Origin: Micromonospora sp. WMMD1128
GTDB taxonomy: Bacteria; Actinomycetota; Actinomycetes; Mycobacteriales; Micromonosporaceae
Assembly: GCF_027497235.1 (NCBI RefSeq)
Contig: NZ_CP114902.1
Span: forward strand, 2,927,501-2,991,500
Reading direction: 5' to 3'
Length of the DNA stretch: 64,000 bases
Below are positions 1 through 64,000 of the stretch, one piece after another. A model generated the notes under the pieces. The model was not told the DNA's origin. It saw nothing but the letters and a program-made list of their open reading frames with translations, and did not search any database. A program made the translations under genes and the position numbers. Position 1 is the first letter of the stretch. Each line of letters starts with the position of its first letter.

Positions 1-61
1 GGAGTCCAGTTACGTCACGGGGGAGATCCTCGGGGTCACCGGCGGCCGGCTGACGAAGTGA
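1..61 (+). CDS. SDR-family oxidoreductase, C-terminal end only
   Basis: Only the last 19 codons are inside the window, read in the frame that starts at base 2 and stops at TGA 59-61. The peptide ends in SSYVTGEILGVTGGRLTK, which matches the usual C-terminus of classical short-chain dehydrogenases, where a SxYVTGxxLxVxGG segment closes the Rossmann fold near the cofactor site. The substrate cannot be told from this fragment. The next gene is on the other strand and converges on it with a 10-base gap. Confidence 0.6.
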   Translation, partial: ESSYVTGEILGVTGGRLTK

Positions 62-71
62 CCCGGACGGG

Positions 72-722
72 TCAGCGGGGCCAGGCGGCCATCCGGCGGC
101 GCACCTCGGCGATTCGCGCCGGGTCCAGCCCGTAGCGGGTGAACCGGCGGTCGGCGAGACCGTCGAGGTAGCGGCCGGCGGCGCGCACGTCGGCGTCCTC
201 CAGCGCCGGATCGACCTGGCGGGCCAACGCCAGCAGCTCGGTCACCGCGTACCGGTCCAGCGCGGCGGCCACGTCGATGTAGTCGCGTACCTCCCGCCGG
301 TTGACGAGCGCGGCGGTCTTGTTGGCGATCAGGTCCCGCACGTCCATCACCGGGCCGAAGTCCATCACCACCGGGCTGCGGTGGCGGTCGAGCCGGGCCA
401 GGCTGAGGCGGATCCGGCGGTCGCCGCGGCTGACCACGAAGTCACGCAGGTCCCGGTCGAAGCCGTCGAACACCTCGCCCAACCCGTCCGGGTCGGCCTC
501 GTCCACCCGGTAGCCGGCCCGTTCCAGCGCGGCGCGCACGTCGGCGGCCGCCGCGGCGGCGGCGCCCTCGACGTCGGCGAACAGGTCGACGTCCTCGGTG
601 GGGCGGGTGACCAGGCCGTGCGCCGCCCAGGCCACGCCGCCGCCGAGCACGAACCGGTGCGGGCCGGCGGCGGCCAGCGCCACCCGGGCCACCTCCCGGT
701 AGAAGTCGTGCGGATGCGTCAC
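72..722 (-). CDS. AbiEii/AbiGii-like nucleotidyltransferase (putative toxin)
   Basis: A 216-aa protein. The N-terminal half carries the minimal nucleotidyltransferase pattern FVLGGGVAWAAHG followed by TEDVDLFAD, the G-S/G and D-x-D region typical of AbiEii/AbiGii (DUF1814) proteins. A later segment DLIANKTAALVNRREVRDYID is the conserved K...R.RD.ID block of that family. The GTG start at 722 was chosen because it overlaps the stop of the upstream gene (GTGA); a longer reading from 926 only runs antisense-like residues. In AbiE systems such a protein is the NTP-transferring toxin of a type IV toxin-antitoxin or abortive-infection pair. Here that role is inference; many chromosomal members are uncharacterised. 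Confidence 0.7.
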   Translation of the reverse strand: MTHPHDFYREVARVALAAAGPHRFVLGGGVAWAAHGLVTRPTEDVDLFADVEGAAAAAAADVRAALERAGYRVDEADPDGLGEVFDGFDRDLRDFVVSRGDRRIRLSLARLDRHRSPVVMDFGPVMDVRDLIANKTAALVNRREVRDYIDVAAALDRYAVTELLALARQVDPALEDADVRAAGRYLDGLADRRFTRYGLDPARIAEVRRRMAAWPR

Positions 723-1045
723 GCGGCGCGCAGGCTCCGGTGCCGGGCCTCCCAGGCCAGGCGTACGCCCCGGGGCAGGTTGAGCAGCGGCCACACCCGG
801 CGCAGCGTGCCGGCGTGGATCAGCTCCCGCAGGTCGTCCATCCGGCTGGTCTCGCGCAGCACGTTCTCGTACATCCAGAGCAGTTCGTCCGGGTCGGCGA
901 GGTCGAAGGCGCGTTCGCCGCACCACATCAGGCGCACCGGCAGCTCGACGATGCCGGCGGTGGGGCCGGTCAGCTCGGCCAGGGTGCGCGCCACCACCGC
1001 GGGACGCCCAGGTCGGGCGAGGTACGCGCTGGCGGTGGCGGACAT
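719..1045 (-). CDS. hypothetical protein paired with the AbiEii-like gene
   Basis: A 108-aa protein translated just before, and overlapping by four bases with, the AbiEii-like gene, so the two are almost certainly co-translated. The position is that of the antitoxin AbiEi, but I see no clear N-terminal winged-helix of AbiEi, so the antitoxin role is only suggested by context. The start at 1045 is supported by a TACCCT hexamer six bases before ATG, a layout expected for a leaderless actinobacterial transcript. The middle reads DLADPDELLWMYENVLRE, a helical segment also seen in small partner proteins of AbiEii in actinobacteria. Confidence 0.55.
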   Translation of the reverse strand: MSATASAYLARPGRPAVVARTLAELTGPTAGIVELPVRLMWCGERAFDLADPDELLWMYENVLRETSRMDDLRELIHAGTLRRVWPLLNLPRGVRLAWEARHRSLRAA

Positions 1046-1376
1046 GGCATCAGGGTAACCCCTGCCCGGCGTGGCGAGCGCGGAAGTCGGTGACCGGCGT
1101 CACGACGGCCCGGCGGAAGAACCGACCGCCCGGTACCGTTGTGCAGAGCGTCGGTGTGACCAGTGTCCCCGGGCCTCACCTAAATTGCCTTCGCGGAATA
1201 CCGTTCGGCTGGAGCCGCGTCGCGCCACTCGCCGAGAGGCGACCTGCACACCGACGCCCAGCGCCGCCCCGGTCACCAGGCCGGGGCGGCGCTGTTTTCC
1301 ACTCGACTCGCGAGCCCGGTTCGGCTGGCCTAGTGTGCTCAGTGTCCGCCGATCTCAGCGTGGAGGGGGTGCCCGG
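1046..1376. other. 331-bp intergenic region before the formate dehydrogenase operon
   Basis: No convincing gene. It separates the leftward AbiE-like pair from the rightward fdh operon. It holds a strong rho-independent terminator at 1260-1298, which would end a rightward transcript that begins upstream in this gap, so a short leader or small RNA between about 1050 and 1298 is possible. A TAGTGT hexamer at 1331-1336 could be a -10 element for fdh, but no good -35 is seen. Confidence 0.5.
1260..1298 (+). terminator. rho-independent terminator ahead of fdh
   Basis: Perfect 13-bp GC stem (1260-1272 pairing with 1281-1293) with an 8-nt loop, followed by GTTTT. The T-run on the + strand means it terminates rightward transcription about 80 bp before the fdh start. 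There is no annotated rightward gene directly upstream inside the window apart from the SDR end at base 61, so it may act as an attenuator or end a small RNA. Confidence 0.75.
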
Positions 1377-4300
1377 GTGGGGTTGAAGACGTTCATCCAG
1401 GGTTGGCCGGTCTACCGGCAACTCACCGGCACCGACCCGCTGGGGCGCGGGGCCGCCGCGCAGTCGGCACGCTCCGCCGAGCTGACCGCCCGCACCGAGA
1501 CCGCCGACGGCATGGCCCGGTCGGTCTGCCCGTACTGCGCGGTCGGCTGCGGGCAGCGCGTCTTCCACAAGGACGGTCGGGTCACCCAGATCGAGGGTGA
1601 CCCGGACAGCCCGATCTCCCGTGGCCGGCTCTGCCCGAAGGGTTCGGCGAGCAAGAGCCTGGTGACCAGCCCGCTGCGGCAGACGAAGGTCCGATACCGC
1701 CGGCCGTACGCGACCGAGTGGGAGGATCTGGACCTCGACGTCGCGCTCGACATGATCGCCGACCGGGTTCTCGCCGCCCGCGACGAGACCTGGGAGGACG
1801 TCGACGACGCCGGACGCCCGCTGAACCGGACGCTCGGCATCTCCAGCCTCGGTGGGGCGACCCTCGACAACGAGGAGAACTACCTCATCAAGAAGCTGTT
1901 CACGGCGATGGGGGCGCTCCAGATCGAGAACCAGGCCCGCATTTGACACTCCGCCACCGTCCCCGGTCTGGGGACCAGCTTCGGTCGCGGCGGCGCGACG
2001 GACTTCCAGCAGGACCTCGCCAACGCTGACGTCATCGTCATCCAGGGCTCCAACATGGCCGAGGCCCACCCGGTGGGCTTCCAGTGGGTGATGGAGGCGA
2101 AGCGGCGCGGCGCGAAGGTCTTCCACGTCGACCCGCGGTTCACCCGCACCAGCGCGCTCGCCGACACCTACCTGCCGATCCGGGCGGGCACGGACATCGC
2201 GCTGCTCGGCGGCGTGGTGCGCTACATCCTGGACAACGAGCTGGACTTCCGGGAGTACGTGCTGGCCTACACGAACGCGGCCACCATCGTCAGCGAGCAG
2301 TTCGCCGACACCGAGGACCTGGACGGCCTGTTCTCCGGCTACCACCCGGAGACCGGCTCCTACGACCACGCCAGCTGGCAGTACGAGGGCCACGAGGGCA
2401 GCACCACGATCCGGGGGACCGGCAAGGAGCGTGACTCGGCGTCCGGGCTGGAGCACGAGTCGCACGGCGAGCCGGTGCCGGCGCGGGCCCGGCGGGACGA
2501 GACGTTGCAGCACCCGCGCTGCGTCTACCAGATCCTCAAGCGGCACTTCGCCCGCTACACCCCGGAGATGGTGGCCCGGGTCTGCGGCATCCCGGAGGAC
2601 AAGTTCCTGGAACTGGCCCGTGCCTGGACCGAGAACTCCGGCCGGGAGCGCACCGGCGCGCTCGTCTACTCGGTGGGGTGGACGCAGCACAGCGTCGGCG
2701 TGCAGTACATCCGCACCGGGGCGATCATCCAGACGCTGCTGGGAAACATGGGCCGGCCGGGCGGCGGCATCCTGGCGCTGCGCGGGCACGCCAGCATCCA
2801 GGGCTCCACCGACATCCCGACGCTGTTCAACCTGCTGCCCGGCTACCTGCCGATGCCGCACCACGCCGACCACCCGACGTTCGACAAGTGGGTGGACAGC
2901 ATCCGCCACCCCGGCCAGAAGGGCTTCTGGGGCAACTCGCGGGCGTTCGCGGCGAGCCTGCTCAAGGCGTACTGGGGGGACGCGGCGACGCCGGAGAACG
3001 ACTTCGGTTACGGCTGGCTGCCCCGGATGACCGGCGACCACGGGACCTACCAGCAGGTCCTCAACATGATCGACGGCGGGATCAAGGGTTACTTCCTGCT
3101 CGGCCAGAACCCGGCGGTCGGCTCGGCGCACGGCCGGGCCCAGCGCCTGGGCATGGCCAACCTGGACTGGCTGGTCGTGCGCGACCTGTTCCTGATCGAG
3201 AGCGCCACGTTCTGGAAGAACAGCCCGGAGATCGCCACCGGGGAGATCGTGCCGCAGGAGTGCCGGACCGAGGTGTTCTTCCTGCCGGCGGCCTCGCACG
3301 TGGAGAAGGAGGGCACCTTCACCCAGACCCAGCGGCTGCTGCAGTGGCGGGAGAAGGCCGTCGACCCGCCGGGCGACGCCCGCTCCGAGCTGTGGTTCTT
3401 CTACCACCTGGGCCGGGTGCTGCGGGAGAAGCTGGCCGCCTCCAGCAAACCCCGCGACCGGGCGCTGCTGGACCTGACCTGGGACTACCCGACGCACGGC
3501 GCGCACGCCGAGCCGAGCGCCGAGGCGGTGCTGAAGGAGATCAACGGCTTCGACGTGGCCACCGGCCGCCCGCTCAACGCGTTCGCCGAGGCGAAAGCCG
3601 ACGGCTCCACCGCCGTCGGCTGCTGGATCTACTCCGGCGTCTACGCCGACGGGGTGAACCAGGCGGCCCGCCGCAGGTCCCGGCACGAGCAGGACTGGGT
3701 GGCCGCCGAGTGGGGGTGGGCGTGGCCGGCGAACCGGCGCACGCTCTACAACCGCGCCTCCGCCGACCCGGAGGGCCGGCCGTGGAGCGACCGCAAGAAG
3801 TACGTCTGGTGGGACCCGGACGCCGGCGAGTGGACCGGCTACGACGTGCCGGACTTCGAGAAGACGAAGCCGCCGACGTACCGGCCGCCGGCCGACGCCT
3901 CCGGGCCGGCGGCGCTCGCCGGTGACGACCCGTTCGTCATGCAGGGCGACGGCAAGGCGTGGCTGTACGCGCCGACCGGCGTGCTCGACGGCCCGCTGCC
4001 GACGCACTACGAGCCGGCCGAGTCGCCGATGCGCAACCCGCTGTACGGGCAGCAGGCCAACCCGACCCGGAAGATCTACGAGCACCCGGTGAACCGGATC
4101 AACCCGAGCCCGCCGGAGCCGCACAGCGAGGTCTTCCCGTACGTGTTCACGGTCAGCCGGCTGACCGAGCACCACACGGCCGGCGGGATGAGCCGTACCG
4201 TGTCGCGCCTGGCCGAGCTGCAACCGGAGATGTTCGTCGAGGTGTCCCCAGAGTTGGCCGCCGAGGTGGGGTTGGCGCATCTCGGCTGGGCGCACCTGAT

Positions 4301-4703
4301 CAGCGGGCGGGCGGTGATCGAGGCGCGGGTGCTGGTCACCGACCGGCTCACCCCGCTGCGGGTGGACGGCCGGATCATCCACCAGGTCTGGTTGCCCTAC
4401 CACTTCGGCCGCGAGGGGCTGGTCACCGGCGACTCGGCGAACGACCTGTTCGGCATCACCCTGGACCCGAACGTGCTCATCCAGGAAAGCAAGATCGGCA
4501 CCTGTGACATCCGGTCCGGCCGGCGGCCCACCGGGCCGGCGCTGCTCGACCTGGTCGGCGACTACCAGCGACGGGCCGGCATGGCCCCGGACCGTAAAGT
4601 GCCGATCGTGACCACCGACGTGCTGGGCGGGGAGAACGCGGCCGGCAGCACCGACGAGCAGACGCCCGAGGCCGCGGCGCGCGACGGAGACGGTCATGCC
4701 TGA
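1377..4703 (+). CDS. fdhA: formate dehydrogenase alpha subunit, selenoprotein
   Basis: Molybdopterin enzyme that oxidises formate to CO2, about 1108 aa. GTG start at 1377 follows GGAGGGGG with good spacing. Cysteines C51, C54, C58 and C86 (CPYCAVGC ... RLCPKG) bind the N-terminal [4Fe-4S] cluster. TGA 1944-1946, codon 190, lies in ENQARI-U-HSATVPGLG, exactly where FDH-N/FDH-H carry the Mo-ligating selenocysteine; the frame continues open for 919 more codons. Conserved blocks such as GRPGGGILALRGHASIQGS and the C-terminal molydopterin dinucleotide domain with MSRTVSRLAELQPEMF follow. I see no twin-arginine signal, so the enzyme probably faces the cytoplasm. It overlaps fdhB by 8 bp. The complete Sec machinery lies just downstream. 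Closest pattern is the Streptomyces/Micromonospora selenocysteine FDH. Confidence 0.97.
1944..1980 (+). promoter_or_regulatory. SECIS-like element directing Sec insertion
   Basis: The UGA at 1944-1946 is followed 12 bases later by a perfect 6-bp stem: GTCCCC at 1959-1964, loop GGTCT, GGGGAC at 1970-1975. Bacterial SECIS hairpins sit directly 3' of the Sec codon inside the reading frame and bind the C-terminal domain of SelB, so position and shape fit. The apical loop has a G-G-T start like known loops that expose G and U bases. The exact SelB contact cannot be told from sequence. Confidence 0.75.
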
Positions 4704-5742
4704 CGCCGACAGCCTGTACGGACCGCTCGACCCGGCCCCCGACGCGGGCTGGGTGTCCGCGCCGCCGCGGATGGGGTTCTTCACCGACACCAGCGTCTGC
4801 ATCGGCTGCAAGGCGTGCGAGGTGGCCTGCAAGGAGTGGAACGGCGTCCCCGACTCGGGCTTCGACCTGCTCGGCATGTCCTACGACAACACCGGCGCGT
4901 TGACCGCGAACTCGTGGCGGCACGTCGCGTTCATCGAGCAGCCCCGCCCGGCGGGGGACCGCACGCCGCCGTTCGCCGGCGACCCGACCGGCGCGGCGTC
5001 CAGCGGTCCGACGTCCGCGTCGGTCGGCGCCGCCGCGGCACCGGGCACCGGCACGGACCCCGGCCTGCCGTCCGGACGCCCGGAAGCGGGGGCGCGCATG
5101 TCCGCCGGCCCGGAGTTCCTCGGCATGCCCGGCGCGCAGCCGCCGGGGCGGGGCACCGGCGCGGAGAGCCGCACCGACTTCCGCTGGCTGATGATGTCCG
5201 ACGTGTGCAAGCACTGCACGCACGCCGCCTGCCTGGACGTGTGCCCGACCGGTTCGCTGTTCCGCACCGAGTTCGGCACGGTGGTGGTGCAGGAGGACAT
5301 CTGCAACGGCTGCGGCTACTGCATCTCCGCCTGCCCCTACGGCGTGATCGATAAGCGTGAGGACGACGGCCGGGCGTGGAAGTGCACGCTCTGCTACGAC
5401 CGGCTGGGCGCCGGCATGACCCCGGCCTGCGCGCAGGCGTGCCCCACCGAGTCGATCCAGTACGGCCCGCTCGACGAGCTGCGGGAGCGGGCCGCGCAGC
5501 GGGTCGCCACGTTGCACGAGCGCGGCGTGCCGGAGGCCCGGCTCTACGGCCACGACCCGACCGACGGGGTCGGCGGCGACGGCGCGTTCTTCCTGCTGCT
5601 GGACGAGCCGGAGGTGTACGGGCTGCCGCCGGACCCGGTGGTCACCACCCGGGACCTGCCGAAGATGTGGAAGCGGGCCGGGCTGGCCGCGCTGGCCATG
5701 GCGGCGGCGACCGTCGCCGCGTTCGTCGGAGGGTCGTCGTGA
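4696..5742 (+). CDS. fdhB: formate dehydrogenase beta subunit, 4Fe-4S ferredoxin type
   Basis: A 348-aa electron-transfer subunit that passes electrons from FdhA to the membrane subunit. Four cysteine groups are visible: CIGCKACEVACK (C35-C45), CKHCTHAACLDVCP, CNGCGYCISACPYG and CTLCYDRL...CAQACP, enough for four [4Fe-4S] clusters. A hydrophobic helix near the C-terminus (AGLAALAMAAATVAAFVGG) anchors it in the membrane. Between the first and second cysteine groups lies a roughly 80-residue Gly/Pro/Ala/Ser-rich insertion (about residues 80-160) with no obvious fold, longer than in FDH-N beta subunits. ATG 4696 overlaps the end of fdhA and the stop overlaps the start of the next gene, indicating tight translational coupling. 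Confidence 0.95.
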   Translation: MPDADSLYGPLDPAPDAGWVSAPPRMGFFTDTSVCIGCKACEVACKEWNGVPDSGFDLLGMSYDNTGALTANSWRHVAFIEQPRPAGDRTPPFAGDPTGAASSGPTSASVGAAAAPGTGTDPGLPSGRPEAGARMSAGPEFLGMPGAQPPGRGTGAESRTDFRWLMMSDVCKHCTHAACLDVCPTGSLFRTEFGTVVVQEDICNGCGYCISACPYGVIDKREDDGRAWKCTLCYDRLGAGMTPACAQACPTESIQYGPLDELRERAAQRVATLHERGVPEARLYGHDPTDGVGGDGAFFLLLDEPEVYGLPPDPVVTTRDLPKMWKRAGLAALAMAAATVAAFVGGSS

Positions 5743-6878
5743 GCCCGGACCGTCAGGTGGGCGCCCTGTTCCGTCGCTTCCGCGACCGCCTCGCCGCCGA
5801 CGGCGTGACCCCGGAGAGCGGCAGCCGGGCCACCGGCCCGGGCGTCGGCCGCACCGACGCCGGCGCCCGCGACGCCGGGCTGGCCCCACACCCCGCCCGC
5901 GACACCGCCCCCCGGCGTCGCCGCGGCGGCAGGGGCGGCGAGCAGCTCACCGTGCCGCCGGCGGAGTTCACCTCCTACTACGGCCGGCCGGTCCTCAAAC
6001 CGCCGGTCTGGAAGTGGGACATCCCCGCGTACCTGTTCACCGGCGGGCTCGCCGCCGGTTCCTCGCTGCTGGCCGCCGGCGGGCAGCTCACCGGACGGCC
6101 GGCGCTGCGCCGCGCCGGCCGGGTCGCCTCCCTCGCCGCGGTGGGCGCCAGCGCGTTCTTCCTGATCCACGACCTGGGCCGGCCGAGCCGCTTCCACCAC
6201 ATGCTGCGGGTGGCGAAGGTGACCTCGCCGATGTCGGTGGGCACCTGGGTGCTCACCGCGTTCGGCCCGGCCGCCGGGCTGGCCGCGGTCGCCGAGGCGG
6301 CGCACCGGCTGCCCGAACGCGGCGTGCCCGGGCTGGCCCGCCGGCTGCTGCCCCCGACCGGGCACGCCGCCGGGCTGGTCGCCGCCGTTACCGCGCCGGC
6401 GCTCGCCACGTACACCGGGGTGCTGCTTGCCGACACGGCGGTGCCGTCGTGGCACGAGGCGTACCCGGAACTGCCTGTCATCTTCGCGGGCAGCGCGCTC
6501 GCCAGCGGCGCCGGCGTCGGGTTGCTGGCCGCGCCCGCCGGCCAGGCCGGGCCGGCGCGGCGGCTCGCGGTGGCCGGCGCGGCGCTGGAGCTGTGGGGCG
6601 CGCACCGGGTGGAGAACCGGCTCGGCCTGCTCAGCGAGCCCTACGCGGAGGGCGCCGCGGGAAAGCTGCTGCGCGCCGGGCGGGCGCTCACCGCTGCCGG
6701 GGTGGCCGGCGCGTGGCTCGGCCGCCGCAGCCGGCTGGTCTCCGCGGTCTCCGGCGGCGCGCTGCTCGCCGCGTCCGTCTGCACCCGCTTCGGGATCTTC
6801 CACGGCGGCGTCGCCTCGGCCCGGGACCCGAAGTACACGGTCGTCCCGCAGCGGGAACGCGCCGACCGGGCGGCCTGA
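5739..6878 (+). CDS. NrfD/PsrC-like membrane subunit of formate dehydrogenase
   Basis: A 379-aa polytopic protein of the NrfD (polysulfide reductase PsrC) family, expected to hand electrons to menaquinone without heme. GTG 5739 overlaps the fdhB stop as GTGA. The first 65 or so residues are hydrophilic and Arg/Gly-rich; then KPPVWKWDIPAYLFTGGLA begins the typical NrfD first helix, with LIHDLGRPSRFHHMLRV and SPMSVGTWVL as family blocks between helices 2 and 3. About eight membrane segments follow. Replacement of a cytochrome b gamma subunit by an NrfD subunit is common in actinobacterial FDH operons. The charged N-terminal extension is unusual for the family and its role is unknown. Confidence 0.9.
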   Translation: MSPDRQVGALFRRFRDRLAADGVTPESGSRATGPGVGRTDAGARDAGLAPHPARDTAPRRRRGGRGGEQLTVPPAEFTSYYGRPVLKPPVWKWDIPAYLFTGGLAAGSSLLAAGGQLTGRPALRRAGRVASLAAVGASAFFLIHDLGRPSRFHHMLRVAKVTSPMSVGTWVLTAFGPAAGLAAVAEAAHRLPERGVPGLARRLLPPTGHAAGLVAAVTAPALATYTGVLLADTAVPSWHEAYPELPVIFAGSALASGAGVGLLAAPAGQAGPARRLAVAGAALELWGAHRVENRLGLLSEPYAEGAAGKLLRAGRALTAAGVAGAWLGRRSRLVSAVSGGALLAASVCTRFGIFHGGVASARDPKYTVVPQRERADRAA

Positions 6879-6924
6879 GCACCTCGCCCGGCGGCCGGTG
6901 GGCCGCTGTGGTTGACTGCTGCGT

Positions 6925-7020
6925 GGAGGCGTTCAGGCGGCTGGTGCCCCTCCCGGTCTTCAAAACCGGTGTGGTCCGGGACCCGGGCCAGGCGGGTTCG
7001 ATTCCCGTCCGTCTCCGCCA
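6925..7020 (+). tRNA. selC: tRNA-Sec (UCA anticodon)
   Basis: A 96-nt tRNA with the hallmarks of selenocysteine tRNA. The acceptor stem GGAGGCG pairs with CGTCTCC (one G-U), followed by discriminator G and an encoded CCA at 7018-7020. The anticodon stem CCGGT/ACCGG (6953-6957, 6965-6969) frames a 7-nt loop with anticodon TCA at 6960-6962, which reads UGA. The long variable arm has a 6-bp stem (TGGTCC/GGGCCA) and the T arm contains GGTTCGATTCC. It lies 46 bp after the FDH operon and 23 bp before selA, so the gene order matches a dedicated Sec cassette. Confidence 0.95.
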
Positions 7021-7043
7021 CAACCGTCCGAGGGGGAGCGTCG

Positions 7044-8336
7044 ATGCGTGAGGCGGACCCGCGTCGGCGGGTGCCGCGCACCGACGCGCTGCTCGCCGAC
7101 CCGGCGCTTGCGGCTGCCGCCGGCACGTTCGGCCGCGACCGGGTCAAGGCCGCGATCGTCGCGGCCCAGCAGCGGGCCCGCCGCGGCGAGCTCACCCCCG
7201 AGGGGGTACGCGACGCGGCGCTGGCCGGGCTGACCGGGCGCACCCCACGGCCGGTGCTGAACGCCACAGGCGTCGTGCTGCACACCAACCTCGGCCGGGC
7301 ACCCCTCGCGCCGGCGGCCGTGGACGCGCTCGTCGCCGCCGCCGGACACACCGACGTGGAACTCGACCTGGCGACCGGCCGGCGGGCCCGGCGCGGCCGA
7401 GAGGCGCTCGACGCGCTCGCCGCCGCCGTGCCCGACGCGCCAGCCGTGCACGTGGTCAACAACGGCGCCGCCGCGCTGGTGCTTGCCGCCACCGCGCTCG
7501 CCGCCGGCCGGGAGATCGTGGTCAGCCGCGGCGAGCTGGTCGAGATCGGCGACGGGTTCCGCCTGCCCGACCTGCTGGCCAGCACCGGCGCCCGGCTGCG
7601 CGAGGTGGGCACCACCAACCGCACCACCCGCGCCGACTACGCCGCCGCGATCGGCCCGGACACCGGCTTCGTGCTCAAGGTGCACCCGTCGAACTTCCTG
7701 GTCACCGGCTTCACCTCGGCCGTGCCGGTCGGCGAGCTGGCCGCGCTCGGCGTGCCTGTGGTCGCCGACATCGGCTCCGGCCTGCTCGCCCCCGACCCGC
7801 TGCTGCCCGACGAGCCGGACGCGGCGACCACGCTGCGCGCCGGCGCCCACCTGGTCACCGCAAGCGGCGACAAGCTGCTCGGCGGGCCGCAGGCCGGCCT
7901 GCTGCTCGGCACCGCCGACCTGGTCGAACGGCTGCGCCGGCACCCCCTCGCGCGGGCGCTGCGGGTGGACAAGCTCACCCTCGCCGCGCTGGCCGCCACC
8001 CTGCACGCGCCGGCCACCCCGACCGGCGAGGCCCTGCACGCCGACCCGGGCCGGCTGCGCGCCCGCACCGAACGGCTGCGCGACCTGCTCGGCGCCGACG
8101 GCTGCAAGGCCGAGGTGGTGCCGGCCGCGGCGGTCGTCGGCGGCGGCGGCGCGCCCGGCGTGGAGCTGGACTCGTGGGCGCTGAGCCTGCCCGAGCGGTA
8201 CGCGCTGCCGCTGCGCACCGGCGACCCGGCGATCCTCGGCCGGGTGCTGCACGGCCGGCTCCTGCTGGACCTGCGCGCCGTGCCCGACACCGCCGACGAC
8301 CGAGTCCGCGCGGCGATCCTGCGCGTGGCGGGCTGA
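7044..8336 (+). CDS. selA: L-seryl-tRNA(Sec) selenium transferase
   Basis: A 430-aa PLP enzyme that converts Ser-tRNA(Sec) to Sec-tRNA(Sec) using selenophosphate. Family blocks are visible in order: RPVLNATGVVLHTNLGRAPL near residue 70, AVHVVNNGAAALVLA, VEIGDGFRLPDLL, VHPSNFLVTGFT, VVADIGSGLL, and SGDKLLGGPQAG with the PLP lysine at K277. ATG 7044 follows AGGGGGAG closely. The 4-bp gap to selB suggests an operon; selD (selenophosphate synthetase) is not in this window. Confidence 0.97.
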   Translation: MREADPRRRVPRTDALLADPALAAAAGTFGRDRVKAAIVAAQQRARRGELTPEGVRDAALAGLTGRTPRPVLNATGVVLHTNLGRAPLAPAAVDALVAAAGHTDVELDLATGRRARRGREALDALAAAVPDAPAVHVVNNGAAALVLAATALAAGREIVVSRGELVEIGDGFRLPDLLASTGARLREVGTTNRTTRADYAAAIGPDTGFVLKVHPSNFLVTGFTSAVPVGELAALGVPVVADIGSGLLAPDPLLPDEPDAATTLRAGAHLVTASGDKLLGGPQAGLLLGTADLVERLRRHPLARALRVDKLTLAALAATLHAPATPTGEALHADPGRLRARTERLRDLLGADGCKAEVVPAAAVVGGGGAPGVELDSWALSLPERYALPLRTGDPAILGRVLHGRLLLDLRAVPDTADDRVRAAILRVAG

Positions 8337-8340
8337 GCCG

Positions 8341-10104
8341 GTGTGGGTCGTCGCCACCGCCGGGCACGTCGACCACGGCAAGTCCACCCTGGTCCGGGCG
8401 CTGACCGGGATGGAACCGGACCGGTGGGCGGAGGAACGCCGCCGGGGCATGACCATCGACCTCGGCTTCGCCTGGACCACCCTGCCCTCCGGCGGCACGC
8501 TGGCGTTCGTCGACGTGCCCGGGCACGAACGGTTCGTACCGAACATGCTCGCCGGGGTCGGCCCGGTCCCGGCCGCGCTCATCGTCGTCGGCGCCGACGA
8601 GGGCTGGATGCCGCAGTCCGCCGAGCACCTGGCCGCGCTCGACGCGCTCGGGGTGTCGTACGGGCTGCTGGCGGTGACCCGCGCGGACCTGGCCGACCCG
8701 GGGCCGGCGGTGGCACGGGCCCGCGAGGAGATCGCCGCGACCTCGCTCGGCGAGGTGGAGGCGGTGCCGGTCTCCGCGGTCACCGGCGCCGGCCTGCCCG
8801 AGCTGCGCGCCGCCCTGGACCGCCTGGTCGCCCGGCTGCCCGACCCGGACCGGGACGCCCCGGTGCGGCTCTGGGTGGACCGGGCGTTCACCGTGCGCGG
8901 CAGCGGCACCGTGGTCACCGGCACCCTCGGCGGCGGCCGGCTGCGCGTCGGCGACGAACTCGAACTCGCCGCCACCGGGGAGCCGGTGCGGGTCCGCGGC
9001 CTGCACTCGCTCGGCGTCGCCCACCCCGGGGTCGACGCGGTGGCCCGGGTGGCGGTCAACCTGCGCAGCCTGCCCCGCGACCGGGTCGGGCGCGGCGACG
9101 CCCTGCTGAGCCCCGGCCGCTTCGGCCGCACCGACCTGGTCGACGTGCGCCTGGCCGGCGACCCGGCCGCCGACCTGCCGGCCGCCCTCACGCTGCACGT
9201 CGGCTCCGCGGCGGTGCCCGCCCACGTCCGGCCGCTGGGCCCGGACACGGTACGGCTACGCCTGGCCCGCCCGCTGCCGCTGCTCATCGGCGACCGGGCG
9301 CTGCTGCGCGACCCGGGCCGACGCCACGTCGCCGGCGGGATCACCGTGCTGGACGTGGAACCGCCGCCGCTGCGCCGGCGGGGCGCGGCGGCGGCCCGCG
9401 CCACCGTCCTGGCCGGCCTCGACGGGCGCCCCGACCCGGCCGGCGAACTGCGCCGCCGGCGGCTGGTCCGGGCCGGGCAGCTCACCCGGATGGGTGTGCC
9501 GCCGACCGCGACCCCGGTGGCCGGGGACTGGCTGGCCGACCCCGACCATTGGCGGGACCTGGGCCGGCGGCTCACCGCGGAGGTCACCCGGTACGCCGCC
9601 GAGCAGCCGCTCGCCGCCGGCGTGCCGGTCGACGTACTGCGTCACCGCCTCGGCCTGCCGGACCGGTCGCTGGTGACGGCGCTGCTACGCCCGCCGCTGC
9701 GACTGCACGCCGGCCTGGTCACCGCCGCGCCCGCCGGGACGCTGCCCGAACCGGTGGCCCGGGCCGTGGCGGCGGTCCGCGCCGAGTACGGCGACCGGCC
9801 GTTCCAGGCCCCCGAGGCGTACCACCTCGCCGACCTCGGCCTGGGCCCCCGGGAGATCGGCGCCGCGGTGCGGGCCGGCGAGCTGCTGAGGCTGGCCGAG
9901 AACGTGGTGCTGCTGCCGGGCGCCCCGGAGCACGCAGTGCGGGTCCTCGCCGGGCTGCCGCAGCCGTTCACGCTCAGCGCCGCCCGGCAGGCCCTCGGCA
10001 CCACCCGCCGGGTGGCGGTGCCGCTGCTGGAGCTGCTGGACCGCCGCGGGGCCACCCGCCGGCTGCCCGGAGACGCCCGCGAGGTGGTCCGCCCGCCCGG
10101 CTGA
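8341..10104 (+). CDS. selB: selenocysteine-specific translation elongation factor
   Basis: A 587-aa GTPase that carries Sec-tRNA(Sec) to UGA codons marked by a SECIS hairpin. N-terminal G1 motif GHVDHGKST (residues 8-16), G2 region RRRGMTIDLGFAW, G3 DVPGHE (58-63) and G4-like TRADL are present, followed by EF-Tu-like domains II-III (DRAFTVRGSGTVVTGTL). The last 200 or so residues have the charged helical make-up of the SelB winged-helix domain IV that binds SECIS RNA. GTG start, five bases after selA. Its presence validates reading TGA in fdhA as Sec. Confidence 0.97.
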   Translation: MWVVATAGHVDHGKSTLVRALTGMEPDRWAEERRRGMTIDLGFAWTTLPSGGTLAFVDVPGHERFVPNMLAGVGPVPAALIVVGADEGWMPQSAEHLAALDALGVSYGLLAVTRADLADPGPAVARAREEIAATSLGEVEAVPVSAVTGAGLPELRAALDRLVARLPDPDRDAPVRLWVDRAFTVRGSGTVVTGTLGGGRLRVGDELELAATGEPVRVRGLHSLGVAHPGVDAVARVAVNLRSLPRDRVGRGDALLSPGRFGRTDLVDVRLAGDPAADLPAALTLHVGSAAVPAHVRPLGPDTVRLRLARPLPLLIGDRALLRDPGRRHVAGGITVLDVEPPPLRRRGAAAARATVLAGLDGRPDPAGELRRRRLVRAGQLTRMGVPPTATPVAGDWLADPDHWRDLGRRLTAEVTRYAAEQPLAAGVPVDVLRHRLGLPDRSLVTALLRPPLRLHAGLVTAAPAGTLPEPVARAVAAVRAEYGDRPFQAPEAYHLADLGLGPREIGAAVRAGELLRLAENVVLLPGAPEHAVRVLAGLPQPFTLSAARQALGTTRRVAVPLLELLDRRGATRRLPGDAREVVRPPG

Positions 10105-10134
10105 CCTGTTGCGTCCGGATGGCATGGTGTCGGC

Positions 10135-10914
10135 ATGATCGACAGGCTCCGCACCGTCCGGCTCGACGGGGCATGGCTGCGCCGTCGGGCGCTGCCGGCG
10201 GCTGTGCTGACCTGTTGGCTGGTCTGGGCGGCGCTCGCCTGGTGGTCCGCGCCGCGCGCCGCGGACCAGAGCGACCTGGCGCGTGACCTCGCGGCCGGCC
10301 GGGTGCTGACGATCACCCGCGTCGACGGGTGGGAGACCGGCGGGCCCTGGGGCCGGCGCCCCGAGCCCCGTTACGCGCCGGGCGGCTCGACGGTCGTCTG
10401 GACCCGCCCCGACGGCCAGTTCCGTTACACCTACCTGCCGGCGCGGACCCCGACCGAGGGCGACATCACGGGCGTCGGCCCGGGTCCGGAGGCGAGCCCG
10501 GAACCGGACGCCGCGACGTGGCCGGGACCGGATCCGTTCGCCGATCCGCTTGCCGATCCGCGGGCCCGGGACGCCGTCACCCACGGCGGGGACACCCTGG
10601 CGGACGCGGTCGCCAACGCCGCCGCGACGCTGGCCCTGGTGATCGGCGTCGGTTGGCTGCTCATGCTCGTCGCCGGGCCGCCGCCCGTGGTCGGCACCCG
10701 CTGGTACTGGTTCTGGGTCGGGCTGCTGCCGCTCGGCCTCGGCGTGCTCGCCTGGACCTGGCGGGAACGATGGCGCGCGGACGTACCGGCCACCCGGCCG
10801 CGCCGCTCGGGCTGGAGCGGGCTCGGGTGGTTCATCCTCGGCGGCATCGCGATTTCCCTCGTGCTGGCGGTGGCGGGCACGGTGCTCGGCCGCTACGTCG
10901 TGCCGGGCGGCTGA
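10135..10914 (+). CDS. hypothetical membrane protein
   Basis: A 259-aa protein without a family I recognise. It has an N-terminal hydrophobic segment at about residues 18-38 (VLTCWLVWAALAWWSA), a hydrophilic middle containing many Gly, Pro and Asp, and three C-terminal membrane helices (about 160-180, 185-205 and 230-252). The middle segment RVLTITRVDGWETGG ... FRYTYLP looks like a small beta-rich extracytoplasmic domain. A short direct repeat in the DNA around 10531-10560 (ccgatccg) gives Asp-Pro repeats. It follows selB by 30 bp but no functional link to selenium is evident. Confidence 0.6.
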   Translation: MIDRLRTVRLDGAWLRRRALPAAVLTCWLVWAALAWWSAPRAADQSDLARDLAAGRVLTITRVDGWETGGPWGRRPEPRYAPGGSTVVWTRPDGQFRYTYLPARTPTEGDITGVGPGPEASPEPDAATWPGPDPFADPLADPRARDAVTHGGDTLADAVANAAATLALVIGVGWLLMLVAGPPPVVGTRWYWFWVGLLPLGLGVLAWTWRERWRADVPATRPRRSGWSGLGWFILGGIAISLVLAVAGTVLGRYVVPGG

Positions 10915-10959
10915 GCCAACCGCCGCCGACGGCCCGCCCCGGTCACCTACCGTGACGCC

Positions 10960-11157
10960 ATGGACCCTTCCGCGGTCTGGCGGGACAAGAACCACAAGTG
11001 GCGGATCGAGGCGTACCGGGCCCCGGACCTGCGGTTCGCCATCTTCGCCACGAACGGCACCACCGAGTCGGCGCCGCTGTGGCTGTTCGGGATGGCCGCC
11101 CTGGCCCGCTGGCTGATGACCCACGCCGTCTCCCTCGACGACCTGGAGACGGACTGA
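10960..11157 (+). CDS. small hypothetical protein, 65 aa
   Basis: Short soluble protein beginning MDPSAVWRDKNHKWRIEAY and ending in an amphipathic helix. The start is supported by TACCGT six bases before ATG, as in leaderless transcripts. Composition and length resemble conserved small actinobacterial proteins, but I cannot name a family. Codon third positions are strongly GC as in neighbours, which supports it being real. Confidence 0.55.
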   Translation: MDPSAVWRDKNHKWRIEAYRAPDLRFAIFATNGTTESAPLWLFGMAALARWLMTHAVSLDDLETD

Positions 11158-11224
11158 CCCCGTCCGGGGGACGACCGGGGCGAAACGGGCCACCGGCGCC
11201 GCCGCCGGACGTACCGTCCGGGGC

Positions 11225-11410
11225 GTGAGGGACCGAGGAATGCGGACGTTCGTGACCGTGCTCGCCGGCCTGGCGGTGATCTACTTCGGCGCCACCGGCC
11301 ACCGGGCCGGCGGCGGCGAGGGTGGCGGCATCTCCGGCGGGGTGGTGCTGCTCGCCCTGCTCGCCTCGTTGCTGGCCTGGCACCTGACCCGACCCGGCCC
11401 GGCGAAGTAG
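11225..11410 (+). CDS. small hypothetical membrane protein, 61 aa
   Basis: Two hydrophobic helices (FVTVLAGLAVIYFGATG and GVVLLALLASLLAWHL) separated by a Gly-rich turn. GTG 11225 sits seven bases after TACCGT, a likely leaderless promoter; ATG 11240 is an alternative start. Function unknown. It converges on the HhH-GPD gene with a 9-bp gap. Confidence 0.5.
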   Translation: MRDRGMRTFVTVLAGLAVIYFGATGHRAGGGEGGGISGGVVLLALLASLLAWHLTRPGPAK

Positions 11411-11419
11411 CCCGGCGGC

Positions 11420-12076
11420 TCAGCGGCCCGCCGCCGCGGTGCGGCTCACCTCGCCGGCCGACTCCTCGCCGAGCGCCACCCGCACCAGCGCCGAGGCCAG
11501 CCGCCCGAAGTCGGCCTCCCCGACCAGCCCGACCAGGCTGCCCGGGTTCGCCGGCAGACCCAGCCGCCGCGCCCCGGCCAGGGTCCGCCGGTCGGCGTAC
11601 GGGCGCACGTCCGGCCAGACCGCCTGGACCTCGCGCAGGAAGATGTCCGCACCGGTCGGGCCGATCCCGGGGAACTCGGTGAGCCGCCGGCGCAGCACCG
11701 ACCGGTCCGCGCCGGCCTCCCGGTGCAGCCGGCGCAGGTCGCCGTGCCACCGGTCCAGGCAGAGCCGGGCGCCGGTGCCGAGCATGGTGGCGGTCCGCTC
11801 GTCGTAGCGCCGGTAGTGACCCCGCCCCAGCGCGTCGACCCGGTCCTGCCAGCTCGCCGCCTCCATCTCCTGCGGGGTACGCCAGCCCGCGGTGAACAGC
11901 TCCCGGGCCGCGGCCACCGCCACCGACGCCCGGATCCGCGTGCTCAACAGCGTCGTCAGCACCAGCAGTTGGTAGAGCGGGCCGGGCCGGTCCGCGAGCG
12001 TGATCCCGGCCTCCTCCGCGTACGTGCGGGACTGCCGGTCCAGCAGGGCCCGCGCCACGTTCCGATCGTCCGGCAT
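11420..12076 (-). CDS. HhH-GPD superfamily DNA glycosylase-like protein
   Basis: A 218-aa protein of the endonuclease III fold. The helix-hairpin-helix is seen as LTEFPGIGPTGADIFLREV, followed by PYADRRTL with the aspartate that corresponds to the catalytic Asp. In endonuclease III a lysine follows the second glycine block (GxGxKTA); here that position is Thr, so AP-lyase activity may be absent and the protein may be a monofunctional glycosylase or a non-enzymatic relative. No C-terminal iron-sulfur cysteines are present. Start at 12076 was preferred because the family begins near MPDDRNVARALLDR; TATCCC lies six bases upstream. Confidence 0.75.
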   Translation of the reverse strand: MPDDRNVARALLDRQSRTYAEEAGITLADRPGPLYQLLVLTTLLSTRIRASVAVAAARELFTAGWRTPQEMEAASWQDRVDALGRGHYRRYDERTATMLGTGARLCLDRWHGDLRRLHREAGADRSVLRRRLTEFPGIGPTGADIFLREVQAVWPDVRPYADRRTLAGARRLGLPANPGSLVGLVGEADFGRLASALVRVALGEESAGEVSRTAAAGR

Positions 12077-12204
12077 GGCACCGGGATACCCGTCCGGGGC
12101 CGGCCCAGACCCCGCGCCACTGCCGGAATGCGCCCGGCGGCGGCGGGTAACCGGCTCAGGCGCGCGGCCGAGCACCGCGCGTCCCCACCGGGAAGGAGAG
12201 ACCT

Positions 12205-12411
12205 GTGGTCAAGCCGCAGCAGGAGGAACTGCGCCGCAGCGACCTGGGCGCGACCAGCCAGGACAGCCGCAAGGCCGCCGCCGGGGGCGGCGACCGCTCG
12301 CGCGGCGCCGGCACGTCCCGCGGCGACGCCGGCCGGCCGGTGCCGAAGGGTCAGGTGTCGCCGTACGGCCCGGCCGGCGAGCCGGTGGCCGAGGACGACA
12401 GCGACCGCTGA
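12205..12411 (+). CDS. small hydrophilic hypothetical protein, 68 aa
   Basis: GTG start preceded by GGGAAGGAGAG, an excellent ribosome binding site. The protein is disordered-looking, rich in Gly, Ser, Arg, Asp and Gln, starting MVKPQQEELRRSDLG. No membrane segment or motif. Family unknown. It faces the HhH-GPD gene divergently, and the two share a 128-bp upstream region. Confidence 0.55.
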   Translation: MVKPQQEELRRSDLGATSQDSRKAAAGGGDRSRGAGTSRGDAGRPVPKGQVSPYGPAGEPVAEDDSDR

Positions 12412-12426
12412 CCGGACGCGCGACCG

Positions 12427-12888
12427 CTAACCGGGCCGCAGCCGCCGCCAGGTGGCTGCGGCCACCAACCCGTACGCCAGGTGCGGCACCAGGTCGGAGA
12501 GCCAGTCGACCCGGCGCCAGGTGCGCGGGTCGGTCACGCCGAGCACCGTCATCGAGCTGTCGGAGGTGGCCATCACCCCGCCGCCGAGCAGCGTCACCGC
12601 CACCGGCAGCGGCATCCGGCGGCGGGCGGCGAGCAGGCCGAACGCGGCGCCGGCGGCGACGCCGGTGACGTATCCGAGCATCGGGCCGAGGCCGGCACGC
12701 CGGTTCGCCGCCTCCTCGCCCGGTCCGAGGTCGACGTGCGCCACGTCGGCGAGGCGGCCGGCGGTCGTCTCCGGGGTGGTGCTGGCCGGGCGGGCGCGCA
12801 GCGTCATGTCGAGGTAGCTGACGACGTTGAGCGCGGCGCTGCCGACGGCGCCCGCGATGGCGCCGTCGACGAGGGGCGCCGCCCTCAC
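12427..12888 (-). CDS. hypothetical membrane protein, 153 aa
   Basis: Small integral membrane protein with hydrophobic segments around residues 8-25 (GAIAGAVGSAALNVVSYLD), 68-88 (GYVTGVAAGAAFGLLAARR), 92-112 and 132-147. Similar proteins accompany stress-type small genes in actinobacteria. GTG 12888 overlaps the stop of the upstream 69-aa gene as GTGA, so the two are one operon. Function unknown. Confidence 0.6.
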   Translation of the reverse strand: MRAAPLVDGAIAGAVGSAALNVVSYLDMTLRARPASTTPETTAGRLADVAHVDLGPGEEAANRRAGLGPMLGYVTGVAAGAAFGLLAARRRMPLPVAVTLLGGGVMATSDSSMTVLGVTDPRTWRRVDWLSDLVPHLAYGLVAAATWRRLRPG

Positions 12889-13094
12889 TTCGGGTCGCCC
12901 GGTTCGCGTTCGCCCTTGGGCCCGTAGGTCCGGTCACCCCGGGCTACGCCCCGCTGACCCCGGTCGTCCTGGAGGATCCGGTTCGCCACCTCGTTCGCCT
13001 CCTGGTCGGCGGCCCGCCCGGACTGCTCCACGCGGTCGCGCAACCGCGCCCGCTGCTTGTCGTACGCGTTGCTGCCCGGCCGTGGTCCTGGCAT
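12885..13094 (-). CDS. small hydrophilic hypothetical protein, 69 aa
   Basis: Charged, helix-forming protein (NAYDKQRARLRDRVEQSG then QEANEVANRILQDDRG) with no membrane segment. ATG 13094 follows GAGGAGG. It resembles small abundant actinobacterial proteins of unknown role. Translationally coupled to the membrane protein gene that follows it. It lies just beyond a 35-bp tandem repeat that ends the neighbouring stress-protein gene. Confidence 0.6.
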   Translation of the reverse strand: MPGPRPGSNAYDKQRARLRDRVEQSGRAADQEANEVANRILQDDRGQRGVARGDRTYGPKGEREPGDPK

Positions 13095-13155
13095 CGCTGC
13101 CTCCTCGCGGTCGCTTCCGGCTGTCCGCCCCGTCTACCCGCCCCGGGCAGCGCCA

Positions 13156-13260
13156 ACCGTCCGCCCTGGGCCACTCACCCGGGCGCGCGGACCGTCCGCC
13201 CTGGGCCACTCAGTCGGGCGCGCGAACCGTCCGCTCGGGGCCACTCAGTCGGGCGCGCGG
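13156..13260. repeat. three tandem 35-bp repeats at the 3' end of the universal stress gene
   Basis: Units at 13156-13190, 13191-13225 and 13226-13260, each starting ACCGTCCGC and ending GGGCGCGCGG or ...CGA. They differ at only a few bases. The third unit contains the stop codon and the last codons (VRAPD) of the stress-protein gene on the minus strand, so the array looks like successive duplication of the gene's 3' end. Repeats are contiguous with no spacers, so this is not CRISPR. Confidence 0.9.
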
Positions 13261-14126
13261 ACCACCGCGACCGGGCAGTCGGCGTGGTGCAGCAGCCCCT
13301 GGCTCACCGAGCCGAGCAGCAACCCGCTCAGCTCGCCGCGACCCTCCCGGCCGACCACGACCAGCTGGGCCGCGCGGGAGGCCGCGGTGAGCGCGCCGAC
13401 CGGCCGGGCGTGCACCACCTCGCGGGTCACCGGCACGTCCGGCCAGCGCTCCTCGATCCCGGCCAGCGACCCGACGAGCACCTCGTCCTCCTCGCCGCGC
13501 AGCCGCCCCTCCTCGTACACCAGGGGCTGCATGTCCCCGGGGCCCGCGGAGGCCGGGTGGGTGTAGGCGTGCAGCGCGTGCAACCGGGCGCCGCGCGTGG
13601 ACGCGGTCGCGGCGGCGAACTCGACCGCGGCCCGGGAGCGCGGCGACCCGTCCACGCCGACCACCACCGGACCGGCGTCGCGGGCCGTCCCGCGGGCGAC
13701 CAGCACCGGACAGTCGGCGTACGAGGCGACCTGCACCGCGACGGAGCCGACCACGAGCGCGGCGAATCCGCCGAGCCCCCGGTCACCGAGCACCACGAGG
13801 GCGGCGGCGGGCGACTCGCCGAGCAGCACGGCGGCGGCCTCCCCGTCGATGATCTCGCCGGTGACCCGCAGCCCGGGACACTGCGCCTCGGCGGTCGCGA
13901 CCGCGTCGCCGACCAGTTGCTCGGCCTGGTGGCGCAGGCCGGCGCCGGGCGGCGCCTGGTCGGGCGCGGTCACCGGCACGCGCAGCAGCGGCCAGATGAA
14001 TCCGTGCACCACCCGTAGCGGACGGTTCCGCCGGGCGGCCTCCCGGGCGGCCAGGCGCACCGCCCGAGCCGCCGACTCCGAGCCGTCCACGCCGACCACC
14101 ACCGCCGCGCCGTTCGCCGAGTTCAC
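13245..14126 (-). CDS. universal stress protein with two UspA domains
   Basis: A 293-aa protein made of two tandem UspA domains. Each begins with the VVVGVDGS strand-loop (AAVVVGVDGSESAARAVRLA and VVVGVDGSPRSRAAVEFAA). Both carry the ATP-binding G-x2-G-x9-G-S pattern: GDRGLGGFAALVVGSVAV and GREGRGELSGLLLGSVSQ. GTG 14126 was chosen because GAGGAGG lies 6-7 bases upstream. Two-domain Usps are often under dormancy or hypoxia control in actinobacteria, which would fit the nearby FDH and cytochrome bd genes, but no DosR-like site was found. The 3' end lies within the tandem repeat array. Confidence 0.92.
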   Translation of the reverse strand: MNSANGAAVVVGVDGSESAARAVRLAAREAARRNRPLRVVHGFIWPLLRVPVTAPDQAPPGAGLRHQAEQLVGDAVATAEAQCPGLRVTGEIIDGEAAAVLLGESPAAALVVLGDRGLGGFAALVVGSVAVQVASYADCPVLVARGTARDAGPVVVGVDGSPRSRAAVEFAAATASTRGARLHALHAYTHPASAGPGDMQPLVYEEGRLRGEEDEVLVGSLAGIEERWPDVPVTREVVHARPVGALTAASRAAQLVVVGREGRGELSGLLLGSVSQGLLHHADCPVAVVRAPD

Positions 14127-14280
14127 CCCGTACCTCCTCGTCGCGGGCCGGGGCGGGCACGCGCCGGCGGCTTCGACCCGCGGCCAGTATCGCGGCCGGC
14201 GCGCCCCCTTCGCGGCGATACCGCGGGAGTCGGCCGGTCGGTACGCTGGCGACAAGCGCCCAGGGGAGGGATCCTCATCG

Positions 14281-15027
14281 ATGGCCGAACCGGACCGACC
14301 GAGCACCGCCCGCATGATCGACCACTGGCTCGGCGGGCAGCACCACCGTCCGGTGGATGTCGCCGCGGCCGCCGCGTTCGAGGCGGCGTACGGGCCGTGC
14401 GCCGCGATCTTCCGTTCGTTGCGTGCCTTCCTCGGCCGGGCGGTGGGGGCGATCGCCGCCGAAGGGGTGGACGCGTTCCTGGTCTTCGGCGCCGGCGTGC
14501 CGACCCGGGGCAACGTCCACGAGGCGGCGCCGGACGCCACCGTCCTCTACACCGACGTCGACCCGGAGACGGTCCGGCTCGGCCAGCGCCTGCTGGCCGG
14601 CAGCGACCGCGCCGGCTACGGCTACGGCGACGCCACCGACATCGGTACGCTCGATCCGGCCCTGCTGCACCGCTTCGTGCCGGGCTGGGGGCGGAGACCG
14701 GTCGGGGTGGTCTTCCTCGGGCTGGCCGCCTTCCTGGACGACGACACGCTCGTCCGGACGCTCGACGAGCTCTACGAGGCGGTGGCGCCGGGCAGTTGGC
14801 TGGCGATCGACTTCGACGGCGAGGAGTTGGCCGGGCACCCGCGGGCGCTGGCGATGATGGGCCCGGCGTTCCGGATGCGCTCCCCCGGGGAGTTCGCGCC
14901 GCTGCTCGGTCGCTGGCAGCCGACGGGCGAGGGCCTCGTGCCGGTGGCCCGGTGGCGGCCGGTGGGCGAGCCGGAGCCGGTGCCGGACGCGTTCCACGGC
15001 GGGCTGGCCCGGCGTCCGACCGGCTGA
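14281..15027 (+). CDS. SAM-dependent methyltransferase, DUF574 family
   Basis: A 248-aa member of the DUF574 (Methyltransf_19) family that is expanded in actinobacteria. It starts with the family signature PSTARMIDHWLGG, then a Rossmann segment with VDAFLVFGAGVPTRGNVHE (SAM-binding loop) and VLYTDVDPETVRL, whose acidic residue binds the ribose. ATG 14281 follows GGGGAGGG. A TACGCT hexamer at 14242-14247 may be the -10 element. The methyl acceptor is unknown for the whole family. Confidence 0.88.
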   Translation: MAEPDRPSTARMIDHWLGGQHHRPVDVAAAAAFEAAYGPCAAIFRSLRAFLGRAVGAIAAEGVDAFLVFGAGVPTRGNVHEAAPDATVLYTDVDPETVRLGQRLLAGSDRAGYGYGDATDIGTLDPALLHRFVPGWGRRPVGVVFLGLAAFLDDDTLVRTLDELYEAVAPGSWLAIDFDGEELAGHPRALAMMGPAFRMRSPGEFAPLLGRWQPTGEGLVPVARWRPVGEPEPVPDAFHGGLARRPTG

Positions 15028-15102
15028 GCCGACGACGTCGGTGTCGGTGGCCTCCGTATGATGCTTGTCCTGTAGCAATCGTCATTCTCGGAGGATGAGC
15101 AC

Positions 15103-16290
15103 ATGCCGGAGGCGTCCGGAGCGGTGTCGCGTGCCCTGCGCACGGCGCCACCCGACCAGTTGCCGGAGGCCGCGGACGCGGTGCTCCGCCAGACGCTCGG
15201 CGCCGCGCGGTCGGAGGTGTTCGTCGCCGACTACCGGTCCAGCGGGTTGTGGCCGGTGCGGGACCAGGAGCGCGCCGACGGCGGCCCGCTCCGCTCGCAC
15301 GGCGTGGCGCAGCGCTGCTTCAGCAGCCAGCAGCCGGTGTTGGACACCGCGGACGACGGCCGTTGCCTGGCCCACCTGCCGCTGTCGGTGTGGGGGGAGC
15401 GGCTCGGCGTGCTGCTCGTGGAGTTTCCCGGCGTCCCGGACGCGGCGACGGTGGCGGCGGCCCGGGAGGCCGCGGGTGACCTGGCGGTGGCCATCCGCGC
15501 GGCCGACCGGGAGACCGACCGCTACCGTCGGGTGCGCCGGCGGGAGCGGCTCAGCATGGCCGCGGAGATGCAGTGGGACCTGTTGCCCGGGCGCAGCGTC
15601 GAGCACGGCGACGTGCTGCTCGCCGGGCAGCTCGAGCCGGCGTACACGGTGGGCGGCGACCACTTCGACTGGTCCGTCGACAGCGACCGGCTCACGCTGA
15701 CGGTGCTCAACGGCGCCGGCAACGGACTGTCCGCGTCGCTGCTCACCGCGGTGACGGTGAACGCGATGCGCAACGCGCGCCGCTCCGGCGGCAGCCTGGT
15801 GGAGCAGGCCGAGCTGGCCTCCGACACCATCTTCTACCAGCACCGGGGGAGCCGGCACGTGGCCACGCTGCTGTTGGAGCTGGACGGTCGGCGGGGCGTG
15901 GTGCGGGCGGTGGACGCGGGTTCCCCTCGCGTGCTGCGGCTGCGCGGCGGCCGGGTCACCCCGGTCAGCCTGGAGCAGCAGCTGCCGCTCGGCATGTTCG
16001 CCGAGACGCGGTATGCGGTGCAGGAGTTCGGCCTGGAGCCGGGGGATCGGCTCTTCGTGGTCAGCGACGGGGTGTACGCGGCCGAGCCGGATGAGCAGGA
16101 GCCCTACGGGGCGCGGGCGATGGCGCGGGCGATGCGGTCCACTCGGCTGCAGCCGGCCGCCGAGGCAGTTGGTACGGTGATGCGCGAACTGCACGCGTAC
16201 CATGCCGACGCGGATCTTCGCGACGACGCGGTAGTCGTCTGTCTGGACTGGCGCGGTTCCAGCCGGTCGGGTGACGTCACGCGGCGGTGA
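15103..16290 (+). CDS. SpoIIE/PP2C-type serine phosphatase (RsbU-like)
   Basis: A 395-aa protein. Residues 1-125 look like a degenerate GAF sensor domain; the C-terminal 200 residues are a SpoIIE phosphatase domain with GDHFDWSVD (metal-binding Asp), LNGAGNGLSASLLTA, HVATLLLELDGRRG and LFVVSDGVYAAEP. Such enzymes dephosphorylate anti-anti-sigma factors in partner-switching stress pathways; no anti-sigma gene is adjacent, so its target is unknown. GAGGATG before ATG gives the ribosome site. The next gene, a MarR regulator, begins shortly after and may be co-transcribed. Confidence 0.9.
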   Translation: MPEASGAVSRALRTAPPDQLPEAADAVLRQTLGAARSEVFVADYRSSGLWPVRDQERADGGPLRSHGVAQRCFSSQQPVLDTADDGRCLAHLPLSVWGERLGVLLVEFPGVPDAATVAAAREAAGDLAVAIRAADRETDRYRRVRRRERLSMAAEMQWDLLPGRSVEHGDVLLAGQLEPAYTVGGDHFDWSVDSDRLTLTVLNGAGNGLSASLLTAVTVNAMRNARRSGGSLVEQAELASDTIFYQHRGSRHVATLLLELDGRRGVVRAVDAGSPRVLRLRGGRVTPVSLEQQLPLGMFAETRYAVQEFGLEPGDRLFVVSDGVYAAEPDEQEPYGARAMARAMRSTRLQPAAEAVGTVMRELHAYHADADLRDDAVVVCLDWRGSSRSGDVTRR

Positions 16291-16336
16291 CCAGCGGCGG
16301 GGCGAACACGAGCGAGACGATCGCAGGGGACAGCGG

Positions 16337-16807
16337 GTGGAGCGACCTCCGAATCTTGCCGCGGCCGTCGAGGCGGCTGCCGAGGCGCTCATCGGTGTGC
16401 TCGACTCGGCCACGTCGCGGCACACGGTGAGCGTCTCGCCCACCCAGCTGCGGGTGCTGTCGCTGATCGTGTCGCATCCCGACACCAACGTGAACCGGCT
16501 GGCCGAGTTGCTGGACGTGGTTCCGTCGTCGGCCAGCCGGCTCTGTGACCGGCTGGAGGCGGTGGGCCTGCTGCGCCGGGCGGCCGACCCGCGGGACCGG
16601 CGCGAGGTGCGGCTCATCCCCACGAACGCGGCCGAGTCGCTGCTGCGGGAGTTGCAGGAGCGGCGGCACCGGGCGGTGCAGGCGGTGCTCGACCGGATGC
16701 CCCACCGGGTGCAGCACGACCTGCTGCTGGCGCTGTTGGCGTTCGGCCAGGCGGCCGCGATGGCGACGCCGCAGGCCGGCTCCGACTCGACCGCCCGCAC
16801 GGCCTGA
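16337..16807 (+). CDS. MarR-family transcriptional regulator
   Basis: About 156 aa with a winged helix-turn-helix: TQLRVLSLIVSHPDTNVNRL, LLDVVPSSASRLCDRLEAVG (recognition helix) and the wing RRAADPRDRREVRLIPT. GTG 16337 is preferred because AGGGGAC precedes it and the protein then starts MERPPNLAAAVEAA as in homologues; GTG 16271 in the same frame would add 22 residues and overlap the phosphatase gene. A 10-bp perfect palindrome about 25 bp past its stop could be an operator. Effector unknown. Confidence 0.88.
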   Translation: MERPPNLAAAVEAAAEALIGVLDSATSRHTVSVSPTQLRVLSLIVSHPDTNVNRLAELLDVVPSSASRLCDRLEAVGLLRRAADPRDRREVRLIPTNAAESLLRELQERRHRAVQAVLDRMPHRVQHDLLLALLAFGQAAAMATPQAGSDSTARTA

Positions 16808-16831
16808 TCCGGCGCGCTCGCCTCCACTAGT

Positions 16832-16841
16832 ATCCTAGGAT
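16832..16841. promoter_or_regulatory. 10-bp perfect palindrome, possible operator
   Basis: ATCCTAGGAT lies between the MarR gene and the pgsA2-like operon, in an otherwise GC-rich 266-bp gap. It overlaps a TAGTAT hexamer. MarR proteins bind AT-containing palindromes near their own gene, so it may be a site for the neighbour, but MarR sites are usually longer. The rest of the gap also has a TATAGT hexamer at 16925-16930 that could serve the downstream operon. Confidence 0.35.
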
Positions 16842-17073
16842 GCCTTAGCGGTTGTGACGGCCGACACCGTCACGACACTGATCAGCCACGCAGCGCCAAC
16901 ACCGGGAGCTAGCCGGCAGCCCGATATAGTGGCAGCGCAACTGGCCGGCCCACGATCCGTTCGATGGTGGGCCGCATCGGGGAGGGCGCCGGCATCCGAC
17001 CGGCCGACAACGCGCACGTTCCTCCGGCGGCCGCTCGTTCGGCTGCCGGACCGTGCTGCGGAGGGGGGTTGGG

Positions 17074-17709
17074 GTGTCGCATCGGCCGGCTCCGGCGGAG
17101 CAACCGGGGGATGCGGCGACGGTCTCGACGGACCGCGTCCTCACGTTGCCCAACCTGATCAGCTTCGTCCGGCTCCTCGGCGTGCCGCTGTTCCTCTATC
17201 TCTTCCTCGTGGCCCGGGCCGACGTGGTCGCCGTCGTGGTGCTGGCCCTGGGCGGCACCAGCGACTGGGTCGACGGCTGGATCGCACGGCGCCTGCGGCA
17301 GGTGAGCCGGTTGGGCGAGCTGCTGGACCCGCTGGCCGACCGGCTGTACATCCTGGCCACGTTGTTGGCGTTCACCGCCCGTGAGGTGGTGCCGTGGCAG
17401 TTCACCGCGGCGCTGCTGGCCCGTGAGCTGCTGCTGCTCGGCTCGTTGGGGGTGCTGCGCCGCTACGGCTACGGCCCGCCCCCGGTGCACTACATGGGCA
17501 AGACGGCGACGTTCCTGCTGCTGGCGGCGTTCCCGATCCTGCTGTTGGCCGACGCCGCGCCGAGCGTGGCCACCGCGGCCGGCGCGATCGGCTGGGGTCT
17601 GGGCTGGTGGGGCCTCGTTCTCTACTGGGTGGCCGGCGCGATGTACGTGGTGCAGGCGCGCCGCCTGGTCCTGGCGATGCGGGCACGACGCGCGGGGGTC
17701 ACGGCGTGA
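17074..17709 (+). CDS. CDP-alcohol phosphatidyltransferase (PgsA2-like)
   Basis: A 211-aa integral membrane enzyme of phospholipid synthesis that transfers a phosphatidyl group from CDP-diacylglycerol to an alcohol. The full catalytic signature is visible in SDWVDGWIARRL then GELLDPLADR, matching D-x2-D-G-x2-A-R-x8-G-x3-D-x3-D. Five to six membrane helices surround it. GTG 17074 has GGAGGGG upstream; GTG 17053 is an alternative. Gene order with the following DUF881, Sbp, DUF881 and gcvH genes equals Mycobacterium Rv1822-Rv1826, so it corresponds to pgsA2. The alcohol substrate is not settled. Confidence 0.9.
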   Translation: MSHRPAPAEQPGDAATVSTDRVLTLPNLISFVRLLGVPLFLYLFLVARADVVAVVVLALGGTSDWVDGWIARRLRQVSRLGELLDPLADRLYILATLLAFTAREVVPWQFTAALLARELLLLGSLGVLRRYGYGPPPVHYMGKTATFLLLAAFPILLLADAAPSVATAAGAIGWGLGWWGLVLYWVAGAMYVVQARRLVLAMRARRAGVTA

Positions 17710-18650
17710 CGGCGGCGCCGCCCCGGGACGGGGAACGGGACCCGTCGACGCGGGTGTACGCGCCGGACTTCCTGACCGAGCTGTTCCGCAATCCGCTGGA
17801 TCCGGGTTACGCCGACGCGTCGGCCCGCCGGGCGGTGGGTCCGGTGTCGCGGATGCGGGAGGTGCTGGGCCGTCCGGTGAGCCTGGTGGTGCTGGCGGTG
17901 ATCGGGTTCCTGTTCGCGGTGGCTTACCGGGAGACGGTGGCGGAGGAGCCGAGTCGGGCGACCGCGCGGGCCGGTCTGATCGCCGCGATCAAGCAGCGGG
18001 AGGCGGAGACGGACCGGTTGACCGCGCGGGCGGAGCAGTTGCGCGAGGAGGTCGGCCGGCAGCGGGACGCGGCGTTGAGCGGTTCGCAGGCGTCCCGGTT
18101 GCGCACGCTTGAGGCCGGCACGGGCCTGGGTCGGGTGCGTGGGGACGGTGTGGTGGTGCGGTTGGCCGACGCGCCGCGGGACACCGACGCGGTGACGGGG
18201 GCGGAGGCCGGTCCGTCGCACGTGTTGTACTCCGACCTGCAGAAGGTGGCGAACGGTCTGTGGGCGGCGGGCGCGGAGGCGGTGTCGATCAACGGGCAGC
18301 GGTTGACCGCGACGTCGACGATCCGGCAGGCCGGTGAGGCGATCCTGGTGGACTACCGGCCGGTGACGAGTCCGTACGAGGTGCAGGCGATCGGGCCGGG
18401 GTCGATGCGGGGCAAGTTCGACGACGGCCGGGCGGCGGGGTTGATGCGGGAGGTGGCGCGGACGACGGGGTTGTCGTTCGGGGTGAAGGAGGTCGACGAC
18501 CTCTCGCTCCCGGCGGCTCCGGAGCCACAGCTACGCTACGCCGAGCCGTCGGCGAGTCCGCGTCCGTCGGGTTCGGGTGTCGCGGGTTCGTCCAGTCCTG
18601 GGTCGTCCGGCTCGGGTGTTTCTTCCAGCCCTTCGGGAGGTGGCCGATGA
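17706..18650 (+). CDS. DUF881 family membrane-anchored protein
   Basis: A 314-aa protein. One membrane helix at about residues 60-77 (VSLVVLAVIGFLFAVAY), then a coiled coil (IKQREAETDRLTARAEQLRE), then the DUF881 domain with RVRGDGVVVRLADAP, ALAVSINGQR-type segment EAVSINGQRLTATSTIR and YEVQAIGPG. The tail is Ser/Pro/Gly-rich. It equals Rv1823. DUF881 proteins are widespread next to division and sporulation genes; role unknown. GTG 17706 overlaps the previous stop and its own stop overlaps the next ATG. Confidence 0.88.
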   Translation: MTAAPPRDGERDPSTRVYAPDFLTELFRNPLDPGYADASARRAVGPVSRMREVLGRPVSLVVLAVIGFLFAVAYRETVAEEPSRATARAGLIAAIKQREAETDRLTARAEQLREEVGRQRDAALSGSQASRLRTLEAGTGLGRVRGDGVVVRLADAPRDTDAVTGAEAGPSHVLYSDLQKVANGLWAAGAEAVSINGQRLTATSTIRQAGEAILVDYRPVTSPYEVQAIGPGSMRGKFDDGRAAGLMREVARTTGLSFGVKEVDDLSLPAAPEPQLRYAEPSASPRPSGSGVAGSSSPGSSGSGVSSSPSGGGR

Positions 18651-18979
18651 TCGCGGTGCTGGCGTTGCTCGCTGGTGTGGTGCTCGGGGTGTATCTGGAC
18701 CCCACGGTGCCGGCGGCGTTGCAGCCGTATCTGCCGATCGCGGTGGTGGCCGCGTTGGACGCGGTGTTCGGTGGGGTGCGGGCGAAGCTGGACCGGATCT
18801 TCGACGACAAGCAGTTCGTGGTGTCGTTCATCTCGAATGTGCTGGTGGCGGGCCTGATCGTGTATCTGGGTGACCAGTTGGGCGTGGGTGGTCAGTTGTC
18901 CACTGGTGTGGTGGTCGTGCTCGGGGTGCGCATCTTCGGAAATGTGGCGGCGATCCGTCGGCACCTGTTCCGGGCGTAG
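18647..18979 (+). CDS. sbp: small basic protein Sbp (DUF1290)
   Basis: A 110-aa membrane protein with three hydrophobic segments. The motif AVVAALDAVFGGVRAKLDRIFDDK followed by FVVSFISNVLVAGL is diagnostic of the Sbp/DUF1290 family that lies beside ftsA-ftsQ in Bacillus and between two DUF881 genes in actinobacteria (Rv1824). Starts at ATGA overlapping the previous stop. Its last codon precedes TAG, which is also the start of a possible -10 element (TAGGTT) for the next gene. Molecular role unknown. Confidence 0.9.
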   Translation: MIAVLALLAGVVLGVYLDPTVPAALQPYLPIAVVAALDAVFGGVRAKLDRIFDDKQFVVSFISNVLVAGLIVYLGDQLGVGGQLSTGVVVVLGVRIFGNVAAIRRHLFRA

Positions 18980-18989
18980 GTTGGTGGCG

Positions 18990-19940
18990 ATGAGCGAGGA
19001 GCACAGGGAGACGGGCACGGGGTGGCCGAAGCCGGCGGAGCCGGGGCGGCCGTCGGGTCCGGCTGGTGAGCCGGATCCTCGTCCGGATGCGCCGGATCCG
19101 GACGAGTTGAGCCCGTTGGCGCCGGTCGAGCCGGTGGAACCTGCCGAGCCGTTGGCGCCGGTCGAGCCGGCGGAACGGGAGGACGTGCCGGCGCCGGCGG
19201 AGGAGCCGGGGGCGCGGGCGCGGCCGGAGCGGGTGTCCGGGGCGCGGCGGTTGACGTCGGCGGGCGCGATGATCGCGGTGCTGCTGGCGTTGCTGGGTTT
19301 CACCCTGGTGGTGCAGTTGAAGACGACGTCGACGGATCCGACGCTCGCGGCGACGCGGGAGGAGGACCTGGTCCGGATCTCGTCGGACCTGGACGCGCGG
19401 GAGCGGCGGCTGCGGCAGGACATCGAGGCGTTGGAGGAGAGCCAGCGGCAGTTGCGTTCGGGTGAGCAGGGTCGGCAGGCGGCGCTGGAGGAGGCGACGC
19501 GGCGGGCGGACGAGTTGGGCATTCTGGCGGGGACCCTGCCGGCGGTGGGGCCGGGTCTGGAGGTGCGGTTCTCGGGGCCGGACAAGGCGATGTCGTCGAC
19601 GCGGATCCTGGACGCGGTGCAGGAGTTGCGGGGTGCGGGCGCGGAGGCGATGCAGATCCAGGGTGCGGACGGCACCGCGGTGCGGATCATCGCGTCGACG
19701 TATTTCGTGGAAGCGTCGGGTGGTGGCCTGCTGGTGGACGGGCGGCGGTTGGGTGGCCCGTACTCGCTCCTGGTGATCGGTGATCCGGCGACGATGCGTA
19801 CGGCCTTGAACATTCCGGGCGGGGTGGTCTCCGCGGTGCGGGAGGCCGGCGGTAACGTGACGTCCGAGGATCGTGAGGTTGTGGAGGTTTCGCAGCTGCA
19901 CGCGCCGATCAAGCTGGACCACGCCCGGCCGGTTTCCTGA
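18990..19940 (+). CDS. second DUF881 family protein
   Basis: A 316-aa paralogue of the gene at 17706, equal to Rv1825. The first 80 residues are a disordered Pro/Glu/Ala region with repeated PVEPAEPLAPVEPAE; a membrane helix (GAMIAVLLALLGFTLVVQL) follows, then a coiled coil (DARERRLRQDIEALEESQRQ) and the DUF881 domain ending GAEAMQIQGADGTAVRII ... PYSLLVIGDP. ATG 18990 lies seven bases after TAGGTT, so it may also be transcribed leaderless from within the operon. Confidence 0.88.
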   Translation: MSEEHRETGTGWPKPAEPGRPSGPAGEPDPRPDAPDPDELSPLAPVEPVEPAEPLAPVEPAEREDVPAPAEEPGARARPERVSGARRLTSAGAMIAVLLALLGFTLVVQLKTTSTDPTLAATREEDLVRISSDLDARERRLRQDIEALEESQRQLRSGEQGRQAALEEATRRADELGILAGTLPAVGPGLEVRFSGPDKAMSSTRILDAVQELRGAGAEAMQIQGADGTAVRIIASTYFVEASGGGLLVDGRRLGGPYSLLVIGDPATMRTALNIPGGVVSAVREAGGNVTSEDREVVEVSQLHAPIKLDHARPVS

Positions 19941-19994
19941 CCGGTCGCGGCCGCGCCGGTTCGCCCGGTGCGCCGATGACGAAGGACGCAGTTG

Positions 19995-20375
19995 GTGATT
20001 CCTGAGGATCTGCGGTACACCGCCGAGCACGAGTGGGTCGTCGGTGGTGACGGTGGTGTCGTCCGCGTCGGTATCACGCACTTCGCGCAGGACGCCCTGG
20101 GTGACATCGTGTTCGTGCAGTTGCCGGACTCCGGTGCGGTGGTGGCGGCGGGTGAGTCGCTGGGGGAGATCGAGTCGACGAAGAGTGTGTCGGAGATCTA
20201 CGCGCCGTTGGGCGGCACGGTGTCGGCGCGCAACGAGGCGTTGACCGACACCCCGGAGGTGATCAACACGGATCCGTACGGTGCGGGTTGGTTGGTGGAG
20301 ATCACTCCGGATGATCCGGCTGCGGTCGATGGTCTGTTGACCGCTGACGCGTACCGCGGGCTCACCGAGAGCTGA
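19995..20375 (+). CDS. gcvH: glycine cleavage system H protein
   Basis: A 126-aa lipoyl carrier that shuttles the aminomethyl group between the P, T and L proteins. The lipoylated lysine is K63 in GEIESTKSVSEIYAPLGG, and EHEWV near the start is a family hallmark. GTG 19995 gives MIPEDLRYTAEHEWV; TTG 19992 is one codon earlier. GAAGGA lies 8-14 bases upstream. Its separation from gcvP by the garA and MerR genes equals the Mycobacterium arrangement (Rv1826). Confidence 0.95.
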   Translation: MIPEDLRYTAEHEWVVGGDGGVVRVGITHFAQDALGDIVFVQLPDSGAVVAAGESLGEIESTKSVSEIYAPLGGTVSARNEALTDTPEVINTDPYGAGWLVEITPDDPAAVDGLLTADAYRGLTES

Positions 20376-20418
20376 GGTCGTGTCGTGCCGGGCGGCGGGG
20401 TTGGTTCCGCGCGTCCGG

Positions 20419-20447
20419 TTGCCCTGCATTTCGGCGCTGGCTAGGCT
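20419..20447 (+). promoter_or_regulatory. sigma-A type promoter for garA
   Basis: TTGCCC at 20419-20424, 17-bp spacer, TAGGCT at 20442-20447. The predicted transcript start is near 20455, giving a long 138-nt leader before garA that contains a 10-bp hairpin with arms at about 20515-20545 (GCCGCCGGGT / GCCCGGCGGC). The leader may matter for control of garA. Confidence 0.5.
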
Positions 20448-20592
20448 CGCCCAGTCGACCGAGAACCAATAGTTTGAGCGTTGCGGAATGCGCCTTCCCG
20501 GGCATGGGGAGCCAGCCGCCGGGTGTGGGTTTGCCCGGCGGCCAGACCCGCCATTTCCTGACGCCGACCGAACAGATCCGTGAGGTGGTCCC

Positions 20593-21045
20593 ATGACGCG
20601 CCCAGACGACGAGTTCCCCCCGCTCGACGTCACTTCGACGCTCAATCTCGGTTCGCTCGACGAAGTGCTGGAGGGGCCGGACACCGATGTGGTGCCGAGC
20701 CGCATGTCCGGTTCGTTGCCGCCGGGAATGGCGTTGCTCGTGGTTCGCCGGGGCCCGAATGCGGGTGCCCGGTTCCTGTTGGACCACGATGTGACGACGA
20801 GTGGGCGGCACCCGGACAGTGACATTTTCCTCGACGACGTGACGGTGTCGCGGCGGCACGCGGAGTTCCACCGGGACGGTGGCACGTTCACGGTGCGGGA
20901 CGTGGGCAGCCTGAACGGCACGTATGTGAACCGGGAGCGGGTCGAGGCGGCCACGTTGAGCAATGGTGACGAGGTGCAGATCGGCAAGTTCCGGGTGGTG
21001 TTCATCGCCGGTCCGCGCCCGGAGGAGGAGGCCGGCCGGGGGTGA
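20593..21045 (+). CDS. garA: FHA-domain signalling protein GarA/OdhI
   Basis: A 150-aa regulator equal to Rv1827. Residues 48-140 form a forkhead-associated domain with GRHPDSDIFLDD, VSRRHAEF and GSLNGTYVNR, the phosphothreonine-binding residues. The N-terminal DVTSTLNL (T14-T16) replaces the ETTS motif that is phosphorylated by PknB/PknG in mycobacteria. In that family the unphosphorylated protein binds and inhibits 2-oxoglutarate dehydrogenase and controls glutamate metabolism. It stands directly upstream of the MerR gene, with overlapping stop and start. Confidence 0.92.
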   Translation: MTRPDDEFPPLDVTSTLNLGSLDEVLEGPDTDVVPSRMSGSLPPGMALLVVRRGPNAGARFLLDHDVTTSGRHPDSDIFLDDVTVSRRHAEFHRDGGTFTVRDVGSLNGTYVNRERVEAATLSNGDEVQIGKFRVVFIAGPRPEEEAGRG

Positions 21046-21797
21046 ACGAGCCTGCGGCTTCGACGCCGTCCGGGGCGGGGCGTGCGCCTGCGCTGATGAG
21101 TATCGGCGAGGTGTTGGCGCGGTTGCGGGCGGAGTTTCCGGACGTGACGATCTCGAAGTTGCGGTTTCTGGAGGCCGAGGGCCTGGTGGAGCCGCAGCGG
21201 ACGCCGTCGGGTTACCGGAAGTACGGCTGGGATGACGTGGCGCGGTTGCGGTTCGTGTTGACCGCGCAGCGGGATCAGTATCTGCCGTTGCGGGTGATCC
21301 GGGAGCAGTTGGCGCAGTGGGATGCCGACGGGGCGCCGTCGGGTCGGGCGCGGCCGAATCTGGTGGCGGTCGGTCCGGGTGGTGAGGTGCCGGGTCGGGA
21401 GTCGGTGGAGCCGGTCGAGTCGGTTGAGGTGCGGCTGGGTCGGTCGGAGTTGTTGTCGCGCAGCGGGCTCGACGAGTCGACGCTTGTCGAGTTGGAGCGG
21501 CTCGGTGTGGTGGTGTCGGATCCGCCGGGGTGGTATGACGCGGATGCATTGATCATCGCGGGTGCGGTGGCGGGGTTGGCGGCGTACGGGTTCCAGCCGC
21601 GGCATCTGCGGGCGTACCGGTCGGCGGCGGATCGTGAGGTGGGTTTGTTCGCGCAGTTGGTGGCGCCGTTGGTGCGGCAGAGTGATCCGGCGGCGCGGGC
21701 GCGGGCGGCGGAGACGGCGCGGGAGTTGATGGCGTTGTCGCAGCAGCTGCATGCGGCGTTGGTGCGGGTGGGGTTGCGGTCGACGTTGGGTCGGTGA
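21042..21797 (+). CDS. ftsR: MerR-family regulator FtsR-like
   Basis: A 251-aa protein equal to Rv1828 and to corynebacterial FtsR, an activator of ftsZ. N-terminal winged HTH is visible as MSIGEVLARLRAEFPDVTISKLRFLE followed by VEPQRTPSGYRKYGWDDVARL. A long linker leads to a C-terminal helical segment. Unlike metal-sensing MerR proteins it has no clustered cysteines. GTG 21042 overlaps the garA stop. Assignment to FtsR rests on synteny and length; no ftsZ gene is in view. Confidence 0.82.
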   Translation: MNEPAASTPSGAGRAPALMSIGEVLARLRAEFPDVTISKLRFLEAEGLVEPQRTPSGYRKYGWDDVARLRFVLTAQRDQYLPLRVIREQLAQWDADGAPSGRARPNLVAVGPGGEVPGRESVEPVESVEVRLGRSELLSRSGLDESTLVELERLGVVVSDPPGWYDADALIIAGAVAGLAAYGFQPRHLRAYRSAADREVGLFAQLVAPLVRQSDPAARARAAETARELMALSQQLHAALVRVGLRSTLGR

Positions 21798-22011
21798 GGT
21801 GTTGGTGGGGGGCCGGGTGCCGTGGGGTGCCCGGCCCTTCGTGGTGGGTGGGCGCGCGACGTTCGGGCGGCGTGGGCGTGTCGTAGGCTTGCCGGGGTAT
21901 GCCCGTCTGTCGAGGCGTGGTGCACGTAGCGCGTGGGACTTGCGTGTCCTGTGTCCGTGTACCGTGCAGGGGAAGGCGCGGTGCGATGGTGACGACGACA
22001 CGGAGGCGGCG

Positions 22012-22476
22012 GTGCGCGAGCTGAGCGTGGTCGGAGTTCGGGTGGAGTTGCCCAGCAACCAGCCGATCGTCCTGCTGCGGGAGGTCGAGGGGGACCGCTA
22101 TCTGCCGATCTGGATCGGCGCGGTCGAGGCGACGGCCATCGCCTATGAGCAGCAGGGGGTCAAGCCGGCGCGGCCGTTGACGCATGATCTTCTGCGGGAT
22201 GTGTTGGCGGCGTTGCAGGCGCCGTTGCGGGCGGTGGAGATCACCGAGTTGAAGGAGAACGTCTTCTACGCGGATCTGTTGCTCGGTGACGGGGTGCGGG
22301 TGTCGGCGCGGCCGAGTGATTCGATCGCGTTGGCGTTGCGGGTGGGTGCGCCGATTCGTTGTGCGGAGCAGGTCCTCAGCGAGGCGGGGATCGTGATTCC
22401 GGACGAGCAGGAGGACGAGGTGGAGAAGTTCCGGGAGTTCCTGGAGCAGGTGCGTCCGGAGGATTTCGCGGGTTGA
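22012..22476 (+). CDS. bifunctional nuclease family protein (DUF151)
   Basis: A 154-aa protein equal to Rv1829. The family blocks are clear: LPSNQPIVLLREVEGDRYLPIWIG, RPLTHDLLRDVL and FYADLLLGDGVRVSARPSDSIALALR. Homologues show nuclease activity on RNA and DNA in vitro. GTG 22012 has GGAGG 7 bases upstream; earlier in-frame starts would extend into unrelated sequence. Confidence 0.9.
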   Translation: MRELSVVGVRVELPSNQPIVLLREVEGDRYLPIWIGAVEATAIAYEQQGVKPARPLTHDLLRDVLAALQAPLRAVEITELKENVFYADLLLGDGVRVSARPSDSIALALRVGAPIRCAEQVLSEAGIVIPDEQEDEVEKFREFLEQVRPEDFAG

Positions 22477-22680
22477 GTGGGTCCGGCCGGGTGGTCGGGG
22501 TGGCGGGGCGGTGGTTGTCACGGTGGTGACGGCTGGCCGCCGTGTGTGCTGTTGTGGGGTGGTAGCGCGGCGTGTCGGGTGTCTCCTGCCGGTGTTGTCG
22601 TCTCCTCGGCGTTAGGGTTGCCGTGTCGAGGGGTGCCCGTACGGGGACGTGGCGCCGCACGGGCGGGGAGGTTGGTCCGG

Positions 22681-23268
22681 ATGCACGAGCCGCGAGATCC
22701 TGGTCCGAGTTCGGGGCAGCAGGCGGGTGTGGGGCCCGGGTCGTTCGCTGATGGTGAGGTGGGCTACCGGGGTGTGACCGCGTGTTCGGCGGTGGGCATC
22801 AGTTACCGGCAGTTGGACTACTGGGCGCGGACGGCGTTGGTGGTGCCGAGTGTGCGGGACGCGTCGGGTTCGGGGACGTCCCGGTTGTATTCGTTCCGCG
22901 ACCTGGTGGTGTTGAAGGTCGTGAAGCGGTTGTTGGATGCCGGGGTGTCGTTGCAGAACATCCGGAGGGCGATCGAGGCGTTGCGGTCGCGTGGGGTGGA
23001 TGATCTGGCGGGCATCACGTTGATCTCCGATGGGACGACGGTGTACGAGTGCCGGTCGCCGGAGGAGGTGGTCGACCTGTTGCAGGGCGGCCAGGGGGTG
23101 TTCGGCATCGCGATCGGTGGCGCGTTCAAGGAGATTCAGGGTTCGTTGTCGCATCTGCCGGCGGAGCCGGCGGGTGGGCCGGAGCGGGATGTCGTGGCGG
23201 CGGAGCCTGAGGTCGATTCGGTGGGGGACGAGTTGGCGGCGCGGCGGGCGCGGCGCCGGGCCGGGTGA
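22681..23268 (+). CDS. MerR-family transcriptional regulator (Rv1830-like)
   Basis: A 195-aa protein. HTH region YRGVTACSAVGISYRQLDYWART then GTSRLYSFRDLVVLKVVKRL is typical of the second MerR gene of this conserved block. A dimer helix (GVSLQNIRRAIEALRSRG) and a C-terminal domain with ISDGTTVYECRSPEEVVDLL follow. GGGGAGG lies 9 bases before ATG 22681. The 204-bp gap before it carries no gene. Target genes unknown; the mycobacterial homologue influences division. Confidence 0.88.
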   Translation: MHEPRDPGPSSGQQAGVGPGSFADGEVGYRGVTACSAVGISYRQLDYWARTALVVPSVRDASGSGTSRLYSFRDLVVLKVVKRLLDAGVSLQNIRRAIEALRSRGVDDLAGITLISDGTTVYECRSPEEVVDLLQGGQGVFGIAIGGAFKEIQGSLSHLPAEPAGGPERDVVAAEPEVDSVGDELAARRARRRAG

Positions 23269-23684
23269 TCGTTTCGGTGTCTCGTGTACGGGATCGCGTC
23301 GTGGCCTTTTCGGTCCGGCGCGATTCGTCGTTTGGTGACGGTGTGTGTTCGGGGGTGCGGGTTCGGCGGCCGGGGTCGGCCGGGTGTGGGGTGGTCGGCG
23401 GTGTGTGCAGGTCGCGGTGGGTGTCGGTGCGGTGTCCGAAAGAGACGGTCGGGATCCCGGTCGGGTGACACGTTTGGGTCGTATCGAGCGAATCGGGTTA
23501 CAGCGTTGACTGTCCGTGGTCGACGGTTGTCGGGATTCCGACCGGGTGGGCGTGAAGGGTGGCGGCGGGCACGCTATGGTCCCTGACGGTCGCCGGCATG
23601 CCGACGTCACGGCGCGTGATGTCGTGTCGCTGGCGACGTCCCCTGCCGCGGCGCTGCCGCGGGCCCCTCGCGGAAGGACCGAGC
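23269..23684. other. 416-bp intergenic region upstream of the globin operon
   Basis: No convincing gene. Two near-identical 20-bp direct repeats (23448-23467 and 23529-23548, 17 of 20 identical, both starting GTCGGGAT) lie 81 bp apart; the second ends 3 bp before a possible -35. GTGAAG (23552-23557), 17-bp spacer, TATGGT (23575-23580) form a plausible promoter for the truncated globin gene. Short open frames here have poor codon bias. Confidence 0.5.
23448..23548. promoter_or_regulatory. paired direct repeats, candidate regulator sites for the globin operon
   Basis: Repeat 1 at 23448-23467 and repeat 2 at 23529-23548 share 17 of 20 bases and each contains an inverted core CGGGATCCCG or CGGGATTCCG. 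Two copies with the second adjoining the predicted promoter suggest binding of a regulator at two helical faces. Which regulator is unknown; the sites do not look like NsrR or DosR boxes. Confidence 0.4.
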
Positions 23685-24074
23685 ATGACGGTGACGGACG
23701 AGACGACCCCGGTGTCCCACTACGAGCGCATCGGCGGCGCGGCGGCGGTGAAGGCCGCGGTGGAGGTGTTCTACGACCGGGTGCTGGCGGACCCGGACCT
23801 GGCCGGCTATTTCACCGGGGTGGACATGGTCGAGCAGCGGCGGCATCTGGCGTTGATGCTGGCGGTGGTGTTGGGCGGTCCGAACGAGTACGCGGGTCGG
23901 GGGTTGGCCGAGGCGCATCAGCCGTTGCACATTCCGGCGGACCACTACGCGAAGGTCGGTGAGCACCTGACGGCGACGTTGGCGCAGTTGGGTGTGCCGG
24001 GTGACGTGATCGACGACGTGCGGGGCGTGCTCGGTCAGGTGCGCGATCAGGTCGTGTCGGCGGGGAACGCCTGA
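23685..24074 (+). CDS. truncated hemoglobin, group I
   Basis: A 129-aa 2-on-2 globin. It starts with VSHYERIGGAAAVKAAVEVFYDRV, has FTGVDMVEQRRHLALM, and the proximal histidine in ADHYAKVGEHL. Group I proteins such as HbN turn over NO with O2 to nitrate. The short C-terminus lacks extra domains. ATG 23685 follows GGAAGGA. The flavohemoprotein-like gene starts two bases after the stop, so the pair is one NO-defence operon. Confidence 0.9.
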   Translation: MTVTDETTPVSHYERIGGAAAVKAAVEVFYDRVLADPDLAGYFTGVDMVEQRRHLALMLAVVLGGPNEYAGRGLAEAHQPLHIPADHYAKVGEHLTATLAQLGVPGDVIDDVRGVLGQVRDQVVSAGNA

Positions 24075-24076
24075 GC

Positions 24077-25237
24077 GTGGACGCGGCGCGGCTCAAGCAG
24101 AGCTGGGCGCTGGTGGCCGGGCACGGCGACCAGGTGCCGCTCTACTTCTATTCGACGTTGTTCCTGGCGCATCCGGAGACCCGGCAGATGTTCGGCACGG
24201 ACATGGCCGGGCAGCGGGACCGTCTGGTGTCGGCGTTGGGGCACATCGTGTCGCACGTGGACCAGGTGGATCTGCTGGTCGGGTTCCTGCGGCAGCTCGG
24301 CGCGGACCACCGTAAGTACGCGGTGCGGGCGGAGCACTACCCGGCGGTGGGTGAGGCGCTGGTGGCGACGTTGCGGCATTTCAGCGGCGCGGCGTGGACC
24401 GACGAGTTGGCCGCGGACTGGGTGGCGGCGTACGGGCTGGTCGCGCGGGTGATGACGGAGGCGGCGCAGGCGGCGGAGGCGCATTCCCCGCCGTGGTGGG
24501 TGGGGGAGGTGCTGGTCCACGAGCGGCGCACGTTCGACGTGGCGGTGTTGACGGTGCGGCCGCAGTATCTGTTGCCGTTCACCGCGGGTCAGTCGATCGG
24601 GGTGTCGCATCCGGCGGTGCGGTCGTGGCGGTACTACTCGCCGGCGAACGCGCCGCGGGCGGACGGCACGGTGGAGTTGCATGTGCGGGCGGCGCCGGGT
24701 GGGGCGGTGTCGTCGCGGCTGGTGTACGGGTGCGCGGAGGGGGATCAGATTCACCTGGCGGCGCCGGTGGGGGACGGGTTGGCGTTGTGGTCGGCGGGGT
24801 CGTCGGATCTGCTGCTGCTGGCCGGTGGGACGGGTTGGGCGCCGGTGAAGGCGTTGGTGGAGCAGGTCGCGGCGGAGGGTTCGGGGCGGCGGGTGGACCT
24901 GTATGTGGGGGCCCGGTCGCGGACGGAGTTCTACGACAGCGAGGCGATCGACAAGTTGGCCGCGCAGCATCCGTGGTTGCGGGTGTCGTACGTGTCGGGT
25001 GGGGATCCGCGGCGGCCGGGTGAGGTGACGCCGGTCGTCGACCGGGTGTTGGCCGAGGGGGACTGGCGGTCGAGGCACGTGTACGTGTGTGGGTCCGACG
25101 AGATGGTGAGCCAGTCGGTGGCGGCGTTGACCGGGGCGGGTTACGCGCCGGGTCAGGTGCATCACGAGGGTTACGGCAAGCATTGGTACGGGCCGACGTG
25201 GCGTACGGCGACCATCCCTGACGGAGGTATCCGGTGA
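24077..25237 (+). CDS. flavohemoprotein-like globin/FAD/NAD oxidoreductase
   Basis: A 386-aa fusion. Residues 1-135 are a globin (LYFYSTLFLAHPETRQMF and proximal His in AEHYPAVGEALVATL). Residues 145-245 form an FAD-binding barrel with RYYSPANAP as the R-x-Y-S motif. The remainder is an NAD-binding domain with LLLLAGGTGWAPVKAL and YVCGSDEMV. This is the architecture of Hmp NO dioxygenase; the globin N-terminus is slightly short. It is coupled to the truncated globin upstream and overlaps the DivIVA-like gene downstream (GTGA). Confidence 0.88.
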   Translation: MDAARLKQSWALVAGHGDQVPLYFYSTLFLAHPETRQMFGTDMAGQRDRLVSALGHIVSHVDQVDLLVGFLRQLGADHRKYAVRAEHYPAVGEALVATLRHFSGAAWTDELAADWVAAYGLVARVMTEAAQAAEAHSPPWWVGEVLVHERRTFDVAVLTVRPQYLLPFTAGQSIGVSHPAVRSWRYYSPANAPRADGTVELHVRAAPGGAVSSRLVYGCAEGDQIHLAAPVGDGLALWSAGSSDLLLLAGGTGWAPVKALVEQVAAEGSGRRVDLYVGARSRTEFYDSEAIDKLAAQHPWLRVSYVSGGDPRRPGEVTPVVDRVLAEGDWRSRHVYVCGSDEMVSQSVAALTGAGYAPGQVHHEGYGKHWYGPTWRTATIPDGGIR

Positions 25238-25914
25238 GTGCGACTCCGATCAGCAGTTATGACGACGCGCAGCACGTGTCGGGTCCGGTGCAGGTGCGGT
25301 TGACGTCGGACCGGGTGCGGCGGTGGGAGTTCGGGGCGGCGGCGTTCACGCGCCGCGGGTACGAGCAGACCGATGTGGACCGGTTCCGGATGCAGGTGGC
25401 TGACGAGTTGGATTTGTTGGCCGCGCAGGTGGCGAATCTGCGGGCGGAGAACGAGCGGCTCAACGACCATCTGGAGTTGCATCGGCACGGGGTGATTCCG
25501 AGCGCCGACAAGCCGGTGATGCCGGCGGCGAAGGAGGTGAACCTGTTGTCGGCGGCGCAGCGGGAGGCGGAGCAGATCATCGCGCAGGCGCACGACTATG
25601 CCCGCCGGGTCGCCGAGTACGCGCGGGCGCAGTACGAGAGTTACATGCGGGCGGCGGCGGAGGAGGCGAAGCGGGAGGCCGAGCGGGCGGTGGTGGAGTA
25701 CCGCAGCAACGCCGGGGGGAACGTCGACGACGCGGTGGCCACGCGGGAGGCGTTGCGGATTTTCGGGGAGATGATGATGTCGCACATGCGGGCGGCGGCC
25801 CGGCATCTCGACGACGGCAGTGAGCAGTTGGCGCGGACGATGGAGCGTATCGCCCGGGAGGTGCCGCCGGTCGGCGCGGAGCCGCAGCCGGCGTTGCCGC
25901 GTCACCAGCGTTGA
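25234..25914 (+). CDS. DivIVA-domain coiled-coil protein
   Basis: A 226-aa protein. DivIVA-type N-terminal segment FTRRGYEQTDVDRFRMQVADELDLL at about residues 38-62, then coiled coils (LRAENERLNDHLEL; REAEQIIAQAHDYARRVAEYARAQYESYMRAAA). This resembles DivIVA/Wag31 relatives that sit at curved membrane or act as scaffold. Its co-transcription with NO-detoxifying globins is unexpected. GTG 25234 overlaps the flavohemoprotein stop, and a strong terminator follows directly after its stop. Confidence 0.85.
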   Translation: MSATPISSYDDAQHVSGPVQVRLTSDRVRRWEFGAAAFTRRGYEQTDVDRFRMQVADELDLLAAQVANLRAENERLNDHLELHRHGVIPSADKPVMPAAKEVNLLSAAQREAEQIIAQAHDYARRVAEYARAQYESYMRAAAEEAKREAERAVVEYRSNAGGNVDDAVATREALRIFGEMMMSHMRAAARHLDDGSEQLARTMERIAREVPPVGAEPQPALPRHQR

Positions 25915-25965
25915 GCGAACAAGGAGGGACCCCTCGGCGTCGCCGAGGGGTCCCTCCTTGTTCGC
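25915..25965 (+). terminator. strong hairpin terminator after the globin operon
   Basis: Perfect 23-bp inverted repeat: 25915-25937 pairs with 25943-25965 around a 5-nt loop CGTCG, beginning right after the stop codon. There is no T-tract, common for actinobacterial terminators. The left arm contains AAGGAGGGACCCC, so the hairpin also resembles a dispersed palindromic element. Confidence 0.85.
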
Positions 25966-25995
25966 CGGTCAGGTGGCGAGCGCGTCGGCGACGCC

Positions 25996-26051
25996 GATCA
26001 TGAGGTTGGCGGCGGTCCGCCGCGGCGTGTCGCACCGCCAACCTCATGATC
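25996..26051. repeat. 17-bp inverted repeat with inner palindrome
   Basis: GATCATGAGGTTGGCGG at 25996-26012 is repeated inverted at 26035-26051; the 22-nt interior contains a further CGGCGG/CCGCCG hairpin. It lies 30 bp after the preceding terminator and 62 bp before the sirtuin start. A second large hairpin so soon after a terminator is not needed for termination, so it may be an interspersed palindromic repeat of this genus. Confidence 0.8.
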
Positions 26052-26112
26052 ACCGCAAGCGCGGCGGGGGCGGGTGGGGGCAGTGGGCGCGGGGGCGAGG
26101 GAACATGGGTGG

Positions 26113-26958
26113 GTGAGTGATGCGATGGAGGCGTTGACGTCGCTGGTGGCGGCGGGGGGTGTGGTGGTGCTCAGCGGCGCCGGCCTGTCCACCGAGTCGG
26201 GCATTCCGGACTATCGGGGGCCGAGCGGCGCGGCCCGCCGGCACACCCCGATGACGTATCAGGCGTTCACCCGGGATCCGGACGCCCGGCGGCGTTACTG
26301 GGCGCGCAGTCACCTGGGGTGGCGCACCATCGCCCGGGCCGCGCCGAACGAGGGGCACCGGGCGGTGGTCCGGCTGCAACGCGCCGGGCTGCTCGGCGGG
26401 ATCATCACCCAGAACGTCGACGGGCTGCACACCGCCGCCGGCGCCACCGGCGTGATCGAGTTGCACGGCCGCCTCGACGAGGTGACGTGCCTGGACTGCG
26501 GCAACGCGACCGGCCGCGACGAGCTGCACCGGCGGTTGACCGAGGCGAATCCGGGGTTCGACGCGCGGGTGGCGCACGTCAACCCCGACGGTGACGTGGA
26601 GCTGCCCGACGAGGCGGTGTCCGGGTTCCGCATGGTCGACTGCGGGGTGTGCGGCTGCGGGATGCTGAAACCGGACGTGGTGTTCTTCGGTGAGACGGTG
26701 CCGGCGCCGCGGGTGGCGGACTGTTTCGCGCTCGTCGAGGGGGCCCGGTCGCTGCTGGTGCTCGGGTCGTCGTTGACGGTCATGTCGGGGCGGCGGTTCG
26801 TGGTGCGGGCGGCGAAGCACGGCATTCCGGTGGGGATCGTCAACCAGGGCGCCACCCGCGGCGACGGGTACGCCACGGTGCGGTTGGACGCCCCGCTGGG
26901 CGCCACCCTGACCGGGCTCGCCGCCGCCCTGGCCGCGCCGGCGGGCGCCTCGGTGTGA
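26113..26958 (+). CDS. NAD-dependent protein deacylase, sirtuin family
   Basis: A 281-aa Sir2 protein. Motifs in order: VVVLSGAGLSTESGIPDYRG (NAD pocket), ITQNVDGLH, catalytic His in VIELHGRLDEV, zinc cysteines CLDC and CGVCGCGMLKPDVVFFGE, then VLGSSLTVMSG and VNQGATRGD. The insert between the two Cys pairs is longer than in CobB, as in class II (SIRT4-like) bacterial sirtuins. GTG 26113 was chosen with GCGAGGG upstream; ATG 26125 is possible. Lies between a double hairpin and the glycine riboswitch. Confidence 0.92.
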   Translation: MSDAMEALTSLVAAGGVVVLSGAGLSTESGIPDYRGPSGAARRHTPMTYQAFTRDPDARRRYWARSHLGWRTIARAAPNEGHRAVVRLQRAGLLGGIITQNVDGLHTAAGATGVIELHGRLDEVTCLDCGNATGRDELHRRLTEANPGFDARVAHVNPDGDVELPDEAVSGFRMVDCGVCGCGMLKPDVVFFGETVPAPRVADCFALVEGARSLLVLGSSLTVMSGRRFVVRAAKHGIPVGIVNQGATRGDGYATVRLDAPLGATLTGLAAALAAPAGASV

Positions 26959-27018
26959 TCAACCCCCGGGACATGAGCGGGAAACACGGCCGCTGGTAGC
27001 GTGGGGGTTGCCGGTACC

Positions 27019-27104
27019 ACCCACGTGGGAGAGACCGTCGATCAGGCGGCGCCGAAGGGGCAGATTCTCCCCGGAACCTCTCAGGCAAAAGGACCACGTG
27101 GGCA
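27019..27104 (+). ncRNA. glycine riboswitch upstream of gcvP
   Basis: The leader contains the conserved gcvT-motif core: GGGAGAGACCGTC, CGCCGAAGGGGC, then CCTCTCAGGCAAAAGGACC. The terminal P1 helix is formed by CCCACGTGG (about 27020-27028) with CCACGTGGG (about 27094-27102). Only one complete aptamer is clear; the following 70 nt could hold a ghost second helix. Glycine binding is expected to activate gcvP expression for glycine breakdown. It ends 77 nt before the gcvP ATG. Confidence 0.93.
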
Positions 27105-27180
27105 GGCGCTGTGGAGCGCGTCAGCGCGACTCAGGGGGAGGCCGACCCGTCGACCTCGCCCCTCGCAAGGAGCGCCGCGC

Positions 27181-30006
27181 ATGACCGTTGAGCAGTTCGC
27201 CGACCGGCACATCGGCCCCGACCCGGCCGCGGAGCGCCGGATGTTGGAGGCCGTCGGTTACAGCTCCGTCGACGAGTTGATGGACGCCGCGATTCCCGAG
27301 GTGATCCGCTGGCACGGCGCCCTGGACCTGCCGGAACCGGCGAGTGAGCGGGAGGCGGTCGCGGAGCTGCGCGCCCTGGCCGCGCGGAACACCGTCGCCG
27401 TGTCCATGATCGGCCTGGGTTACCACGGCACGCACACCCCGGCGGTGATCCGCCGTAACGTGCTGGAGAACCCGGCCTGGTACACCGCGTACACGCCGTA
27501 CCAGCCGGAGATCAGCCAGGGTCGGCTGGAGGCGCTGCTGAACTTCCAGACCATGGTCACCGACCTGACCGGGCTGGCCACCGCGAACGCGTCGATGCTC
27601 GACGAGGGCACGGCCGCGGCGGAGGCGATGACCCTCGCCCGGCGGGCGTCGAAGAGCACGAGCCCGGTGTACGTGGTGGACGCCGACGCGCTGCCGCAGA
27701 CCATCGCCGTGCTCGCCGGCCGCGCCGAGCCGCTCGGCATCGAGGTGCGGGTCGTCGACGTGGACGTCGACGGGTTGCCGGCGGAGTTCTTCGGCCTGCA
27801 CCTGCAGTACCCGGGGGCGTCCGGCGCGGTCCGTGACCACGCGCCGCTGGTCGCCGCCGCGCACACCGCCGGGGCGCTGGTCACGGTCGCGGCGGACCTG
27901 TTGGCGTTGACGCTGCTGCGTCCGCCCGGTGAGATCGGCGCGGACATCGCCGCCGGCACCACCCAGCGTTTCGGGGTGCCGATGGGCTTCGGTGGGCCGC
28001 ACGCCGGCTACCTGGCGGTGCGCGCCGGCCTGGAGCGGATGCTGCCCGGCCGCCTGGTCGGGGTGTCCCGCGACGCCGCCGGTGATCCCGCGTACCGGCT
28101 GGCGTTGCAGACCCGGGAGCAGCACATCCGGCGGGAGAAGGCGACGAGCAACATCTGCACCGCGCAGGTGCTCCTCGCGGTGATGGCCGGCATGTACGCG
28201 GTGTACCACGGGCCGGACGGGCTGCGGGCGATCGCCCGGCGTACCCATGCGGTGGCGGCGCGGCTCGCGGCCGGGCTGCGCGCCGGTGGCGTGCAGGTCG
28301 CGGACGTGGCGTTCTTCGACACGGTCACCGCGACGGTGCCGGGCCGGGCCGCGCGGGTGGTGGCCGCGGCGGCGGCCCGGGGCGTGAACCTGCGGCTGGT
28401 CGACGCCGACCGGGTCGGGGTGTCCTGCGACGAGACGACCACGGCGGCGCACGTGGCGGCGGTGTGGGCGGCGTTCGGCGTCGACGGCGTCGACGGCGAC
28501 GTGGACGCGGCGTTGCCGGACGGGTTGGCCCGCACGTCGGATTTCCTCACCCACCCGGTGTTCGGCGCCCACCACTCGGAGACGGCGATGCTGCGCTACC
28601 TGCGCCGGCTGGCCGACTTCGACTACGCGCTGGACCGCGGGATGATCCCGTTGGGGTCGTGCACGATGAAACTCAACGCCACCAGCGAGATGGAACCGAT
28701 CAGCTGGGCGGAGTTCGCGCACCTGCACCCGTTCGCGCCGCAGGAGCAGACCGCCGGCTACCGGGAGTTGATCGCCCAGTTGGAGGGTTGGCTGGCGGAG
28801 GTGACCGGCTACGACGCGGTCAGCGTGCAACCCAACGCCGGGTCGCAGGGTGAGCTGGCCGGGCTGCTGGCGATCCGCGCCTACCACCGGGACCGCGGCG
28901 ACGGGCACCGCGACGTGTGCCTGATCCCGTCGTCGGCGCACGGCACCAACGCCGCGTCGGCGGTGATGGCCGGGATGCGGGTGGTCGTGGTCGGCTGCGA
29001 CGCCGACGGCAACGTCGACCTGGTCGACCTCGACGCGAAGATCGACAAGCATCGGGACGCCCTCGCGGCGATCATGGTGACGTACCCGTCGACGCACGGG
29101 GTGTACGAGACGGGCATCGCCCAGCTGTGCGCGAAGGTCCACGACGCCGGCGGTCAGGTGTACGTCGACGGGGCGAACCTCAACGCCCTGGTCGGGTTCG
29201 CCAAGCCGGGGATGTTCGGGGCGGACGTGTCGCACCTGAACCTGCACAAGACGTTCTGCATTCCGCACGGCGGCGGCGGCCCGGGTGTGGGGCCGGTGGC
29301 GGTACGCGCGCACCTGGCGCCGTTCCTGCCCGGCGACCCGCTCGGCGCGCGCACCGACGGCCGGCCGGCGATCTCCGCGTCCCGGTACGGGTCGGCGGGG
29401 ATCCTGCCGATCCCGTGGGCGTACCTGCGGATGATGGGCGCGCCGGGTCTGGTGCGGGCCACCGGGGTGGCGGTGCTGGCCGCGAACTACGTGGCGGCGC
29501 GGCTGCGCCCGCACTTCCCGGTGCTGTACGCCGGCAACAAGGGCCTGGTGGCGCACGAGTGCATCCTGGACCTGCGTCCGCTGACCCGGGCGAGCGGGGT
29601 GAGCGTCGACGACGTGGCGAAGCGGCTGATCGACTACGGTTTCCACGCCCCGACGATGTCGTTCCCGGTGGCGGGGACGCTGATGGTGGAGCCCACCGAG
29701 AGTGAGGACCTGGCCGAGTTGGACCGGTTCTGCGACGCGATGATCGCCATCCGCGGGGAGATCGACGAGGTGGCGTCGGGGCGGTGGCCGGCCGGCGACA
29801 ACCCCCTGGCGAACGCGCCGCACACCGCGGCGATGGTGTCCGGCGACCAGTGGCCGCACCCGTACCCGCGGTCGGTGGGCGCCTACCCGGGCGGCGTGGA
29901 CCGGGCGGGGAAGTACTGGCCGCCGGTGCGGCGCGTCGACGGCGCGTACGGCGACCGGAACCTGGTCTGCTCCTGCCCGGCGCCGGAGGCGTTCGAGGAG
30001 GGCTGA
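27181..30006 (+). CDS. gcvP: glycine dehydrogenase (decarboxylating), P protein
   Basis: A 941-aa PLP enzyme that decarboxylates glycine and transfers the aminomethyl group to GcvH. Starts [17 protein letters not shown]. The two homologous halves are fused as in Mycobacterium and E. coli; the PLP lysine is K690 in [18 protein letters not shown]. Other blocks: [32 protein letters not shown] and [16 protein letters not shown] [16 protein letters not shown] 27181 follows GCAAGGAG. Preceded by a glycine riboswitch. gcvT is not nearby. Confidence 0.97.
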
Positions 30007-30016
30007 GCGGGGTCAC

Positions 30017-30046
30017 GCCGGGGCGGTGGTGGATCTCCGCCCCGGC
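30017..30046. terminator. bidirectional hairpin between gcvP and the DUF5999 gene
   Basis: 10-bp perfect stem GCCGGGGCGG (30017-30026) with CCGCCCCGGC (30037-30046), loop of 10 nt, located 11 bases after the gcvP stop and 54 bases before the convergent gene. No T-tract. Confidence 0.6.
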
Positions 30047-30100
30047 CGGCGCGCCGACGGTCACCGCCGGCGCGTACGCCATGCGACGCTGCGTGATCGC

Positions 30101-30301
30101 TCAGGCGACGAGGGCGTGGCGGGCCGGTCCCCGGTGCGGGGCGATGGTCCGCCCGTCGGGGAGCAGCTCACCGGTGTCCTCGAAGACGATGACGCCGTTG
30201 CAGAGCAGGCTCCAGCCCTGCTCAGGGAAGCAGGCGAGGACGCGGGCGGCTTCGCGGTCGGTCGCGTCGGCGGAGGGGCAGGTGGGCTGGTGCTGACACA
30301 T
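30101..30301 (-). CDS. DUF5999 small protein
   Basis: A 66-aa protein MCQHQPTCPSADATDREAA... with EQGWSLLCNGVIVFEDTGEL and DGRTIAPHR, which is the DUF5999 pattern widespread in Streptomyces and relatives. The N-terminal C-x5-C and a later Cys might bind metal. ATG 30301 follows GGAGAA; an earlier ATG at 30334 would add 11 residues. Function unknown. Confidence 0.8.
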   Translation of the reverse strand: MCQHQPTCPSADATDREAARVLACFPEQGWSLLCNGVIVFEDTGELLPDGRTIAPHRGPARHALVA

Positions 30302-30519
30302 CGGGTTCTCCGGACTGTGGGGGCACTGTGTCATGGTTCACATGACCAGTGACGCACAGTACCAAGTGAAACCGCGCGGCATCGAGCAAGGTTGCGGCTT
30401 GTTCACGTAGATTCGGCTGAACGGATGATCCGGAACCGCCCAGACGTCGTGGAAGCGCTCCCACAGGTACCGGTCGATGCGCCGGGCGTGTCGCCGCGCC
30501 GCCTCCGGGGCCGACGCGT

Positions 30520-31467
30520 TCAGGCGGCGGCGAGCGCGTCCAGGGCGGCGACCACCCGCTCGCCGATGCCGTGACCGCTGCCGTGACCCCCCGCCTCGAC
30601 GATCTCCAGCCGGGCGTCGGGCCACCGCCGGGTCAACTCCCAGGCGATGTCGGGCGGACCGCTGACGTCCAACCGACCCTGCACCAGCACCCCGGGGATC
30701 CCGGCGAGACGGGTCGCGTCGCGCAGCAACTGCCCGTCGGGCAGGAACCCGGCGTGGGCGAAGTAGTGGGTGACCAGCCGGGTGAAGCCGAACCGGAACA
30801 CCGGGTCGGCGTAGCGCAGGCTCGGCGCGTCCCCACCGGCGAGCGACACGTGCACGTCCTCCCACGCGCACCAGTCCCGCGCCGCCCGGTCCCGCACCAC
30901 CGGATCCGGGTCGTTGACCAGCCGCGCGTACGCGGCGGCCAGGTCACCGTCCCGGTCGGCCACCGGCACCCCGTCGCGGAACCGCGCCCACTGCTCGGGG
31001 AACACCCGACCCATGTCCCGGGTCACCCACTCGACCTCCCGGGCGGTGGTGGCGACCACGCTGAACAGCACCAGCGCGGTCACCCGCTGCGGGTGGGCCT
31101 GGGCGTACGCCAACGACAGCGTCGACCCCCACGACGCGCCGCACAACAACCACCGGTCCACACCCAGGTGCGCGCGCAGCGCCTCCATGTCCGCCAGCAG
31201 GTGCGCCGTGGTGTTCACCGACAGGTCGGTGGCCGGATCCGCCGCCGACGGGGTGCTGCCGCCGCAGCCACGCTGGTCGAACAACACGATCCGGTAGACG
31301 GCCGGGTCGAACAACTGCCGCCACGACGCCCCCGCCCCGGAACCGGGCCCGCCGTGCACCACGAGCGCCGGCCGGCCGTCGGGGTTGCCGCAGGTCTCCC
31401 ACCGCACCCGCTGACCGTCCCCGACGTCCAGGAAACCCTCCGCGTACGGCTCGATCGGTGGATACAT
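30520..31467 (-). CDS. pip: proline iminopeptidase (S33 alpha/beta hydrolase)
   Basis: A 315-aa peptidase that removes N-terminal proline. Blocks: MYPPIEPYAEGFLDVGDGQRV, oxyanion region VVHGGPGSGAG, DQRGCGGSTPSA, nucleophile Ser in CGASWGSTLSLAYAQAHP, and C-terminal acid/His region VQGRLDVSGPP ... EAGGHGSGH. ATG 31467 has GGGAGGG 7 bases upstream, better than ATG 31488. Divergent from the deformylase gene. Confidence 0.94.
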   Translation of the reverse strand: MYPPIEPYAEGFLDVGDGQRVRWETCGNPDGRPALVVHGGPGSGAGASWRQLFDPAVYRIVLFDQRGCGGSTPSAADPATDLSVNTTAHLLADMEALRAHLGVDRWLLCGASWGSTLSLAYAQAHPQRVTALVLFSVVATTAREVEWVTRDMGRVFPEQWARFRDGVPVADRDGDLAAAYARLVNDPDPVVRDRAARDWCAWEDVHVSLAGGDAPSLRYADPVFRFGFTRLVTHYFAHAGFLPDGQLLRDATRLAGIPGVLVQGRLDVSGPPDIAWELTRRWPDARLEIVEAGGHGSGHGIGERVVAALDALAAA

Positions 31468-31541
31468 CGGCGGGCCCTCCCACGACATCGGACCGGCGGG
31501 TGGACGCCACCGACCGGTAAGTAACGACTAGCCTTCCGGAC

Positions 31542-32051
31542 ATGACTATGCGCCCGATCCGGATCATCGGCGACCCCGTCCTGCGCACCCCCAGCGAACC
31601 GGTCACCACCTTCGACGCCGAACTGCGCGCCCTCGTGCAGGACCTGATCGACACGACTCTCGGCGCGCCCGGACGCGCCGCCGTCGCCGCACCCCAGATC
31701 GGCGTCAACACCCAGGTGTTCGCCTGGCACGCCGACGGCCACACCGGCCACCTCGTCAACCCCACCCTGGAACTGTCCGACGAACTCCAGGACGACGACG
31801 AGGGCTGCCTGTCCATCCCCGGGCTCTACTTCCCGACCCCCCGCGCCATGCACGCCACCGCCCACGGCCACGACCAGCACGGCGAACCGCTCACCATCAC
31901 CGGCAGCGGCTTCCTCGCCCGCATCCTGCAACACGAAACCGACCACCTGCACGGCCGGCTCTACGTCGACACCCTGCGCGGCGACACCCGCCGCCGCGCC
32001 CTGCGGGACATCCGCGCCGGCCGGTTCGACTCACCCAGCCGCAGCCGATAA
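31542..32051 (+). CDS. def: peptide deformylase
   Basis: A 169-aa metalloenzyme removing formyl groups from nascent proteins. The three motifs are present: AAVAAPQIGV (normally GxGxAAxQ, here with the first G altered by APGRAAVAAPQ), EGCLSIPG with metal ligand C89, and QHETDHLHG with H131, E132 and H135. ATG 31542 lies seven bases after TAGCCT, so the mRNA is probably leaderless. Its 3' end overlaps the convergent GNAT gene by 21 bp. Unlike many genomes, no fmt gene is adjacent. Confidence 0.94.
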   Translation: MTMRPIRIIGDPVLRTPSEPVTTFDAELRALVQDLIDTTLGAPGRAAVAAPQIGVNTQVFAWHADGHTGHLVNPTLELSDELQDDDEGCLSIPGLYFPTPRAMHATAHGHDQHGEPLTITGSGFLARILQHETDHLHGRLYVDTLRGDTRRRALRDIRAGRFDSPSRSR

Positions 32052-32849
32052 CCCCGACCGGGCCGTCAACGTGAACTCCTCATAGTCGGCGACCCGGGTG
32101 AACCCCACCCGCTCGTACAACCGCACCGCCGCCGCGTTACCCGCGCTCACGTTCAACACCACGTGCGCGACGCTCTCCCGCAGCCGCGCACACGCCGCCG
32201 CCACCACCGCCGCGCCCAACCCCCGACCCCGCCACCGCGGATCCGTCGCCACGTTGCCCACCGCCGCCACCCCGTACACCGGCGACCACACGTGCACCCC
32301 CGCCACCGCGACCAGCTCACCGCCGTCGCGCACCCCCACGTACTGGCCGGTCTCCACCATCCGCGCGTCGAACCAGTTGCCCGGATACGCCCGCCCGTAC
32401 AACCGGCGCAACGCCGGCAGGTCCGCCGCGCCCAACACCTCACCCGCCGACGCCACCCCCGCCAACCGGCCCGGATCCGTCAACGCCATCCGAAGATGCC
32501 GCCCACCCGACTCACACCGGAACGACCCGGACAGGGCCCCCACCAGCCCGGGGGACAGGTGCGCGTACGACCGGGCCGGCAACACCGGCGCCACCTCCGC
32601 CAACAACGCCGCCATCCCCGCGCGCCCCGCCGGCGCCGCGAACGCCAACACCGTCGGCGGCGTCACCCCGTGATACAGCAACACCACCTGCTCACCCCGA
32701 CGAAACCACGACGTGTACGGCCAGAAGAAGTCGTCCAGATCACCCAACTGGTAGGCGTGCAACACCGGATCCCCACCCAACAGACCCGCCAGCACCACCC
32801 GGTCGTGCTCCGCGCGCACCGCCACCTCAACCCGCCACCCACTGGTCAT
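32031..32849 (-). CDS. GNAT-family N-acetyltransferase
   Basis: A 272-aa protein with the acetyl-CoA signature NVATDPRWRGRGLGAAVVAA (motif A Q/RxxGxG/A) and LNVSAGNAAAVRLYERVGF (motif B). The N-terminal 120 residues form an extra domain beginning with LGDLDDFFWPYTSW. This two-part layout resembles DUF4081-type acetyltransferases of actinobacteria. Substrate unknown. The start overlaps the upstream permease gene by 23 bp and the end overlaps def. Confidence 0.88.
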   Translation of the reverse strand: MTSGWRVEVAVRAEHDRVVLAGLLGGDPVLHAYQLGDLDDFFWPYTSWFRRGEQVVLLYHGVTPPTVLAFAAPAGRAGMAALLAEVAPVLPARSYAHLSPGLVGALSGSFRCESGGRHLRMALTDPGRLAGVASAGEVLGAADLPALRRLYGRAYPGNWFDARMVETGQYVGVRDGGELVAVAGVHVWSPVYGVAAVGNVATDPRWRGRGLGAAVVAAACARLRESVAHVVLNVSAGNAAAVRLYERVGFTRVADYEEFTLTARSGLSAAAG

Positions 32850-33600
32850 GACCCACCTTCGCCACCAACGCCACGACCACCACCAACAGCACCACGCGCA
32901 CGAACCCCGACCCGCGGCGCACCGCCATCCGCGCCCCCACCACCGCCCCGGCGACGTTGCACACCGCCATCGCCGCCCCGAGCAGCCACCACACGTGCCC
33001 GGTCACCCCGAACACCACCAACGCGCCCAGGTTCGTCCCCGCGTTGACCACCTTCGCCATCGCCGAACCGTGCAGGAAATCCGCGCCCACCACCGCCGTG
33101 AACGCCACCACCAGAAACGTCCCCGTACCCGGACCGATCAACCCGTCGTACAACGCCACCGCCACCCCGGCCACCCCGACCGCCACCGCCACCCGCGCCG
33201 GCGTCCGCCGCGCCGGCTGCGCCACCACACCCAGCCGCGGGCGCAGCACCACGAACACCGCCACCGACACCAACACCACCAACACCACCGGCCGGTACGC
33301 CCCCGCCGGCACCACACCCGCCAACGCCGCACCCAACCCCGCCGACAGCACCGCCAACCCCGCCGCCGGACCCGCCACCACCCAGTCCACCGTCGTCCGC
33401 CGGGCATACGTCACCGCCGCCGTCGACGTCCCGAAGATCGCCGCCAACTTGTTCGTCCCCAACGCCGTCGCCACCGGCACCCCCGGCGCCGCCACCAACA
33501 ACGCCGGCAACAACAACAGCCCGCCGCCACCCACCACCGCGTCCACCCACCCCGCCACGGCAGCCGCAGCCAGCAACGTCGTCAACGCCCACGGATCCAC
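32827..33600 (-). CDS. TSUP-family (TauE/SafE) membrane permease
   Basis: A 257-aa protein with about seven membrane helices. The N-terminal VAGWVDAVVGGGGLLLLPALL and the loop NKLAAIFGTSTAAVTYAR are the duplicated family signature; YDGLIGPGTGTFLVVAF begins the second half. TSUP proteins export or import organosulfonates, sulfite or related anions; the substrate here is unknown. Overlaps the GNAT gene by 23 bp, so they form an operon. Confidence 0.9.
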   Translation of the reverse strand: MDPWALTTLLAAAAVAGWVDAVVGGGGLLLLPALLVAAPGVPVATALGTNKLAAIFGTSTAAVTYARRTTVDWVVAGPAAGLAVLSAGLGAALAGVVPAGAYRPVVLVVLVSVAVFVVLRPRLGVVAQPARRTPARVAVAVGVAGVAVALYDGLIGPGTGTFLVVAFTAVVGADFLHGSAMAKVVNAGTNLGALVVFGVTGHVWWLLGAAMAVCNVAGAVVGARMAVRRGSGFVRVVLLVVVVALVAKVGHDQWVAG

Positions 33601-33652
33601 GCCGCGATTCTGCCCACCCCGCCACCAGCGGCGAGAACCCCTGTGGCCAGCC

Positions 33653-33739
33653 TCACCGACCCCGACGCCGCCGCAACCACACCCCCACCGACGCCACCGC
33701 CACGAACACCACCACCGAACAGCACAACAGCTTCAGCAC
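33653..33739 (-). CDS. possible 28-aa membrane peptide
   Basis: Starting at GTG 33739: MLKLLCCSVVVFVAVASVGVWLRRRRGR, a single membrane helix followed by five arginines. Similar one-helix basic peptides occur in actinobacterial genomes, but the ribosome site is weak and the region has low complexity. It lies between the permease gene and the EEP hydrolase gene. Kept as a low-confidence small ORF. Confidence 0.3.
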   Translation of the reverse strand: MLKLLCCSVVVFVAVASVGVWLRRRRGR

Positions 33740-33775
33740 CCGGCCAGCCTGCCACCCCCGACGTAGGGTGTGCAG

Positions 33776-34555
33776 GTGCGCCTGGCCACCTTCAACCTGC
33801 TGCACGGCCGATCCCTCACCGACGGGCTCGTCGACCCCGACCGGCTCACCGCCGCCGTCACCGCCCTCGACGCCGACATCCTCGCCCTCCAGGAAGTCGA
33901 CCGCGACCAGACCCGCAGCGGCAACCACGACCTCACCGCCATCGCCGCCCGCGCCCTGCACGCCGACCACCACCGCTTCGCCGCCGCCGTCGTCGGCACC
34001 CCCGGCGAACAGTTCCGCCCCCTCACCCACGACGACGACGGACACGGCGAACCCCTCTACGGCGTCGGCCTCATCAGCCGCCACCCCGTCCGCACCTGGC
34101 ACGTCACCCGCCTACCACCGGCACCCGTACGCTCACCCATCTACGCGCCCGGACCCGGCGGCGGACTCCTCCTGCTCCGCGACGAACCCCGCGTCGTCCT
34201 CGCCGCCGTCCTCGACACCCCCCACGGCCGGATCACCGTCGCCGCCACCCACCTGTCCTTCGTCCCCGGCTGGAACATCTGGCAACTACGCCGCGTCGTA
34301 CGCGCCCTGCGCGCCCTGCCCGCACCCCGGATCCTGCTCGGCGACCTCAACCTCCCCGCCGGCCCCGCCGCCACCCTCACCCGCTGGCGACCCCTCGCCC
34401 GACGCCCCACCTACCCGGCCGGGCAACCCCGCGTCCAACTCGACCACGCCCTCGCCGACCGGCACCACCTCGACCGGCTCCCACCCGTCACCGCCGTCGG
34501 CACCCCACTGTCCACCATCTCCGACCACCGACCCCTCGTGGTCGACCTCGGCTGA
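33776..34555 (+). CDS. endonuclease/exonuclease/phosphatase family hydrolase
   Basis: A 259-aa EEP-fold protein. Motifs: MRLATFNLLHGRS (Asn metal ligand), LALQEVDRDQ (catalytic Glu), VAATHLSF, LLGDLNLP (Asp/Asn) and SDHRPLVVDL (terminal Asp-His). GTG 33776 is preferred because TAGGGT ends six bases earlier, a leaderless layout, and gives the usual MRLATFN start; GTG 33770 would add two codons. Substrate (nucleic acid or phosphodiester) not predictable. Confidence 0.9.
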   Translation: MRLATFNLLHGRSLTDGLVDPDRLTAAVTALDADILALQEVDRDQTRSGNHDLTAIAARALHADHHRFAAAVVGTPGEQFRPLTHDDDGHGEPLYGVGLISRHPVRTWHVTRLPPAPVRSPIYAPGPGGGLLLLRDEPRVVLAAVLDTPHGRITVAATHLSFVPGWNIWQLRRVVRALRALPAPRILLGDLNLPAGPAATLTRWRPLARRPTYPAGQPRVQLDHALADRHHLDRLPPVTAVGTPLSTISDHRPLVVDLG

Positions 34556-34561
34556 AACCGT

Positions 34562-35458
34562 TCACCCCACCCCGGACTGCCGCCGCGCCGCCTCCACCGC
34601 GTTACGGAACAACATCGCCACCGTCGTCGGACCCACCCCACCGACCCGCGGCGTGATCGCCCCCGCCACCCGCGCGCACGACTCGTCCACGTCCGGCAGC
34701 AACCGCCGCCCCTCATACCGCACCCCACCACCGACCACGACCGCACCCGGCCGCACATGCTCCGGCCGCACGATCCCCGGCACCCCCGCCGCCGCCACCA
34801 GAATCTCCGCCCGGCGCGTATACCGCGGCCAGTCCGCCACCCCCGTGTGCACCACCGTCACCGCCGCGTTCGCCGTCGGCCGCTTCTGCGCCAACAACAA
34901 CGCCAACGGCCGACCCAACGTCGCGCCCCGACCCAGGATCACCACCTCCCGGCCCGCCACCGGCACCTGATGGAACGCCAACAACGCCTCGATCCCCGCC
35001 GGCGTACACGGCAACGGACCCGGCAACCCCAACGCCAACCGGCCCATGTTCACCGGATGCATCCCGTCCACGTCCTTGTCCGGATCCACCTCGGCAAGAG
35101 CCCGGTCGTAGTCCAGACCCACCGGAATCGGATGCTGCACCAACACCCCGTGCACATCCTTGTCGGCGTTGAAATCCGCCACCACCGCGTGCAGATCCGC
35201 CTGCGACGCCGCCGCCGGCAGATGCACGTGCGGCGACGCGAACCCCAACTCCGCCGCCTGACGCTGCTTGATCCGGATGTAACCCGCGCTCGCGTCGTCG
35301 TCACCCACCAACACCGTCGCCAACGCCGGCGTCACCCCGGCCGCGCGCAACCGCGCCACCGACGCGGCAACATCGGTCAACACCCGCTCCGCCACCGGCC
35401 CACCCGGCAACAGCCGCGCCGTCGCACCCTGACCCGCCGAACCCGAAGAAGAAGACAC
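34562..35458 (-). CDS. folD: methylenetetrahydrofolate dehydrogenase/cyclohydrolase
   Basis: A 298-aa bifunctional enzyme interconverting 5,10-methylene- and 10-formyl-THF. The YIRIKQRQAAELGF segment holds the Tyr and Lys of the active site, DVHGVLVQHPIP and DVDGMHPVNMG are the folate site, VVILGRGATLGRPLALLL and KPGAVVVGGGV-like RPGAVVVGGGVRYEG bind NADP, ending GGVGPTTVAMLF. GTG 35458 has GAGGTG just upstream. A ZTP riboswitch lies in its leader. Confidence 0.95.
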   Translation of the reverse strand: MSSSSGSAGQGATARLLPGGPVAERVLTDVAASVARLRAAGVTPALATVLVGDDDASAGYIRIKQRQAAELGFASPHVHLPAAASQADLHAVVADFNADKDVHGVLVQHPIPVGLDYDRALAEVDPDKDVDGMHPVNMGRLALGLPGPLPCTPAGIEALLAFHQVPVAGREVVILGRGATLGRPLALLLAQKRPTANAAVTVVHTGVADWPRYTRRAEILVAAAGVPGIVRPEHVRPGAVVVGGGVRYEGRRLLPDVDESCARVAGAITPRVGGVGPTTVAMLFRNAVEAARRQSGVG

Positions 35459-35474
35459 GCGACACCTCGCCCGC

Positions 35475-35555
35475 GGAGGCCCAGGCGGTCGACCCCCACG
35501 ACGAGCTCCCCGATGGTTTCCACCCATCCCCGTGCCGCCAGTCGCGTCACCCCCA
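35475..35555 (-). ncRNA. ZTP (pfl) riboswitch of folD
   Basis: Read on the minus strand from about 35555: GCGACTGGCGG, then GGGTGGAAACCATCGGGGAGC, a variable linker, and the 3' core CCGCCTGGGC at about 35478-35488. These are the conserved blocks of the pfl/ZTP riboswitch (GACUGGCG, GUGGAAACCACCGGGGAGC-type helix, CCGCCUGGGC). It ends about 20 nt before the folD start. Binding of ZTP/ZMP should turn on folate one-carbon synthesis. The 5' end touches the stop of the upstream gene (35547). Confidence 0.9.
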
Positions 35556-36578
35556 GCCTGCCACAGCCCGCCGCGCCACCGCATCCATCACCGACTGCCA
35601 CACCGGCAACGACGCCAACACCGCGTCCGCCCGCCGCCGCCGATCCGCCGCCGACGCCACCCCCAGATCCGCCAACACCGCCTCCAACCCCGGCCGCGCC
35701 ACCCCCTCCCGCTCCGGCGCCACCGCCGACACCACCGACAGGCACCGCGCGTACGTCACCACCACCCAGAACATCGCCTCCCGGTGCCGCCCCGCCGCCA
35801 CCAACTCCGCGCCACCGTCGAACACCACCGCCCGCCCCGCCGCGCCCAGATCGGCCCCGAACGCGAACCCGTCCCGCGGCAGCCGCGCCACCTCGTCGAA
35901 CACCACCGCCAACCCGGCCAGATGCGCCCGCACCCGCCCCGCGTCCACCCCGCCGCCGTCGAGCGTCGCCAACAACTCCGGATACCGCCCACCGAACCCG
36001 TGACCCGCCAACACCTCCGACGCCCGCACATACCGCCGCCGCACCGTCGGATCCGCCAACCCCGCCACCAACGGCCACACCGCCAGCACCGACGTCGGGA
36101 ACACCCACGCCAACACCTGATCGGCCAACGGCGCCCCGGCGTCCAGCACCCGCAGCCCGCCCTCGATCCGCCGCCGCACGCCCGCGCACCGCCGTCGCAC
36201 CCACACCGGATCCGCGAACCCGGCCGCCACCCGCCGCCGCACCGCCGCCAACCGCCCCGACGGATCCGCGATCACCGAATCGGTACGGAACATCGGCGCG
36301 AACACCCACGACCCCAACACGTCGTCCGGGCCACCCACCTCCGCCCACGTCACGGTGCTGATTTCCAACAACACCCCACGATGGACGAACTTGCCCACCT
36401 TCACACCGGGGGAGTCCCGCACCAGCAACACGTCCACGTCCGACCACGGCGGCACCACCGCGTCATCCGGCAGACCCACCGTCGACCCGCTGAACAACGC
36501 CCCCTCGACCGACGGGTCAACCCGCATCCGCTCCCGCACCCACCCGACCGCCACCGCCCGCGCCGCACCCACCCGCAT
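35547..36578 (-). CDS. nucleotidyltransferase-domain protein, aminoglycoside-type
   Basis: A 343-aa protein. Residues 28-55 carry the Pol-beta-like nucleotidyltransferase signature ALFSGSTVGLPDDAVVPPWSDVDVLLV (G-S then D-x-D); a helical C-terminal half (HREAMFWVVVTYARCLSVVS) follows. This resembles ANT-type or DUF4111-like proteins of unknown substrate. ATG 36578 is chosen as it opens MRVGAARAVAVGWVRERM; an earlier ATG adds 18 residues. Its 3' end overlaps the start of the folD riboswitch. Confidence 0.72.
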   Translation of the reverse strand: MRVGAARAVAVGWVRERMRVDPSVEGALFSGSTVGLPDDAVVPPWSDVDVLLVRDSPGVKVGKFVHRGVLLEISTVTWAEVGGPDDVLGSWVFAPMFRTDSVIADPSGRLAAVRRRVAAGFADPVWVRRRCAGVRRRIEGGLRVLDAGAPLADQVLAWVFPTSVLAVWPLVAGLADPTVRRRYVRASEVLAGHGFGGRYPELLATLDGGGVDAGRVRAHLAGLAVVFDEVARLPRDGFAFGADLGAAGRAVVFDGGAELVAAGRHREAMFWVVVTYARCLSVVSAVAPEREGVARPGLEAVLADLGVASAADRRRRADAVLASLPVWQSVMDAVARRAVAGWG

Positions 36579-36647
36579 CCGGCCGATCCTGCCAGCCTCC
36601 ACGCCAGCCGGGCCGACACGCCGGAGCCGCACGCGCCACCGACCGGG

Positions 36648-37289
36648 TCACCGCACGAGCGCCACCAGGTCACCGGGCCGCCCCGCGACCAGATCAGCCG
36701 CCACACCCGGGTCGTACAGGTGCCCCCAGGCCGCCGCGACCGACAACGCACCCGCCGCGCGGGCCGCCCCCAGATCCAGCGGCGAGTCACCCACATAGGC
36801 CACCCGCGCCGGCTCGACACCCAGACGCCGGCACGCCAGCAGGACACCCTCCGGATCCGGCTTCGGCCGAGCCACCTGGTCGCCCCCGACGATCACCCGC
36901 ACGTGCGCGGCCAGGCCGGTCCGATCCAGCAGGATCCGCGCCGCCCGCGCGCTGGCGCCGGTGAACACCCCCACCGGCAACCGCCGCCCGACCTCCGCCA
37001 ACAGATCCGCCACCCCGTCGTACACCGTGACCCGGTCCGCCGCCCTCGCCAACTCGTCGTGGTAGCGGTCGAGATCCACCCGGGTGGCGGGACGACGGAG
37101 CAACGCGGCGAGCAGGTGCTCCGGAGCACCCAGCGGATAACCGGCGATGACCTCCTCGTCGCTGGGCGGGCGACCACCGCCGGCGACAACCGCCGCCCGG
37201 TACGCCGCCGGCACCGCCGCGTGCGACTCGATCAGGGTGCCGTCCATGTCGAAGACCAACCCGGCCAGCGGGATCCGCGCGTGAACCAC
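36648..37289 (-). CDS. HAD-family phosphatase (phosphoglycolate phosphatase-like)
   Basis: A 213-aa haloacid dehalogenase hydrolase. Motif I LVFDMDGTLIESH (nucleophile Asp), motif II VGVFTGAS, motif III KPDPEGVLLA (Lys) and motif IV YVGDSPLDLGAARAAG. A four-helix cap (residues 20-80) makes it subclass IA. GTG 37289 is seven bases after TAGCCT, so translation is probably leaderless. Substrate unknown. Not obviously coupled to the downstream nucleotidyltransferase-like gene. Confidence 0.9.
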   Translation of the reverse strand: MVHARIPLAGLVFDMDGTLIESHAAVPAAYRAAVVAGGGRPPSDEEVIAGYPLGAPEHLLAALLRRPATRVDLDRYHDELARAADRVTVYDGVADLLAEVGRRLPVGVFTGASARAARILLDRTGLAAHVRVIVGGDQVARPKPDPEGVLLACRRLGVEPARVAYVGDSPLDLGAARAAGALSVAAAWGHLYDPGVAADLVAGRPGDLVALVR

Positions 37290-37384
37290 GGTGTCGAGGC
37301 TAGGCGACCGGACTACGAGCCGGACAACCCCCACAGCGTCCGGTTCGTGCGGTTCGCCGCGCCCCGCGGCACCCGGTCACCGAC

Positions 37385-38359
37385 TCAGGCCGCCTCGCCG
37401 CCGTCCTGCCGCGCCCCGACGAGGCGCTCGAACCCGTCGAGCAACGCCTGCAGACCCAGGGCGAACAGCGCGTCGAGATCGAAGTCGTAGCCGCCGACGA
37501 GTCCGTCCATCATCCGGGCGAGGTTCGGATACCGTCCGGAGTAGGCCAACGCGTGCATGTCCGCAGCCTGCGCGTCACCCCACTGCTCATCCGACAAGCC
37601 GGTCTCCGCTCGCGCACGGGCCTCACGCTCCAGGTGAACGGCGAGGCCCTGACCGTGGCTGAACAACAGAATCTGCAGGTCAAGAACACGATCCGCGGAC
37701 AGGCCCAGATCGGCCAACGCGCCGATGATCCACTCGCCATGACGCAACAGGTTGGGTAGCGGCAGGGGCCTGGCCAGTGGACCCAGGTGAGCGAGCCACG
37801 GATGGCGGCAGTGCAGACCCCACAGCAGGCGAGCGCCGAACTCCAGCCTGGCGCGCCAACCGTCAGGCGGCACCGCCGGATACTCACCCTCCCCGTACGC
37901 CACGTCCGCCATCAGCAGCACCAGTTCGTCCTTACCCGCGACGTGCCGATACAGCGACATGGTGGCCACCCCCAACCGCGCGGCGACGGCCCGCATCGAC
38001 ACGGCCTCAAGCCCTTGGGCATCCGCTATCGCCATGGCGGCGCGTACGACGCGGTCGCGGCTCAACTCGACCTCCGGCATCGCGGCCGTTCCCGTCGACG
38101 CCGGCCGCGCTCGCGGCGCCGTGCGCGATCCTGCACGGGCAGCCGGCGGCGCCACGATCGAACCCACCCGCGGTTGAGCGCGGACCAGACCAGCCTGACG
38201 CAACTCGTTCAACGCCTTCGCCGCAGTGCCCGGCGCGACTCCCCACCCGGCGGCAAGCGCTCGAATCGAAGGAAGTCGATCACCGGGCCGCAGCTCCCGT
38301 GCGGCGATGCGTCGGCGTAGCTCCGCGGCGATATGCAGGTACGGCGGCTCAACGGTCAC
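37385..38359 (-). CDS. GntR-TetR hybrid transcriptional regulator
   Basis: A 324-aa protein with two DNA-binding domains. Residues 1-75 are a GntR winged helix (YLHIAAELRRRIAARELRPGDRLPSIRALAAGWGVAPGTAAKAL). After a basic Ala/Arg linker, residues 98-145 are a TetR helix-turn-helix (RVVRAAMAIADAQGLEAVSMRAVAARLGVATMSLYRHVAGKDEL), followed by a TetR ligand-binding domain. This tandem layout recurs in actinobacteria. It faces the FAD monooxygenase gene with two GTAC palindromes in between, so it probably represses that gene and itself. Confidence 0.9.
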   Translation of the reverse strand: MTVEPPYLHIAAELRRRIAARELRPGDRLPSIRALAAGWGVAPGTAAKALNELRQAGLVRAQPRVGSIVAPPAARAGSRTAPRARPASTGTAAMPEVELSRDRVVRAAMAIADAQGLEAVSMRAVAARLGVATMSLYRHVAGKDELVLLMADVAYGEGEYPAVPPDGWRARLEFGARLLWGLHCRHPWLAHLGPLARPLPLPNLLRHGEWIIGALADLGLSADRVLDLQILLFSHGQGLAVHLEREARARAETGLSDEQWGDAQAADMHALAYSGRYPNLARMMDGLVGGYDFDLDALFALGLQALLDGFERLVGARQDGGEAA

Positions 38360-38437
38360 TGGAGCACCCCTCTGTGCTGGTACACGAGCGCTCCTGCGCT
38401 AATGCAGCGTCGCCCGCATCCCTTTTAAATTCAACTA

Positions 38438-38472
38438 TGTACATCGTACGTTGATGACGCGTACAGCGTACG
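38438..38472. promoter_or_regulatory. twin operator palindromes between regulator and monooxygenase
   Basis: Two 13-bp palindromes: TGTACATCGTACG at 38438-38450 (one imperfect outer pair) and CGTACAGCGTACG at 38460-38472 (perfect), centres 22 bp apart, i.e. two helix turns. They sit 19-53 bp before the monooxygenase start, in an AT-richer patch (TTTTAAATTCAACTATGTAC). This is what a TetR-type dimer pair needs. Confidence 0.7.
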
Positions 38473-38490
38473 AAGCACAAGGAGGACCCC

Positions 38491-39605
38491 GTGAAGACCG
38501 TGCTGATCTCCGGCGCCGGCGTCGCCGGACCGGCCCTGGCGTACTGGCTGCGCCACCACGACATCACCCCGACAGTGGTAGAGCAGGCGCCCGCGCCACG
38601 AGCCGGTGGCCACGCGGTGGACGTGCGTGGGGTGGCGCTCCAGGTGATCAAGCGAATGGGACTGACCGAACCACTACGCCGCGCCCACACCCAGATGCGC
38701 GGAATGTCGATGCTCGACGCCCACGGCACCGAGATCATGCGCTCAACCGAGATGGCACTCAGCAGCGGCCGACTCGACAGCGACGACATCGAGGTGCTCC
38801 GGGAAGACCTCACCGACATGCTCATCGACGCAACCCGACCACACACCCGCTACCTGTTCGGTGACTCCGTGACCGCACTCGAACAACACCGGGACGGCAT
38901 CCGAGCGACTTTCGACCACGCCCCGCCCGAAACATTCGACCTGGTCGTCGGCGCGGACGGTCTGCACTCCACGGTGCGGCGGCTCGCCTTCGGGCCGGAG
39001 CAGCCCCACGTGCGCCACCTCCACGCATACGTCGGCGTGTTCACCGCCCCCAACTTCCTCGACCTGGACCGCTGGCAGGTCTGGCTCCGCGCGCCGGACG
39101 TCGGCTACGGCATCTACTCGGCACGTGACAACACCGAGATCCGAGTCAACCTCGGCTTCGAGTCGGGTCCGCTCGACTACGACCGCCACGACGTAACGCC
39201 CAACGCGCACTGATCGAGGAAAGACTCGCCGGCGTCGGCTGGGAAACCCCACGACTACTCGCCGCCATGTGGCAGGCCCCTGACTTCTACTTCGACGCCA
39301 TGGCCCAGATCCACATGGACCGCTGGTCCACCGGCAGGGTCACGCTGCTCGGCGACGCCGGCTACTGCCCCTCGCCCCTGTCGGGACAAGGCACCAGCCC
39401 GCTGGTGGGCGCGTACGTGCTCGCCGACTCCCTGGCCGACGCCACCGACGACCACCGCGCCGCGCTCGATCGCTACGAACAACGGATGCGCCGGTTCGTC
39501 ACGCTCAACCAGGCACTCGCCACGGAGAATCCCGGCGGTCCGCCCTCCGAGGAGTCCACCGAACTGGCCAAGTCGGCCATCGACCTCGACGCGCGGACCC
39601 GATGA
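38491..39605 (+). pseudogene. FAD-dependent monooxygenase, frameshifted
   Basis: Group A flavin monooxygenase of about 370 aa split by a -1 frameshift near 39196-39198. First part (frame of 38491): VLISGAGVAGPALAYWL FAD motif, LREDLTDMLIDA, VVGADGLHSTVR. It runs into TGA at 39211. In the next frame the protein continues AQRALIEERLAGVGWE ... VTLLGDAGYCPSPLSGQGTS, the GD motif, to stop 39605. One missing base restores the frame between DRHDVT and AQRAL. GTG 38491 has AGGAGG. This is either a recent inactivation or a sequencing error. Family relatives hydroxylate aromatic compounds and some inactivate tetracycline or rifamycin. Confidence 0.85.
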
Positions 39606-39617
39606 CGAGCCCACACC

Positions 39618-40616
39618 TCAGAAGCCCGGCAACCCGAAAAACACCCGATTCGTGCGGTTCGCTGCCGCCGCCGCCCGCTGCTGACCCGCCGTCACCTCGA
39701 TGTACGTCTGCGACGACGCCAACGACGCGTGTCCCAGCAACCGCATGATCTCCGCCGCGCCCGCCCCGTCCTCCGCCAACCGCGTCGCGAACGTGTGCCG
39801 CAACGCGTGCAACCGCGCCCCCCGGGGCACCCGGTCACCGATGCCCGCCCGCCGGTAACACGACTCCACCAGATACTGCAGACCGCCCCGACGCAACGGC
39901 TCACCCGCCCGGTCCACCAGCAACGGCCCGTCCGGCCGCACGCTGCGCCCACCGAAACGCACCCGCCGGCTCTCCAGGTAACCGGCCAGCACCCGGTCCA
40001 CGCCCACCTCGATCGGCACCGTCCGCGGCCGCCCGCCCTTGCCCGCCACGTCAACGCGTCGCTCGCCGTCGCGCCCGGCCACCGACGACACACGCAGCGC
40101 CAGCAGCTCCGACAGCCGCAACCCGGCGCACAGCGCCAGCGCCAGCACCGCCAGGTCCCGCTCCGGCCACGGGTCACGCTGCCGGCCGTCCGCGCGCGCC
40201 ACCGCCGCCAGCAGCTCCTCCGGGGTGTCCTCGCCGCGCAGCGGCTTGGGCCGGGGGAGCGGCGTGCGCGGGCGCCCCACCGCCGGCATCGGATTGCCGG
40301 GCACGACCCCCTCGGCCACCAGGAACGTGAAGAAGCTGTTCCAGGTGGACCAGGCGCGGTGGACGGAGGCGGCGGCGCGGGGAGCGGCGAAGCGGGCGAA
40401 CGCCGCGCGCATCACCCGGGCGGAGAGGGCGCCGACGGGCAGCCGGCCGAGGGGGAGGGGAGTGCGGTCGTCACCGTCCGCCGCGACCAGCGCCGCCACC
40501 GCGTTCAGGTCCCGCCGGTACGCCGCCAAAGTGTGCGGGGAGGGCTTGCGGGTGGCCCGAGCGGTCAGGAACTCCTCGATCAACGCCCCTACCGTTTCGT
40601 CCGGTTTGTCATGCAT
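39618..40616 (-). CDS. tyrosine recombinase (Xer/integrase family)
   Basis: A 332-aa site-specific recombinase. The SAM-like N-terminal core binding domain (residues 8-115) precedes the catalytic domain with R in ALCAGLRLSELLALRV, H-x-x-R in LHALRHTFATRL, H in LLGHASLASSQ and nucleophile Y305 in SSQTYIEVT. It has the size of XerC/XerD. ATG 40616 lies inside a 26-bp dif-like palindrome, seven bases after CATAAT, so the gene is probably transcribed leaderless from a promoter that its own protein can occlude. It sits 0.4 kb from a canonical dif-like site. It may be a Xer protein or an integrase that uses dif. Confidence 0.9.
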   Translation of the reverse strand: MHDKPDETVGALIEEFLTARATRKPSPHTLAAYRRDLNAVAALVAADGDDRTPLPLGRLPVGALSARVMRAAFARFAAPRAAASVHRAWSTWNSFFTFLVAEGVVPGNPMPAVGRPRTPLPRPKPLRGEDTPEELLAAVARADGRQRDPWPERDLAVLALALCAGLRLSELLALRVSSVAGRDGERRVDVAGKGGRPRTVPIEVGVDRVLAGYLESRRVRFGGRSVRPDGPLLVDRAGEPLRRGGLQYLVESCYRRAGIGDRVPRGARLHALRHTFATRLAEDGAGAAEIMRLLGHASLASSQTYIEVTAGQQRAAAAANRTNRVFFGLPGF

Positions 40617-40634
40617 AAGGAATATTATGCATGA
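40609..40634. other. dif-like palindromic site at the recombinase promoter
   Basis: TCATGCATAA (40609-40618), spacer GGAATA, TTATGCATGA (40625-40634): 10-bp perfect inverted arms with a 6-bp spacer and ATAA/TTAT at the inner edges, the geometry of Xer core sites. The recombinase start codon lies within the left arm. A self-contained site beside its recombinase resembles single-Xer systems. Confidence 0.7.
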
Positions 40635-40712
40635 ATTTCGCGTTCCCGCCAGGCCGGCGCTCCGGGGGAGAGCGGCCGAAAAACGCTAGCCGCACACCGC
40701 GGACCGGGCCCC

Positions 40713-41033
40713 ATGGTGGAGATCGGCGAAACGCTCGTCCGCACCCTTGTCGCCGCGCAGTTCCCGCACTGGGCGCACCTGCCGGTCGACGCCGTGCCCC
40801 GGCAGGGGTGGGACAACCGGACGTTTCGCCTCGACGACGACCTGCTGGCCCGGCTGCCCAGCGCCGAGGGCTACGTGCCCGGCGTCGCCAAGGAGGACCG
40901 CTGGCCGCCTCACCTGGCCCGCCACCTGCCGCTACCGGTACCCGAACCGGTGGCCACCGGCGCGCCCGGCGCCGGCTATCCGTACCCCTGGTCGGTGCGC
41001 CGGGGAGGCCCCCATCCGGTTTACTTGACATAA
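40713..41033 (+). pseudogene. aminoglycoside phosphotransferase fragment, N-terminal third
   Basis: A 106-aa open frame beginning MVEIGETLVRTLVAAQFPHWAHLP with DAVPRQGWDNRTFRLDDDLLARLPSAEGY, the ATP-lobe start of aminoglycoside phosphotransferase (APH/choline kinase-like) proteins, which are about 300 aa. The catalytic loop (HGD) and DFG-like motif are missing. The frame stops at TAA inside the dif-like site at 41023-41049, so the rest of the gene was lost at that point. Not expected to be active. Confidence 0.8.
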
Positions 41034-41049
41034 TGTAGATTATCGAACC
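41023..41049. other. probable chromosomal dif site
   Basis: ACTTGACATAA (41023-41033), 6-bp spacer TGTAGA, TTATCGAACC (41040-41049). On the reverse strand it reads CGATAAT, two variable bases, then ACATTATGTCAAGT, which matches the actinobacterial dif consensus as I remember it. The right half has the XerD-arm pattern TTATGTCAAGT and the left the XerC-arm pattern with CGATAA. It cuts the aminoglycoside phosphotransferase fragment. There is one tyrosine recombinase gene nearby and another at 61131. Confidence 0.75.
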
Positions 41050-41103
41050 GGTGCGGAACGGTGGAAGATGCCGGACACCACCGTCCCGTGTCCGCCGTCG
41101 GGG

Positions 41104-43464
<2,361 letters not shown>

Positions 43465-43487
43465 GGGATCTCCGTCCGGTGGTGGCT

Positions 43488-43910
43488 TCAGCGTCGCTGG
43501 TTGATGCGGATGAGGTTGCCGGTGGGGTCGCGGAAGGCGCAGTCGCGGACGCCGTAGGGCTGTTCTGTGGGTTCCTGGACGACGTCGGCGCCGGCGGCCT
43601 GGAGGCGGTCGAACAGGGCGTCGAGGTCGTCGGTGGCGAGGGTGAGCGCGCCGTAGCTGCCCTTGGCGATGAGTTCGTGGATGGTGCGGCGTTCGTCGTC
43701 GGTGATGCCGGGGTCGACGGCCGGGGGGTGCAGGACGATGCCGGTTTCGGGTTGTTCGGGTGGGCCGACGGTGAGCCAGCGCATGGTGTCGCCGTGGCCG
43801 ACGTCGTTGCGGAGGTCGAAGCCGAGGGTGTCGCGGTAGAAGGCGATGGCGGCGTCGGCGTCGGTGTGCGGGAGGAAGGCGTAGTGGATCGTGATGGTCA
43901 TGGTGGTCAC
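43488..43910 (-). CDS. VOC-family (glyoxalase/bleomycin resistance) protein
   Basis: A 140-aa protein with two beta-alpha-beta-beta-beta halves: IHYAFLPHTDADAAIAFYRDTLGFDL and GALTLATDDLDALFDRLQAAGADV. It ends RDCAFRDPTGNLIRINQ, the usual VOC C-terminus with a Glu-like metal residue replaced by Arg-Ile. It lies one base after the AraC gene stop and 23 bp before the UvrA-like gene, so it belongs to a resistance-like operon. Ligand unknown. Confidence 0.88.
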   Translation of the reverse strand: MTTMTITIHYAFLPHTDADAAIAFYRDTLGFDLRNDVGHGDTMRWLTVGPPEQPETGIVLHPPAVDPGITDDERRTIHELIAKGSYGALTLATDDLDALFDRLQAAGADVVQEPTEQPYGVRDCAFRDPTGNLIRINQRR

Positions 43911-43911
43911 G

Positions 43912-44358
<447 letters not shown>

Positions 44359-44409
44359 GGGGACATCTTCCCAGGTGGGGTGCGACTGGCGCGGAGGGCC
44401 GGGGTGGGG

Positions 44410-45261
44410 TCAGCGCAGCCGGCGGGCGGTGAACCGGGTGGGCGGGTCGGCGATGGCGTCCTGGGCGGCGACGAGTTGGAGTTCGCGGGTGCCGGCGGCG
44501 AGGGTCGCCTCGAGCACCGCGAAGATCGAGTTGGTGGTGTGTTCCAGCGCGGTCGCGGGTGAGCCGGTGGTGGCGAGGTGGGCCAGGTAGAGGGCGGCGG
44601 TCACGTCGCCGCCGCCGTTGGGGTTGATCGGCAGCAGCGGGGTGGTGACGGCCCAGGCGCCGTCGGCGCAGACGGCGACGACCTCCAGGTGGCCGGCGGG
44701 CAGGTCGCCGTGCAGGACGCTGGTGACCAGGACGTGTTCGGGGCCGGTGGCGCGGACGGTGTCGACGGCGGTGAGCAGGTCGTCGAGGGTGTCGGTGCGG
44801 CGGCCGGCGAGGAATTCCAGCTCGAACTGGTTGGGGGTGACGATGTCGGCGCGCGGGACGACGGTGTCGCGCAGGTATTCGGGGATGCCGGGGCGGACGA
44901 ACATGCCGCGGCCGACGTCGCCCATGACCGGGTCGCAGCAGTAGAGCGCGGCCGGGTTGGCGGCCTTGACCTGGGCGACGGTGTCGAGGATCACCGCGCC
45001 GACGGCGGGGTCGCCCTGGTAGCCGGAGAGCACGGCGTCGGCGGTGCCGAGCACGCCGCGGTCGGCGATGCCGGCGATGACCTCGGCGACGTCGGTGGGG
45101 GCGAGCAGGGGGCCGCGCCAGGCGCCGTAGCCGGTGTGGTTGGAGAAGTGCACGGTCAGGACCGGCCAGACCTCGTGGCGCAGGCGTTGCAGGGGGAACA
45201 CGGCGGCGGAGTTGCCGACGTGGCCGTAGGCGACGGACGACTGGATGGACAGGATCTTCAC
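44410..45261 (-). CDS. pdxY: pyridoxal kinase
   Basis: A 283-aa PfkB-like ribokinase that phosphorylates pyridoxal. VKILSIQSSVAYGHVGNSAAVFPLQ opens it; CDPVMGDVGRGMFV and TPNQFELEFLAGR are the pdxY/K substrate region; NPNGGGDVTAALYLAHL is the anion-hole motif with the catalytic Asp. GTG 45261. Divergent to the OFA transporter gene. Its product supplies PLP used by gcvP and selA. Confidence 0.93.
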   Translation of the reverse strand: MKILSIQSSVAYGHVGNSAAVFPLQRLRHEVWPVLTVHFSNHTGYGAWRGPLLAPTDVAEVIAGIADRGVLGTADAVLSGYQGDPAVGAVILDTVAQVKAANPAALYCCDPVMGDVGRGMFVRPGIPEYLRDTVVPRADIVTPNQFELEFLAGRRTDTLDDLLTAVDTVRATGPEHVLVTSVLHGDLPAGHLEVVAVCADGAWAVTTPLLPINPNGGGDVTAALYLAHLATTGSPATALEHTTNSIFAVLEATLAAGTRELQLVAAQDAIADPPTRFTARRLR

Positions 45262-45439
45262 CGGCCCATCGTCGCATCCCGGCCGATGGTCACGCTCGGT
45301 GGTCGTCCGGTGGCGGGCGGGGGTAGCGTCGGCCGCTCGGCTCAGGGTTTCGACCGTCGGGCGCGGGGTGGGTTTGGGCTGCGCATGCGGTGGGGGCATG
45401 AAGCGAGGGGTTCTCGCCATCTGGACGGAGGAAGCAAGG

Positions 45440-46858
45440 ATGCTTTCCGCTTTTGATCGTCGGCGCACCATTGCGCCGGCCGGGTACAGCCGGTGGCTGA
45501 TCCCGCCGGCGGCGCTGGCGATCCATCTCTGCATCGGGCAGGTCTACGCGACGAGCGTGTACAAGAATTCCCTGATCGCGCACTTCGACACCGGGCAGAC
45601 GGCGATCGGGGTGATCTTCAGCATCGCGATCGTGATGTTGGGCCTGTCGGCGGCGGTGGCCGGGACGTGGGTGGAGGCGAACGGTCCGCGTAAGGCGATG
45701 TTCGTCTCGGCGTGTTTCTGGGCGGCCGGGTTCCTGGTCGGCGCGCTGGGCATCGCGACCTCGCAGCTGTGGCTGCTGTATCTGGGGTACGGCGTGCTGG
45801 GCGGTATCGGCCTGGGAATCGGGTACATCTCCCCCGTCTCCACGTTGATCAAGTGGTTCCCGGACCGGCCGGGCCTGGCGACCGGCTTGGCGATCATGGG
45901 GTTCGGTGGTGGGGCGATGGTGGCCTCTCCCCTGTCCCGGCAGTTGCTGTCGTTGTTCGACTCGGGCTACGACCCGTCCGTCAGCGGGTCGACGGCGTCC
46001 GGTTCGGCGCTGGTGTGGTTGTTCGTCACGCTCGGTGTCGGCTACTTCGCGATCATGATGTTCGGCGTCTTCAACGTGCGGGTGCCGGCGGCGGACTGGC
46101 GTCCGGCCGGGTTCGACCCGTCGACGGTGGCGAAGAAGCCGATGGTGACCACCGCGAACGTGTCGGCGGCTAACGCGGTGAAGACCCGGTCGTTCTGGCT
46201 GCTGTGGGTGGTGCTGTTCTGCAACGTGACCGCGGGCATCGGCATCCTGGAGCAGGCCAGCCCGATGATCCAGGACTTCTTCCGCGACGGTGGCACCTCC
46301 TCGGTGTCGGTGGCGGCGGCCGGCGGGTTCGTGGGGCTGCTGTCGTTGTTCAACATGGCGGGCCGGTTCGTCTGGTCGTCGACGTCGGATGTGATCGGCC
46401 GGAAGCCGATCTACGTGGTGTACCTGGGTGTGGGCCTGGCGCTGTACCTGGCGCTGGCGCTGGTCGGGCAGACGGCGACGGCATTGTTCGTGCTGTTGGC
46501 CTGCGTGATCCTGTCGTTCTACGGCGGTGGGTTCGCGACCGCGCCGGCGTACCTGCGGGACCTGTTCGGCACGTTCGAGGTGGGCGCGATCCACGGTCGG
46601 CTGCTGACCGCGTGGTCGGCGGCGGGCGTGGCCGGGCCGCTGATCGTCAACGCGTTCCTCGACGCGCAGGGCGAGCCGGGTTCGTTGACCGCGTCGGCGT
46701 ACCGGCCGGCGTTGTTCACGATGGTCGGGGTGCTGGCGGTGGGGCTGGTGGCGAACCTGCTGATCCGGCCGGTGCCGCAGCGGTTCCACGAGCCGGCGTC
46801 GGGCCGGGACGAGATGGCGCCGGGGCAGCCGGTGGCGGCGGAGAGGAGCGGATCGTGA
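45440..46858 (+). CDS. OFA-family MFS transporter (oxalate/formate-type)
   Basis: A 472-aa MFS protein with 12 helices. SRWLIPPAALAIHLCIGQVYATSVY is the family start, and GIGYISPVSTLIKWFPDRPGLATGLAIMGFGGGA is the OFA signature loop. The second half begins SFWLLWVVLFCNVTAGIGI and GRFVWSSTSDVIGRKPIY. OFA carriers exchange oxalate and formate or related carboxylates; a formate role would suit the selenocysteine FDH but is inference. ATG 45440 has GGAGGAAGCAAGG upstream. Followed directly by a small partner gene. Confidence 0.9.
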   Translation: MLSAFDRRRTIAPAGYSRWLIPPAALAIHLCIGQVYATSVYKNSLIAHFDTGQTAIGVIFSIAIVMLGLSAAVAGTWVEANGPRKAMFVSACFWAAGFLVGALGIATSQLWLLYLGYGVLGGIGLGIGYISPVSTLIKWFPDRPGLATGLAIMGFGGGAMVASPLSRQLLSLFDSGYDPSVSGSTASGSALVWLFVTLGVGYFAIMMFGVFNVRVPAADWRPAGFDPSTVAKKPMVTTANVSAANAVKTRSFWLLWVVLFCNVTAGIGILEQASPMIQDFFRDGGTSSVSVAAAGGFVGLLSLFNMAGRFVWSSTSDVIGRKPIYVVYLGVGLALYLALALVGQTATALFVLLACVILSFYGGGFATAPAYLRDLFGTFEVGAIHGRLLTAWSAAGVAGPLIVNAFLDAQGEPGSLTASAYRPALFTMVGVLAVGLVANLLIRPVPQRFHEPASGRDEMAPGQPVAAERSGS

Positions 46859-46980
46859 ACGGGCGGACCGGTGGCGGGCAGCAGGTCCGCCTGGTGGTGT
46901 CGTGGCTGTTGGTGGCCGTGTTGCTGGGTTACGGCGTGATCCAGACGTTGATGACGGCGGCGAAGCTGTTCACCGGGTGA
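46855..46980 (+). CDS. MFS transporter small subunit, 41 aa
   Basis: GTG 46855 overlaps the OFA transporter stop as GTGA. The peptide MNGRTGGGQQVRLVVSWLLV continues as one membrane helix (AVLLGYGVIQTLMTAAKLF). Such short one-helix proteins are routinely found behind OFA transporters and are named MFS transporter small subunit. Too short to be detected by standard length thresholds. A hairpin follows at 46994-47025. Confidence 0.85.
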   Translation: MNGRTGGGQQVRLVVSWLLVAVLLGYGVIQTLMTAAKLFTG

Positions 46981-46993
46981 CGGTGGGCGGGCA

Positions 46994-47025
46994 GCGGCGG
47001 TCCGGGGGCTCCCCCGGGTCGCCGC
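46994..47025. terminator. hairpin between OFA operon and SDR gene
   Basis: Six-bp arms GCGGCG/CGCCGC at 46994-46999 and 47020-47025, a 2x2 internal loop, then 7 more pairs (CCGGGGG/CCCCCGG) closing a short loop. It lies between two convergent genes and may serve both. No T-tract. Confidence 0.5.
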
Positions 47026-47032
47026 GTCGTTG

Positions 47033-47761
47033 CTACAGACCGCCGGCGACCCGCAGGACCGCGCCTGTCGTGTAGGTGGCGTCGGGGCCGAGCAGGTGGG
47101 CGATCGCGCCGGCCACCTCGTCGGGCTCACCGGCGCGGCCCAGCGGGATGCGGCCGGCGGAGGTGTCCGGGCGGTCCGGTGCGCCGGAGCGGGCGTGGAT
47201 GTCGGTGCGGATGATGCCGGGGGCGACCGCGTTGACCCGGATGCCGCGCGGCGCGAGTTCCTTGGCCAGGCCGACGGTGAGGGTGTCGGTGGCGGCCTTC
47301 ACGGCGGCGTAGTGGATGTACTCGCCGGGGCTGCCGAGGGTGGCCGCGGCGGAGGAGACGTTGACGATCGCGCCGCCGCCTGTCATCCGGCTGGCGGCCT
47401 GCTGGGCGCAGAGGATGTAGCCGACGAGGTTGACGTCGACGACCTCGCGCAGGTCGTCGGCGCGCAGGTCGGTGAAGGGGCCGATCGGGCTGGTGACGCC
47501 GGCGTTGTTGACCAGGCCGGTGAGCGGGCCGAGTTGGTCGGCGGCGGCGAACAGCCGGCGTACCTGGTCGGGGTCGCGGGTGTCGGCGGCGACGGTGACG
47601 GCGCGGCGCCCGGTGGCGCGCACGTCGGCGGCGACCGTCGCGGCGGTGTCGTGGTCGGCGCGGTAGCCGATGATCAGGTCGTGTCCGTCGGCGGCGAGTC
47701 GGCGCGCGGTGGCCGCGCCGATGCCGCGCCCACCCCCGGTGATGATGGTGACGGAGGTCAA
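47033..47761 (-). CDS. SDR-family oxidoreductase (FabG-like)
   Basis: A 242-aa short-chain dehydrogenase. TIITGGGRGIGAATARRLA is the NAD(P) loop, LVNNAGVTSPI the NNAG, and NVSSAAATLGSPGEYIHYAAVKAA contains the Ser-Tyr-Lys triad; PGIIRTDIHARSG and GAVLRVAGG finish it. TTG 47761 with AGAGGAG 7 bases upstream is the most probable start. Likely NADP-linked 3-oxoacyl or alcohol reductase, exact substrate unknown. Divergent to the patatin gene. Confidence 0.92.
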   Translation of the reverse strand: MTSVTIITGGGRGIGAATARRLAADGHDLIIGYRADHDTAATVAADVRATGRRAVTVAADTRDPDQVRRLFAAADQLGPLTGLVNNAGVTSPIGPFTDLRADDLREVVDVNLVGYILCAQQAASRMTGGGAIVNVSSAAATLGSPGEYIHYAAVKAATDTLTVGLAKELAPRGIRVNAVAPGIIRTDIHARSGAPDRPDTSAGRIPLGRAGEPDEVAGAIAHLLGPDATYTTGAVLRVAGGL

Positions 47762-47836
47762 TGCGTTCTCCTCTGCCCTGGTGGTGGGGGCGACGTTACC
47801 GTGGGCGGGACCACCGGGGACGGAGAGGACGGTCAC

Positions 47837-48670
47837 ATGGGGCGGGCGTTGGTGCTGGGCGGCGGCGGGGTGACCGGGGTCGCCTGGGAGCTGGGGTTGC
47901 TGGCCGGGCTGGCTGAGCGGGGGGTGCCGCTGGACGAGGCGGACCTGGTGGTGGGCACGTCGGCCGGTTCGGTGGTCGGTGCGCAGGTCTGTTCCGGGGT
48001 GCCGCTGTCCGAGTGGTACGCGGCGCAGCTGCGTCCGCCGCGCGACGAGGTGCCGGCCCGGCTCGGTCTGGGGGTGCTGGCCCGGTGGGCGTGGGCCGGG
48101 GCGCGGGGTCGGGACGCGGCGCGGGCCCGGGCGCGGGTGGGCGCGTTGGCGTTGGCGGCGCGTACCCCGTCGGAGGAGTCCCGGCGGGCGGTGATCGCGG
48201 CGCGGCTGCCGGCGCGGGAATGGCCGGCGCGGCGGCTGCTGGTCACCGCCGTCGACGCGGCCTCGGGTGGGTTCGTGGTCTTCGACGCCGACAGCGGGGT
48301 GTCGCTCGTCGACGCGGTCGGGGCGAGTTGCGCGGTGCCCGGGGTGTGGCCGCCGGTGACTGTCGACGGCCGGCGTTACGTCGACGGCGGGGTGCGGTCG
48401 CCGGTGAACGCGGACCTGGCCGCCGGGGCTGCTCAGGTGGTGGTGTTGGCGCCGACGAGCGCCGCGGTCGGGCCGATGCCGCGGCTGGCGGCGCAGGTGT
48501 CGGCGTTGCGGTCGGCGGGGGCGCGGGTGGCGGTGGTGGCGCCGGACCGGGCGGCGCGCGCGGCGATCGGTCGTAACGTGCTGGACCCGACGCGGCGGGC
48601 GGCGTCGGCGCGGGCCGGGTTCGCGCAGGCCGCGACCGTGGCCGATGAGGTGGCGGCGGTCTGGGCGTGA
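47837..48670 (+). CDS. patatin-like phospholipase
   Basis: A 277-aa acyl hydrolase with ALVLGGGGVTGVAWELGLL (oxyanion hole), nucleophile Ser in VVGTSAGSVVGA and the aspartate of the dyad in YVDGGVRSPVNAD. These define bacterial patatins (RssA-like). ATG 47837 follows GGAGAGGAC. Its role in the cell is unknown. Not part of an evident operon. Confidence 0.92.
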   Translation: MGRALVLGGGGVTGVAWELGLLAGLAERGVPLDEADLVVGTSAGSVVGAQVCSGVPLSEWYAAQLRPPRDEVPARLGLGVLARWAWAGARGRDAARARARVGALALAARTPSEESRRAVIAARLPAREWPARRLLVTAVDAASGGFVVFDADSGVSLVDAVGASCAVPGVWPPVTVDGRRYVDGGVRSPVNADLAAGAAQVVVLAPTSAAVGPMPRLAAQVSALRSAGARVAVVAPDRAARAAIGRNVLDPTRRAASARAGFAQAATVADEVAAVWA

Positions 48671-48715
48671 TCGCCTAGGCTCACCGGGTCGGCGGCGAGG
48701 CGTGGGAGGTACGCG

Positions 48716-49174
48716 GTGGGTGTCAGTGTCGGTGACCTGGTCGAGGACTTCACGCTGCCGGATCAGACGGGCACGCCGCGGCGGCTGTCGGAGTTCCTGG
48801 CCGCCGGGCCGGCGGTGGTGTTCTTCTACCCGGCGGCGATGACCCGGGGCTGCACGGCGGAGAGCTGTCACTTCCGGGACCTGGCCGCGGAGTTCGCGGC
48901 GTTGGGCGCGTCCCGGGTCGGGATCAGCCGGGATCCGGTGGATCGGCAGGCGGAGTTCGCCGCCCGGCACGGGTTCGACTATCCGCTGCTGTCCGACGTC
49001 GACGGGGCGGTGGCGGCGGCGTTCGGGGTGCGGCGGCGGTTGCCGTTGGGTGCGTTGAGCACCCGGCGGATGACGTTCGTGATCGGCGCGGACCGGCGGG
49101 TGCTGGCCGTGGTGCACAGCGAGATGAGCATGAACGAGCACGCCGACGCGGCGTTGCGCGCGCTCGGGGGCTGA
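48716..49174 (+). CDS. peroxiredoxin, BCP/AhpE-type
   Basis: A 152-aa thiol peroxidase. The thioredoxin-like fold starts VGDLVEDFTLPDQTGTP; peroxidatic C46 in MTRGCTAESCHFRD with a second Cys C51 five residues on, the layout of atypical two-Cys BCP enzymes. ISRDPVDRQAEFAARHGFDYPLLSD is the family helix. GTG 48716 follows GGGAGG. A TAGGCT hexamer at 48676 may be the -10 element. Reduces H2O2 or lipid peroxides. Confidence 0.93.
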   Translation: MGVSVGDLVEDFTLPDQTGTPRRLSEFLAAGPAVVFFYPAAMTRGCTAESCHFRDLAAEFAALGASRVGISRDPVDRQAEFAARHGFDYPLLSDVDGAVAAAFGVRRRLPLGALSTRRMTFVIGADRRVLAVVHSEMSMNEHADAALRALGG

Positions 49175-49238
49175 TCTTCGTGTTGTCGCAGCCGGCTGGT
49201 ATCAAGGTGCGTCACACAGGTGTACGGAAGAGGGCGTG

Positions 49239-49928
49239 ATGGCGGTCCAGGGTTTGTCCACTGACGAGGTACAGCAGATCCGCGAGTCGTTGGCGGCGGG
49301 CCGCAAGCCACGGGTGGTGTTCACCGAGGCGGCCGGTCAGATGGCCGGGCAGCTCGGGCAGGTGGTGGAGTTGACCGACCCGGCGGTGTCGGAGGAGTTC
49401 GTGGTGGTGCGGTTCGGCCGCGACGAGTTGCCCTTCTCCCCCGCCGACGTGGCGGTCGCGCCCAAGGGCGCCGGGCGGCGGCCCGCCGCCGTCGAGGCGA
49501 AACCGGAGCCGGAGCAGCCGCCCGCGGCGGCGGAGCCGGAGTTCGTGCTGGACACGCCGCGGGTGCCGGCGCCGCGCCAGGAACAGAAGGCGCAGGAGCA
49601 GCAGCCGGCGGAGCCGAAGCCGGCGAAGCGGGCGGTCAAGGCCGTGAAGCCGAAGACCCCGCCCGGGTTGACGGTGACGTTGGCGTACGGCGAGGGCGAG
49701 TGGACGGTCGCCGCGCAGCAGGGCGCGAAGGCGCTGGCCCGGCCGTACGTGGTGAAGCCGGCCGAGGCGTTGCGGATGGTGGCGCTGGTGGACGTGCCGG
49801 GGGTGCAGGAGGCGGTGGAGCAGATCCTGGCCGCCGAGCGGGCCGAGGCGGAGCAGCAGGCGGAGAAGTTACGCGCCGAGCTGGCCGAGATCGAGGCGCG
49901 GCTGGCGGAGCTGCGCGAGGCCCGCTGA
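49239..49928 (+). CDS. hypothetical protein with Pro/Glu-rich linker and C-terminal coiled coil
   Basis: A 229-aa protein. An N-terminal small domain (about 1-75, VFTEAAGQMAGQLGQVVELTD ... FVVVRFGRDELPFSP) is followed by a disordered linker rich in Pro, Glu, Gln and Lys, then a second compact domain (GLTVTLAYGEGEWTVAAQQGAKALARPY) and a C-terminal coiled coil (AERAEAEQQAEKLRAELAEI). Not a family I can name. ATG 49239 was preferred over GTG 49236; GAAGAGGG precedes it. Confidence 0.7.
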   Translation: MAVQGLSTDEVQQIRESLAAGRKPRVVFTEAAGQMAGQLGQVVELTDPAVSEEFVVVRFGRDELPFSPADVAVAPKGAGRRPAAVEAKPEPEQPPAAAEPEFVLDTPRVPAPRQEQKAQEQQPAEPKPAKRAVKAVKPKTPPGLTVTLAYGEGEWTVAAQQGAKALARPYVVKPAEALRMVALVDVPGVQEAVEQILAAERAEAEQQAEKLRAELAEIEARLAELREAR

Positions 49929-49940
49929 GCGGACGGCCGG

Positions 49941-51446
49941 TCAGGAGCGGGGGGCGCCCGCCGGGTCCGGCTGGCCGTCGCTGGCCGGCGCGGGCTCGGC
50001 GGGCGCGCCCGGCGCGTCGACCGCCGAGTCGGTGGGCGTGGTCGGCGTCGGCGTGGGCTCCCGGCGGGCGGCGGCGCGGTCGCGCAGCGCCGTCGTGGCC
50101 GCCTCGACGGTGGCGGCCACGAGCAGGATCAGCCCGACGCGCAGCAGCACCGCCTCCTGGATGCCGAAGCGGGCATACTCGCCGGCGGTGAACAGTGTGC
50201 CGGCCACCGCGCTGGCGGTGCTGGCGGCCACGAGCAGGCCACCGGCGGCGGCGCTCCAGCGGGTCCGCCGGAACCCGCGGGTGAGCAGCCCGACGGCGGC
50301 GGCGAGCACGACGAGCAGGCCGGTCACCGGGAGTACCCGGTCGGGGTCGGGGAAGAAGACCCGCTCGGGGAATGTCGGCAGGGCCGCCACCGGGTCGGCG
50401 TAGCGGCCGGTGGTGCCGCCGAGCAGCGTGGGCAGCACCTCGCCGGTGGTGGCGGCGGCGTGCCGCGGGTGGGTCAGGGCGTACCGGTAGGCGACGGTGT
50501 CCTTCTCCCGTGCGGTCCAGTCGACCAGGTCGGGGCAGCCGCGCCAGGCGGCGATGAACTCGGTCATCTGCCACGGCGTGCCGGCGGCGATCTGTTCGGC
50601 CGGGGCGCAGCGGGGCATGCCCAGGTCTCGGCGGTAGGCGCGGGCGACCGGCGGGTCGTTGAGGATCTGGAAGCGCAGGCGGTACAGGAACGTCGCCTCG
50701 GACAGGCTCAGCCCGGAGTACCAGGCCCGGTAGCTCTCGTCGGTGGGGTGGACGGTGGCGGTGTTCCAGGCGAGGCCGCCGAGCAGGACGGCCACGGCCA
50801 CGAGCGCGGCCCGGCGGGGGCGGCGCAGCAGGGCGTAGCCGGCGAGCACGACGAGCAGCAGCAGCACGTACGGCAGTACGTCCTGGCGGGTGAAGGTCCA
50901 CCAGAGGGTGGTCAGGACCAGCGCGCCCAGCGCCACCCGGGACCGGGTACGTACCCAGATGGCGAGCAGGGCCAGCGCGGCGACGCCGAGGCTGATGGAC
51001 AGCGACTCGGACAGCACGGCGTGGTCCCAGGGGTAGACCGACCGGGTCAGGGCCAGGCCGACCAGCGCCGCGGCGGCGGCGAAGCGGGCGGGCAGGGTGC
51101 GCAGCAGCAGCCAGGCGGCTCCGATCAGCAGCGACCAGGCCAGGGTGCTGATGCCCCATTGGACGGTCGTGCCGGCACGGTCGGAGCCGGCGAGGGCGTA
51201 CAGCAGCGGCACGCCCCAGGGCCGGGGTGCGTGGCCGGTGAACGACAGCAGGTCGATGGTGTTGCCGGGCCGGTCGGCGTAGGAGGTGCTGTCGACGGAG
51301 GTGTAGACGGTGAAGCGGGTCAGGATGAGCAGCCGGGCGGCCAGGTAGACGGTGAGCAGGACGGCCAGCGGCAGGTGCGTGGGCCGGGGCCGCCACCGGC
51401 GCGGCGAGGAGGGTGACGTCGGCGTGTCGACGGCCGCTGACGGCAT
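49941..51446 (-). CDS. large polytopic membrane protein, glycosyltransferase-like
   Basis: A 501-aa protein with about ten membrane helices from residue 25 on. The loop after the first helix (TSVDSTSYADRPGNTIDLLS) carries acidic residues as in GT-C glycosyltransferases that use polyprenyl sugars, and VYPWDHAVLSESLSISLG resembles the same superfamily. This is a weak call. The C-terminal tail is Pro/Thr/Ala-rich. ATG 51446 follows GAGGAC. It lies downstream of cydAB on the same strand, possibly in its transcript. Confidence 0.65.
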   Translation of the reverse strand: MPSAAVDTPTSPSSPRRWRPRPTHLPLAVLLTVYLAARLLILTRFTVYTSVDSTSYADRPGNTIDLLSFTGHAPRPWGVPLLYALAGSDRAGTTVQWGISTLAWSLLIGAAWLLLRTLPARFAAAAALVGLALTRSVYPWDHAVLSESLSISLGVAALALLAIWVRTRSRVALGALVLTTLWWTFTRQDVLPYVLLLLVVLAGYALLRRPRRAALVAVAVLLGGLAWNTATVHPTDESYRAWYSGLSLSEATFLYRLRFQILNDPPVARAYRRDLGMPRCAPAEQIAAGTPWQMTEFIAAWRGCPDLVDWTAREKDTVAYRYALTHPRHAAATTGEVLPTLLGGTTGRYADPVAALPTFPERVFFPDPDRVLPVTGLLVVLAAAVGLLTRGFRRTRWSAAAGGLLVAASTASAVAGTLFTAGEYARFGIQEAVLLRVGLILLVAATVEAATTALRDRAAARREPTPTPTTPTDSAVDAPGAPAEPAPASDGQPDPAGAPRS

Positions 51447-51535
51447 GCGGTGTCCTCGGGGGGCGTCGGGATCGTGGTCGGCGGGAAGCATAGCCGCCGT
51501 CCGCTGGGTTCGGTCCCCGCGGGCGGCGGTGACGC

Positions 51536-52534
51536 TCAGTGCTGCGGGATGTTGGCCACGCCGATCCGCCTGCGGAACACCCAGTACGTCCAGCCCTGGT
51601 AGGCCAGCACGATCGGGGTGAACACCACCGCCACCCACGTCATGATCTTCAGGGTGTAGGGGGTGGACGCGGCGTTGGTGGCCGTCAGCGTGCCGGCCGG
51701 GTCGAGCGTGGACGGCAGCACGTTCGGGAACAGGGCGGCGAACAGCGTCGCCACGGCCAGGGCGATGGCCACCGCGGTGCCGGTGAACGCCCAGCCCTCC
51801 CGGCGTACCCTCGCCGCGGCCAGGCCGCCGAGCAGGGCGAGGGCGGCGCCGGCGGCGAGCACGACGGCGGCGGCGCTGGCGCGGATGGTCAGTGACCAGC
51901 CGAGGAACGCCACCGCGGCGACGGCGGTGCCGGCGCCGAGCTTGACGGCGAGGGCGCCGGCGCGGTGGCGGATGTCGCCGGTGGTCTTGAGCGCGAGGAA
52001 CACCGCGCCGTGGGTTCCGAACAGGCCGAGGGTGGTCAGGCCGCCGAGCAGCGCGTACGGGTGCAGCAGGTCGAGCAGGCCGCCGGCGTACTCGTGGTCG
52101 GCGTCCAGGGGAACGCCGCGGAAGATGTTGGCGAACGCCACGCCCCACAGCACCGCCGGCACCGCCGAGCCCCAGAAGATGGCCCGGTCCCAGCGGCGTT
52201 TCCAGGTCGCCTCGGGGCGCTTGTGCCGGTATTCGAAGGCGACGCCGCGGGCGATCAGGGCGAGGAGGATGAGCAGCAGCGGCAGGTAGAAGCCGGAGAA
52301 CAGGGTGGCGTACCACTCGGGGAAGGCGGCGAACATGGCGCCGCCGGCGGTGATCAGCCAGACCTCGTTGCCGTCCCAGACCGGGCCGATGGTGTTGATC
52401 AGGACGCGGCGTTGCCGGTCGTCGCGGCCGAGCACGGGCAGCAGCATCCCGACGCCGAAGTCGAAGCCTTCGAGGATGAAGTAGCCGGTGAAGAGCACGG
52501 CGACGAGGAGAAACCAGACGGTGGTCAGTTCCAC
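51536..52534 (-). CDS. cydB: cytochrome bd ubiquinol/menaquinol oxidase subunit II
   Basis: A 332-aa membrane protein with about eight helices. VWFLLVAVLFTGYFILEGFDFGVGMLLPVLGRDD and GPVWDGNEVWLITAGGAMFAAFP are diagnostic. It supports the heme-bearing CydA. Thirteen bases separate cydA and cydB. cydDC, needed for assembly, is not in the window. Confidence 0.96.
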   Translation of the reverse strand: MELTTVWFLLVAVLFTGYFILEGFDFGVGMLLPVLGRDDRQRRVLINTIGPVWDGNEVWLITAGGAMFAAFPEWYATLFSGFYLPLLLILLALIARGVAFEYRHKRPEATWKRRWDRAIFWGSAVPAVLWGVAFANIFRGVPLDADHEYAGGLLDLLHPYALLGGLTTLGLFGTHGAVFLALKTTGDIRHRAGALAVKLGAGTAVAAVAFLGWSLTIRASAAAVVLAAGAALALLGGLAAARVRREGWAFTGTAVAIALAVATLFAALFPNVLPSTLDPAGTLTATNAASTPYTLKIMTWVAVVFTPIVLAYQGWTYWVFRRRIGVANIPQH

Positions 52535-52547
52535 GGTGGGCTCCGGG

Positions 52548-53960
52548 TCAGTAGGCGAACGCGAGCGGGCGCTGCGCGTCGTCGGTGTCGTCGTCGGTGG
52601 GTTGGTCGGTGACGTCGGGTACGCCGGCGCGGGCGTAGCGGACGAGCAGCTTGAACTCGATCACCGCGAGGGTGGCGTAGATGAGGGTGAAGGCGGTGAA
52701 GGAGGTGAGCACCTCGGTCAGGGAGACGCTGCGGGACACGCCGTTGCGGGTGAGCATCTCGCCGAAGACGATCCAGGGTTGGCGGCCCATCTCGGTGAAG
52801 ATCCAGCCGAAGGAGTTGGCGAGCAGCGGCAGCACCGGCATGACCAGGCCGGCGCGCAGCAGCCACCGGTTGGTCGGGGTGCGGCCCCGGCGTTGGCTCC
52901 AGAGGACCAGCAGGGCGATCGCGGCGGCGGCCAGGCCGAAGCCGATCATGAAGCGGAAGCTCCAGTAGGTGACCGGGATGATCGGGGCGTAGGTGCCGGG
53001 GCCGTACTGGCTGGCGTACTGGGCCTGGAGGTCGTTGATGCCCTGCACGGTGCCGTGCGGGTCGCCGGTGCCGAGGAACGACAGCAGGTACGGGATCTTG
53101 ACGGCGAGGATCTCGCGGCTGCCGTCGAGGCTGCCGACGGTGAGCACGGAGAACGAGGCGGGGCTCTCGGTGGTGTAGAGGCCCTCGGCGGCGGCCATCT
53201 TCATCGGCTGCACCTCGGTCATGATCTTGCCTTGGATGTCGCCGGTGAGCACCACGAGCGCCGAGGAGACCAGCACCACCCAGGCGCCGAACTTCGTGGC
53301 GAAGCGGTAGGCGCCGGTGTCGGCGCTGTCGCGGTTGCGCATCACGTGCCACAGTCCGACGGTGACCACGAGGGACCCGGCGACCAGGAACGACCCGGCG
53401 AGGGTGTGCGGGAAGGTGATCAGGGCGACCTTGTTGGTGAGCACGGCGGGGAAGTCGGTGAGTTCGGCGCGTCCGCTGTCGGGGTTGATCCGGAAGCCGA
53501 CCGGGTTCTGCATGAACGAGTTCGCGGCGAGGATGAAGTAGGCCGACAGATTGGTGCCGATCGCGGCGGCCCAGATCGCGGCGAGGTGCAGTCGCTTGGG
53601 CAGCCGGTCCCAGCCGAAGATCCACAGACCGATGAACGTGGACTCCAGGAAGAACGCGACGAGCGCCTCGATGGCCAGGGGCGCGCCGAAGATGTCGCCG
53701 ACGAAGCGGGAGTAGTCGCTCCAGTTCATGCCGAACTGGAACTCCTGCACGATGCCGGTGACCACGCCCATCGCGAAGTTGATCAGGAACAGTTTGCCGT
53801 AGAACCTGGTGAGCTTGAGGTAGCGCTCGTTGCCGGTGCGGTGCCACATCGTCTGGAGGATGGCGACGAGCACGGACAGGCCGATGGTCAGCGGCACGAA
53901 CAGGAAGTGGTAGACGGTGGTGACACCGAACTGCCAGCGGGCGACGTCCAACGCGTCCAC
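52548..53960 (-). CDS. cydA: cytochrome bd oxidase subunit I
   Basis: A 470-aa quinol oxidase with high O2 affinity. Heme ligand H18 in VYHFLFVPLT; QEFQFGMNWSDYSRFVGDIFG, LFFESTFIG-like FFLESTFIGLWIFGW, VAALVVLTGD-like and EMGRQPWIVFGE are conserved blocks. The Q loop is of the short type. Expected at low oxygen; operators TACTAC/GTAGTA lie 19-44 bp ahead of the start. With formate dehydrogenase it could form a formate-to-O2 chain. Confidence 0.97.
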   Translation of the reverse strand: MDALDVARWQFGVTTVYHFLFVPLTIGLSVLVAILQTMWHRTGNERYLKLTRFYGKLFLINFAMGVVTGIVQEFQFGMNWSDYSRFVGDIFGAPLAIEALVAFFLESTFIGLWIFGWDRLPKRLHLAAIWAAAIGTNLSAYFILAANSFMQNPVGFRINPDSGRAELTDFPAVLTNKVALITFPHTLAGSFLVAGSLVVTVGLWHVMRNRDSADTGAYRFATKFGAWVVLVSSALVVLTGDIQGKIMTEVQPMKMAAAEGLYTTESPASFSVLTVGSLDGSREILAVKIPYLLSFLGTGDPHGTVQGINDLQAQYASQYGPGTYAPIIPVTYWSFRFMIGFGLAAAAIALLVLWSQRRGRTPTNRWLLRAGLVMPVLPLLANSFGWIFTEMGRQPWIVFGEMLTRNGVSRSVSLTEVLTSFTAFTLIYATLAVIEFKLLVRYARAGVPDVTDQPTDDDTDDAQRPLAFAY

Positions 53961-53978
53961 CTGAAACCCCCAGCCTTC

Positions 53979-54004
53979 TTACTACGAGACGTAGTAAATA
54001 CTAC
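53979..54004 (-). promoter_or_regulatory. overlapping palindromes in the cydAB promoter
   Basis: TTACTACG at 53979-53986, AGA, CGTAGTAA at 53990-53997 (19-bp perfect inverted repeat), overlapping GTAGTA-AA-TACTAC at 53991-54004. A third, imperfect copy extends to about 54015. TACTAC/GTAGTA dyads are used by BlaI/CopY-type repressors in mycobacteria as I recall, so such a regulator is a candidate. No BlaI gene lies in the window. Confidence 0.65.
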
Positions 54005-54109
54005 TCGCCGTCGTAGAGAAAAGGTGAGGGCCACCCGGCCCGAACCGACCCGGGACCAATGACCCTGATCACCTTGCCGCAGGGCCCGTCGTGCGACCAT
54101 CCACCACTG

Positions 54110-54880
54110 ATGGACACCTCCCCCTGGCGCGCGCCGCTGCTGTGGCGCGGCGCGCAGACGCTCGCCCGCGCCCTCGTCGCGCTGATCGGCCGGCTCGAGG
54201 TCACCGGCGACGTGCCCGAGGAGCTGCGGCGCGGGCCGCTGATCCTGGCGGCCAACCACATCAGCCCGTTCGACCCGGTGGTGCTCGCCGCCGCCTGCCG
54301 GGTCCGGCGCGTCGCGCCGCGCATCATGGCCACCGCCGGGCTGTTCCGGGCCCCGGTGATCGGGCCGCTGATGCGCCGCGCCGGGCACATCCGTGTCGAC
54401 CGCGGCACCACCGCCGTGCACCGCTCGCTGGAGGTCGCCGCCGAGGCGGTGGCCGGCGGCTCGGTGGTGCTCGTCTACCCCGAGGGCCGCATCGGGCTCG
54501 ACCCCGGCATGTGGCCCGAACGGGGCAAGACCGGCGCGGCCCGGCTCGCCTTCGCCAGCGGCGCCGCCGTCGTCCCGGTCGCCCAGTGGGGCTCGCACGA
54601 GGTGCTGCCCTACCGCGCCCCGAAGGGGATGCTGCGCGGCCTGGCCCGCGCGCTGCGCCGCCGGCCGGTCATCCGGGTGCACTTCGGCGCCCCGGTGGCC
54701 CTGGCCGACCTGCGCCACGACGCGCCGGGCGCGGCCCGCCACGCCACCGACCGGATCATCGACGCGATCACCGAAGACCTGGTCCCGCTGCGCCCGCACG
54801 AGCCCGACCTGCCCCGGCACGTCGACCCCGGCCGACCGAGCGACCCCAGCCGCGCGCACCGCCGCCACCGCGCGGGCTGA
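54110..54880 (+). CDS. 1-acyl-sn-glycerol-3-phosphate acyltransferase-like (PlsC)
   Basis: A 256-aa acyltransferase. The catalytic H-x4-D is in LAANHISPFDPVVLAA; GPLMRRAGHIRVDRG and VLVYPEGRIGLDPGMWPERGKTGAARLA give the substrate-binding motifs 2-4. One N-terminal membrane segment. ATG 54110 (MDTSPWRAPLLWRGAQ) fits the family; ATG 54059 in the same frame would add 17 residues of unlikely sequence. Makes phosphatidic acid or a related lipid. Confidence 0.9.
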   Translation: MDTSPWRAPLLWRGAQTLARALVALIGRLEVTGDVPEELRRGPLILAANHISPFDPVVLAAACRVRRVAPRIMATAGLFRAPVIGPLMRRAGHIRVDRGTTAVHRSLEVAAEAVAGGSVVLVYPEGRIGLDPGMWPERGKTGAARLAFASGAAVVPVAQWGSHEVLPYRAPKGMLRGLARALRRRPVIRVHFGAPVALADLRHDAPGAARHATDRIIDAITEDLVPLRPHEPDLPRHVDPGRPSDPSRAHRRHRAG

Positions 54881-54887
54881 ACCGGGC

Positions 54888-55256
54888 TCAGCCGGCGGCG
54901 CGCAGCCGGTCGTCGAGGGCGGCCAGGTCCGGCACGAACCACACCTGGTCGTGCCGGTTGGACTCGGCGACGAGTGCCCGCAGCGCGCCGCTGTCGGCCA
55001 GGTGCGCGGAGATGTCACCGACCACCGCCAGGCGCAGCCGGTAAGTGACGAACTTCTGCATCACCTCCCCGGCGAAGCGGGTGCCCAGCGCGAAGAAGCG
55101 CGGGTCGAGCCGCTGCGCCGGCACCGCCACCACGCTCGCGCCGGCGAACGCCGCGCCGATCAGGTCCAGCGCGTCGGCCTCGGTGGCGATCGGCGGGCCG
55201 GCCGGGTCGCAGAGCAGCACCGTGACCCCGGCGCGCTCGACCAGCTCGTCAGCCAC
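54888..55256 (-). CDS. DUF4180 domain protein
   Basis: A 122-aa protein with the DUF4180 pattern (PIATEADALDLIGAAFAGASVVAVPAQRLDPRFFALGTRFAGEVMQKFVTYRLRLAVVGDIS). Members resemble STAS/anti-sigma-like small domains but the function is unknown. It overlaps the upstream HTH gene by 8 bp, so both are translated together. The pair suggests a small regulatory module. Confidence 0.85.
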   Translation of the reverse strand: MADELVERAGVTVLLCDPAGPPIATEADALDLIGAAFAGASVVAVPAQRLDPRFFALGTRFAGEVMQKFVTYRLRLAVVGDISAHLADSGALRALVAESNRHDQVWFVPDLAALDDRLRAAG

Positions 55257-55719
55257 GGTCGGCCTCCTCCCCCGTGCGCGGGCCGTGGCCGCCGTCGAGC
55301 AGGCCGTTGTCGCCGTCGAGCACCGCGTCGAGCAGGCGCAGCAGGTCGGCGGTGGCGGCCAGGTCGCCCAGGATCACCAACTTCATACGCTGACGCTCCT
55401 CGTCGTGCACGGTCTGCACCCGCAGTGGACGGTCCGGGTCGGGGTGGGTGTTGACGCCGGCCAGCACCAGCGTGGCCAGGCGGTCGGCGGCGGCCCGGTC
55501 GACGCCGTCGAGCGCGACGATGCTCGACACCTCCGCCGCCGAAGGCGTGGCTGTCGCCGGCCGGCCGGTCAGCGCGTCCAGGTCGGCGCGGGCGATCCGG
55601 TACTGCTTGCCGATGCGCACCGCGCGCAGCCGGCCGGCGCGGATGTAGCCGCGCACCGTGCGCACGTGCAGCCCGAGCAGCGCCGCGACCTGCTCCACCG
55701 AGTACATGTCGTTACCCAT
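55249..55719 (-). CDS. helix-turn-helix (excisionase/MerR-type) protein
   Basis: A 156-aa protein. N-terminal HTH_17 region MYSVEQVAALLGLHVRTVRGYIRAGRLRAVRIGKQYRIARADLDALTG binds DNA as in excisionases and BldC-like proteins. The C-terminal 90 residues have an alpha-beta make-up (RVQTVHDEERQRMKLVILGDLAATADLLRLLDAVL). ATG 55719, with an internal ATG four codons later. Likely regulator of the DUF4180 gene with which it overlaps. Confidence 0.82.
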   Translation of the reverse strand: MGNDMYSVEQVAALLGLHVRTVRGYIRAGRLRAVRIGKQYRIARADLDALTGRPATATPSAAEVSSIVALDGVDRAAADRLATLVLAGVNTHPDPDRPLRVQTVHDEERQRMKLVILGDLAATADLLRLLDAVLDGDNGLLDGGHGPRTGEEADRG

Positions 55720-55806
55720 CGCACCCTAAGATAGCGAAACAGGGAACGATAGGGAATTTCTTCGGCTGGCCATCCGGGCGTCATCTCCGGCCGGCATACT
55801 GCCGGC

Positions 55807-56574
55807 GTGCAGCCTCGTCACGGCTATCTCGACGCGCCCGCGCCGCTGGCCTTCGCCCACCGCGGGGGCGCCGCCGACGGCGACGAGAACACCGCCGCCG
55901 CGTTCGCCCGCGCGGTCGCCCTGGGCTACCGGTACGTCGAGACCGACGTGCACGCCACCGCCGACGGCGTGCCCGTGGTGTTCCACGACCCGACGCTGCG
56001 CCGGGTCACCGGCGAGAACGGCCGCATCGCCGACCTGCGCTTCGCCGACCTCGCCTCGGTACGCGTCGGCGGCGCCGCCGTGGTGCCCCGCCTCGACGAC
56101 GTCCTCGGCGCCTGGCCGCAGGTCCGGTTCAACGTCGACGTCAAGGCCGACGGCGGGGTGGAACCCACCGTCGCCGCGGTCGAGCGCGCCGGCGCCGGCG
56201 ACCGGGTGCTGCTGGCCTCGTTCAGCGACGCCCGGCTGACCCGGCTGCGCGCGCTGGCCGGGCCGACGGTCGCCACCGGCCTCGGCATGCGCGGCGTGGC
56301 CCGGCTGCGGATGGCGTCCCTGCACGGGCGGGCGCTGCGGCTGCCGCCGTCCGTGGTCGCCGCCCAGGTGCCGGTCTCCTACGGGCGGATCCCGGTGGTC
56401 GACCGGCGGTTGATCGCCTACTGCCACCGGATCGGGTTGCAGGTGCACGTCTGGACGATCGACGAACCCACCCAGATGCACCACTTACTTGACCTAGGGG
56501 TGGATGGCATCATGACCGATCACGTCGGCGTGCTCCGCGACGTCTACCGCAGTCGCGGCCACTGGGCCGCCTGA
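55807..56574 (+). CDS. glycerophosphodiester phosphodiesterase
   Basis: A 255-aa GDPD. AFAHRGGAADGDENTAAAFARAVALGYRYVETDVHATADGVPVVFHDPTLRR contains the His-Arg-Gly, Glu-Asn and Glu-x-Asp metal and catalytic residues; DVKADG and VHVWTIDEPTQM close the TIM barrel. No signal peptide, so cytosolic (UgpQ-type). GTG 55807 shortly after CATACT, likely leaderless. Followed 19 bp later by an MFS gene. Confidence 0.94.
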   Translation: MQPRHGYLDAPAPLAFAHRGGAADGDENTAAAFARAVALGYRYVETDVHATADGVPVVFHDPTLRRVTGENGRIADLRFADLASVRVGGAAVVPRLDDVLGAWPQVRFNVDVKADGGVEPTVAAVERAGAGDRVLLASFSDARLTRLRALAGPTVATGLGMRGVARLRMASLHGRALRLPPSVVAAQVPVSYGRIPVVDRRLIAYCHRIGLQVHVWTIDEPTQMHHLLDLGVDGIMTDHVGVLRDVYRSRGHWAA

Positions 56575-56593
56575 GCCCCCGAGGACCGCCCCG

Positions 56594-57985
56594 ATGGCCG
56601 ATCCGGTCACCCCCGTCGTCGTCGACCCCGCCCCGCCGGGCAGCACCCGCCGCGAACGCACCGGCTGGTACTTCTACGACTGGGCGAACTCCGCGTTCCA
56701 GACCACCGTCATCACGGTCTTCCTCGGGCCGTTCCTGACCACCGTCACCGAACTGGCCGCCGGCTGCGAGCTGGGCGCCGACAGGTGCGACGGCGTGGTG
56801 CACCCGCTGGGCATCCGCGTCGCCGCCGGCTCCTACTACCCGTACCTGATCTCGCTGTCGGTCTTCCTCACCGTGTTCGTGCTGCCCGTGGTCGGCGCGA
56901 TCGCCGACCGGTCGGCGCACAAGAAGCGGCTGCTCGCCGCCGCCGCGTTCACCGGCGCCGGGGCGACCATCGCGTTCGCGTTCGTCACCGGCGAGCGTTA
57001 CCTGCTCGGTGGCGCGTTGTTCCTGGTCGCGAACATCTCCTTCGGCGCCGCCGTGGTGGTCTACAACTCGTTCCTGCCGCAGCTCGGCGGCCCGGACGAC
57101 CGCGACGGCATCTCCAGCCGCGGCTGGGCCATCGGCTACCTCGGCGGCGGGGTGCTGCTCGCGCTCAACCTGGTCGCGGTCACGATGCTCAGCGAGGACG
57201 GCAACGCGCAGCGCACCCTCGACCTGGCGCGCTGGTCGATCGTGTCGGCCGGCGTGTGGTGGGCCGCGTTCACCCTGCTGCCGCTGCGCTGGCTGCGTGA
57301 GCACCCCACCGCCGCCGCCCGCCACGGCGGCGGTGGGGTGCTCACCGACGGGTTCCGGCAACTCGGGCACACCCTGCGCGAGATCAAGACGTACCCGCTG
57401 ACGCTGTTCTTCCTGCTCGCCTTCCTGGTCTTCAACGACGGCATCCAGACCGTCATCACGCTGGCCAGCCAGTACGGCACCGAGGAGCTGCGGCTGGAAC
57501 AGGGCACGCTGATCGTGACCATCCTGCTGGTGCAGTTCCTCGCCTTCGGCGGCGCGCTCGCCCTGGGTGCCCTGGCCAAGCGCATCGGCGCCTGGAAGAC
57601 CGTGCTGCTGTCGCTGGTGCTCTGGACCGGCGTGATCATCGCCGCGTTCCGGCTGCCCGCCGAGGCCCCGGTGCCGTTCATGATCCTCGGCGGCTGCATC
57701 GGCCTGGTCCTCGGCGGCAGCCAGGCGCTGAGCCGGTCGCTGTTCAGCCAGCTCATCCCCGCCGGCAAGGAAGGCGAGTACTACGGCTTCTACGAGATCA
57801 GCGACAAGGGCACGAGCTGGCTCGGCCCACTCGCGTTCGGCCTGGTCTTCCAGCTGACCTCGTCCTACCGGGTCGGCCTGGTCTCCCTGCTGATCTTCTT
57901 CGTGGTCGGCTTCGCGCTGCTGGCCGCCGTGCCGATGCGCCGGGCCATCGTCGCCGCCGGCAACACCCCGCCCCGGGTGCTCTGA
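56594..57985 (+). CDS. MFS transporter, UMF1 (Atg22-like) family
   Basis: A 463-aa protein with 12 helices. RTGWYFYDWANSAFQTTVITVFLGPFL is the UMF1 opening signature; AHKKRLLAAAAFTGAGATIAFAF and LIPAGKEGEYYGFYEISDKGTSWLGPLAFGL are family loops. The central cytosolic loop encodes HPTAAARHGGGGVLTD from a 20-bp perfect inverted repeat at 57297-57345. Substrate unknown; amino acids in the yeast relative. ATG 56594 follows GAGGAC. Confidence 0.92.
   Translation: MADPVTPVVVDPAPPGSTRRERTGWYFYDWANSAFQTTVITVFLGPFLTTVTELAAGCELGADRCDGVVHPLGIRVAAGSYYPYLISLSVFLTVFVLPVVGAIADRSAHKKRLLAAAAFTGAGATIAFAFVTGERYLLGGALFLVANISFGAAVVVYNSFLPQLGGPDDRDGISSRGWAIGYLGGGVLLALNLVAVTMLSEDGNAQRTLDLARWSIVSAGVWWAAFTLLPLRWLREHPTAAARHGGGGVLTDGFRQLGHTLREIKTYPLTLFFLLAFLVFNDGIQTVITLASQYGTEELRLEQGTLIVTILLVQFLAFGGALALGALAKRIGAWKTVLLSLVLWTGVIIAAFRLPAEAPVPFMILGGCIGLVLGGSQALSRSLFSQLIPAGKEGEYYGFYEISDKGTSWLGPLAFGLVFQLTSSYRVGLVSLLIFFVVGFALLAAVPMRRAIVAAGNTPPRVL
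57297..57345. repeat. 20-bp perfect inverted repeat inside the UMF1 gene
   Basis: 57297-57316 (starts GTGAGCACCCC) is repeated inverted at 57326-57345 around a 9-nt loop. It is in frame in the central loop of the transporter between helices 6 and 7. Natural terminator-like hairpins rarely sit inside a gene; it may be an inserted palindromic element tolerated by the loop. Confidence 0.85.
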
Positions 57986-58051
57986 GACGCACCCCGCGGT
58001 GGATCATCGCGGACCGGATGCAGCGGCGTCGATCGGCTAGGCTGCCCCGAC

Positions 58052-58771
58052 GTGACCGACGACGCCGCTGCCGCCCCGACCTGCCTGGCCCGCCCCCTGC
58101 CGGGGCCCGGCGACGACCGCGCCGGCGGCTGCGCCGCCGCCCGCGGCGTCGACGGCCGGCCGTTGCACGCCGCCGCGCTGAAGTTCTTCTGGGGGCCGAT
58201 GGACTGCGGCAAGTCCACCATGGCGTTGCAGATGAACTACAACCACGCCCGGCAGGGCCGCCGGGGCCTGGTCACCACCCGCATCGACCGGTCGCTGGGC
58301 CCGCAGGTCACCACCCGCATCGGCCTGGCCCACGAGGCCATCGAGGTCACCGACGGCCTCGACCTGCGCGACCTGGTCCGCGCCGCCTGGGCCGAGGGGG
58401 TACGCGTGGACTACCTGATCTGCGACGAGGCGTCCTTCTACGACCTGGAGCACATCGAGCAGATGGCCGAACTGGTCGACAGGTTCGACGTCGACGTCTA
58501 CGCCTTCGGCCTGGCCACCGACTTCCGCTCCTGCCTCTTCCCGGCCGCGCAGCGACTGTTCGAACTGGCCGACGAGGTGGCCCGCATCCAGGTCGAGGTG
58601 CTGTGCTGGTGCGGCCGGGAGGGCCTGCTCAACGCCCGGGTGGTGCAGGGCCGGGTGGTCCGCGAAGGCGCGCAGGTCGTCATCGGCGACACCGTCGACA
58701 CCGCGGACGTGCGCTACCAGGTGCTGTGCCGGCGGCACTACCGCTCCGGCGACCTCGGCCCCCGCGCCTGA
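58052..58771 (+). CDS. tdk: thymidine kinase
   Basis: A 239-aa nucleoside kinase. FFWGPMDCGKSTMALQM is the P-loop, YLICDEASFYDLEHIEQM the lasso/DEAQ-like motif, VYAFGLATDFRSCLFP and zinc cysteines in VLCWCGREGLLN. The first 40 residues are extra compared with E. coli Tdk. GTG 58052 lies eight bases after TAGGCT (58038-58043), so the transcript is likely leaderless. Converges on the next gene with a 4-bp gap. Confidence 0.93.
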   Translation: MTDDAAAAPTCLARPLPGPGDDRAGGCAAARGVDGRPLHAAALKFFWGPMDCGKSTMALQMNYNHARQGRRGLVTTRIDRSLGPQVTTRIGLAHEAIEVTDGLDLRDLVRAAWAEGVRVDYLICDEASFYDLEHIEQMAELVDRFDVDVYAFGLATDFRSCLFPAAQRLFELADEVARIQVEVLCWCGREGLLNARVVQGRVVREGAQVVIGDTVDTADVRYQVLCRRHYRSGDLGPRA

Positions 58772-58775
58772 GCCG

Positions 58776-59234
58776 CTAGAACGGGTCCCCGCACACCCGC
58801 CACGTCCCGTCCTCCGACACCACCGGCAACTCGCGTTCCTCGCTGCCGCCGCCGTCGCGGTTGAGCCGCACCACCACCGTGGCGCGCGGCCGGCCGGCGC
58901 GGGTCGTCACCGACACGTCGACGATCTCGTAGCCGCTGACCAGCGGCGGGGTCCGCACCCAACTGCCGAACCCGGCCCGGCTCCACCGGCTACGCGCGTC
59001 GCGGCACAGCCGCCCGTACGCCCGGTCGGTGTCGCCGGCCGCGACGTCGCGGAAGAATCCGTCCGCGGTCTCCCGCACCGGCCCGCCGGCCTGCAACACC
59101 ACCTGCGCGTTCCACACCGCGAGGCCGGCCACGCCGATCAGGCAGGTGCCCAGCCCGAGGCCGGCGGCCAGCGCACCGGCGCGCAGCGGCTGGCGACGCC
59201 GGGCCGGTCGGTGCCACACCTGCTCCCTGCCCAT
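58776..59234 (-). CDS. hypothetical membrane-anchored protein, DUF4878-like
   Basis: A 152-aa protein. A membrane helix at residues 21-43 (AGALAAGLGLGTCLIGVAGLAV) anchors an extracytoplasmic NTF2-like domain (TADGFFRDVAAGDTDRAYGRLCRDARSRW ... VRLNRDGGGSEERELPVVSEDGTWRVC), typical of DUF4878-type lipoprotein-like domains of actinobacteria. ATG 59234; GTG codons just upstream are alternatives near TACCGT. Function unknown. Confidence 0.75.
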   Translation of the reverse strand: MGREQVWHRPARRRQPLRAGALAAGLGLGTCLIGVAGLAVWNAQVVLQAGGPVRETADGFFRDVAAGDTDRAYGRLCRDARSRWSRAGFGSWVRTPPLVSGYEIVDVSVTTRAGRPRATVVVRLNRDGGGSEERELPVVSEDGTWRVCGDPF

Positions 59235-59357
59235 CACCACCGACGGTAGGCAACCGGTGGGCGGCCCGCAGCCGGTTGCGCCGGGCCCGCCCCTCCGCCC
59301 CGATCCGCCGGACGTACCTGACAGGAGATGGCAGGTAGGGTCGGCAGACTGCCCGCC

Positions 59358-59729
59358 ATGACGACACACGCCGACCTCGCGATGGTCAACCTGGACAGCT
59401 CCGACCCGGCCGCGCACGCCGCCTTCTACGCCCACGCCCTCGGCTGGGAGATCACCCACAGCCAGGCCGAGTACGCCATGATCGTCTCCGGCGGCACCTC
59501 GATCGGCTTCGGCCTGGTGCCCGGCTGGACACCCCCGGTCTGGCCGGACGAGACCGGCGCCAAGCGCTACCACCTCGACCTCGTCGTCGACGACGTGGCG
59601 CTGGCCGAGAAGGACCTGCTGGCCGTCGGCGCGACGCGACCCGAGTTCCAGCCGGGCGGCGTGGGCTGGACCGTGCTGCTCGACCCGATCGGGCAGCCGT
59701 TCTGCCTGTGCCCCCGCCGCAAGGACTGA
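59358..59729 (+). CDS. VOC-family protein
   Basis: A 123-aa glyoxalase/dioxygenase-fold protein. LAMVNLDSSDPAAHAAFYAHALGWEITHS and YHLDLVVDDVALAEKDLLAVGATRPEFQPGGVGWTVLLDPIGQPFCL are the two half domains. One member of the family common in actinobacteria, likely acting as a dimer; ligand unknown. ATG 59358 preferred to the longer 59328 reading. Followed by a strong palindrome. Confidence 0.9.
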   Translation: MTTHADLAMVNLDSSDPAAHAAFYAHALGWEITHSQAEYAMIVSGGTSIGFGLVPGWTPPVWPDETGAKRYHLDLVVDDVALAEKDLLAVGATRPEFQPGGVGWTVLLDPIGQPFCLCPRRKD

Positions 59730-59733
59730 TCCG

Positions 59734-59761
59734 GCGCCGGCGGGCCGCGGCCCGCCGGCGC
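59734..59761 (+). terminator. palindromic terminator after the VOC gene
   Basis: 28-nt perfect palindrome beginning 5 bases after the stop, arms GCGCCGGCGGGCCG and CGGCCCGCCGGCGC, forming a 12-bp stem with a 4-nt loop. No T-tract. Confidence 0.7.
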
Positions 59762-59890
59762 TGCCGTCCAGGCGTGTCCAACCCTGTCCAGCCGTGTCCA
59801 TGATCGGCCCTCCCGAACGTGCGCAGGGCCCAGGGTCACGGTACGCAGAGGCGCTGCGACAGGTGGCGCCGCAAAGGGAGGACCGCACAG

Positions 59891-60994
59891 ATGAAGGTTT
59901 GGTCGACCGGATCACGACGGGCCCTTCGGGCCCTGGCGATCGCCTCAATCGTGGTGCCCGTGCTGGTCGTCGGGCCGGGAGCCGACGCGGCCGAACGCGA
60001 CGCGGTGGCCGACGCGCCCGGCGCCGCCGCCGCCGGGATCACCGGCTTCACCCCGACGGTCACCGCGGACGCGACCCGGGCCGCCGAGGCGGCGGCGGGA
60101 CAGCGGCTGTCGCGCGACGCGGTGCTGGCCGCGTACTGGACCCCGGCGCGGATGCGCGCCGCGCGCCCGGTCGAGGAGTCCGAGCAGTACCGGCGCGCCC
60201 TGACGGTGCCGCAGGCCGGCCTCAAGTCCGCGCCCGCGCCGCGCAACAGCGGCCAGGAGCTGATCGTCCCGCCCGCTCGCGGCGCCACCACCGGGGGTAT
60301 GACGACCCAGGCGACCGACCCCAACCTGCCGACCAGCCACCCGACCGCGTTCACGGCCGGCAAGGTCTTCTTCACCATGGACGGCAAGAACTACGTCTGC
60401 TCGGGCACGATCGTGAACACGGCCGCCGGCAACGAGGTCTGGACCGCCGGCCACTGCATCCACGGCGGCCGGGGCGGCACCCTGGCCTCGAACTGGACCT
60501 TCGTCCCGGCGTACAACGGCGATGCGGCCAACCCGCGTCCGCTCGGCACCTGGACCGCGACGGGGCTGTGGACCATGACGGCGTGGATCAACGACTCGAA
60601 CTTCGCCGAGGACATGGCCGTGGCTGTCATGGGCACGCAGGGCGGCCAGCACATCAACCGGTACGGCGCGCAGGGTCTGTGGGTCAACGCAGGCGTGAAC
60701 CAGTTCATGAACGCGTTCGGCTACCCGGCGGAGGCACCGTTCAACGGCCGCCGGCTCAAGCAGTGCGCCGCGAGCTCCGTGCAGGAGAACCCGGCGGTGT
60801 GGACGCAGACCATCAAGATCACCCCGTGCAACTTCACCGGCGGGGCGAGCGGCGGCTCCTGGCTGATCAACTACGACGGGCAGTGGGGTCTGGTCAACGG
60901 CATCAACAGCCGGGCCGACCGGGCGACCTGGGTGGCGTCACCGTACTTCGACGACACCGCGCTGGTGCTGTACGACTTCACGAAGAACTTCTGA
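59891..60994 (+). CDS. secreted trypsin-like serine peptidase
   Basis: A 367-aa protein. Signal peptide at 1-35 (RRALRALAIASIVVPVLVVGPGADA) then a propeptide (ITGFTPTVTADATRAAEAAAG ... TPARMRAARPVEESEQYRRAL) and the mature domain. Catalytic His is in VWTAGHCIHGG, Asp in NFAEDMAVAVMG, and Ser in NFTGGASGGSWL. GGGAGG precedes ATG 59891. Similar extracellular proteins of actinobacteria are trypsin/chymotrypsin-like. A strong hairpin follows it. Confidence 0.92.
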   Translation: MKVWSTGSRRALRALAIASIVVPVLVVGPGADAAERDAVADAPGAAAAGITGFTPTVTADATRAAEAAAGQRLSRDAVLAAYWTPARMRAARPVEESEQYRRALTVPQAGLKSAPAPRNSGQELIVPPARGATTGGMTTQATDPNLPTSHPTAFTAGKVFFTMDGKNYVCSGTIVNTAAGNEVWTAGHCIHGGRGGTLASNWTFVPAYNGDAANPRPLGTWTATGLWTMTAWINDSNFAEDMAVAVMGTQGGQHINRYGAQGLWVNAGVNQFMNAFGYPAEAPFNGRRLKQCAASSVQENPAVWTQTIKITPCNFTGGASGGSWLINYDGQWGLVNGINSRADRATWVASPYFDDTALVLYDFTKNF

Positions 60995-61022
60995 CCGGCC
61001 GGCCGGAACGGGATCCCGGCTG

Positions 61023-61068
61023 ACTGGAGCACCGGGGCGGCGGCCCTCCGCCGCCCCGGTGCTCCAGT
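61023..61068. terminator. bidirectional terminator between protease and recombinase
   Basis: Perfect 21-bp stem: 61023-61043 with 61048-61068, 4-nt loop CCCT. It lies 29 bp after the protease stop and 63 bp before the stop of the convergent recombinase gene. No T-tract, but very stable. Confidence 0.85.
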
Positions 61069-61130
61069 CTGAGGGATCAGCGCAGCGGACCGCGGGCGAC
61101 CGCGACCCGAACTACGGCCGGGTTCGACGC

Positions 61131-62117
61131 TCAGCCGCGTCGGCGGGCCCGGGCCGCCCAGATCGCGTAAGCCGGGTCCCGGTCCAGGTTGTGCCGGTCC
61201 CGGTCGTAGCGGCGGGTGGTGCGCGGATCGGCGTGGCCCATCGCGTCCTGCACGTCCTCCAGCGGCACCCCCTCGGAGCGGGCCGTGGTGGCGAACGCGT
61301 GCCGTAGCGAGTGCGGCGACAACCGCGCCCAGGCGGCGATCCCGGCGGTCTGCGCGAGGCGGCGCACCAGCCGGAACACGGCGTGCCGGTCCAGCCGCCC
61401 GCCGGAGGCGGTGACCAGCAGCGGACCGGTCAGCTCCGGCACCGTCACACCATGGGCGGCGGCCCGGTCGGCCAGGTAGGCGTCGAGCGCGTACGCGGTG
61501 CCCGGGGTGAGCGCGCGGCGGCGTACCTTGCCGCCCTTGCCGACGAAACGGACGCTGCGGTGCCCGCGCTCCGCGCCCAGGTCGGCCAGGTTCAGCGAGA
61601 CCAACTCGCCGACCCGCAGCCCCAGGTCGGCCAGGAGCGCGACGACGGCCCGGTTCCGGGCGGCGGTCGGGCCGGTGTCGGCCTCGGCGGCGGCGAGCAG
61701 CGCGTCGACCTCGTCCGGGCTCAGCCCGACGGTGGCGGAGTGGTCCCGGTCGACCCGGGGCCGGTCGGCGGCGGCGACCGGGTTGGCCGGCACCGCCCCC
61801 AGCTTCACCAGGAAGTCGTACCAGCTCGACAGCGCGGACAGCCGGCGGGCCACGGTGGCCGGGGTGAGCGGGCGGCCGTCCCGCCCGCGCGGGGTGGACT
61901 CCAGGTCCCGGCCGTACGCGTTGACGTCGAGGAAGGTGACCCGCAGCGGCTCCAACCCGCGCTCGGCGCACCAGCGCAACCAACCGGTGACGTCCCGCCG
62001 GTACGCGTCGCGGGTGTGCTCGGACAGGCGGCGGTTGCGCAGCCACGCCTCGGTGAAGTCGGCCGGGCCACCGGGCAGGGCGGGACGCGCGCGGGGAAGC
62101 ACCTCGGGACGCAGCAT
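61131..62117 (-). CDS. tyrosine recombinase (XerC/D-type)
   Basis: A 328-aa site-specific recombinase. N-terminal core-binding domain (residues 15-120), then R in LLADLGLRVGELVSL, H-x-x-R in SPHSLRHAFATTA, H in DAMGHADPRTTRRY with Y304 the nucleophile. C-terminus DPAYAIWAARARRRG is a little longer than XerD. Not flanked by an obvious core site. With the recombinase at 39618 it may form an XerC-XerD pair for the dif at 41023, or be an integrase. Confidence 0.88.
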   Translation of the reverse strand: MLRPEVLPRARPALPGGPADFTEAWLRNRRLSEHTRDAYRRDVTGWLRWCAERGLEPLRVTFLDVNAYGRDLESTPRGRDGRPLTPATVARRLSALSSWYDFLVKLGAVPANPVAAADRPRVDRDHSATVGLSPDEVDALLAAAEADTGPTAARNRAVVALLADLGLRVGELVSLNLADLGAERGHRSVRFVGKGGKVRRRALTPGTAYALDAYLADRAAAHGVTVPELTGPLLVTASGGRLDRHAVFRLVRRLAQTAGIAAWARLSPHSLRHAFATTARSEGVPLEDVQDAMGHADPRTTRRYDRDRHNLDRDPAYAIWAARARRRG

Positions 62118-62200
62118 GTGAGAAAGGTTCTCAGTCGGCGGCGCGTTTCGCGACGAGGCGCGCCGCCGACCGGATTCCCGGCACGGGTTACCGTCACCGG

Positions 62201-63229
62201 ATGCGCGCCAGCCGGCTGGTCTCCCTCCTGCTGCTCCTGCAGACCCGGGGGCGGATGACCGCCCAGGAACTCGCCGACGCCCTGGAGGTGTCGGTGCGGA
62301 CCGTCTACCGCGACGTCGAGTCCCTCGGCGCCGCCGGCGTCCCGGTGTACGCCGACCGCGGCCCGGCCGGCGGCTACCGACTGGTGGAGGGCTACCGGAC
62401 CCGCCTCACCGGGCTCACCGGCCCGGAGGCCGAGGCGCTGTTCCTCACCGGACTGCCCGGCCCCGCCGCGGAACTGGGCCTGGCGTCCGTGGTGGCCGCC
62501 GCCGAGTTGAAAATGCGCGCGGCGCTACCGGACGACCTGGCCGACCGCAGCGGCCGGATCCGGCAGCGGTTCCACCTGGACGCGCCCGGCTGGTTCCGTC
62601 ACCCGGAGGCCACCCCGCACCTGGCCACGCTCGCCGGCGCGGTGTGGGACGACCGGTGGGTGCGGCTGCGCTACCGGCGCTGGCGCGCCCCACGGGAGGT
62701 CACCCGGCTGGTCGCCCCGCTGGGCGTGGTACTCAAAGCCGGACGGTGGTATCTGGTCGCCCGGTGCGCGGATCAGCTGCGCACCTACCGGGTCGGCGCG
62801 GTGCTCGACGCGGCGGTCACCGACGAGCGGTACGAGCGGCCGGACGGGTTCGACCTGGCCGCCTACTGGCGGGAGTGGACCGCCCGGTACGAACGCGACG
62901 TCTACCGCGACCAGGCGCGGATCCGGCTCACCGCCGCCGCGCTGGAGTTCATGCCGTACGTCTTCCCGCCGGAGATGAGCCGGGCGGCGCGGACGGCGGC
63001 CGGCGAACCCGGACCGGACGGCTGGTTGGAGACCACCGTGCCGATCGAGTCGGTGCGTCACGCCCACGCCGAGCTGCTCAAGCTCGGCGCCGAGGTGGAG
63101 GTGCTGGCCCCGGCGGAACTGCGCGACCGGTTCACCGCGACCGCGCGGGCGCTGACCCGGCTCTATCCGGCCGACGCCGACGCCAGCGCGGGGGCGGCCG
63201 GCGCTCCGGCGTCCCCCGCGTCGGCGTGA
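62201..63229 (+). CDS. WYL-domain transcriptional regulator
   Basis: A 342-aa protein. N-terminal HTH_11 domain (RLVSLLLLLQTRGRMTAQELADALEVSVRTVYRDVESL, with AGVPVYADRGPAGGYRLVEGY) followed by a WYL sensor domain with LAGAVWDDRWVRLRYRRWRAPREVTRLVAPLGVVLKAGRWYLVARC and a C-terminal WCX extension. ATG 62201 lies six bases after TACCGT, so leaderless. WYL regulators respond to nucleic acids or metabolites; target unknown. Converges on hsp20 with a 5-bp gap. Confidence 0.93.
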   Translation: MRASRLVSLLLLLQTRGRMTAQELADALEVSVRTVYRDVESLGAAGVPVYADRGPAGGYRLVEGYRTRLTGLTGPEAEALFLTGLPGPAAELGLASVVAAAELKMRAALPDDLADRSGRIRQRFHLDAPGWFRHPEATPHLATLAGAVWDDRWVRLRYRRWRAPREVTRLVAPLGVVLKAGRWYLVARCADQLRTYRVGAVLDAAVTDERYERPDGFDLAAYWREWTARYERDVYRDQARIRLTAAALEFMPYVFPPEMSRAARTAAGEPGPDGWLETTVPIESVRHAHAELLKLGAEVEVLAPAELRDRFTATARALTRLYPADADASAGAAGAPASPASA

Positions 63230-63234
63230 GGCGC

Positions 63235-63669
63235 TCACGCGGTGGTGAGCTGCCGGTGGCCGTTGCTCTCGGCGGGCGCGGTGACCGTGATGCGCCGCGG
63301 CTTGGCGCGCTCGGCGATCGGGATGCGCAGCGTCAGCACGCCGTTGTCGTAGCCGGCCTCCAGCCGGTCGGTGTCCAGCGTGTCGCCCAGGAACAGCTGC
63401 CGGGTGAACGTGCCCATCGGCCGCTCGGCGGCGACCAGCTCGACCTTGTCGCCGGTGGGGCGGCGTCGCTCGGCGCGGACGGTCAGCACGTTGCGTTCGA
63501 CGGTGCAGTCGATGCTGTCCGGATCGACGCCGGGAAGGTCGAAGGCGGCGTAGAAGTGGTCGCCGTCGCGGTAGGCGTCCAGGTGCATCACGGCCGGGCG
63601 GGCGGTGGTGCCGAAGAACTGCTCGGCGATCCGGTCGATCTCACGGAACGGGTCGGTACGCATCAACAT
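63235..63669 (-). CDS. small heat shock protein Hsp20
   Basis: A 144-aa alpha-crystallin chaperone that holds unfolded proteins. MLMRTDPFREIDRIAEQFFG is the N-terminal arm, the crystallin domain runs from HLDAYRDGDHFYAAFDLPGVDPDSIDCTVERNVLTVRAER to ADYDNGVLTLRIPIAE-type DNGVLTLRIPIAERAKPRRI with the I-x-I/V tail. A HAIR operator at 63709-63729 lies 40 bp upstream, so HspR control is expected. Confidence 0.95.
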   Translation of the reverse strand: MLMRTDPFREIDRIAEQFFGTTARPAVMHLDAYRDGDHFYAAFDLPGVDPDSIDCTVERNVLTVRAERRRPTGDKVELVAAERPMGTFTRQLFLGDTLDTDRLEAGYDNGVLTLRIPIAERAKPRRITVTAPAESNGHRQLTTA

Positions 63670-63708
63670 GGCCCTTGCCTCCTCGGTTCTCCTGATCCAA
63701 GGTCTCGT

Positions 63709-63729
63709 GTTGAGTCGAGGTGACTCAAC
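63709..63729. promoter_or_regulatory. HAIR element (HspR operator) of hsp20
   Basis: GTTGAGT (63709-63715), 7-nt spacer, ACTCAAC (63723-63729). This matches the HspR-associated inverted repeat CTTGAGT-N7-ACTCAAG except at the outermost base pair, which remains complementary. It stands 40 bp from the hsp20 start. Confidence 0.85.
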
Positions 63730-63819
63730 TTCCGGTTTCTGTTTTAGCGCGGCGTCGCCACGCCGTCAAGCCGTCGATCCCGCGGCGGCCTTCCCGCCGC
63801 GGGCGAGGGCGGTGGCCGG

Positions 63820-64000
63820 TCACGGGCCGGTCCGCCAGTAGACACCGTGCTCGCGGCTGAGCAGCATGTCGTCGATCAGGTAGCGGCGCAGCGTCACGTG
63901 GTCGGCCTCGCCGCCGGCGCACCAGGGACGCAGCAGGTCGTCCACCGCCCGTTCCGGGTAGCGCCGCCCCACCTCGAAGCTGCGCGCGGTGATGTGTTCC
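63820..64000 (-). CDS. DUF2087 domain protein, C-terminal part (cut by window edge)
   Basis: The minus strand encodes SFEVGRRYPERAVDDLLRPW ... DHVTLRRYLIDDMLLSREHGVYWR up to the stop at 63820-63822. The YPExxVNxxL and TLRRYLID-x-LxSR-x-G-x-YWR segments are the DUF2087 signature found at the end of ArsR/HTH or acetyltransferase-type proteins. The N-terminus lies outside the window. Function unknown. Confidence 0.8.
   Translation of the reverse strand, partial: EHITARSFEVGRRYPERAVDDLLRPWCAGGEADHVTLRRYLIDDMLLSREHGVYWRTGP

Follow-up and report, generated by a model that had tools for sequence, protein, structure and literature searches.

The window analysed here is a stretch of 64,000 nucleotides, corresponding to bases 2,927,501-2,991,500 of the 6,814,137-base single-contig genome of Micromonospora sp. 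WMMD1128. It contains the gene for a Xer-type tyrosine recombinase, named here the third one since it stands beside XerC and XerD, next to a palindromic site, a fragment of a phosphotransferase gene and the chromosomal dif. The features are the following:

39618..40616, minus strand: third Xer-type tyrosine recombinase, 332 aa, with Pfam PF02899 (SAM-like N domain) and PF00589 (catalytic domain)
40608..40635, minus strand: 28-bp palindromic Xer-type core, proposed cognate site of the recombinase, from a perfect 10-6-10 palindrome at 40609-40634, conservation and co-occurrence
40624..40629, minus strand: possible -10 hexamer CATAAT in the left arm of the core, 7 bases before the start codon, read from the sequence
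40713..41033, plus strand: phosphotransferase (APH family) remnant, 106 aa, N-terminal part of Pfam APH with the 3' two thirds lost, outside the Xer system
41023..41050, minus strand: chromosomal dif, from genome-wide uniqueness, shuffles, genus conservation, terminus position and matches to published dif

In the same window, a FAD monooxygenase at 38491-39605 is read in two ORFs (38491-39213 and 39267-39605) that match the front and the back of one family and is probably frameshifted, and a tRNA-Sec gene is found at 6925-7020.

The site at 41023-41050 is the chromosomal dif. Its sequence, read on the minus strand from 41050 to 41023, is CGGTTCGATAATCTACATTATGTCAAGT, or CGGTTCGATAA TCTACA TTATGTCAAGT when split by the centre, and it is identical at 22 of 28 positions to the suggested dif of Frankia alni and at 23 of 28 to the putative dif of Actinoplanes SE50/110, as given in the consulted portions of PMC3025954 and PMC3364876, respectively, both of these being predicted sites. 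The first-pass annotation, which had recognised the dif form in 41023-41049 read backwards, is borne out by these matches. It had also proposed a genome-wide search, in which 41023-41050 is the sole match: no second copy of the inner 25 bases occurs in the 6.81-Mb genome at up to three mismatches, and the inner 19 bases gave no match in 100 shuffles of the window. From dnaA, located at 6,425,402-6,427,171, the antipode is placed at 3.019 Mb; dif lies 50.7 kb from this point (0.74% of the genome, or 2.7 degrees), at the terminus and opposite oriC. Exactly one dif has been found in 116 of the 121 genomes of the genus, its own included, and none at the same threshold in five; a looser pattern recovers the site in three of these (G051, G057 and G120), gives only a doubtful one in G103 and none in G091. 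Neither the third recombinase nor a clear dif is present in the last two genomes.

The third recombinase carries the catalytic residues R167, K193, H270, R273, H296 and Y305, and none of the six is missing from any of 31 homologues. A maximum-likelihood tree separates 31 third recombinases from 12 XerC and 12 XerD sequences by a branch supported at 100/100, and the protein encoded at 39618-40616 belongs to neither the XerC nor the XerD clade. Its score against TIGR02224 (158.8 bits) is below the cut-off of 335, as are those of the XerC and XerD of the 12 genomes examined. An AlphaFold model (pLDDT 80.7, pTM 0.59), together with Foldseek, indicates a tyrosine recombinase fold only and does not separate the Xer types. 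Values of NG86 dN/dS between 0.16 and 0.33, calculated against 10 relatives, point to purifying selection. Canonical XerC and XerD, as well as dif, have been found in 12 of 12 genomes examined, and the third recombinase accompanies them in 10. A fourth Xer-like recombinase is encoded at 61131-62117 on the minus strand, 20 kb from dif, and no Xer-type palindrome was found upstream of it; homologues with similar or lower scores lie about 6, 28, 36, 28, 29 and 86 kb from dif in G270, G230, G205, G164, G367 and G361, respectively.

The third recombinase is found in 116 of 121 genus genomes and in 117 of 200 family genomes, representing 20 of 44 genera (E 1e-40 in both cases), and in 83 of 298 order genomes from 17 of 76 genera (E 1e-50); since all these samples consist of related species, the counts are not independent. 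Its nearest named relatives belong to Micromonospora (92%), and the best 80 of 407 named matches include Amycolatopsis, Kutzneria, Lentzea, Saccharothrix, Kibdelosporangium, Actinokineospora, Kribbella, Nocardiopsis, Streptomonospora, Actinoplanes, Catenuloplanes and Salinispora. A more distant branch, at about 40% identity, occurs in the family f8, of Mycobacteriaceae type, with Mycolicibacterium and Mycobacterium as nearest named relatives. Recombinase and dif are both present in 113 of the 121 genus genomes, on one contig in 111 of the 113, and in these 111 they are spaced by 253-3123 bases (median 629), with the same relative orientation in 110. In the exception, G099 (locus L153), gene and core are inverted relative to dif, the sole such case of the genus sample. 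Two loci show possible damage to the gene: in L276 (Kribbella sp. VKM Ac-2568) an in-frame stop within the matched stretch suggests a pseudogene, and in L096 (G121, genus g2) the core is present and no start in the recombinase frame reaches it, possibly due to a frameshift at the gene start.

The phosphotransferase ORF at 40713-41033 does stop in the TAA of dif, as had been noticed from the sequence, and this coincidence had led the first-pass annotation to suggest that an integrative element using Xer entered or left at dif. Comparison with relatives points elsewhere. In 8 of 10 relatives checked, the interval between recombinase and dif holds a full-length phosphotransferase ORF of 287-289 aa, such as the annotation had proposed to look for, which stops about 24-31 bases before the inner dif sequence; the remaining two are L035, with a differently truncated ORF of 86 aa, and L045, in which the ORF runs into dif. 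Relative to L033, about 0.58 kb of the interval is missing from the window and the junction is located about 20 bases outside dif. The truncation is a local deletion and not an integration scar, and the position of the stop in the dif TAA follows from it. Moreover, the duplicated dif or core expected to flank an integrated IMEX is absent from the genome, where both sites are single copies, and the distribution of the recombinase in the genus is not the sporadic one, with empty sites, of such elements. Given the single copies, the conserved synteny (gene and dif within 3.2 kb of each other in all 111 one-contig genus genomes) and the local nature of the deletion, integration or excision at dif was rejected.

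The second site of the locus is the palindromic core, which on the gene strand reads TTCATGCATAA TATTCC TTATGCATGAC. It lies 388 bp from dif and includes the start codon of the recombinase (40616-40614), so that the perfect 10-6-10 palindrome that had been reported at this start codon, some 400 bases from dif, is confirmed at 40609-40634. The hexamer CATAAT belongs to a block conserved in the genus loci and, as a -10 element, could possibly give a leaderless transcript. No other such inverted repeat occurs in the genome at up to three mismatches. As 12 inverted repeats of the 11-6-11 type, matched at 10 or more positions, exist in the GC-rich window, the core included, the weight of the argument lies in conservation and not in a single occurrence. 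The exact pattern TGSATAAN6TTATSCA is present in 49 of 49 recombinase loci of the genus, with the start codon inside the right arm of the core, and 47 of the 49, all but L093 and L095, have arms that agree at no fewer than 8 of 12 positions.

Across genera the arms differ in sequence, yet they are often mirror images of each other, as in TTGGTGCATAA/TTATGCACCAA, TTCATGGATAA/TTATCCATGAA and TTTCCACATAA/TTATGTGGAAA. The fixed letters of the core pattern are required by the search and hence are no evidence of symmetry; at position 7 of the arm, where either side may be C or G regardless of the other, 112 of 119 distinct sites are symmetric, against a mean of 79 and a maximum of 90 in shuffles. 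Positions 3 and 4 are symmetric in 75 (shuffle mean 60, maximum 75) and 74 (mean 56, maximum 71) of the 119, respectively, and the symmetry of positions 1 and 2 remains within the shuffle range for the same sites. The 6-bp centre is palindromic in none of the 119. Overall, the agreement between the arms ranges from 7 to 11 of 11 positions, including the six that the search demands; nine cores match at only 7 of 11, which counts against reading the core as the site of a second recombination module, and the cores of Lentzea and some others are strongly asymmetric.

Core and recombinase occur together. When the exact pattern was scanned over 298 genomes of the order, the core was detected in 83 of 83 recombinase-positive genomes versus 5 of 215 recombinase-negative ones, and 81 of the 88 core-positive genomes carry one copy; the corresponding Fisher value of 2e-68 is not a corrected probability, the genomes being related. 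The genomes with a core only are G005, G292, G009, G437 and G451. By their coordinates, G005 and G292 are cases of recombinase loss at a contig edge, and G009 is perhaps another. In G123, counted among the 83, the exact-pattern match has a fully palindromic centre, is far from dif and probably arose by chance, the likely real site being a diverged palindrome 291 bp from dif. None of 15 family dif loci from genomes in which the recombinase gave no match at E 1e-40 has a core within 1.5 kb of dif, and the exact core was absent from 200 kb of random stretches of the own genome and from 84 kb around xerC and xerD. Two exact cores did turn up in the control stretches, both in L201 and L202, which are loci of the third recombinase and do not belong in a control; none of the other 42 loci counted has one. 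Moreover, a single core match at up to one mismatch occurs in 864 kb of recombinase loci at more than 1.5 kb from dif. That the palindrome could be a homodimer site of XerC or XerD was also considered and judged unlikely, since it is rare where the third recombinase is missing (0 of 15 dif loci, 5 of 215 genomes).

As a rule, the core keeps close to dif. It is located within 1.5 kb of dif in 30 of 30 and 48 of 48 genus loci, two sets with overlapping genomes, and in 36 of 42 family and 25 of 29 order loci that contain dif. Among the six family loci without such a core, five show a diverged palindrome at 243-1803 bp from dif, and in the sixth (genus g9, G128) it is found at 5.4 kb; in genus g12 the palindromes lie farther out, 0.8-1.8 kb from dif. 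The relaxed palindrome rule gave no matches in 289 kb of control loci. Among the named loci, 77 of 80 contain dif and 76 of the 77 have a core within the 1.5-kb search span, 73 of them exact, at 258-1405 bases from dif (median 478). Dif is lacking in L314, an incomplete locus, and in L316 and L317, both complete, and L329 has dif and, by the rule applied, no core. The main Micromonosporaceae group and the Pseudonocardiaceae-type loci have the core on opposite sides of dif. To look for a conserved accessory sequence between core and dif, 8-mers were counted in 68 intervals of the genus and 57 of Pseudonocardiaceae type; the top-ranking words listed all come from dif, from the core, from the sequence directly flanking these, or are GC-rich.

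The position of the gene is less constant than that of the core. In 12 of the 76 named loci (two of them from one Saccharothrix species) gene and core are separated by over 1 kb, and the core still lies 269-677 bases from dif, and in G123 (genus g4) the gene is about 10 kb away and the diverged palindrome has stayed in place. In the family f15 the gene is unlinked from dif in seven genomes (G349, G385, G391, G461, G478, G487 and G493): in five of them gene and dif share a contig at distances of 143 kb and 0.53, 0.65, 1.08 and 1.57 Mb, and in two they are on different contigs. The core is nevertheless beside dif in all seven, as a perfect 11-6-11 palindrome in three. Its persistence at dif where the gene has moved speaks both against a core that merely hitch-hikes with its gene and against one that serves autoregulation alone. 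An autoregulatory operator, close to dif by inherited synteny alone, is suggested by the overlap of the core with the likely -10 region and start codon in most Micromonosporaceae loci, but the matched gene start of most Amycolatopsis loci is preceded by the core at a distance of about 60-100 bp; this explanation is scarcely credible and, being contradicted by the unlinked genes, was rejected. Some self-repression is probable all the same, because the Micromonospora core covers the likely promoter and the start codon. Sequence comparison of these genomes establishes the co-occurrence of core and recombinase, the normally single copy of the core and its tie to dif rather than to the gene.

Mobile elements could provide another origin for this arrangement, as a domesticated remnant of an IMEX or plasmid that once used the terminus and is now a fossil or an attachment site. 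Homologues at 39% identity are indeed encoded on five Mycobacterium plasmids, and in three f8 genomes a distant homologue and a core are found on contigs of 191-216 kb (loci L171, L172, L174 and L262; contigs G299:C2, G407:C1 and G469:C2). In G299 and G469, the chromosomal dif has no core within 5 kb, and homologue and core are located on contigs of 199 and 216 kb, an arrangement that would fit a plasmid origin. These contig loci may be resolution systems of plasmids, from which the module may have arisen. G299:C2 also holds a core with the dif-like centre TCTACA. For the present module a remnant is nevertheless very unlikely: the recombinase is nearly universal in the genus and under purifying selection, dif and core are single copies, no match at E 1e-20 was obtained in 50,697 phage records, and only three of the best 80 IMG/VR matches are close, with the chromosomal arrangement of dif, core and gene. 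In these three contigs, labelled as viral (L345-L347), the group of features lies near one end, and they probably represent provirus predictions extended too far, or else proviruses close to the terminus.

The explanation that we consider rather probable is a second, single-recombinase Xer module that is tied to dif and acts between sister chromosomes. The canonical dif would presumably be used by XerC and XerD, encoded elsewhere, and the palindromic 11-6-11 core by the third Xer, whose gene starts at the core. Two recombinase dimers would bind the two sister copies of the core and swap strands across the asymmetric 6-bp centre, as in single-recombinase Xer systems, so that sister chromosomes would be resolved (or unlinked) where FtsK brings the terminus to the septum. 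Such a system could be a reserve or a condition-specific companion to XerCD/dif. We infer exchange between sister copies, and with it dimer resolution or unlinking, from the combination of symmetric arms, asymmetric centre, complete active site and single copy, the latter leaving only the sister copy or an incoming element as partner. The points that weigh against the module are the asymmetric cores, the change of side between the two main groups, the named loci in which dif or core is missing, and the two f8 chromosomes whose dif has no core nearby.

If dimers were resolved by one crossover at dif and another at the core, within 0.5 kb, the two would cancel out; some exclusive control must therefore exist, and separate timing or induction would be the simplest answer. 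The same cancelling, along with the steady closeness of core and dif (258-1405 bp, on a side that differs between groups), speaks for a recombinase that binds the core as an architectural or regulatory factor of the terminus, for instance helping or blocking XerCD at dif, with strand exchange not its main job. That role is unlikely in view of the six catalytic residues, retained throughout the homologues, of an asymmetric centre between symmetric arms, as strand exchange needs, and of the 15 loci in which dif is present in genomes without the recombinase.

For the module acting between sisters, a possible trigger is offered by the promoters of some loci. The published consensus of the mycobacterial damage promoter is tTGTCRgtg-8nt-TannnT (from the part of PMC5656591 consulted). 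A relaxed pattern, TGTC[AG]G[TGA][GC]N6-7[GT]TA, written after the loci had been seen, is matched close to the start of the gene in 53 of 62 Pseudonocardiaceae- or Kribbella-type loci (L265-L326), with 0.007 expected per search window, and in none of 18 others. The full consensus at up to two mismatches is found in 24 of 80 loci versus 0.013 expected, in a search span that reaches 10 bases into the match. The loci are related, and agreement in the -10 part is incomplete. A scan of the own region at up to four mismatches gave only scattered weak matches. A PafBC-like damage promoter at Pseudonocardiaceae-type genes is therefore a lead. Taken further, a large actinobacterial group (Micromonosporaceae, Pseudonocardiaceae, Kribbella, Nocardiopsidaceae and some Mycobacteriaceae) may possess a second, independent dif, in the form of a palindromic core a few hundred bases from dif with a dedicated third Xer. 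It would serve as reserve dimer resolution, perhaps switched on in Pseudonocardiaceae-type loci by this promoter when recombinational repair makes dimers. We propose this wider picture tentatively, as plausible without yet being the probable one. It allows direct tests of why closeness to dif matters, how the crossovers avoid cancelling and whether damage or sporulation needs extra separation of sisters; the core is also a gene-independent marker of the terminus and, with its recombinase, perhaps a small new pair of enzyme and site for use in genome work.

In the literature, a survey of 2011 covered 66 actinobacteria with a single chromosome and predicted dif in all 66 (PMC3025954, consulted portion). 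The genome papers of Actinoplanes SE50/110 (PMC3364876) and Kutzneria albida note dif, and the word recombinase is absent from the text of both. In the available part of a subgroup classification (PMC8138268) the clade of the third recombinase is not separated, and neither a third Xer nor a second site next to dif was found for actinobacteria in the accessible portion of the open-access literature. According to the sections consulted of PMC5357621, bacteria have either XerCD/dif or a single-recombinase system as its alternative; two systems side by side across a large actinobacterial group, the second with a site that stays near dif despite gene moves, would hence be unexpected.

With XerCD/dif the locus shares a simple Xer-type tyrosine recombinase, a 28-bp 11-6-11 site with inner ATAA...TTAT and the location at the terminus. 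It differs in having one recombinase and matching arms instead of two recombinases and different arms, in the separate clade of its enzyme and in coexisting with XerC and XerD. The features of single-recombinase systems are found in part: the site is usually linked to the recombinase gene, though not in all genomes; co-occurrence suggests a putative pairing of one recombinase clade with a site of like arms; and XerCD/dif has not been replaced, its three components being present in all 12 genomes examined. The first-pass annotation had offered, as its other reading, a self-contained system related to XerS/XerH that had captured the chromosomal terminus. The form of such a system holds for the palindrome and its recombinase; the capture does not, in view of those 12 genomes and of the 15 of 15 dif loci from recombinase-less genomes that are without the palindrome. 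In streptococci and lactococci, xerS adjoins difSL, a site of 31 bp with an 11-bp centre, and XerS/difSL is the alternative of its host to XerCD (PMC5357621, sections consulted). The likeness here consists of one recombinase with a site beside its gene and the difference of the retained XerCD/dif; moreover, the XerS model gives the window recombinase 64 bits against a cut-off of 267. The same sections describe XerH/difH of Helicobacter and Campylobacter as a single-recombinase system, with the recombinase near its site and a role in chromosome segregation, and mention the transposon-borne XerT and the archaeal single-recombinase system XerA. The third recombinase resembles XerH in being a single recombinase near its site and departs from it in standing beside XerCD/dif, and its profile scores higher with XerD (1a0p, 136 bits) than with XerH (5jjv, 83 bits). 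Finally, XerL/dif of Legionellales resolves dimers with a single recombinase and is the dif/Xer system of its host (PMC9765430, consulted part); the module proposed here would likewise employ one recombinase, unlike XerL, as a second system beside the canonical dif.
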